Assembly: GCA_024711265.1 (NCBI GenBank)
Contig: JANJTG010000091.1
Coordinates: forward strand, 1 to 32,932
Reading direction: 5' to 3'
DNA length: 32,932 nt
Source of the DNA: Bdellovibrio sp.
GTDB taxonomy: Bacteria; Bdellovibrionota; Bdellovibrionia; Bdellovibrionales; Bdellovibrionaceae
Part shown: in pieces, positions 1 to 32,932 of the stretch
How positions within the stretch are numbered: position 1 is the first letter of the stretch
Layout: the number at the start of each line of letters is the position of its first letter
Notes under the pieces: model-generated
Seen by the model: only the letters and a program-made list of their open reading frames with translations
Databases searched by the model: none
What the model was told of the DNA's origin: nothing
Made by a program: the position numbers and the translations under genes

Positions 1-828
1 GTTGAGGTTTTGGCTGGCGACAAGTATTTCGGAACCGGTCGAGGAAACCTGGGAGCCGGCCGTATTGAGTATGTCGATGGACTTCACAAGCGCAATCAGG
101 GGTTGTCGAACAAAGAAATAGGAAATCGCCAGAATCACAAGGGTGATCAGGAGAGCCCAAAGCAGAATCGAATAAGTCGTGTTTGTCGCGGCTTGAGCTA
201 CGCGATCCGTGGACGAGGTCACGGCAAAAACTCCGTGAAGTTTTCCGTCCTTCCAGTTTTCCATGGGGTAACCTAAAATGTCTTTGCCGTTTTTCCAGGG
301 GCTATTGGCAGGATTTCCGTGACAGAGCAAGCAGCCTTGAGCTTCGGAAAGGCGAACGGGGCGATAGACGATCACCTCTTTGTCGTTCCCGTCGACAATC
401 TCTTTCAGTTCGGGATTGGCCTCGAACTGCTTTAAGATTTCGTTTTCTTTCTGTGTTGCCATATTTTTTTCTCGACGAGGCTGATCCGAGAAAACGCGAA
501 ATTTATATCCATCACTTTCGGCATTTTCAAAGCCGACTACGATCGAAGCGAAGATGGGAACCTTGCGCAGCAATCTTTTATGTTCCTCTTCGGGGAGTTT
601 GCCATCAGGATATTTGGAGACGGCCAAAGCAAAATCTTGTTCCAGCCCTCCTTGTGTGGCGACATAAGCGCGGATGGATTCAAGACGAGATAAGATGGCT
701 CGGGATTTATCCACGAGTTGATCTCGCCCCTGTTGATGAACTTTGGAGGATGAGATTGCCACGGCCGCAAGAGTACACACGACACAGGACAACGCTACAT
801 TAAGAACGACTTTGCTGCTGAATTTCAT
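1..828 (-). CDS. Methyl-accepting chemotaxis-like protein, N-terminal part (DUF3365/Tll0287-like sensor with CxxCH motif, TM helix), truncated by window edge
   Basis: Manual reverse translation from ATG at 828: MKFSSKVVLNVALSCVVCTLAAVAISSSKVHQQGRDQLVDKSRAILSRLESIRAYVATQGG...VYRPVRLSEAQGCLLCHGNPANSPWKNGKDILGYPMENWKDGKLHGVFAVTSSTDRVAQAATNTTYSILLWALLITLVILAISYFFVRQPL...; no stop through position 1; AAGGAG SD just upstream. Confidence 0.85.
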   Translation of the reverse strand, partial: MKFSSKVVLNVALSCVVCTLAAVAISSSKVHQQGRDQLVDKSRAILSRLESIRAYVATQGGLEQDFALAVSKYPDGKLPEEEHKRLLRKVPIFASIVVGFENAESDGYKFRVFSDQPRREKNMATQKENEILKQFEANPELKEIVDGNDKEVIVYRPVRLSEAQGCLLCHGNPANSPWKNGKDILGYPMENWKDGKLHGVFAVTSSTDRVAQAATNTTYSILLWALLITLVILAISYFFVRQPLIALVKSIDILNTAGSQVSSTGSEILVASQNLN

Positions 829-1030
829 TGTGAGCTCCTTGAATGTCCCCCTATCGGGTGGAAAATAGAAATACAACATGGATAGAGATTCGCGATCTCA
901 ACAAATAATTGTGAATGCGACAGAGATTCATGGCGGACCTAGGTCTTGTTTTGCCTTCAAGATTTCATTGTTGAAGCGGATCTTGATACTCTAAAAGTCA
1001 CGGCAGCAAAGGATTTGCGGAGACATTTCA

Positions 1031-1777
1031 GTGAAGAAGCTCGCAGTACAACTCATCTTTGGATTTATCGTTCTTCCTCTTTCTTTGGCGGGATCACTTT
1101 ATTATTTAAATCAGCGCGGTTTTTTTAATGTGGCAAATATTGAGGTCGTTCTTGAGGGACACAAGCCCGGACAGGAGCAATTTCTAAGGCCTCACATAGA
1201 AAAACTCGAGGTGGCCCTCGGAAAATATAAAGGGCTTTCACTTTGGAGCATTAAGCTGAGTGCAATTTCTCGCGAAGTATCTTCCTTGAATTGGGTTGAT
1301 GGTTTGAATATCAAACGCAGTTGGCCTGCAACCTTGTCGGTGCGTGTGCAACCTCACGAAGTCAAACTTCTATATATGTCAAAGCAGGGAAAGTTGGTTC
1401 CGATCATTCAAGATGGAAGGTTTTTGGATCCAGTTGAAACTCGCGAAGCTCCCGATGTGGCAATTTTGGAGGGCGAGGTTTTTTCAAAGAAGACGGCTCT
1501 TCGAAAAAAAGCTGTCGACGTTATTGAGCAGATTCCTGCTGAAGGATCATTCAGCAAAAAAACAATTTCTGAAATTCGCTATGACTCGAAAGAAGGTTTT
1601 TGGATGACCATGATCAAGACCGGAATTCAAGTTAAGATGGGCGAAGATCAGATGGCATTGAAGGCCGCAAGAGTCAGCCAAGTTGTTGAGTATCTCGATT
1701 CCCGCCAGTTTGACGCGCGCGTCATAGACGCGAATCTGTCAAAGAAAGTCCTTGTCAGGTTGCGTAAGGATCCCTAA
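1031..1777 (+). CDS. ftsQ: Cell division protein FtsQ (POTRA/FtsQ family)
   Basis: GTG start; N-terminal TM, POTRA-like region (FNVANIEVVLEGHK), directly upstream of ftsA/ftsZ. Confidence 0.82.
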   Translation: MKKLAVQLIFGFIVLPLSLAGSLYYLNQRGFFNVANIEVVLEGHKPGQEQFLRPHIEKLEVALGKYKGLSLWSIKLSAISREVSSLNWVDGLNIKRSWPATLSVRVQPHEVKLLYMSKQGKLVPIIQDGRFLDPVETREAPDVAILEGEVFSKKTALRKKAVDVIEQIPAEGSFSKKTISEIRYDSKEGFWMTMIKTGIQVKMGEDQMALKAARVSQVVEYLDSRQFDARVIDANLSKKVLVRLRKDP

Positions 1778-1891
1778 GCTTAAGTCTGGAGGACCGATCA
1801 AAGTCCGGCTCAGGTCGCTTTGAAAACCCTTTAAAATGATTTTAATCGGTGGTCCTACAACATTAGTTTAAGCATCCGTGAGGACTTAAGG

Positions 1892-3142
1892 ATGAGTACA
1901 TCAAAACCGAAAGCATCGGTATTGGCTGGTTTGGACATTGGTTCTACCAAGGTCTCTTTTGTGATCGGAACAGTCAATCCCGACGGAAAAATAGAAGTGG
2001 CCGGAGTCGGCACAGCTCCTAATACAGGCATTCGCCAGGGTGTCGTGGTTAATATTGAAGCCACCACCGAATCCATTAAGAAAGCTAAAGAAGAAGCAGA
2101 ACTCATGTCAGGCTACTCCGTTTCTGAAGTGTGGGTGGGCGTCGCAGGTACGCACATCTCCTCTTTTGATTCTAAAGGAATGGTGGCCATTAAAAATCGT
2201 GAGGTCACAGCTTCCGAAATTGATCGTGTGATCGAAGCGGCGAAAGCGGTTGCGGTTCCAGCGGATCGCACCGTTTTGCATGTCTTGCCTCGCGAGTTTA
2301 AAGTCGATGGACAAGATGGCATCACGGATCCTATTGGTATGTCGGGCATCCGTTTGGAAGCCAATGTTCATATCGTCACTGGTGGGCAAAGCGCCATTAA
2401 CAACACCGTGAAGTGTGTTGAAAAAGCGGGTCTTAAGATCGCAGGCCTTGTGTTAACGCAGTTGGCATCAGCAACGGCTGTTATTTCAAATGACGAAAAG
2501 AACTTAGGCGTGTGCGTGGTCGACATGGGCGGCGGGGCATGTAACGCTTTGTACTTTGTAAATGGAAGTGTGGCGCATTCATCGACAATTCCGGTGGGCG
2601 GCCAGCACTTTACTCACGACGTGGCGGTGGGACTTCGCACTCCGCAGTTCGCCGCTGAGGATCTTAAAAAGAAGTATGGCTGTGCCATGGCTTCTATGGT
2701 GAATGAAAACGAAACTATCGAAGTTGAAGGAGTCGGCGGAAGAAAATCACGCGTGATTCCTCGCAAGGACTTGGCGGATGTGATCGAAGCTCGCGCAGAG
2801 GAAACTCTGAACTTGATCGCGAATGACATCCGTATGAGTGGATTGATGCCGATGTTGGGGTCGGGAATCGTTCTTACTGGGGGCGCAAGCCAACTGGACG
2901 GACTGGTTGAGATGGGTGAGTTTATTTTTGATATTCCAGTTCGTCGAGGCGCGCCTCGCGAAATTGGTGGGTTGACTGATGTTGTGAAGGCTGGAGAGTT
3001 CGCGGCAGCAGTTGGACTTTTGTTGCATGCTTTGGGGCAGCGTAAGGATCTGCTTCATAATCAACAACAAGAGGTCAACCTGGGTGAGTCGTTGGACGGC
3101 ATCACGAAGAAGATCAAAGATTTTTTTGGACAGATTTTTTAA
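1892..3142 (+). CDS. ftsA: Cell division protein FtsA
   Basis: Actin-like ATPase motifs (LAGLDIGSTKVSFVIG, VVDMGGGACN, IVLTGGASQLDG) and C-terminal amphipathic tail IKDFFGQIF; upstream of ftsZ. Confidence 0.96.
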   Translation: MSTSKPKASVLAGLDIGSTKVSFVIGTVNPDGKIEVAGVGTAPNTGIRQGVVVNIEATTESIKKAKEEAELMSGYSVSEVWVGVAGTHISSFDSKGMVAIKNREVTASEIDRVIEAAKAVAVPADRTVLHVLPREFKVDGQDGITDPIGMSGIRLEANVHIVTGGQSAINNTVKCVEKAGLKIAGLVLTQLASATAVISNDEKNLGVCVVDMGGGACNALYFVNGSVAHSSTIPVGGQHFTHDVAVGLRTPQFAAEDLKKKYGCAMASMVNENETIEVEGVGGRKSRVIPRKDLADVIEARAEETLNLIANDIRMSGLMPMLGSGIVLTGGASQLDGLVEMGEFIFDIPVRRGAPREIGGLTDVVKAGEFAAAVGLLLHALGQRKDLLHNQQQEVNLGESLDGITKKIKDFFGQIF

Positions 3143-3177
3143 TTTTATCGGGTGAGTAGATCGTAGGGGAGGATCAA

Positions 3178-4824
3178 ATGTTTGAGTTGGAAGAGAATAT
3201 CAATATCGGAGCTAATATTAAAGTCGTTGGTGTCGGTGGCGGCGGTAGTAACGCGGTTTCCACGATGATCGAATCCAACATGAGTGGTGTTGAGTTCATC
3301 GTAGCTAATACAGATATTCAAGCTTTGAATGCCAACAAGGCTCCCAATAAAATTCAGTTGGGTCTTGATCTAACAAAAGGTTTGGGCGCAGGTGCGAATC
3401 CAGATGTGGGTCGTAGAGCGGCGATCGAATCGTACAATGAAATTGTTGAGAAATTGGAAGGCTCGGACATGGTTTTCGTCACTGCGGGTATGGGTGGCGG
3501 AACCGGGACTGGTGGCGCTCCGATTGTTGCGAAGATTGCGCGCGAACTTGGCGCTTTGACAATCGGTGTGGTCACTAAGCCCTTCCTGTTCGAAGGAAAA
3601 AAACGTGGCAAACATGCGGAAGCTGGTTTGCAAGATCTTAAAGAGAACGTTGATACTTTGATCGTGATCCCGAATCAAAAGTTGCTTTCTATCGCGGCAG
3701 AAAAAACTCCTCTTCTTGAGACCTTCAAAAAAGCGGACGAAGTTCTTTTACAGGCCGTAAAAGGTATTTCGGACCTTATCAATATCCGCGGTTTGATCAA
3801 CTTGGACTTTGCGGATATCCGCACTGTGATGTCCTCTAAAGGCATTGCAATCATGGGAACTGGAGCTGCCAAAGGTGAAAACCGCGCAGTGGAAGCGGCG
3901 ACAGCGGCGATCTCTTCTCCTCTTCTTGAAAATGTTAAAATTGACGGTGCTACTGGTATCATTATCAATGTGACAGGCGGTTCGGATCTTTCTTTGTATG
4001 AAGTGAACGAAGCTTCAACATTGATTACTGAAGCGGCCCACGAAGATGCCGAGATCATTTTCGGTGCTGTGATCGATGATAGCATGGGCGATGAGGTTCG
4101 TGTGACGGTGATCGCGACAGGTTTTGATTCTCACGATGTGAAACTTGTGAACGACATGGCTCAAGTTAATCAAATGCAGAATTTCTTGAACCAACAAACG
4201 GCTCAGTTTGCGAACATGAACAACATGGGCATGAACAACATGAACATGGGTATGCAGATGCCGCAAATGCCGGTGATGCCAACCATGCCGCAGATGCCAC
4301 AAATGCCTCAGTTCCCCCAGATGCCCGTAATGCCGACAATGCCTCAGATGCCACAAATGGCGCCTGTAGAGTTGCCTCCCATCGCGGCGGTGCAATCTCA
4401 AGTGATGAACTTTACAACTCAACCTCAGCAAACTGAGGTTTCTCTGGTGACTGAAACGGTGGTTGTTCCTCCGGTAGCTCCGGTGACACCGCAGATGGCG
4501 CAACAGGCGGCACAAAATGTGATGCCTCAGGCTCCACAACAGACTCAGGAAGTCGCAACTCCGATTCAACCACAAGTTGAAACGGCGGTTTCTCCTCGCG
4601 ATATGTTGTTGGCAAAAGCTCGTGCTTTCAAAGAAAGCCAAGATCTGAAAGCTCGCCACAACAATCCAGAGCAGTTGTCTATGAACGTAGATCATGAGCA
4701 ACAGTCTTTGGAGGAAGCTCGTCGTATGGCGCGTGAGGTTTTGAGCTCTCCATTCTCTAGCCAAAACCTTGAAGTTCCTGCTTTCATCCGCAAGAAACAA
4801 GGTTTTGATTTGAATAAAGAATAG
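3178..4824 (+). CDS. ftsZ: Cell division protein FtsZ with long Met/Pro/Gln-rich C-terminal linker
   Basis: Tubulin signature [19 protein letters not shown]-terminal [15 protein letters not shown]-terminal conserved peptide [11 protein letters not shown]. Confidence 0.98.
4261..4359 (+). repeat. Duplicated 15-aa [15 protein letters not shown] coding repeat in the FtsZ linker (copies 4261-4305 and 4315-4359)
   Basis: Two copies with identical amino-acid sequence, separated by PQF, differing at synonymous positions. Confidence 0.9.
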
Positions 4825-5582
4825 TGGAAGCCTGGTTTTTATCTGACATCCACTTAAAGTCCGCTGAAGAGCGCAATGGGAAAATCCTGTTGCGCTTTTT
4901 GCGTTCTTTGCTGGAACGAAATCCAAAGGAAATTCATCTCTTTATGTTGGGGGATATTTTTGATCTTTGGGTCGGGGGCCACTCTTTTTTTGCCAACAAG
5001 TTTAAGGACCACATTGAGGCCTTGCGGGCGCTCAAAGCAGCGGGTGCGCGCATTACCTATATTGAGGGGAATCACGATGTCCATATCGAAGGTTTTTTTC
5101 AAAAAAGATTGGGCATCGAGGTTTTTGTGGAGGCTCAGTATTACGAAATTGATGGCCTTCGCATTCGTTGTGAGCACGGTGATTTAATTAACTTGGAAGA
5201 CACCAAGTATCTTAAGTATCGCAGTATTATTCGTCATCCCTATGTTAAGCCTTTGGGAAATCTTCTGCCTGGCCGCTTTTGGGATCACATCGGAAACAAG
5301 GCCAGTGCGAAGAGTCGTCAATACAGCGGACGCCATGTTGCGGGGAAAGAAACCCAACTTATTCAGATGATTCGGGCCCATGTTCAGAGGGCCTATATAG
5401 AAAAGCCTTTTGATCTTATTATTTCAGGCCACATGCACGTCTTTGATGATCATATTGTGGATGTGGATGGGCGGAAGGTTCGATCAGTCAATCTGGGCTC
5501 GTGGTTTGGAGAGCATGTGAAGGTTTTCTGTGTTCGTCAGGGCCAAGGTGAGTGGGTTTATCTTCCTGCCTTAGAGCAATAG
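4824..5582 (+). CDS. lpxH: UDP-2,3-diacylglucosamine diphosphatase-like metallophosphoesterase (LpxH family)
   Basis: Calcineurin-type motifs LSDIHL, GDIFDLW, EGNHD, EHGD, SGHMH; GTG start overlaps the ftsZ TAG by 1 nt. Confidence 0.82.
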   Translation: MEAWFLSDIHLKSAEERNGKILLRFLRSLLERNPKEIHLFMLGDIFDLWVGGHSFFANKFKDHIEALRALKAAGARITYIEGNHDVHIEGFFQKRLGIEVFVEAQYYEIDGLRIRCEHGDLINLEDTKYLKYRSIIRHPYVKPLGNLLPGRFWDHIGNKASAKSRQYSGRHVAGKETQLIQMIRAHVQRAYIEKPFDLIISGHMHVFDDHIVDVDGRKVRSVNLGSWFGEHVKVFCVRQGQGEWVYLPALEQ

Positions 5583-6262
5583 AAAGAATGGATCGTCATT
5601 TTCAACTGCGGTTCCTGATCGCAGAGAGATTCGTCCAGGGGTTTTCCGCGGCGTTTGCTTTCTTCAAGGAGAAGAGCCATCTTAAGATACATCGGGGTCA
5701 GTGTTTCGCGAATTTTGAGAACCACGTCACGGTAGGGTTTGTTGGGATTCCCGGCCTCATAACCTCGGGCACAAAGTTCCTTTTCTACAGATTCAGAGGC
5801 CGATAAGTAGGTTCCGGCCCAAATTCCCCAGAGACCCGAAAGGTATCCTGTGCGATCTTCGCCTACAGTGCAGTGGAAGTAGAGGCTTTTGTTATCTGCA
5901 ACAGCTTGTTCTAAGGTGCGCAGGGCTTGAATCGTCATGGTGCAAGAGCTTTTAAAGTCGGTGAGATCCTTCCAAGGAAAGGCGATATGAGTGATGGAGT
6001 TTGCGGGGACGCCCATTTTTTTAAGAAGCTCTTGTTCTTTGCGAACTTCGCCTTTGGTATCGATTTTAAAAATCAAAAATTCAGAAACTCCCAGATCTAA
6101 TAATTCTTGAAACTGTTTTTGCGTGGCGGGGGCTCGACCGCGAATCAAGGAGGCCTCTTGTTCTTGAGAGATGATATGTGCGTTGGGAATGGAACTGCCT
6201 TTGAGGGCCGCGAAAGAAGGGCCACTGGCGAAGAAGAGAAGGGAGATAAGAAGTGTTTTCAT
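5558..6262 (-). CDS. Secreted/periplasmic protein tyrosine or dual-specificity phosphatase-like protein
   Basis: Signal peptide MKTLLISLLFFASGPSFA; CX5R active-site signature HCTVGEDRTG. Confidence 0.8.
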   Translation of the reverse strand: MKTLLISLLFFASGPSFAALKGSSIPNAHIISQEQEASLIRGRAPATQKQFQELLDLGVSEFLIFKIDTKGEVRKEQELLKKMGVPANSITHIAFPWKDLTDFKSSCTMTIQALRTLEQAVADNKSLYFHCTVGEDRTGYLSGLWGIWAGTYLSASESVEKELCARGYEAGNPNKPYRDVVLKIRETLTPMYLKMALLLEESKRRGKPLDESLCDQEPQLKMTIHSFYCSKAGR

Positions 6263-6390
6263 GGGCTTCTTATAGGCCGGTTTTAATAGAAGAGGAAATC
6301 AGGGTTATAAAAGTTATTATTCTTTTAAGGAATATAAATTGAGACATTATTCAATAAGATCGAGGGCGTTTGTCGTTCAGATTAATAAAA

Positions 6391-6418
6391 AAGGCCTTCC
6401 CTGGGAAGGCCCTTTTTA
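6391..6418 (-). terminator. Intrinsic terminator downstream of the minus-strand barrel gene
   Basis: GGCCTTCC-CTG-GGAAGGCC stem flanked by A-run (left) and T-run (right), potentially bidirectional. Confidence 0.85.
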
Positions 6419-6439
6419 TATCTACTAACTAAAGAAATG

Positions 6440-7189
6440 TTAGAAGTTCATCGTATAGCCAATAAGTCCTTGAACGCCCGACGTGGTTGTCTTTAAGTCC
6501 GAGTTGTTTCTTTCCACTTCGCTGGAACCTCCGCATTGACTGATGCCTGGAATGTCACCCGCAGAACAGTTGCCGCCAGTGGTAAGGTTTCTTTCAATGG
6601 GCATATAACGAAGATTTCCTTCAACAGTCAGGCAGTGAGAATCGGTAAAACAGAAATCAACTCCGATACCACCCATGGCGCCAAAAGCGCTTCCTTTGAA
6701 ATCAAGATTTTTAGCTCCAGCCGAAATAGAGCCACTTAAACTTCCATACCCCAAACCCGTTTGCATATAGAACTTGATGAAAGAATTTTCCAAGGGATAG
6801 AGGCGGAAGATCGGGAAGACCGTGTAGCCAGTGAGTTTGTAATCGTAACTGCCAGCCGTGCCGCCGGAGCCATCCGTGCTTTGCATGAAATAAGAAGGGC
6901 GGAAGACGAAGGCGTACATCGTGCCGCTAAAACGATAGCTCCAGTTCGCATAAAATTCCCAGGCACTGCCCAGAGTTTTGATATTGGCGCCGGTGTTGAT
7001 GGCGTCGTCAATGGCACCGTTCAGATCATCTTGTCCTGCAGAAACCGTCGAGATTCCCAGGCCGATGGCCATGTCACCAGACAGACCACGTCCGCCCCCT
7101 CTTCTTTGTGCATTTGCATCTTGGGCTGTGAAAACAGAAATAATAAGAACAGTCGATAAGAATAGACCCACTTTATTCAAAGTTCTCAT
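6440..7189 (-). CDS. Outer-membrane beta-barrel protein
   Basis: Signal peptide ending ANAQ, alternating hydrophobic strands, C-terminal GLIGYTMNF. Confidence 0.75.
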   Translation of the reverse strand: MRTLNKVGLFLSTVLIISVFTAQDANAQRRGGGRGLSGDMAIGLGISTVSAGQDDLNGAIDDAINTGANIKTLGSAWEFYANWSYRFSGTMYAFVFRPSYFMQSTDGSGGTAGSYDYKLTGYTVFPIFRLYPLENSFIKFYMQTGLGYGSLSGSISAGAKNLDFKGSAFGAMGGIGVDFCFTDSHCLTVEGNLRYMPIERNLTTGGNCSAGDIPGISQCGGSSEVERNNSDLKTTTSGVQGLIGYTMNF

Positions 7190-7352
7190 GGAAGATCCTC
7201 CTGATCCGAGAGTGAGTTAGACTCTATTAGAATCTTTTAATAAAGACTCTCGAGCAACCATCATTATACACCTTTTAGACAAAGGACGAGGCGATCTTTC
7301 GTCCAGGGATTAAAACTGAGACAAAGCAATCCCCATATGAGATTCTGATTTT

Positions 7353-7901
7353 ATGAAACATTTAGAAGAAAAAACGCTGTCTTCAAAGCAGATATTTCGC
7401 GGTCGCTATTTGAAAATTGAACAGGACGAAGTGCAAGCTCCTGATGGAAAAATCTATGTGCGAGAATACATTCTTCATCCGGGGGCTGCGATGATGATTC
7501 CTCTTTTGCCGAATGGGAATGTGGTGATGATTCATCAGTATCGTCATGCTGTTAAGCAGGTGTTTTTGGAATTTCCGGCTGGGAAAAGGGATCATGCCGA
7601 AGAAACTCTTCTGACGGCACAGAGAGAACTTAAAGAAGAAACTGGCTATGAGGCCAAAGAGTGGAAACTCTTAACAACAATTCATCCTGTTATCGGATAC
7701 TCCAACGAACATATTGATCTTTATTTAGCGAAAGATTTAACGTTGAGCCAACAGCAGTTGGATCATGGTGAATTTATTGAGGTCATCGAGGTAAAGCCCG
7801 AAGACCTCATGAGATATGTTCGCGACGGAAAAGTCAGCGATGTGAAGACTCAAATTGGCGCCTTTTGGCTTGATAAAATACTACGTGGAGAGTGGAATTG
7901 A
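7353..7901 (+). CDS. NUDIX hydrolase (ADP-ribose pyrophosphatase-like)
   Basis: NUDIX box [23 protein letters not shown]. Confidence 0.92.
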
Positions 7902-7917
7902 GAGGGGGGACCCTCTT

Positions 7918-10605
7918 ATGCATATTCATTCTAAAGACAGTTTTAAAACAAAAGAAAAGCTTCAAGTGGGAGCTAAGACATACACGATCTTCAATGCACA
8001 AAAGATCTCTCACGCGAATGTCAAAAAACTTCCGGTCTCTTTGAAGGTGTTGCTGGAAAATCTGCTCAGGCATGAAGATGGACTTCATGTCAGTCATGAA
8101 GACATCGAATCTCTTTTAAGTTTGGATAAAAAATCCCTGACTCGGGAAATTTCATTTTTTCCCGCTCGAGTTCTAATGCAGGACTTTACCGGAGTTCCGG
8201 CGGTTGTGGATCTGGCGGCAATGCGAGATGCGATGAAGGCTCTGGGCGGAGATCCTAAAAAAATCAATCCTCTGGTTCCCGTTGATTTAGTGATTGATCA
8301 CTCGGTGATGGTGGATTCATTTGCGACGCCAAAATCGTTTGAAGAAAATGTGAAGCTCGAGTTTGAGAGAAATCATGAGCGTTATGTTTTTCTCAAATGG
8401 GGCCAAAAAGCTTTTCATAATTTCAGAGTAGTGCCTCCGGGCACTGGAATCTGCCATCAGGTGAACTTGGAGTATCTTGGCAAAACGATTTGGCAATCCA
8501 AAGTTGGTCACGGAGATTATGCTTTTCCAGATACACTTGTGGGAACCGATAGTCACACGACGATGATCAATGGTCTTTCGGTCTTAGGTTGGGGTGTGGG
8601 GGGGATCGAAGCCGAGGCGGTGATGCTGGGGCAGCCTCTGAGTATGCTCATTCCCGAAGTTGTCGGTTTTCGTTTGGAAGGGAAACTGCCGGAAGGGTCC
8701 ACGGCGACGGATCTGGTTTTGACAATCACTCAGATGCTAAGAAAAAAAGGAGTGGTTGGAAAATTTGTCGAATTCTACGGTCCCGGATTGGCATCAATGT
8801 CTTTGGCGGATCGAGCGACCATTGCCAATATGGCTCCTGAGTATGGCGCTACTTGTGGATTTTTTCCTATCGATGATGAGACTCTGAAGTATCTTCGTTT
8901 GTCCGGTCGTGATGCTGACACCATCTCTCTGGTGGAAGCCTATGCCAAAGAAACGGGTCTTTGGCGCTCGGAAAACGATGAAAAGAATTACATTTTTCAC
9001 GAGACTCTTCATTTGGATCTTTCCAGTGTGGAACCCTCACTGGCGGGCCCGAAGCGTCCTCAGGATCGAGTTCTTTTGACACACGCGAAGAGCGATTTTC
9101 ATCAACAACTGATGTCGGGTTTTCAGATCCCTGAAAAGTTGGCTTCGAAAGAAGAATCTGCGGTGCCCGTGGAGGGTGCCTCATATGACCTGGGGCACGG
9201 AGATGTCGTGATCGCCGCCATCACCAGTTGCACCAATACTTCGAATCCTTCTGTTATGATCGGGGCGGGACTTGTTGCGAAAAAAGCTGTCGAGAAAGGG
9301 CTGCAGGTGAAGCCGTGGGTGAAAACCTCCCTGGCCCCGGGCTCTCAGGTGGTGACGGACTATCTGGAAAAGGCCGGATTGCAAAAGTATTTGGATCAGT
9401 TGGGCTTTAATCTTGTTGGTTACGGGTGCACAACTTGTATCGGAAACTCCGGTCCTTTGCCCTCGCCCATCGCTGCGGCGGTCGAGCAAGGAAATTTAGT
9501 GGTGGCCTCTGTGCTCTCGGGAAATCGTAATTTCGAGGGACGCATCAACCCCCATGTGAAGGCGAACTATTTGGCTTCCCCCATGCTGGTAGTGGCTCAT
9601 GCCTTGGCGGGAAGTATGCATGTTGATATCACCAAGGAACCATTAGGCGAAGATTCACACGGAAAACCTGTTTATCTAAAGGATATCTGGCCTAGCGCCA
9701 AAGAAATTCAAGATCTGGTGAATCACACGGTTCAAACGAAGATGTTTGATAATCGTTATGGGAATGTTTTTGCTGGTACTGAAGATTGGAAGAAAATTGA
9801 AACCACGTCTTCGCAGACCTACTCTTGGGATGAAAGCACTTATATTAAGAATCCACCGTATTTTGTGGGTATGAAAGCCACCCCTGAAAAGCTTCACGAT
9901 GTGAAGGGGGCCCGGGTTTTGGCGATTCTTGGGGATTCGATCACCACGGACCATATTTCACCTGCGGGAAGCATCAAAAAGGATTCTCCGGCCGGAAAAT
10001 ATCTGATGGGTAAAGGTGTTCATCCTAAGGACTTTAACTCTTATGGCTCCCGTCGCGGAAATGATGACGTGATGGTACGTGGAACTTTTGCCAATATTCG
10101 TATTAAAAATGAAATGCTTCACGGAGTGGAGGGGGGGATCACAAAACACATTCCTTCAGGGGAGGTTCTTCCTATCTACGATGCAGCCATGAAGTATCAA
10201 GAAACGAAAACCGCCCTGGTGGTGATCGCAGGGAAGGAATATGGTACGGGGTCTTCCCGTGATTGGGCTGCGAAGGGCACACGTCTTTTGGGAGTGAATG
10301 CGGTCATCGCTGAAAGTTTTGAGAGGATTCATCGTTCCAATCTGATTGGGATGGGGGTAGTTCCTTTGCAATTCCATCCAGGCATGGATCGTAAGACATT
10401 GCTTTTGGAGGGGACTGAGACCTTGGATATTCTGGGGCTTGGCGCGGGCATGAAGCCCCAGGAAGATCTGAAGGTCATCATCACTCGAGCCAGTGGCGAA
10501 AAGCAGGAAATCCAAGTACGTTCGCGGATCGATACGGCCGTGGAACTAGAGTACTACAAAAATGGAGGCATTCTTCACTATGTCCTTCGTAAACTGATCG
10601 AATAA
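7918..10605 (+). CDS. acnA: Aconitate hydratase A
   Basis: [93 protein letters not shown]-like motifs; ATG at 7918 preceded by purine-rich SD, preferred over 7855 which lies inside the NUDIX gene. Confidence 0.97.
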
Positions 10606-10636
10606 GTCTTTCCAAGACACTGTCTAACTTTTTGTC

Positions 10637-10692
10637 AAAAAGCCCGGCCCTCATGTCTTTATTATAACGGAGACACACGGCGCGGGCTTTTT
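10637..10692. terminator. Large stem-loop, bidirectional terminator-like, after acnA
   Basis: AAAAAGCCCG (10637-10646) perfectly complementary to CGGGCTTTTT (10683-10692); extendable through GCC/GGC with a bulge; inner GTCT/AGAC arms. Confidence 0.6.
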
Positions 10693-10778
10693 CTTAAGAC
10701 TGGGGGGCCTTCGGGTTGGCCGCATAATTGCTTGGTACCTGTCGATGAATAAATAGTGCGCTTGATATGGGAGTAATT

Positions 10779-11576
10779 ATGAACCTGATTAAGTATGGGA
10801 CCGTGGCGACTGTGATGATCCTCAGTCAAAATGCTTCGGCGTCCTTCTGGGGCAAGGTAAAAAATGCTTTTAACGACTGTAAGTATTCCGAACAGGAATA
10901 CCAAGAGACATTGCAGTTTGAATCGTTAATGACTCCCAAACTTCCCGAACATTTTTCTGGTCGTTTTTCTGAGCGGGACTTTCTGAGTAAGTCTTGGATG
11001 CGAGACTTTCGGTATGTGATTGTGATCAATAAATCAGAATACGGTTCTTTGGCGCAAACCATGCGTGTCTATGATAATGGATATTTGATTCATCAGACAA
11101 AGGTGTCAACGGGTCGTGAAGGTTTTGAGCTTCGTCGCAAGAACAAAGAGTGCACGGGGGCTCCGGCCAAATCTTATTGGTCGCAAACACCCACAGGATT
11201 TTATACTCCCAAATATCTTTCTAAAGATCACACGTCGAGTTCTTGGGATTCAGATATGCCCTTTGCGATCTTCTTTGATATCGACAACGGTCTGGCTCTG
11301 CACCAGGTACACTCAAAGTATAAAGAGCATTTGGGAAGTCGTGCATCGGGAGGCTGTATTCGCCAGGATAAAGAGACGGCTGAAAATCTCTTTAACCTTG
11401 TCAAAGAAACTGAAGGCGCGGTTGTCCCAGAAGTGAATATCGACGGAACCCCTGTTTTGGATGGACAAGGGAACGTGAAATACAGCAATCAGCAGTTTTG
11501 GACAAATTCACGCACGGGTGAGGTTGTGAAATTTAACACCTTCAGCACCTTGATTATCGTCGAAAACGCGCCGTAG
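10779..11576 (+). CDS. L,D-transpeptidase (YkuD) family protein, secreted
   Basis: Signal-like N-terminus MNLIKYGTVATVMILSQNASA; catalytic region LHQVHSKYKEHLGSRASGGCIRQ; ATG 10779 has better SD (GGGAG) than 10767. Confidence 0.8.
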   Translation: MNLIKYGTVATVMILSQNASASFWGKVKNAFNDCKYSEQEYQETLQFESLMTPKLPEHFSGRFSERDFLSKSWMRDFRYVIVINKSEYGSLAQTMRVYDNGYLIHQTKVSTGREGFELRRKNKECTGAPAKSYWSQTPTGFYTPKYLSKDHTSSSWDSDMPFAIFFDIDNGLALHQVHSKYKEHLGSRASGGCIRQDKETAENLFNLVKETEGAVVPEVNIDGTPVLDGQGNVKYSNQQFWTNSRTGEVVKFNTFSTLIIVENAP

Positions 11577-11603
11577 TTCTCTTCACAGATTAAGTTCTTA
11601 AGA

Positions 11604-11632
11604 CCCCTTTTCGGAAGAAAAGGGGTTTTTTA
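11604..11632. terminator. Intrinsic terminator
   Basis: CCCCTTTT-CGGAAG-AAAAGGGG followed by TTTTTTATTTTT, after the transpeptidase gene; converges with a minus-strand gene end. Confidence 0.88.
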
Positions 11633-13717
11633 TTTTTCGTTGATCATCAAAATAAACGCATAGTCCGTCGCGGTGTCTTTCAGTTGATCAAATCGACCCG
11701 AGGCGCCCCCGTGTCCTGCCTTCATGTCCGTTTTAAGAAGGATGATGGAATCACCCTTGTTATGATCACGCAGTTTAGCCACCCACTTGGCGGGCTCCCA
11801 ATATTGAACTTGTGAATCATGAAGTCCCGTCGTCACAAAGGTGTGGGGATACTTCTTGTCTGCGACATTGTCATAGGGCGAGTACGACTTGATATAAGCA
11901 TAAGCTTTGGGATCGTTTGGATCCCCCCACTGATCATATTCTGATGTCGTCAGAGGAATGCTTTCGTCAAGCATGGTGGTAATGACATCTACAAAAGGGA
12001 CTTGGGCCACGACTCCAGTGTAGAGGTCCGGGCGAAGATTCATAATAGCCCCCATCAAAAGTCCCCCCGCACTTCCGCCCATGGCATAAACCTTCTTGCC
12101 GTTGGCGTAGTGGCCTTTCACTAAAGCTTCCGTGCAGTCAATAAAATCAAAAAAGGTATTCATTTTGTGGAAGGTTCTTCCATTGTCGTACCAGGCACGA
12201 CCCATTTCAGATCCGCCACGGATATGGGCCTTGGCGAAAACAAATCCTCTGTCGATCAAACTGAAAATGTCGCTATTGAACCAAGGGTCCATGTTGGCCC
12301 CATAGGATCCATAACCGTAAATCAAAAGAGGAGAGGTGCCGTCAAGTCGATGTTCCTTTTTCATAATTAACGAGACTGGAACTTGAGTGCCATCGCGTAC
12401 AGTGAAGAAGACCCGCTCAGTCTTATAGAGTTCCGCATTGAAGTTAGGGACCTCATGTCTTTTAATCAGCTCCTGATGATGGGTCCTCATGTTGATGTCA
12501 TAGTTGGACGGAGGAAGGCGCATGGACTCGTAGTCAAAACGCAAAAGGTCCGTATCGAATTCACGATTGTCGCCCACCGACGCCAGATAGCTTTCATCGG
12601 CAAAAGGAATGGTGAAAGCATTTTTCGCTTGTCGATCGGTGATTTGAATTTGGGTTAACCCATTTTTGCGTTCATCTAATGCCAAATGATTTTTAAAGAC
12701 GGTCACATCCTGAAGGTAAGTATCTTCGCGATGAGGCACAAGGTCCTTCCACGCTTTGAGGTCGGTGTGATTCAGATCCGTCGTCATCAGTTTATAGTTT
12801 TTAGCATTCTTGTTAGTTAGGATATAAAAGAGATCGCCTCCATCGGTGACGGAGTACTCGTGCTCTCGCTCGCGAGGAGTAAAGATTTTAAACTTGTCAT
12901 TCGGTGTATTCGCATCAAGATATTGAACCTCGGTAGTCAAGGTGCTTTGGGAATTGATGTAGATAAATCTTTTTGAAAGGGATTTGTAGACAAAGCAAGA
13001 AAAGGTTTCATCTTTTTCGAAGTAGACAAGGTCTTTTTGACGGCTCTTAATGTTATAGCGGAAGATCTTCTCAGCACGTAAGGTCTCTGGATGTTGTTGA
13101 GAATAGAAGACTGTCTCGTTGTCGTTGGCCCATACCAGGTTGCCCGTGACGTTTTCAATCTTGTCAGAAATGATTTTCCCAGTAATAAGATCTTTGAAGT
13201 AGATCGTGAAGAAGCGACGTCCCACTGTATCTACAGCATAAGCCATCATCTGGTGGTTGGGACTCATTCGAGGTCCCGTCGTCTGATAGAAGTCGTGACC
13301 CTTGGCTAATTCAGGGACGTTAAGCAAGATCTCTTCTTTGCCTTGCGCCGAGCCCTGCCGACGTACAAAAAGAGGATATTGTTGTCCGGCTTCATAACGA
13401 ACAGAGTAATAGTAGTTACCGTCCTTGACCGGAGCGGAAGATTCATCTTCCTTCACCCGAGATTTCAACTCCTGGAATAACTTTTCTTCTAAAGGCTTAA
13501 CGGACTTCATCACCTCATCGGTGTATTTATTTTCCTGATTCAGATATTCAATGACCTGAGGGTTCTCTCGTTCGCGAAGCCAGAAGTAGTCGTCAACACG
13601 AGTGTCTTGATGTTTGACTAAGGACACAGGTTTTTTTTCGGGTTGTGGAAAAGAAAGAGGATTTTTGTGCATGCAGGAGGCTCCCAACAATAAGAAGACA
13701 TAACAAAGTCTTTTCAT
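11630..13717 (-). CDS. Prolyl oligopeptidase family S9 (oligopeptidase B-like), predicted lipoprotein
   Basis: Lipobox-like LLLGASC; RVDDYFWLRERENPQVIEYLNQEN; catalytic GGSAGGLLMG; C-terminal GHGGASGRF. Confidence 0.92.
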   Translation of the reverse strand: MKRLCYVFLLLGASCMHKNPLSFPQPEKKPVSLVKHQDTRVDDYFWLRERENPQVIEYLNQENKYTDEVMKSVKPLEEKLFQELKSRVKEDESSAPVKDGNYYYSVRYEAGQQYPLFVRRQGSAQGKEEILLNVPELAKGHDFYQTTGPRMSPNHQMMAYAVDTVGRRFFTIYFKDLITGKIISDKIENVTGNLVWANDNETVFYSQQHPETLRAEKIFRYNIKSRQKDLVYFEKDETFSCFVYKSLSKRFIYINSQSTLTTEVQYLDANTPNDKFKIFTPREREHEYSVTDGGDLFYILTNKNAKNYKLMTTDLNHTDLKAWKDLVPHREDTYLQDVTVFKNHLALDERKNGLTQIQITDRQAKNAFTIPFADESYLASVGDNREFDTDLLRFDYESMRLPPSNYDINMRTHHQELIKRHEVPNFNAELYKTERVFFTVRDGTQVPVSLIMKKEHRLDGTSPLLIYGYGSYGANMDPWFNSDIFSLIDRGFVFAKAHIRGGSEMGRAWYDNGRTFHKMNTFFDFIDCTEALVKGHYANGKKVYAMGGSAGGLLMGAIMNLRPDLYTGVVAQVPFVDVITTMLDESIPLTTSEYDQWGDPNDPKAYAYIKSYSPYDNVADKKYPHTFVTTGLHDSQVQYWEPAKWVAKLRDHNKGDSIILLKTDMKAGHGGASGRFDQLKDTATDYAFILMINEK

Positions 13718-13757
13718 AAGCGAAAGGCTATCATGAACTCATTGTGAGGGTATATCT

Positions 13758-13788
13758 AAAAAGGTACCTGCGTGCTCTGGCAGGTACC
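13758..13788 (-). terminator. Intrinsic terminator built on GGTACCTG inverted repeat, downstream of the NmrA-like gene
   Basis: GGTACCTGC (13763-13771) / GCAGGTACC (13780-13788), T-run on minus strand. Confidence 0.8.
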
Positions 13789-13796
13789 CTTGTATT

Positions 13797-14741
13797 TTAA
13801 GGTCGAGCTTCTCCTCGGGATTCAGAGGGGCGGGCTTTGGAAGGGCTTTCCGCTAGCAGAGCTTTGTTATAGGCGTCAAGGAAAGTGGTTCGTGCAAACT
13901 CTTCGATAGAGGTCGCGGTCGTGTTCATTTTATCTCGTGTGATGGTGCCAGTGATGGTTCCGTTGGTGAAGCTGTCGGCAAGTTCCAAGAATGAATCAGC
14001 CCAGTCTTCACCGATGCCAGCTCCGATAAGATAGTTCCTCATTTCTTTGGCGGGAACCTCCACGTATTCTAAATCAGGCTTTTTGATGGTTTGGCCCAAC
14101 ACGCGAATAATCTCTTCGTGGGTGAGGTCTCTTTCACCTAAAAGATATTCGACATTGTTGGATTTAAAATCCGGATTCATCAGTAAAAAGGCGGCGCGAG
14201 CAGCGATATCGCGGGAAGCAATCATGCTGATGGGAATGTCTCCGGGAATGGTTCCGAAATAGCGATTCATCGAAATAATGGTAGAGAGTCCACCAAAAAG
14301 ATTTTCCATGAAGTAGGTGGGACGTAAGTGCATGATATCGGCGTGAGTGATTTCATTAAGTCGCTGTTCTTGGTCGTGGAGTCCTAAGACGGGACCCGTT
14401 CCGCTTTCCAGATCAGCGCCCACGCTGCTTAAATTCACCACTTTTTTGATTCCGGCTTCTTCAATGGCTTCAGCGATCACCTCCCCAAATTTATTTTGAT
14501 AGAAGCGAACCTCCGGAGCACTGAAGTTAGGAGGAATGAGCGTGAACACCGCTGAGCATCCTCGCATGGCATCGGTAAGAAAGGACACGTTGTTGGCGTC
14601 CCCTTGAGCAAGTTCTGCCCCCTGAAACGCGGTTTTATCGGGGAAGTGTCGAGCTACGCAACGAACTTTTTGGCCATTGGCGAGAAGATGCGTGGTGATC
14701 TTAGAGCCAACATGTCCGGTCGCTCCCATTACGAGAATCAT
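13797..14741 (-). CDS. NmrA-like/SDR NAD(P)-binding protein
   Basis: MILVMGATGHVGSKITTHLL Rossmann motif, NmrA-type HLRPTYFMENL segment. Confidence 0.88.
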   Translation of the reverse strand: MILVMGATGHVGSKITTHLLANGQKVRCVARHFPDKTAFQGAELAQGDANNVSFLTDAMRGCSAVFTLIPPNFSAPEVRFYQNKFGEVIAEAIEEAGIKKVVNLSSVGADLESGTGPVLGLHDQEQRLNEITHADIMHLRPTYFMENLFGGLSTIISMNRYFGTIPGDIPISMIASRDIAARAAFLLMNPDFKSNNVEYLLGERDLTHEEIIRVLGQTIKKPDLEYVEVPAKEMRNYLIGAGIGEDWADSFLELADSFTNGTITGTITRDKMNTTATSIEEFARTTFLDAYNKALLAESPSKARPSESRGEARP

Positions 14742-14791
14742 AAAAAAACCTCCTTGTTATGTTCCCATGCTACTAGGAATAACAAAGAGGT
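14742..14791 (-). promoter_or_regulatory. Hairpin plus U-tract that contains the Shine-Dalgarno of the NmrA-like gene (terminator/SD-sequestering element)
   Basis: Minus-strand RNA ACCUCUUUGUUAU...AUAACAAGGAGGU then Us then AUG (14741); 13-bp stem with one G-U wobble. Confidence 0.7.
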
Positions 14792-14815
14792 CCGTACTTA
14801 CATTTCTTTAATTTA

Positions 14816-16513
14816 TTAACCTTTGGCTTCCGCCAAAAGCTGTTCGGCGTGGGCCAGCGAAGTTTTAGAAATCTTTTCGCCACTGATCAGGCGAGCAATC
14901 TCTTGAACGCGTTCTTTGGTTTTGAGTTCTGACACAAGCATGGCCACAGAATCCTTCTGCGGAGACTTCTGAATAAAGAAGTGAATATGTCCAAAAGCGG
15001 CCACTTGCGGAAGGTGGGTCACGCAGATCACCTGCTGTCCTTTAGCAATGGTTTTAAGTTTGCGTCCCACTTTTTCGGCGGTTTCCCCTGAAACACCCGT
15101 GTCCACTTCGTCAAACAAGTATGTGCGTGGTTGACTGTGAGAACCCACCACACGTTTCAAGGACAGAAGGATACGACTGAGTTCCCCACCAGAAGCAAAT
15201 TTTGCCAAAGGACGTTTGGCGTCTTTGGAGGAGGTCTGGCTTAAGAACTCCACGTCGCTCAATCCCGTCGAAGAAAGCTCCTCAAGTTTTTCCACCATCA
15301 CGTGGAAAGTGACGCCTTTCATGTTCAGATCCAAAAGTTCGGCATTCACGCTGTCGGCCAAGAGGTCGGCCCCTTTTTGACGGCGTTTATGAAGGTCAGT
15401 GCCCAATACCTCGAGCTCTTTAAGTAAAATCGCGGCTTCTTTTTTCAAAGATTCGATTTTTGTTTCAGAGTTTTGCAGATTCGAGATCTCAATCTCCATG
15501 TCCATCAAGGCTTTGAGAATGTCGTCTACGGTTGAGCCGTACTTCTTCTGAAGTTTGCGAAGATCACTTAAACGCTCTTCGACCTCTTCAAGTCGCTGTG
15601 GATCAGCATCAATTTTAGAAGCATATTGACGAAGTTCGTAGACGCTTTCGTCGATAAGGGCTTTGGCCTGCTCCAGATTTTCAAGTTTGGCGGCGATCTG
15701 AGGGTCCACGTGAGATAGCTCCATGCCTTTTTTCAGAATAGCATTGAGGCGGCTGATCGCAGAGTCATCGTCCGTGTAAAGAGCCGCTTCCGCTTGGTCC
15801 ACAAACGAACCGATGCGGGACGAGTTCTTGAGCTTCTTAACTTCCACTTCCAATTCTAAATCTTCGCCAGGGGATAGATCTAAATTGGCAATTTCATCGC
15901 GTTGATAAACCAAGAAATCCAAACGCTGCGCTTTTTGTTTTGCGTCGTTTTCAAGTTTTTTGATTTCCTCAAAGATGCCGTGGTAGCGATTGTACTTTTC
16001 TGTGAATAAAAGGCGTTTATCCCAGGTTCCGGCGTATTGATCCAAAAGATCGAGGTGGTAGGCCTTGGACATTAAGTTGCGGTTTTCATGCTGTCCCGTC
16101 ATTTCAATCAACGGCGCGGAATGACCTGCCAGCTCCACCAGAGGAGCCACGATATCGCGAAGACTGTTCAGGGTGCTGAGGCTGCCGTTCAAATAGACTT
16201 TGGATTTGTCTCCAGAACTTAATACGCGACGAACAATCAAGATGTCTTCGTCGACCTCGATTCCCATGTCTTTAAGACCTTGAGCGATGTCAGGACGTTT
16301 GCTGATATCAAAGGACCCTTCAATCGTGGCTTGAGATGCCCCCGTGCGGATCGTGTCGCTAGAGCCTTTTCCTCCCATCAATAAAGAAAGACTTTTAAGA
16401 AGAACGGATTTTCCCGCACCGGTTTCACCGCTCAGGATATTGAGACCTTCTTTGAAAGTGATGTGAAGATTTTCGATGATGGCGAAATTAGAAACTTTCA
16501 GCTCTAGTAACAT
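14816..16513 (-). CDS. recN: DNA repair protein RecN
   Basis: MLLELKVSNFAIIENLHITFKEGLNILSGETGAGKSVLLKSLSLLMGGK, FASGGELSRILLSLKRV, LFDEVDTGVSGETAEKVG, VICVTHLPQVAAFG. Confidence 0.98.
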   Translation of the reverse strand: MLLELKVSNFAIIENLHITFKEGLNILSGETGAGKSVLLKSLSLLMGGKGSSDTIRTGASQATIEGSFDISKRPDIAQGLKDMGIEVDEDILIVRRVLSSGDKSKVYLNGSLSTLNSLRDIVAPLVELAGHSAPLIEMTGQHENRNLMSKAYHLDLLDQYAGTWDKRLLFTEKYNRYHGIFEEIKKLENDAKQKAQRLDFLVYQRDEIANLDLSPGEDLELEVEVKKLKNSSRIGSFVDQAEAALYTDDDSAISRLNAILKKGMELSHVDPQIAAKLENLEQAKALIDESVYELRQYASKIDADPQRLEEVEERLSDLRKLQKKYGSTVDDILKALMDMEIEISNLQNSETKIESLKKEAAILLKELEVLGTDLHKRRQKGADLLADSVNAELLDLNMKGVTFHVMVEKLEELSSTGLSDVEFLSQTSSKDAKRPLAKFASGGELSRILLSLKRVVGSHSQPRTYLFDEVDTGVSGETAEKVGRKLKTIAKGQQVICVTHLPQVAAFGHIHFFIQKSPQKDSVAMLVSELKTKERVQEIARLISGEKISKTSLAHAEQLLAEAKG

Positions 16514-16539
16514 AATATCTCCTGTCGATCTTAGCTCGA

Positions 16540-17442
16540 CTAGTTTCGATCTCCAAATTTTAGTTTTTCACGAAGCAAGTGGAAGTAGTTGTGATTGTGT
16601 TCCCGAACCATCCAATGATCATAACAAGAACGAGTCAGAATCACCTCGTCTTCCGCTGTGATCTCTGTCATTTTTTGTCCATCGACGATGAAATGGGCTT
16701 TTTGTGTTTTACCTTCGAGTTTAAAGGAAAGCTCGCGGTCATCGGGGAAGATCAAAGGACGAGAAGTCAAACTGTGCGGAGCAACGGGAGTCACCACAAA
16801 AACCGGGGACTCGGGATGCAAAATAGGACCGCCCGCAGCCAAGTTGTAAGCTGTAGATCCCGAGGGACTGGCGACGATAAAACCATCGGCCTTGACCTTG
16901 CTGACTAAAAACTTTTCAGAATAAATCGCGGTATTGATCAATTGACTCATGGAGCCTCTTTCGATCACCACGTCGTTCAGCGCATGAAATTCTCCACGAG
17001 ATTTTCCTTTGCGCAAAATTTTTGCCACCAACATGGAGCGTGGGCGAAGAACCATTTTGCCCGCGATGGTTTGTTCGATGATGTCAAAAACGGAATCCGC
17101 ATTGTGGGCCGTGAGGAAACCCAAGGAGCCCATGTTAAAGCCTAAGATAGGCACACTGCGCCCCTCAAGCAAACGAACGGCGCGAAGGTAGGTGCCATCC
17201 CCACCAAGGACGATCACCAGTTTGAGATCGTCCATTTGTTTTTTGGTTTTTGCCGCCTTCGTTCCGGGAACCACTTTTTGCTCGGGAGCGGTCAAAACCT
17301 GAAAGCCGCGCTCTCTGAGATAGTCGGCCACTTTCTTTGCCAAAGAGACCGCCTGGGTTGTTTCCAAGCGGTAGACTAAAGCGATGCTGCCGCCTTCGCT
17401 TAAAGTGAGTTTGTTGTTTTTATTCATCGAACTTTTGCTCAT
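16540..17442 (-). CDS. nadK: NAD kinase
   Basis: LVIVLGGDGTYLRAVRLL, GFNMGSLGFLT, NDVVIERG, DGFIVASPSGSTAYNLAAGGPILHP; next to recN as in many bacteria. Confidence 0.97.
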   Translation of the reverse strand: MSKSSMNKNNKLTLSEGGSIALVYRLETTQAVSLAKKVADYLRERGFQVLTAPEQKVVPGTKAAKTKKQMDDLKLVIVLGGDGTYLRAVRLLEGRSVPILGFNMGSLGFLTAHNADSVFDIIEQTIAGKMVLRPRSMLVAKILRKGKSRGEFHALNDVVIERGSMSQLINTAIYSEKFLVSKVKADGFIVASPSGSTAYNLAAGGPILHPESPVFVVTPVAPHSLTSRPLIFPDDRELSFKLEGKTQKAHFIVDGQKMTEITAEDEVILTRSCYDHWMVREHNHNYFHLLREKLKFGDRN

Positions 17443-19481
17443 TAAATCAATCCATCACGTCTTAAAAGTGCGTTGGGATCTGGTTCACGGCCACGGAATT
17501 TCTTGTAAAGATCCATGGGATGTTCCGTGCCGCCACGACTCAGGATATTGTCCTTAAATTTCTTGGCGACCTCTTCATTGAAAAGACCTTTTTCTTTGAA
17601 GTATTCAAAAGCATCGGCATCCAAAACCTCCGCCCATTTGTAAGAGTAATATCCCGCAGAATATCCGCCTGCAAAGATGTGGCTGAAACTGCAAGAGGAA
17701 TTCGCACCCTCCACCTTTGGAAACAGACGAGTCTCGGCCGTGGCTTTTTCTTCAAAAGCGTCGACATCGGTGATTTTTGAAGGATCTGTAGAGTACCATG
17801 CCTGATCCATCATTCCGAACTGGAGCTGACGGCAAGACATGTATCCCGCTTGGAATTTTTGAGAGGCTTTCAGCTTCTCAATCAGTTCGGCAGGCATCGG
17901 TGCGTTGGTTTCATAGTGACGGGCGAAAAGATCCAAACCTTCTTTTTCTCCCACCCAGTTTTCCATAATTTGAGAGGGAAGTTCTACGAAATCCCAATAA
18001 ACATTCGTGCCGCTCAATGAAGAGTAGGTGCAGTCCGAAAGCATTCCGTGCAAGGCATGGCCGAACTCGTGGAACAAGGTACGAACTTCATCGTAAGTAA
18101 GAAGTGATGGCTTGGTCGGAGTCGGTTTCGTGAAGTTGCAGACGATGCTGACATGAGGGCGCTTCATTTCGCCTTCGATCAAACCTTGCCCACGGAACTG
18201 AGTCATCCAGGCGCCGCCTTTTTTCGTTTCACGCGGGAAGTAGTCGGTATAGAAAAGACCCATGTACTTTCCAGAAGCCTCTTCGTAGATTTCATAGGCT
18301 TTGACTTCAGGGTGATAGACGGGAATGTCTTTGTTTTCTTTGAAGGTCAGGCCATAAAGTTTTTTGGCGTGAGCAAAAACACCTTCCACGACATTTTCAA
18401 GCTTGAAGTAAGGGCGAAGGTCTTCTTCGTTAAACGCATATTTTTCTTCTTTGAGTTTTTCAGAATAATAACCAAAATCCCAAGGCATGATGTCGGTTAT
18501 GCCATCAATCTTTTTGGCAAATTCAGTGACTTCGGCAAGGTCTCTTTTTCCGGCATCCTTTGAAGCTTTTAAAAGTTTTGATAAGAATTCACTCACGGTT
18601 TGTGGGTTCTTGGCCATGCGTTCTGCCAGAACAAAGTCAGCGTGAGTCGCGAATCCCAAAAGCTTTGCGCGTTTGTCACGAAGTTGAACGATTTTAAGAA
18701 CGGTGGCTTGATTGTCGAATTCACCTTTGAAAGCGCGAGAAGAAAAAGCTCTCCACATTTTTTCACGAAGCTGACGGTTCTTGGCGTACGTCATGAAAGG
18801 GAGGTAGCTGGGGATTTGCAGGTTGAAAAGCCATTTATCTTTTTGTCCTTTGGCTTCGGCCATTGCCGCCGCACCTTCAAGAACGCCCTCGGGAAGACCT
18901 TCAACATCTTCTTTTTTATCCAAGATCATTTCAAAAGAATTGGTCGCCTTAAGAACATTTTCAGAAAACTTCGGAGCAAGAACGGAGAGCTCTTGGTCGA
19001 TTTGACGAAGAGTTTCTTTATCGCTGGCAGACAGAAGGGCGCCGTTGCGAGTGAAGGATAAATAAGTTTTTTCTAATAAACGCATTTGCTCTTTGTTGAG
19101 ATTCAAAGAGTCGCGTTTGTCATAGACGGTTTTCACACGCTTAAAGATTTCATCGTCCAAAGAAACATCAGACGCAAGCGCGGTGACTTTCGGGTAGATC
19201 TCTTTGGCAAGGGCTTGGAGGGCGTCATCGGCATTTGCCACCTCCATATTGCCATAGATACCGGCGATCTTATCAGCCAGCTCGGAGGCGGACTCTAGGG
19301 CCACGATCGTATTTTCGAAATCGGGAGCCGCCGGGTTGGCCTTCATTTTAGCAAGGTTGTCTTTAGCGATTTTAATCGCCTCATCCAGCGCAGGCAGATA
19401 ATGCTCCACTTTGATCAAATCAAAAGGAACGGCTTGGTCCTTGTTTGTGAAGGGTTTTAAGAGAGGATTTGTCGTGTTCAT
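17442..19481 (-). CDS. M3 family metallopeptidase (Dcp/oligopeptidase A-like)
   Basis: Zinc motif LFHEFGHALHGMLS; SLSGTNVYWDFVELPSQIMENW; preferred ATG 19481 with GGAGGT SD; stop overlaps nadK start. Confidence 0.94.
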   Translation of the reverse strand: MNTTNPLLKPFTNKDQAVPFDLIKVEHYLPALDEAIKIAKDNLAKMKANPAAPDFENTIVALESASELADKIAGIYGNMEVANADDALQALAKEIYPKVTALASDVSLDDEIFKRVKTVYDKRDSLNLNKEQMRLLEKTYLSFTRNGALLSASDKETLRQIDQELSVLAPKFSENVLKATNSFEMILDKKEDVEGLPEGVLEGAAAMAEAKGQKDKWLFNLQIPSYLPFMTYAKNRQLREKMWRAFSSRAFKGEFDNQATVLKIVQLRDKRAKLLGFATHADFVLAERMAKNPQTVSEFLSKLLKASKDAGKRDLAEVTEFAKKIDGITDIMPWDFGYYSEKLKEEKYAFNEEDLRPYFKLENVVEGVFAHAKKLYGLTFKENKDIPVYHPEVKAYEIYEEASGKYMGLFYTDYFPRETKKGGAWMTQFRGQGLIEGEMKRPHVSIVCNFTKPTPTKPSLLTYDEVRTLFHEFGHALHGMLSDCTYSSLSGTNVYWDFVELPSQIMENWVGEKEGLDLFARHYETNAPMPAELIEKLKASQKFQAGYMSCRQLQFGMMDQAWYSTDPSKITDVDAFEEKATAETRLFPKVEGANSSCSFSHIFAGGYSAGYYSYKWAEVLDADAFEYFKEKGLFNEEVAKKFKDNILSRGGTEHPMDLYKKFRGREPDPNALLRRDGLI

Positions 19482-19544
19482 GAAGACCTCCAGAAGTGTG
19501 ATAGAACCCTTCTTTTCTTTCATGAAGACGCCCAAAAATCAAAA

Positions 19545-19561
19545 GGTACCTGACTGGTACC
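19545..19561 (-). repeat. GGTACC-TGACT-GGTACC inverted repeat with T-run on minus strand
   Basis: Direct reading; second terminator-like hairpin after 19570-19602. Confidence 0.65.
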
Positions 19562-19569
19562 AATGGAAA

Positions 19570-19602
19570 GGCCCCTTGGTGGTTTTATCCTTCCAAGGGG
19601 CC
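19570..19602 (-). terminator. Intrinsic terminator of the Cys-rich lipoprotein gene
   Basis: GGCCCCTTGG / CCAAGGGGCC perfect 10-bp stem, 13-nt loop. Confidence 0.75.
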
Positions 19603-19655
19603 ATGATAATGCGGCATATTATCCGTAAAAACGGTCGAGGAGCGCCGCACTCACT

Positions 19656-20204
19656 CTAGTAACTCATGCAAACTCCGAGGTTTGACCCTTGAAGAACCTG
19701 GCGGCACGTCGCCCCTGTGCCGCAGGTGTTTCCTTGGTCCAATAGGCAGCTCTGAGTGAGGGTTCTCGAGCATTGTGAACTATTGCTTCCGCCGGGAATG
19801 TTTGAAAACTGAGGAAAGTTGATTGTGGTCTGTGGCGCCGGGCTTGAAGAGTATCCCCACTGCCAATAAAGGAAGTAACCACTATAAGGTTGAAGAAGTT
19901 GTGCGTTCACACAGCCCAATCCGTAAGTTCCATTGTACGTCGGCATATAACCGCCTGGGCAATTACAGAAGCCATATTGATTAAAATACGCCGTGTAGTC
20001 ATAGGCGGAATTGGCAAGACCCGGGTAGGCCATCCAGCCCTGATATTGAGAGTAAATCGTGTTATTGCAGTAAGCCGTTCCGTTCAAACAATTAGTGTTG
20101 AGTGGAGTCGATACTTGAGTAGTTGTTACGCCACCAATGCCATTGTCGTTACCTTGGCAGGCAGCGAGGAAAAGTGCGAAAACTAAAAATACCAACCTTT
20201 TCAT
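19656..20204 (-). CDS. Cys/Tyr-rich predicted lipoprotein of unknown function
   Basis: MKRLVFLVFALFLAAC lipobox; about 10 further Cys residues including GFCNCPGGY. Confidence 0.8.
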   Translation of the reverse strand: MKRLVFLVFALFLAACQGNDNGIGGVTTTQVSTPLNTNCLNGTAYCNNTIYSQYQGWMAYPGLANSAYDYTAYFNQYGFCNCPGGYMPTYNGTYGLGCVNAQLLQPYSGYFLYWQWGYSSSPAPQTTINFPQFSNIPGGSNSSQCSRTLTQSCLLDQGNTCGTGATCRQVLQGSNLGVCMSY

Positions 20205-20354
20205 AAAGGGGCTCCTTCAAAAATCTGTTCAACAATGATGTAAGGTCCAAGTTCCATGCCTTCGGGGACTTTCTTCAAATTCGTTTATATTTGAACTGAG
20301 GGGCAATATTTCCAAAGAAGGTGCCCTTTTTGGGCATCTTGCGCCGCAAAAGAG

Positions 20355-20387
20355 AACCCCCCTTAAAGCGTTCTTGGGGGGTTTTAG
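20355..20387 (+). terminator. Orphan intrinsic terminator upstream of the lipid-related operon
   Basis: AACCCCCC (20355-20362) / GGGGGGTT (20376-20383) followed by TTTA; no plus-strand gene upstream of it in this interval. Confidence 0.7.
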
Positions 20388-20447
20388 GGTTGGCAGGGGA
20401 CTCCTTCTTCTTTACCCTTAAGAGGTATGATTCGAAGGGAGTCGATC

Positions 20448-20960
20448 ATGAAATACATCGGATGTTTGATGGCCTTTCTTTTGGCCCTGCCAGCGTCAGC
20501 CGCAATTTCAACACAAAAAAGCAAACCGACAGCGTCTAAAGTTCTTTCGGGTGAAGGCGTGAGTTTCGGAGGTCTTGCCGGGACTGGATTCACTTTGTTG
20601 GACGTGCGTCGCACGACCGATACGAAAAAAGGTCTGGAACGCATTGTGATTGATGTGGGTGATATGAGGGGAGCTCCTCTGCGCGGTTGGCCTGGATATT
20701 ATTATGCGGAACTCAAAAAAAATCCTTCTCGCTTAGTCATTGATTTTGCGCAAATGCCGAATGCCAATATAGATCAAACCCAGATCTCATCGCGTTTGAA
20801 AAGTTCTTTGGCGGTGACAAAAAGTACTTTGAGTTTGGATCCGGTGGATAGCTCTTTGAATTTAACCTTGGATCTTAAGAAGAACACCAAGGTCCGTGTT
20901 TATCAGGTGGCAGGTAAAAAGACGACCAGTAAAGTTGTCATCGACCTTGTCGCGGAGTAA
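20448..20960 (+). CDS. Secreted AMIN-domain-like protein
   Basis: Signal peptide MKYIGCLMAFLLALPASAA; RIVIDVGD...NPSRLVIDFAQMPNA...KVRVYQVAGKKTTSKVVIDL pattern. Confidence 0.65.
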   Translation: MKYIGCLMAFLLALPASAAISTQKSKPTASKVLSGEGVSFGGLAGTGFTLLDVRRTTDTKKGLERIVIDVGDMRGAPLRGWPGYYYAELKKNPSRLVIDFAQMPNANIDQTQISSRLKSSLAVTKSTLSLDPVDSSLNLTLDLKKNTKVRVYQVAGKKTTSKVVIDLVAE

Positions 20961-20965
20961 AAGCG

Positions 20966-21712
20966 ATGTTTCGCTTTTTATTTCCTCTTTTGATTCTGTT
21001 ATCGGTATCAGCTCAAGCTCGGGTGTTTAACATCAACAACGAAAATTTTGCGGCGTACTTCCTGGCGACAGGGGGAGGTTCGCAATTAGGAACTCACGCT
21101 GTGGCCGGAGAGGCCGGGGCTGGTGTTAATTATAATGGCGGTGTGAATTATAATTACACCGGAGAATTCGGCTTTCTTTACTCTAAACCTCGCGCGAGTT
21201 TGCGATTTGGCTTTGAGATTCTAAAGCCGTCGGTTCTGGAATCCACGGCTAACAACGGGACTTCGGATTTATATTCCGCAAAGAGTGATGTCTTGGGATA
21301 TGTTCCAAAACTTTCCTTTGAGTTGAATGTGCACGGCGATAATAGTTCCCGTTCGTTTATTTCTGCAACGGTGGGGACCGCCAGTGTGACTTTAAAAAAT
21401 GATTATGCTTTGACGGCGGCGGGACAGACAGCTTATCCAGGCGTTGTGGATCACAGCATTGAAGCCAAAGGTTCGAGCACATTGCTTTCGGCCTCTTTGG
21501 GGTATGAAGGAATTCTGACCGACACCACAACGGTGATAGTCGAGTTTGGCTATAGACAGCTAAAAATTGATAACTTGAAATATTCCAAAGACGTGACGAC
21601 ATTTTCTGGGGCAAAAACTAGCGGTGATGATCTTATGACTTCCTCGGGGGTCAAACGAGAGTTGGACTTTTCTGGCGGTTTTATTTCAATCGGATTTCGC
21701 TTTTACATGTAA
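20966..21712 (+). CDS. Outer-membrane beta-barrel protein
   Basis: Signal peptide ending AQA; barrel-like alternation; C-terminal SIGFRFYM. Confidence 0.7.
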   Translation: MFRFLFPLLILLSVSAQARVFNINNENFAAYFLATGGGSQLGTHAVAGEAGAGVNYNGGVNYNYTGEFGFLYSKPRASLRFGFEILKPSVLESTANNGTSDLYSAKSDVLGYVPKLSFELNVHGDNSSRSFISATVGTASVTLKNDYALTAAGQTAYPGVVDHSIEAKGSSTLLSASLGYEGILTDTTTVIVEFGYRQLKIDNLKYSKDVTTFSGAKTSGDDLMTSSGVKRELDFSGGFISIGFRFYM

Positions 21713-21715
21713 GGG

Positions 21716-22405
21716 ATGAACAACATGAGCGCTTTGTATCGTCTAAAGGGACTTGAGTATTCCTATTTGTGGAATAAGCAGCAGGTGCCGGTTCTTAAGG
21801 GCATTGACCTGGAACTGGAAAAGGGATGTTTTACCTGTATCGTGGGCCCGAGCGGGACGGGGAAGACGACGCTATTAAATCTTTTGGGGCTTATTGATAC
21901 ACCCTCCAATGGTCATATCGAATTCAGTGGCGAAGATGTCACTCATCTTCAAGAGAAAGAAAAAGAACAAGTACGTTTGCATAAAGTGGGATTTATATTT
22001 CAAGCCTTCTATCTGATCCCCACGCTGACGGTTTTAGAAAATACGTCTTACTTTCTGCCTTCTTTGGGGTACTCCCATGCGGCATCACAAAAAACCGCCA
22101 TGGAAACGTTGGATCTTTTGGGGTTGGCAGATCACGCCAAAAAAAGACCTTTAGAGCTTTCGGGAGGACAACGTCAGCGTGTAGCCATTGCTCGCGCCAT
22201 TGCTAAAAAGCCCATGGTTGTTTTGGCTGATGAACCTACGGCGAATCTGGATTCTGTGACAGCGGAGATGACGATCAATGCTTTCAAAGAGCTTCAGAAA
22301 ACTGAGAACACCAGTTTCATTTTTTCTACGCACGACTCCCATTTGGTGAGTTTTGCAAAATCGGTCTATCGCATGAAAGACGGGCAAATCGAGGGGAGGG
22401 CGTAG
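21716..22405 (+). CDS. ABC transporter ATP-binding protein (LolD/MacB-like)
   Basis: Walker A GPSGTGKTTLLNLLG, signature LSGGQRQRVAIARAIA, Walker B VVLADEPTANLD. Confidence 0.95.
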   Translation: MNNMSALYRLKGLEYSYLWNKQQVPVLKGIDLELEKGCFTCIVGPSGTGKTTLLNLLGLIDTPSNGHIEFSGEDVTHLQEKEKEQVRLHKVGFIFQAFYLIPTLTVLENTSYFLPSLGYSHAASQKTAMETLDLLGLADHAKKRPLELSGGQRQRVAIARAIAKKPMVVLADEPTANLDSVTAEMTINAFKELQKTENTSFIFSTHDSHLVSFAKSVYRMKDGQIEGRA

Positions 22406-22407
22406 TC

Positions 22408-23616
22408 ATGTTGGAACTTCTCAAAATCGCTTGGCGCAATCTATTTAGAAATCCTCGTCGCACTTGGGCCAGTCTTTGTACGGTGGCTTTGGGTTCTGCA
22501 GGTCTTTTGATTTATCAAGGTTTTAACTCGGGCGTGATGAATCAGTATCGTGAGAATGTGATTCATGGATATTATGGGTATGGCCAAGTTTTTCCCGAAA
22601 ACTATTTTGGCAAAGTTCATGAACAACCTTGGAAGTTGTGGTTTGAGGACGGTGAAAAGATCGAAGCGCAGCTTCGTTCTTCTCCCGCCGTGACTCAAGT
22701 ATTCCCGCGTGTTTCCTTTTATGCGTTCATTGTTAAAGGTGGCATTACACTGGGGGGGAAAGGCGAAGGGGTCATTCCTGAACGAGAAAATACGTTCTTC
22801 ACCGAGATGAACTTTATCGCCGGTCATGATCTTCAACATCCCGATCAAATCATCCTCGGAAAAGGTTTGGCAGAAAGTTTGGATGCTAAAGAGGGAGACA
22901 CCGTCACCTTGCTGACTCAGACCGTGAATGGGCAGTTGAACGGAGCGGATTTGACCGTGGCGGGGATCTTCTTTACAGGTAAAAAGGTTATTGATGATTC
23001 GTTTTATCGTGTGGACTTAAAGCAGGCGCAGCAGCTTCTTGATACTCGTCGTATTGAGATGTTTTCACTGGCGACTCAAGGAGTGGATGCTTGGCCTCAG
23101 GTTGAAAAAGATATTCGGAAAGCCAATCCTCAGTTGGAAGCCGTGCCCTTTGAAATTTTGGATAAAAACTATTACCAAAATTCAGTGGATTTCTTAAATG
23201 CGCAGTTTTCTTTCATTCGTTCGATCATTCTGGTCATTGTCGCTATGGGGATTTTTAATGTGATTTCGGTGGGACTTTTGGAAAGAGCGGGAGAGATGGG
23301 GGCCTTACGTGCCAACGGGGAAAAGCGCAGCCGTCTTTTTAAAATACTTCTACTAGAAAATAGCCTTTTGGGAATTCTCGGAGGCTTTGTGGGAATTTGT
23401 TTGGCGGTGTTGGTTGATAAGACCTTATTAGTGAAGGGGATTCCGATGCCCCCGGCACCGGGAATCACTCGTCAGTTCTTTGTGTTCTTGGATATCATGC
23501 CCAGTCACTACGTTCAGGCGTTGTTGTTGCCCATGATCGCTACTGTTGTAGCCAGTTTGTGGCCGACCATTAAACTTTTGAAAAAATCCATCCCAGAACT
23601 TCTGCGTTCAACATAA
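22408..23616 (+). CDS. ABC transporter permease, FtsX/LolE/MacB-like
   Basis: N-terminal IAWRNLFRNPRRTW, C-terminal FtsX-like TM region with LRANGEKRSRLFKILLLENSLLGILGG. Confidence 0.92.
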   Translation: MLELLKIAWRNLFRNPRRTWASLCTVALGSAGLLIYQGFNSGVMNQYRENVIHGYYGYGQVFPENYFGKVHEQPWKLWFEDGEKIEAQLRSSPAVTQVFPRVSFYAFIVKGGITLGGKGEGVIPERENTFFTEMNFIAGHDLQHPDQIILGKGLAESLDAKEGDTVTLLTQTVNGQLNGADLTVAGIFFTGKKVIDDSFYRVDLKQAQQLLDTRRIEMFSLATQGVDAWPQVEKDIRKANPQLEAVPFEILDKNYYQNSVDFLNAQFSFIRSIILVIVAMGIFNVISVGLLERAGEMGALRANGEKRSRLFKILLLENSLLGILGGFVGICLAVLVDKTLLVKGIPMPPAPGITRQFFVFLDIMPSHYVQALLLPMIATVVASLWPTIKLLKKSIPELLRST

Positions 23617-23797
23617 TTTAGAAATGTGAGAGACCTCGTCTTCGAGGTCTCGGCAATTTGTCCACTTCTTAGACACGATGGTAAAATTTGCAGTTTATGC
23701 GCCTTTCTAGAGCGTCAATTCCAATTCAAAGTACTTCACGCCCCTAAAAAAAACGGTATAAGACTTGCTCTCTGGATTTCTTGGAGTCAAAAAATTT

Positions 23798-24796
23798 ATG
23801 AGAGTGTCCGTTCTGGTTAATTCTAAAGCCGGTTCCGTGAATGCGGAGCTGATTGAGGCTAAGGTGCGCGAAGCTTTGTTTCGCTGCGACCTGCGCTTCT
23901 GCCGTCCACAGACGTTGACGGAGATGTGCGACTTCCTCAGTGAGGAACGAGCGCAGAAGACGGACTATGTTATTATCTGTGGCGGCGATGGCACGATCAA
24001 CGTGGCCTTGCAATGTCTGATGAAATGTCAGGAGCATCTGCCCATTCCTCCGATCGTGGTTGTTCGTTCAGGAACAGCTAATGATTTAGCCCATGAAATC
24101 GGAATTTCAAATCGCATCGATCACGCCGTTCGCAACATCTTCGAAGGTGTTGTGAAGAACATTGACGTGATTGAGATCAGTTCAGGAGAGAAAAAAACCT
24201 ACATGCTGACCAATGGAGGCTTGGGAATGCCTGCGGTGGCGGCTGAATTGGCGAATAAATTTAGAAGTCATTTGCAGACCTTGGCAAATTCTCCGAAGTC
24301 GGCGGCGGCCTATAAGTATCTGGCGCAAAAAAGCTATTATGCTGTTAAGAAAATGGGACCCACGGTTTATTCGATGATGACCGCGGAGGCGATTCGCACG
24401 TGGAATCCCGAGGGTTGGGAGCTTGAAATTGAGATTCCTGGCAAAGTGAATATCGAAACTAGTTCCCCGATTGTTTTGATTAATAATCAGCAAAGTATCG
24501 GGGCCAGTTTCTTGCCAGCCCCTTACACCTCAAATACAGATGGCACCGTCAATCTGTTGTTGTCGGAAACGAAGAACATTCCGGAACACACCCGAGCGGC
24601 CTTGCACATTCGTCGTGGTAGTATTGATAAATCTTCCGCTTTCAAATCGTTTGAGCTCAAAGAGTTCAGACTAAAGAGCCAGAATCCCCGTCGCGCTTTG
24701 ACTTTTTTTGGGGATGGCGAGATCCTTCTCAAAGATGTTCAGGAGCTGTCAGTTCGCTGTATACACCGCGGACTTCCTGTTATGGTCAGACAATAG
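23798..24796 (+). CDS. Diacylglycerol kinase catalytic-domain (YegS/LCB5) family lipid kinase
   Basis: VNSKAGSVN, VIICGGDGTINVALQCL, VVRSGTANDLAHEIGI, FLPAPYTSNTDG. Confidence 0.9.
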   Translation: MRVSVLVNSKAGSVNAELIEAKVREALFRCDLRFCRPQTLTEMCDFLSEERAQKTDYVIICGGDGTINVALQCLMKCQEHLPIPPIVVVRSGTANDLAHEIGISNRIDHAVRNIFEGVVKNIDVIEISSGEKKTYMLTNGGLGMPAVAAELANKFRSHLQTLANSPKSAAAYKYLAQKSYYAVKKMGPTVYSMMTAEAIRTWNPEGWELEIEIPGKVNIETSSPIVLINNQQSIGASFLPAPYTSNTDGTVNLLLSETKNIPEHTRAALHIRRGSIDKSSAFKSFELKEFRLKSQNPRRALTFFGDGEILLKDVQELSVRCIHRGLPVMVRQ

Positions 24797-24816
24797 GTGC
24801 AATCTGGAGGTCTTCC

Positions 24817-25836
24817 TTGACCAAACCCCGAATCCTCGTCACAGGGGGAACTGGTTTTCTTGGCAAAAGAGTCATTCCTCTGCTTCGTGAAAAATTCGAA
24901 GTGGATGTGCTTTCCCGTTCGGGTAAGACGGAAGTCCAGGGAGACCTGACTGAGTGGAATGCCGGACTGGACCTGGAATCTTTGAAGAATAAAAACTATT
25001 CTCTCTTCCTTCATATGGCCGGTCTTTATGACCTGACCGCCTCTAAAGTGGATTGTTATCAACATAATATTTCGACGATGGGAATTGCCTTGAAGGTGGC
25101 CGATGCCTTGAAGATTCCTTTTTTCATTAACACCAGCACGGTGGCGGCGGGGATTAATTCTAGCCTGGGGTCGGTAAAACCTTATGATCTAAATTTTTCC
25201 AAATCTTTTCCTGATGCTTATTCCGAGTCGAAAGCTTTAGGAGAGCAGCTCTTACAAAATTGGGCGGCACGGTCTATTCAGGGGCGAGTGAATTTAAGAT
25301 TGGGCGTGCTGGTCGGGGACTCTCAAAAAGGAACCATCGAGCGCATTGATGGGCCTTACCATTCGGCCGAAGCTTTTAATAAAATCCGCCCCATGATTGA
25401 GTCATTCCCGACTTCGTTGCCGTTGCCGGGGAATGCGCAAACCAAACTTCCCTTGGTGCCGGTGGACAAAGCCGCCCAAGCGATCGTAAGGTTTTGTGAG
25501 TGGACGCTGTCTCACAAACCGCAGGGTTATCAAAGTTATCATGTGACGCCCACATACGGATTGGGTGTGAAAGAGCTGTATGTTTCGGCTTTGAAGTATC
25601 AGGCGATTCCTCATCGAGGAATCGTTTTGTTCGATCAGATTTCAGAGTCTGTGATTTTAAAGATTTCAAAGTTTTTGGCGAAATTTCCCGAAGAAGAACT
25701 GCATTATCTGATGAACTTCCCAATTTACGACACGACGGCGACACGCGAGGTGTTGGGAGAAAACTGGTGCCCTGAGTTTAAAGAATACGAACAAGTTTTT
25801 TGGAGCGGCTATGAAGAATTCGTATCGCATCGCTGA
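24817..25836 (+). CDS. NAD-dependent epimerase/dehydratase (extended SDR)
   Basis: RILVTGGTGFLGKRVIPLL, YSESKALGEQLL (YxxxK); TTG start with GGAGG SD. Confidence 0.88.
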   Translation: MTKPRILVTGGTGFLGKRVIPLLREKFEVDVLSRSGKTEVQGDLTEWNAGLDLESLKNKNYSLFLHMAGLYDLTASKVDCYQHNISTMGIALKVADALKIPFFINTSTVAAGINSSLGSVKPYDLNFSKSFPDAYSESKALGEQLLQNWAARSIQGRVNLRLGVLVGDSQKGTIERIDGPYHSAEAFNKIRPMIESFPTSLPLPGNAQTKLPLVPVDKAAQAIVRFCEWTLSHKPQGYQSYHVTPTYGLGVKELYVSALKYQAIPHRGIVLFDQISESVILKISKFLAKFPEEELHYLMNFPIYDTTATREVLGENWCPEFKEYEQVFWSGYEEFVSHR

Positions 25837-27940
25837 GATCAGCTTCGGTCGCCCGCATTGGGATACCGCCTACGAATTTGAGTTCGAAGGAAAACAGTTT
25901 GAAGTTCAAAGATTCAGCGCCAATTTTTCCGTCGAGACAGTTCGTCGTTTGATCGAGAGTCTTCGCAATCAAGTCGATGCTTTTGCTTTGACCAGTTTGC
26001 CTCCGGTCATTAAGTTGGATCAAAAAAGTTACGTCCATCGTCAGTACTTGGAAATCATGGGTATTCCGTCACCAGTGCCGCTGTGTGATGGGACGGGGCT
26101 GCGTGAGATCGCAAATATCAATTCATTGGTGAAACATATCGAGGCAGGAAGTATTCAACCTGATCGCGGCGTGTTTTTTCCTTCGGCGGTCTTTTCGACA
26201 GAGTTGGAAGAGTATATTCGAGATCGTTATCGTAAATCGGTCTACATTGGCGACGCGTATTCGCTCTTAGGTGTTCCGTGGTTGATTCAACCTTTTCCTG
26301 GTCTGATGACATTGTCAAAGCTTGTTTTGAATGTCGCTAACTTTAAAGATTTACGAAAGAACACGCCTTTGGCGGAAACTAAGCTACAAAAGATGAGTCG
26401 TTCTTCGTTAGCCGCGCAGGTTGAAAATATCCAATATGTTTTCTGCGATCTGCCCTTCTTACTTCTTTTTGATACCGCAACGGAGTTTGTTCGCGGGAAG
26501 GACTTGGTGATTTGGTCTTCGCATCCTTTGATGGAGGCGGAAGCTAAGAAGTTTTCCCCGCGCAGTATTATCAATTTATTCCCGGAAAACTACCGCATCC
26601 ATCCTTATATGAACTATTCTGTTTTGGATGCGACCTTGCGTTTGTCTCATGGGCGAACGGCGCCATTGACGATTGAAGAGTGGGAGCAGATTCTGACCGA
26701 AGACACGGAGATTCGTCAGGTGGCCCGCAAATATGTCATGACTCGAAATGTTTCGACACAGGCGAAAATATCTTCTGGCATGAATACGGTGAAAAATAAG
26801 ATCTTGGGTCAACCAGAGCCTGACTTTGCCTTTGTGATCCACGCATTGTCACACCAGGATTTTATGCGTTTACCGATTTTATCGGCGTTAAAACACATGC
26901 CCAAAGAGTGGAATGACCCCTTTGACCGAATGGCAGCGAAGGCTCCTCCTTTTGTGCATGGCCATATTAAGCATATTATCAGTTCAGAGACGGGTGAAGA
27001 GATTAACGGTATTCTTTATGCTTTGCCGGCCACTCCGAAAGTGCTTAAAGAGACTGATCCTGAGGTGATCTATCGAAAAATCGAAAGTCTTTGTTATGAT
27101 GCCGCCAATCGCGGTGCGAAGATGATTGGTTTGGGGGCGTACACCAAGATTGTGGGGGACCAGGGTATCACCATCAATCAAAACAGTCCTATCCCGGTGA
27201 CCACGGGAAACAGTTTGAGTGCGTCGGCCACCCTGTGGGCCCTGAACGATGTGGTTCGGAAGATGCACCTTTTGAATATGGATCCACAAAATGGGTTGGT
27301 CGATGGCATGGCAATGGTCATTGGGGCCACGGGTTCGATCGGGCAAGTCTCTGCCAAACTTTTAGCTTTGGTGTTTAAGAAGCTTTGTTTGGTGGCTCCG
27401 CGTATGAATCGTCTGCAAGAGTTGAAATATGAAATTCAAAAGATGTCGCCACACTGTGAAGTCATCGTGGCGACAGATGCGAATGAACTGGCGGGTGAAG
27501 CGGACGTACTGGTGACGGCAACCTCTGCTTTAGACCACAAGATCGTCGATGTGATGAAGTTAAAACCCGGAGCGGTTGTCTGTGATTGTTCAAGGCCTTT
27601 GGATTTTGATATTGAAGATGCGAAAAAGCGTCCTGATGTGTTGATTATTGAATCCGGCGAAGTGGTCCTGCCAGGACCAGTGGAGCTAAACTGTGATATC
27701 GGCCTTCCGGGCAACACGGTCTATGCGTGCTTGGCAGAGACCGCCTTATTGACCCTTGAAAAGAGATACGAAGCCTTTACCATGGGGCGAGATATTGAAT
27801 GGGACAAGGTGAAGCAGATTTATAAAATGGCCCGTCGCCACGGAGTTCAATTGGCGGCGATTCAGGGTCACACGGGGATTATTACGGACAAAGAGATTGA
27901 ACTCACAAGACAACTGGCATTATCAAAACGAAGGAAATAG
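25811..27940 (+). CDS. Two-domain protein: N-terminal about 337-aa uncharacterised domain plus C-terminal long-chain acyl-ACP reductase (AAR)-like domain
   Basis: C-terminal half: MIGLGAYTKIVGDQGITINQNSPIPVTTGNSLSASATLWAL, MVIGATGSIGQVSAKLLA, VVLPGPVELNCDIGLPGNTVYACLAETALLTLEKRYEAFTMGRDIEWDKVKQIYKMARRHG, resembling cyanobacterial AAR; start overlaps the previous gene by 26 nt. Confidence 0.8.
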   Translation: MKNSYRIAEISFGRPHWDTAYEFEFEGKQFEVQRFSANFSVETVRRLIESLRNQVDAFALTSLPPVIKLDQKSYVHRQYLEIMGIPSPVPLCDGTGLREIANINSLVKHIEAGSIQPDRGVFFPSAVFSTELEEYIRDRYRKSVYIGDAYSLLGVPWLIQPFPGLMTLSKLVLNVANFKDLRKNTPLAETKLQKMSRSSLAAQVENIQYVFCDLPFLLLFDTATEFVRGKDLVIWSSHPLMEAEAKKFSPRSIINLFPENYRIHPYMNYSVLDATLRLSHGRTAPLTIEEWEQILTEDTEIRQVARKYVMTRNVSTQAKISSGMNTVKNKILGQPEPDFAFVIHALSHQDFMRLPILSALKHMPKEWNDPFDRMAAKAPPFVHGHIKHIISSETGEEINGILYALPATPKVLKETDPEVIYRKIESLCYDAANRGAKMIGLGAYTKIVGDQGITINQNSPIPVTTGNSLSASATLWALNDVVRKMHLLNMDPQNGLVDGMAMVIGATGSIGQVSAKLLALVFKKLCLVAPRMNRLQELKYEIQKMSPHCEVIVATDANELAGEADVLVTATSALDHKIVDVMKLKPGAVVCDCSRPLDFDIEDAKKRPDVLIIESGEVVLPGPVELNCDIGLPGNTVYACLAETALLTLEKRYEAFTMGRDIEWDKVKQIYKMARRHGVQLAAIQGHTGIITDKEIELTRQLALSKRRK

Positions 27941-27948
27941 GAGATGTC

Positions 27949-28647
27949 ATGAAGACACTTTTGGCTGTAGGCGTTTTAGCTTTTTCGTTCCACGCGGGGG
28001 CGGCAGAAGATCCGGCAGAGTGGGTGAAAAAGGCCGACAATATTCGGAATCCTGCTGAATCCTATGAAATGAAAATCAAAGTCGAAACCTCAGAAAACAC
28101 ATCGGTCTTTCAAGTCTACCTAAAGGGTCAGGACAAAACTTTGATTGTGACAAAAGAGCCTGCACGAGACAAAGGGCGCAACATGTTGATGTTGGATCGT
28201 GATTTTCACGCCTATGTTCCCAATTTAAAGCGTTCGATGCGGTTGTCCTTGGCACAAAAACTTTCCGGCCAGGTCGCAAACGGGGACATCTCTCGCACAC
28301 GTTGGTATGGCGACTACTCTGTCATGAAAGAGGCTGAAAGCAATGGCGAGATCCAACTTCTTCTTAAAGGAAATAAAGACAATCTGACTTATGCCTGGAT
28401 TCGCCTGTGGCTGAAAAAGGGAAGCTTTGAGCCTTTACGTGCTGAGTACTTGGGGCTTAACGGAAAGACCATACTAAAAAAGGCCAGCTTCGAAGACTAT
28501 AAAAGCATTGCCGGGGCCGTTCGGCCGACCACTTTAAAAATCGAAGATACCAACAAACAGATCAGTCATATTCGTATTTTAGAGATGGGTAAAAAAGACT
28601 TTTCTGACTCCTTCTTCTCAGTTCGCAATATGGAAAGCATGAAGTAG
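27949..28647 (+). CDS. LolA-like outer-membrane lipoprotein-sorting family protein (PF17131/TP0789-type)
   Basis: Signal peptide; KGRNMLMLDRDFHAYVPNLKRSMRLSLAQKLSGQ...ISRTRWYGDYS pattern. Confidence 0.72.
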   Translation: MKTLLAVGVLAFSFHAGAAEDPAEWVKKADNIRNPAESYEMKIKVETSENTSVFQVYLKGQDKTLIVTKEPARDKGRNMLMLDRDFHAYVPNLKRSMRLSLAQKLSGQVANGDISRTRWYGDYSVMKEAESNGEIQLLLKGNKDNLTYAWIRLWLKKGSFEPLRAEYLGLNGKTILKKASFEDYKSIAGAVRPTTLKIEDTNKQISHIRILEMGKKDFSDSFFSVRNMESMK

Positions 28648-28648
28648 A

Positions 28649-29713
28649 GTGAGGACCGGCTTTTTCTTATTCTTTTTGATGATTTCAATGGGAGCGAGAG
28701 CCGACCTCACGGGCGCGGCTCGCTATGAATATATTCGTGGCAAAGAAGAAGAGTTGGCCCACCGACTTATTATCAAATCGAAAATGAATTCCTCTTTGGG
28801 GCCTTTTGGAGTTTTTATTGAGGGCTTTGGCGAATTTGAAACGAATGAGGATCAAGCCTTCATCCGTCGATCCCCTTCTCGAGGATATTTGCAAGAGGCT
28901 TACTTCGAGTTTAAAAAAGACTCATTTTATGTGCGCGTGGGACGACAGGCTTTACGTTGGAGCGAAAGTTGGAGTTTGCCCTCGTTGGATGTGTGGACCG
29001 GGCGGCGCTGGAATCGTCTTTTCTTTGATCCTCTGGCGGATCAACTGACTCATTCGACGGGGATTTCATTTTCTTACACCACGGAAAACACCTCCCTGGA
29101 TCTTGTCGGTATCGGAGAACTTGCGGAAACCTTTTATCCCATTCCGATTCCCGAGGTGGAGAACGAAAAGAATTCCAGCTTTGGAGGGCGCTTTAAGTGG
29201 AATGTCGGGGGATTTGGACTTTCTGCGATGAGTGCCCAGGTTCTTCGCAAGAACCACTATGGAGTGAGTGGAAACTACGCTTTTGACTCGGCGGTTCCCA
29301 AGATAGAAATTGGCTATGTCGATGATACGACACCAGGACTGACGGTGAAACGTGATCAGATGTTTTCAACGCTGGGATGTGATTTGTTTTTGGGAAATTG
29401 GGTGGTGCTTCCCCAGGTCACATACTTCCAAGTGAATTCGGTTCTGGGAACTGAGTATCAGACTTCGTTTTACGCCTCGGCGCAATGGAACCCCGATCGT
29501 CATGACGTGCAGGTTCTTTTTTTTCAAAACCCTCAAAGCAAAGAGGCGTTTATGAGCGCAAGTTATGGATACAATGTGACGGATTATTTTACGGCCTCGG
29601 GATTTGTGCAAAACTATGCGGGACAAGAGGGCCTTTATAAATTTTATGAAGAAATCACGGGGGGACTCGTGGTGGGCTTGCGATTGGAACTGACTGGAAA
29701 TTTAGCCTTTTAA
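28649..29713 (+). CDS. Outer-membrane beta-barrel protein
   Basis: GTG start, signal peptide, FYVRVGRQALRWSESWSLPSLDVWTGRRWNRLFFDPLADQ, C-terminal LRLELTGNLAF. Confidence 0.75.
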   Translation: MRTGFFLFFLMISMGARADLTGAARYEYIRGKEEELAHRLIIKSKMNSSLGPFGVFIEGFGEFETNEDQAFIRRSPSRGYLQEAYFEFKKDSFYVRVGRQALRWSESWSLPSLDVWTGRRWNRLFFDPLADQLTHSTGISFSYTTENTSLDLVGIGELAETFYPIPIPEVENEKNSSFGGRFKWNVGGFGLSAMSAQVLRKNHYGVSGNYAFDSAVPKIEIGYVDDTTPGLTVKRDQMFSTLGCDLFLGNWVVLPQVTYFQVNSVLGTEYQTSFYASAQWNPDRHDVQVLFFQNPQSKEAFMSASYGYNVTDYFTASGFVQNYAGQEGLYKFYEEITGGLVVGLRLELTGNLAF

Positions 29714-29722
29714 GGAGAGCTT

Positions 29723-30820
29723 GTGGCAAAAGAATACTTTTCGGACTTAAATTATACTTTGGCGAATGAAGACACTCGTATTGAGTTTGAATTGCTACCC
29801 GAAGGTGTGGAGCGAGTTTTCAGCATTGCTGGGTCGGGCGCGCGTTGCCTGCCTTTGATTGCCAAGAATCCGAAGTATTTAGACGTGATCGATATGTCGG
29901 TGAGTCAGCTTTATCTGTGTGAACTTCGTTTGCAGGCGATGAAGACCCTGTCTTATGAAGAGTATTTGTTTTTGATGGGATATCGCGGGGCTTTGCAAAG
30001 CGGCGGTGATTGCGGTGATGATCGAGAGACGATCTTCAAAAAGCTAAAATTATCACCGGAGGCGACCCGCTATTGGATGGACCGAGTGCAGGGCTGGAGG
30101 CCCAAAGGGTTTATCCTCTTGGGTCGATGGGAATCCCACTTCCAAAAGTTGGGTTATCTATTTAGAGATGTCTTAAAATGTGATTTCAGCAAATTCTTTG
30201 CGGCTCAAACCTTGGATGAACAGGTGACGATTTACGAAGAAGAGTGGCCCAAAGTTCGTTGGAATAGCTTTATCCGAATAGCCGCCAGCGAGTATGTTTT
30301 TAATAAATTTTTATATAAAGGACATTTCAGCGGAAAGGCAGAACACAAGACGGAACAACGGGCTCCGTCGCAATTTATTATGGAAGAGTTCGACCGCATC
30401 TTTAGAACTCAACTGGTGCGAAAAAACTATTTTATGCAGATTCTTTTCTTAGGGCGTATTGCTTATGAGGAGGGGCTTCCTTTGGAGGCTCATCAGCACA
30501 TCGTAGAAGCGGTCAAAAAATCAAAAACTGAAATTCGTTATCTGCATGGCAATCTCCTGGAACACTTACCTCGCTATCCATATAACTTTGTCTCGTTGTC
30601 CGACACCATTTCTTATCTTGATCAACAAGACGCCAATCAAATCTTGCAAAAGCTTTCCGCTGAAACTCCTTCGGGAAGTCAAATTGTGATTCGGTCCTTT
30701 ATGAGAGCTCCAACTGAGATTGATTTGCGAAACTGGCAAGAGCTGGGTGATCTGAATCAGTGGGCGCAAAAGAAGGATGGAACGGGCGTGTATCAGTTCC
30801 ATATTTTCAAGAAGATTTGA
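29723..30820 (+). CDS. DUF3419 / BtaA-like SAM:diacylglycerol 3-amino-3-carboxypropyl transferase family protein
   Basis: VFSIAGSGARCLPLIAKNPKYLDVIDMSVSQLYLCELRLQAMKTLSYEEYLFLMGY, NFVSLSDTISYL. Confidence 0.75.
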   Translation: MAKEYFSDLNYTLANEDTRIEFELLPEGVERVFSIAGSGARCLPLIAKNPKYLDVIDMSVSQLYLCELRLQAMKTLSYEEYLFLMGYRGALQSGGDCGDDRETIFKKLKLSPEATRYWMDRVQGWRPKGFILLGRWESHFQKLGYLFRDVLKCDFSKFFAAQTLDEQVTIYEEEWPKVRWNSFIRIAASEYVFNKFLYKGHFSGKAEHKTEQRAPSQFIMEEFDRIFRTQLVRKNYFMQILFLGRIAYEEGLPLEAHQHIVEAVKKSKTEIRYLHGNLLEHLPRYPYNFVSLSDTISYLDQQDANQILQKLSAETPSGSQIVIRSFMRAPTEIDLRNWQELGDLNQWAQKKDGTGVYQFHIFKKI

Positions 30821-30841
30821 TTCTTATTGAATCGGTTTTTT
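30819..30841 (+). terminator. Weak intrinsic terminator after the BtaA-like gene
   Basis: GATTC-TTATT-GAATC stem followed by GG and TTTTTT. Confidence 0.45.
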
Positions 30842-30912
30842 AAAGATTTTGTAAGGAGATTGAAAATAAATAACTATTTATGTATTCTATTCTACAAGTG
30901 GGGGAATAGGGT

Positions 30913-31341
30913 ATGTACCGGTCAAAGGGCTGCTTGTCCTTATTTTTATCGCAACGAGATCTCGTTGTGGATCCGATAGCTATTAAGCTATTAAATGACA
31001 AACAACTTGTGCGCCTTTGGAACTCTCGCGGGGATCTCATTTATTACAATGAACTTCTGCGTAAGGCGACCTCGTATTCTCCTTTGGATTTATGCTATTA
31101 CGATCTGAAGACCTTGTGGTCCTTCGAAGATGATGGCTACGAACGCTTTAAGTCCATTGTTTTGAAGGCTATGATGGGTCAAGAGCTTGGAAAAAACAGC
31201 GACTATATCGTTCGAGAAATTCGAGGAGAGAGGCTTTTGGGTCATCATAAAATCGATATCGCGACTCCCGTCTGGAATGATGGTAAGATCGAAGGAATTT
31301 TGATTGCCGGAACTTGTGATGTGTCAAAAAAAACCGGGTGA
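30913..31341 (+). CDS. Small stand-alone PAS-domain-like protein
   Basis: QLVRLWNSRGDLIYYNELLRKATSYSPLDL...YIVREIRGERLLGHHKIDIATPVWNDGKIEGILIAGTCDVS. Confidence 0.65.
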   Translation: MYRSKGCLSLFLSQRDLVVDPIAIKLLNDKQLVRLWNSRGDLIYYNELLRKATSYSPLDLCYYDLKTLWSFEDDGYERFKSIVLKAMMGQELGKNSDYIVREIRGERLLGHHKIDIATPVWNDGKIEGILIAGTCDVSKKTG

Positions 31342-31415
31342 CAGATAGCAACGAAATCAAATCAATACTGAATTAATACTCATAAATTGCCGACCAGTGG
31401 AAGACGGGAGAATTT

Positions 31416-31562
31416 ATGAGAATTACCAAATATCTTCTACTCTTTTTCTTTCAGATGTTCATTTCGGCGCCATTTTGTCTCAACATGAGAATGGATCTTG
31501 CGATGGTCATTGGGATTGATATCGCCTCCTCAAGGAAAGTCGAAAAATTGCCGATATTTTAG
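31416..31562 (+). CDS. Candidate 48-aa small protein with signal/TM-like N-terminus
   Basis: ATG with GGGAG SD; MRITKYLLLFFFQMFISAPFCLNMRMDLAMVIGIDIASSRKVEKLPIF; stop 5 nt before the next gene; below ORF-track length cutoff. Confidence 0.45.
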   Translation: MRITKYLLLFFFQMFISAPFCLNMRMDLAMVIGIDIASSRKVEKLPIF

Positions 31563-31567
31563 AGGTC

Positions 31568-32134
31568 ATGCTTAAGCAGTCTATTTGGAAAATCAATATT
31601 TTAGCACTACTTGTCGGCGCGATGGCGGGATGTTCGGATGCCAATCCGACAGTTAGCATCTTGCGTTCCATTGAAGGGTTTGATTTTTCCAGTTCTGACA
31701 TTGTGACTGCCAGTCTCAACTCCGTCCCTTTACAAGCCAATTGTTCGGCCTTTGTCGGTGGAGTGGAAATGAGTTTTGACGGGGGAGCGACCTGGATCAC
31801 ACCGACATCGTATGATCCCTCAGCAAAATCAGTTTGTGAAAACGGGTCTTTTTCTGTGACTTTATCTGATTCCCGGGCCCCGCTTAGTGGTATGATGATC
31901 TCTAAGGGACAAGTCTTTACGGTGAAGTTCAGAGCTTTGCCTAAGGTGGGAAGTTGGATTTATCGCGACGTGAGTGTCCGGTATTCTCCGTCCTCACCGT
32001 TATCAGAAGAAATTTTGGCTGGTGCACAAATGCAAACAGGCACAGGAATTGTGTTGCACAGTCGTCTGCGCGGGCAGACTCAGCAGATCTCTCAAGGTGG
32101 GGCGTTTAAAATCCGAGGAAGGATTACACAATGA
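31568..32134 (+). CDS. Predicted lipoprotein of unknown function
   Basis: Lipobox-like LLVGAMAGC; stop overlaps next ATG (ATGA). Confidence 0.8.
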   Translation: MLKQSIWKINILALLVGAMAGCSDANPTVSILRSIEGFDFSSSDIVTASLNSVPLQANCSAFVGGVEMSFDGGATWITPTSYDPSAKSVCENGSFSVTLSDSRAPLSGMMISKGQVFTVKFRALPKVGSWIYRDVSVRYSPSSPLSEEILAGAQMQTGTGIVLHSRLRGQTQQISQGGAFKIRGRITQ

Positions 32135-32932
32135 AGTTAGTTCTTTCTTTGCTTTTCACACTTGTGGCGTCTTATGCTCAGGCTGTTTCTCCTGGGCCAC
32201 TGTTCACCTATGAAGGGGTTTTGACGGATTCTGCCGGTACGCCGATCACAACGGCTCAGACTGTGACCTTCCAGGTTCTTTATTCTTCTTGTATTGTCTA
32301 TGAAGAAACACAAACTATTTCCCCGGGTTCTGCCGGAGAGTTCAGTGTGATCGTTGGGGCGGGCACTCAGACGGATTCGGCTGGCAACTTGGCGGATCGT
32401 ATTTTTGCTTCGGCAGGCTCTGTGAACTGTCATGGTGGAAGCCCAGTGACCGTCACAGGCTTTGCGACAAGGTCTTTGCATATTCGTATTGGATCGACAG
32501 ATCTTTCTCCAGACGTAACCATTAATAACGTTCCTTTTGCGATCAACTCACAGAAGTTGGCGGATAAAGGGCCTGGTGACTTCGTTCAAGTCAGTGCGGC
32601 TATTTCTCAGGCCAACGTTGAAAGTATTTTTAATCGATACACGAAATTGGATGCGATCTTGAATAATTTCAATTCCGCGGGGACAACTCTTGGTGCCAAT
32701 ATCACAGGGAATGCGGCGACAGCCACTACGGCTACGTCTGCGACCAATGTCACCGGAGTGGTTGCCGTTGCCAATGGAGGAACGGGAGCGACCACGGCCC
32801 CTGCCGCTAGAACAAATTTAGGACTCGGATCGTTAGCGACTCTTTCACCGACGGGAACGGCGGATAACACCACTTATCTTCGCGGTGACGGGACATGGGC
32901 GACGGTTTCTGGTGGCGGTGGTGGTGGAACCA
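32131..32932 (+). CDS. Phage-tail-fibre-like secreted adhesin, N-terminal part (MAT-fibre-like), truncated by window edge
   Basis: Manual translation: MKLVLSLLFTLVASYAQAVSPGPLFTYEGVLTDSAGTPITTAQTVTFQVLY...ANITGNAATATTATSATNVTGVVAVANGGTGATTAPAARTNLGLGSLATLSPTGTADNTTYLRGDGTWATVSGGGGGGT, open to window end, not in ORF track. Confidence 0.87.
   Translation, partial: MKLVLSLLFTLVASYAQAVSPGPLFTYEGVLTDSAGTPITTAQTVTFQVLYSSCIVYEETQTISPGSAGEFSVIVGAGTQTDSAGNLADRIFASAGSVNCHGGSPVTVTGFATRSLHIRIGSTDLSPDVTINNVPFAINSQKLADKGPGDFVQVSAAISQANVESIFNRYTKLDAILNNFNSAGTTLGANITGNAATATTATSATNVTGVVAVANGGTGATTAPAARTNLGLGSLATLSPTGTADNTTYLRGDGTWATVSGGGGGGT

Follow-up and report, generated by a model that had tools for sequence, protein, structure and literature searches.

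A candidate split locus for synthesis and export of an uncharacterised polar lipid or lipid-like metabolite in Bdellovibrionota

BtaA, the characterised member of the DUF3419 family, makes the diacylglyceryl-homoserine ether that is the precursor of the betaine lipid DGTS. Acyl-thioester reductases are represented by acyl-ACP reductase (AAR), which acts in the cyanobacterial AAR/ADO alkane pathway, and by the PigE/TamH thioester reductase-aminotransferases of prodigiosin and tambjamine synthesis; PigE and AAR have been proposed to use an equivalent Cys as nucleophile (PMC8341465). In the two-domain reductase MA-ACR, aldehyde reductase activity is assigned to the N-terminal half (PMC8492656). 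Here, we describe a locus in a 32,932-nucleotide stretch of Bdellovibrio DNA (the window) whose genes resemble parts of each of these systems and of LolCDE/LolA lipoprotein sorting. With moderate confidence, we read it as the larger part of a split locus that makes and exports a polar lipid, or a lipid-like metabolite, not characterised so far. The probable product is an unusual lipid that bears an amino acid and is made from fatty acids; on the features tested, the gene set appears to be neither a betaine-lipid, an alkane nor a Lol-lipoprotein system. A search of the open-access literature, with subscription papers outside it, found no description of the locus.

Extent and inheritance of the locus

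ORF calls support ten genuine plus-strand genes, spaced in order by 5, 3, 2, 181, 20, -26, 8, 1 and 9 nt, in agreement with a preliminary description of ten tightly joined genes with one gap of about 180 nt. Family scans also agree with the gene assignments made there: they identify a LolD-like ATPase and a LolE/MacB-like permease, a kinase of DAGK/YegS type, an SDR of NAD-epimerase type, an acyl-thioester reductase domain, a LolA_like protein (PF17131) and a DUF3419 protein. Rfam and tRNA scans of the stretch gave no matches. The features are:

20448-20960, plus strand: gene 1, AMIN-like exported protein, outside the lipid locus (weak AMIN matches)
20966-21712, plus strand: gene 2, small outer-membrane-type protein, outside the lipid locus (family scan empty)
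21716-22405, plus strand: gene 3, LolD-like ABC ATPase (PF00005 3e-33; TIGR02211 LolD 2e-61)
22408-23616, plus strand: gene 4, FtsX/MacB_PCD permease, LolE-like paralogue (FtsX 4e-17; MacB_PCD 5e-11)
23617-23797, no strand: 181-nt gap, site of gene insertions in other Bdellovibrio genomes
23798-24796, plus strand: gene 5, YegS/DAGK-type lipid kinase, LK (DAGK_cat, PF00781, 8e-20; YegS_C 3e-7)
24817-25836, plus strand: gene 6, aldehyde-reductase-like SDR (NAD_binding_4 3e-16; PRK07201 8e-31)
25811-27940, plus strand: gene 7, acyl-thioester reductase with an extra N-terminal domain (PigE model 2e-53; AAR model 1e-17)
27949-28647, plus strand: gene 8, predicted LolA-superfamily periplasmic carrier (PF17131 9e-30)
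28649-29713, plus strand: gene 9, predicted outer-membrane beta-barrel (weak matches of relatives)
29723-30820, plus strand: gene 10, DUF3419 (BtaA-like) putative 3-amino-3-carboxypropyl transferase, BTA (PF11899 2e-59)

The unit kept across Bdellovibrionota is the eight genes 3-10, at 21716-30820. Gene 1, with gene 2 beside it, is found in all 24 Bdellovibrio genomes, among them the eight that lack the lipid locus, and in two genomes (G011 and G022) the pair sits approximately 570 kb from the locus; the unit therefore starts at 21716, and genes 1 and 2 are not members as initially proposed. Their independence, together with variable gene orders, rules out a single ten-gene operon as the unit, as does the behavior of the remaining genes in relatives, where the ABC genes frequently run on the other strand and the 181-nt gap takes in other genes. 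Because unrelated genes occupy this position in other Bdellovibrio genomes, the gap is probably a transcription-unit boundary. Scans for promoters and terminators did no better than chance, with promoter-like matches around the gap no more frequent than expected by chance.

The core of the locus consists of the lipid kinase, the aldehyde-reductase-like SDR, the acyl-thioester reductase and the DUF3419 protein. Among 369 genomes of the phylum, the reductase and DUF3419 occur together in 102, the reductase only in 7 and DUF3419 only in 19 (Fisher p 9e-62, phylogeny ignored); DUF3419 is thus present in 102 of the 109 reductase-positive genomes. Presence is patchy, at about one third of the phylum and 16 of the 24 Bdellovibrio genomes, and within this genus the reductase, DUF3419, the cluster permease and a PEP-synthase-like gene of a distant block are all found in the same 16 genomes and absent from the other eight. 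Cultured Bdellovibrio bacteriovorus carries the locus. Genes 3-10 are found together repeatedly across the phylum, in rearranged orders, and their clustering is far beyond chance. Wherever the contig allows, the sampled stretches have the kinase, SDR and reductase genes contiguous, in the same order and on one strand, and in several classes rearrangement has repeatedly been followed by renewed association of the ABC-permease and LolA-barrel genes with the enzymes. Scattering in relatives, which the preliminary description held would count against its reading, was examined, and the core stays linked. The result is a set of about a dozen genes, previously unnamed, that rearranges yet is co-inherited in many Bdellovibrionota.

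Enzymes of the core and of a second block

Gene 7 comprises a reductase domain (approximately 337-709) preceded by an extra domain (1-335). It matches PDB entries 4ppm (2.5e-27) and 6jzq (1e-7), and the predicted fold of the 337-709 domain matches AAR (6jzq, TM 0.76 by target). Cys294 of AAR aligns with C640, which is invariant in 35 aligned sequences, and Cys640 is the predicted nucleophile of gene 7. Unlike AAR, to which it is approximately 22% identical, gene 7 has the N-terminal extension and scores 64 bits against the AAR equivalog TIGR04058, whose cut-off is 450; family scans found no aldehyde-deformylating oxygenase (ADO) among the cluster genes, and alkane synthesis was rejected on this ground. 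By sequence, the reductase domain is closest to the PigE/TamH family, and a PigC/RedH-like partner is encoded in the second block, but the score against the PigE equivalog is 182 bits for a cut-off of 850, family scans detected no class III aminotransferase domain in gene 7, and the protein ends after the reductase domain. For the N-terminal domain we found no sequence relative and no convincing structural or solved relative, and its assignment to a known enzyme was dropped. It may be a degenerate duplicate of the AAR domain: Foldseek comparison of the two gave TM 0.39-0.42 with probability up to 0.98-0.99, and their profile match was the best and longest among 11 families. The score of this match, 27.9, exceeded all of 60 column shuffles (at most 21.0), but a reversed-profile control reached 26.9.

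Gene 6 aligns to positions 3-351 of the 657-position PRK07201 profile, that is, to its N-terminal half, with conserved GGTGFLG-type and Y-x3-K motifs. We take PRK07201 and MA-ACR to be the same kind of protein, and gene 6 appears to resemble the aldehyde-reductase half of such two-domain fatty acyl reductases, with the difference that a separate AAR/PigE-type protein here replaces the thioester-reducing half. Gene 5 has the intact catalytic motif GGDGT of YegS/DAGK lipid kinases, and its GGDGT, GTAND and FGDGE motifs are conserved in 36 sequences. Gene 10, a single-copy gene in the genome, matches DUF3419 over its full length (PF11899, E 1.9e-59, profile 3-385 of 385), as does BtaA, the S-adenosylmethionine:diacylglycerol aminocarboxypropyl transferase. 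It differs from BtaA in its partners: neither the cluster genes of the window nor the block genes scanned in relatives include a BtaB-type N-methyltransferase, and the genes linked to gene 10 are instead those for an acyl-thioester reductase, a UbiA protein and a lipid kinase.

The second block lies on another contig of the same genome (C224) and adjoins the core in relatives. It encodes a formyltransferase, a hydrolase plus acyl-ligase, a UbiA-family transferase and a PEP-synthase/PigC-like enzyme, the last found in exactly the 16 Bdellovibrio genomes that have the core. The UbiA protein (PF01040, 39.2 bits, cut-off 34.2) has the first Asp-rich motif and an invariant R-x2-DE-x-KD-x3-D pattern, and among solved structures the UbiA proteins come closest to DGGGP synthase, an ether-lipid enzyme (E 8e-6). 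In an alternative version of the block, a GNAT gene stands in for the formyltransferase and hydrolase set; the two are mutually exclusive (13 and 11 stretches, respectively, with an overlap of 0), and the GNAT version occupies the same site in two Bdellovibrio genomes. On a Roseinatronobacter plasmid, UbiA, PEP-synthase-like, DUF3419, GNAT-like and acyl-ligase genes are adjacent. A 439-aa protein beside DUF3419 on this plasmid resembled, by eye, a dolichol/phytol-kinase-type membrane kinase, but Pfam did not support this and it was not used. Genomes of one type (f22) pair a P450 with DUF3419, UbiA and PEP-synthase-like genes, and neither a reductase nor an SDR is linked there, so the pathway's aldehyde and DUF3419 branches may be separable.

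Transport module

Like LolCDE/LolA, the locus encodes a LolD-like ATPase, a LolE-like permease and a LolA-superfamily carrier. The ATPase has conserved Walker and signature motifs. However, genes 3 and 4 score below the cut-offs for LolD (TIGR02211, 207 bits against 308) and LolCE (TIGR02212, 86 bits against 362), and a dedicated barrel gene follows the carrier. Stronger LolCE-type permease genes, themselves under the TIGR02212 cut-off at up to approximately 270 bits, are present elsewhere in all 24 Bdellovibrio genomes, including those without the locus, whereas gene 4 is confined to the 16 locus-positive ones; identity with the housekeeping Lol system was rejected on this basis. Gene 8 belongs to the LolA superfamily (PF17131, 104 bits, gathering score 30), and its family profile matches PDB 3buu at 1.8e-58. 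Neither of the two barrels has a Pfam match of its own; relatives of gene 9 match Porin_4, DUF1302 and Wzi weakly, and in other classes a second family (B387) replaces it at the same place. These comparisons suggest that the ABC pair, LolA-like carrier and barrel form a dedicated transporter distinct from the housekeeping LolC/E-type permeases. Delivery to the outer membrane, part of the initial proposal, is plausible in the Bdellovibrio lineage of the window, judging from this module, and is not universal: some relatives carry another permease type. Because at least eight genomes with the biosynthetic genes lack a gene 8-type LolA, such delivery would be a lineage-specific add-on and not intrinsic to the pathway.

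Proposed pathway and alternatives

Lipid-type biosynthesis, as initially proposed, is well supported by the intact motifs, the AAR-type Cys, the full-length DUF3419 match, linkage and co-inheritance; the extent of the cluster needed revision, with genes 1 and 2 extraneous and a second biosynthetic block on another contig. The computations here show what the genes encode, that their catalytic motifs are intact and the catalytic Cys present, that the genes stay linked and are inherited together, and that the capping modules alternate; in the following scheme the substrates, reaction order, product and transport direction are all inferred. Fatty acids would be activated by the acyl ligases of the second block, and gene 7 would convert the acyl thioester to a fatty aldehyde via an acyl-Cys640 intermediate and NAD(P)H. 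Gene 6 could then reduce the aldehyde to an alcohol, gene 5 would phosphorylate the lipid, and the UbiA-family enzyme and PEP-synthase/PigC-like phosphotransferase would couple it to a second building block. Gene 10 would add a 3-amino-3-carboxypropyl group from S-adenosylmethionine, the free amine of which may be capped by the formyltransferase here or by the GNAT acyltransferase in other lineages. Finally, the product would be pulled out of the inner membrane by the ABC pair, carried across the periplasm by the LolA-like protein and admitted to the outer membrane by the barrel. Our best reading of the product is a fatty-aldehyde- or fatty-alcohol-derived lipid with an aminocarboxypropyl group and an N-formyl or N-acyl cap.

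The ABC-LolA-barrel module could instead export a secreted or surface natural product, such as a lipophilic antibiotic, signal or pigment, and not a structural membrane lipid. Acyl ligase, PigE-type reductase and PigC-type condensing enzyme together make a prodigiosin/tambjamine-like set, with the reductase closest to PigE and the PEP-synthase-like protein matching RedH and PigC at approximately 1e-110; P450 partners in GNAT-type clusters, patchy presence and modular swapping are also consistent with such a product. We nevertheless consider it rather unlikely, given that the PEP-synthase-like protein falls far under the PigC and RedH cut-offs and exceeds that of the separate PRK06241 model, that gene 7 has no aminotransferase domain, and that the lipid kinase, UbiA and LolA/barrel partners suggest a membrane lipid.

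The full-length DUF3419 match also accommodates a betaine-lipid-type pathway in which gene 10 makes diacylglyceryl-homoserine and its neighbours provide or transport this compound. This was rejected on the tested features, with no BtaB among the cluster genes and the block genes scanned, and we regard it as improbable: DGTS needs no acyl-thioester reductase, SDR, UbiA or formyl/acyl capping. Equally improbable is the chance proximity of a Lol-like lipoprotein or lipid transporter and a fatty-alcohol/aldehyde pathway that share no product. Several biosynthesis-positive genomes do lack the transporter, but the restriction of the cluster permease to locus-positive genomes within the genus and the repeated re-association of both transport pairs with the enzymes in several classes argue against unrelated neighbours.

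Returning to the lipid reading, we tentatively propose, as a possibility, a lipid class of Bdellovibrionota not described before: a long-chain aldehyde- or alcohol-derived (phospho)lipid with a homoserine-type group and swappable N-formyl/N-acyl modules, placed in the outer membrane of some lineages by the ABC-LolA-barrel route. The locus is dispensable in the genus Bdellovibrio, in which eight of 24 genomes lack it, so deletion combined with lipidomics should be workable. If correct, this would be a lipid pathway new to science, with swappable capping modules, in a large phylum with a cultured model predator among its members, and part of the phylum would have its own route for lipids from inner to outer membrane. 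Many DUF3419 and PEP-synthase-like genes whose annotation is no more than a name would likewise gain a function, and LolDE/LolA-like modules a hypothetical cargo other than lipoproteins.

Gene content and conservation of the locus

ORF calls bore out the ten genes of the preliminary description, which family scans assigned as listed here.

Genes 1 to 10 (20448-30820, plus strand)
Gene 1: AMIN-like protein
Gene 2: small barrel
Gene 3: LolD-like ATPase
Gene 4: LolE/MacB-like permease
Gene 5: YegS-type lipid kinase (LK)
Gene 6: epimerase-type SDR
Gene 7: acyl-thioester reductase (AAR), extended at its N-terminus
Gene 8: LolA_like carrier
Gene 9: barrel
Gene 10: DUF3419 protein (BTA)

The locus as first proposed is sound, except that genes were trimmed off one end, leaving genes 3 to 10 (21716-30820), and that it was extended at the other. 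A family profile confirmed the LolA superfamily for gene 8 (PDB 3buu, 2e-58); the gene 9 barrel is weakly characterised even with family profiles. After the locus comes a 142-aa PAS-like protein (30913-31341); the rest of the window is taken up by an ORF resembling a lipoprotein and a long, repetitive ORF for an exported protein.

Near-identical and related loci occur in Bdellovibrio, including B. bacteriovorus strain kdesi and genome G005. A survey of 60 relatives was widened to 369 genomes of the phylum, among which the reductase gave full-scale matches in 109, DUF3419 matched in 121 and both did in 102; several of the exceptions are fragmented assemblies. LK, SDR and AAR adjoin one another wherever the contig permits, while the DUF3419, ABC-permease and LolA-barrel genes shift position around them and switch strand. 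Because gene order is passively heritable, linkage kept despite rearrangement is better evidence of a functional unit than kept order. The locus is uncharacterised and phylum-wide, and it combines known families in an arrangement without description in the open literature searched.

The gene 7 reductase and a second biosynthetic block

Residues 337-709 of gene 7 resemble the PigE thioester-reductase domain (model, 2e-53; PDB 4ppm, 2.5e-27) and also align with cyanobacterial AAR (1e-7), where C640 matches the AAR nucleophile Cys294. C640 is unchanged in 35 of 35 sequences from several classes. PigE has the same Cys as AAR, and its reduction of thioesters to aldehydes is experimentally supported (PMC8341465). 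An AlphaFold2 model of gene 7 made with 35 family members (pLDDT 81) retrieved AAR structures in Foldseek (TM by target 0.73-0.76) and a carmabin TAD domain. Modelled alone, the N-terminal 335 residues form a confident fold (pTM 0.82) to which structural and profile comparison assigned no clear counterpart; this domain is possibly a decayed duplicate of AAR. Relatives of gene 7 were confined to Bdellovibrionota in a genome-wide scan whose strict peptide patterns missed even some phylum members. In the plasmid collection, reductase-domain relatives were mostly annotated aminotransferase fusions, and none spanned 80% of gene 7.

In many relatives, a formyltransferase, an alpha/beta hydrolase, an acyl ligase (PRK09274/OleC-like), a UbiA-family transferase and a PEP-synthase/PigC-like protein adjoin the core (LK, SDR, AAR and BTA). 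The window's own genome has this block on another contig (C224, about 13.7-20.4 kb; stretch L141), preceded by a PEGA-domain Ser/Thr kinase and another acyl ligase (L141:1919-5697). Of the 24 Bdellovibrio genomes, exactly the 16 that have the core also encode a PEP-synthase-like homologue, and the 8 core-less ones do not, a match expected by chance about once in 735,000 if the genomes were independent. Each family keeps its catalytic residues: the formyltransferases have N-x-H...D, the ligases the P-loop, the PEP-synthase-like proteins the mobile-domain His and the UbiA proteins the first Asp-rich motif. Among solved structures, the UbiA family is closest to archaeal DGGGP synthase, an enzyme that makes an ether bond on a glycerophosphate lipid.

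In an alternative block, the formyltransferase and hydrolase give way to a GNAT gene, the ligase is shorter and a P450 is often present. The two versions are mutually exclusive (0 co-occurrences in 24 stretches), and in two Bdellovibrio genomes (G012 and G020) the GNAT version occupies the site of the formyl version in others, with a divergent PEP-synthase-like gene (about 45% identical). This swap suggests that the block adds alternative N-caps to one shared lipid. Proteins equal in size to the L141 kinase and ligase precede the swapped block in both genomes. A 610-aa UbiA-GNAT fusion directly adjoins DUF3419 in G036 (L060:9263-12129), which has no reductase match; we take it as supporting UbiA, GNAT and DUF3419 as a functional core.

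Proposed pathway and transport module

From the identities, motifs, linkage and co-inheritance of these proteins we infer a step order and product. In the best-supported chain, acyl activation would be followed by Cys640-dependent reduction to an aldehyde, which the gene 6 SDR may reduce to an alcohol; gene 6 aligns with PRK07201 over its N-terminal half, and in MA-ACR that half is the aldehyde reductase (PMC8492656). Then would come phosphorylation, a joining step that depends on UbiA, transfer of an aminocarboxypropyl group, N-formylation or N-acylation and, last, export. Clusters of the f22 genome type keep DUF3419, UbiA and the PEP-synthase-like gene without a linked reductase or SDR, which suggests two converging sub-pathways.

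The original reading, lipid synthesis with outer-membrane delivery, is partly supported: conserved linkage, co-inheritance and motifs favour lipid-type synthesis, but the LolA-like carrier is missing in part of the biosynthesis-positive genomes. LolCE-type permeases scoring about 190-270 bits, one or two per genome, occur in all 24 Bdellovibrio genomes, and the 16 locus-positive ones alone have the cluster permease (about 85 bits) in addition. In the Bdellovibrio lineage the locus includes the transport genes. Among 14 biosynthesis-positive genomes tested, a comparable LolA was absent from eight (G338, G098, G102, G104, G106, G353, G183 and G316), and G035 and G060 had only a distant one; in f22 genomes a double FtsX permease adjoins a lipid kinase and DUF3419. 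Delivery is therefore an associated rather than a defining module. In two locus-negative Bdellovibrio genomes (L180, at about 3.39 Mb of G004:C1, and L182, at about 0.78 Mb of G019:C1), a paralogous LolA-like gene is flanked by LolCE-like permease genes, which is a separate ABC-LolA module.

DUF3419 in other contexts

Three further stretches (L162, L163 and L164, from G214, G213 and G212) each hold, within 10 kb, a PigE-like reductase, a strongly diverged DUF3419 protein and a PEP-synthase/PigC-like protein, with a P450-like gene nearby. On a Deefgea piscis plasmid (NZ_CP054144.1; L159:14252-16481), DUF3419 is flanked by an iron-containing redox enzyme and adenosylmethionine decarboxylase. A Roseinatronobacter plasmid carries, in a row, UbiA, PEP-synthase-like, DUF3419, unassigned membrane protein, GNAT-like and acyl ligase genes. 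Rhizobiaceae plasmids have a different set, comprising KAS III, SDR, a metallo-beta-lactamase-fold hydrolase, an F390-synthetase-like protein (TIGR02304), DUF3419 and a protein labelled GNAT-like by eye; Rhizobium pMK-2 (L160) and Shinella pZ25 (L175) carry this set, apparently another uncharacterised fatty-acid-derived pathway. Given the Roseinatronobacter and Rhizobiaceae contexts, DUF3419 seems to be a recurring tool of fatty-acid-derived pathways, with betaine lipids not its sole use.
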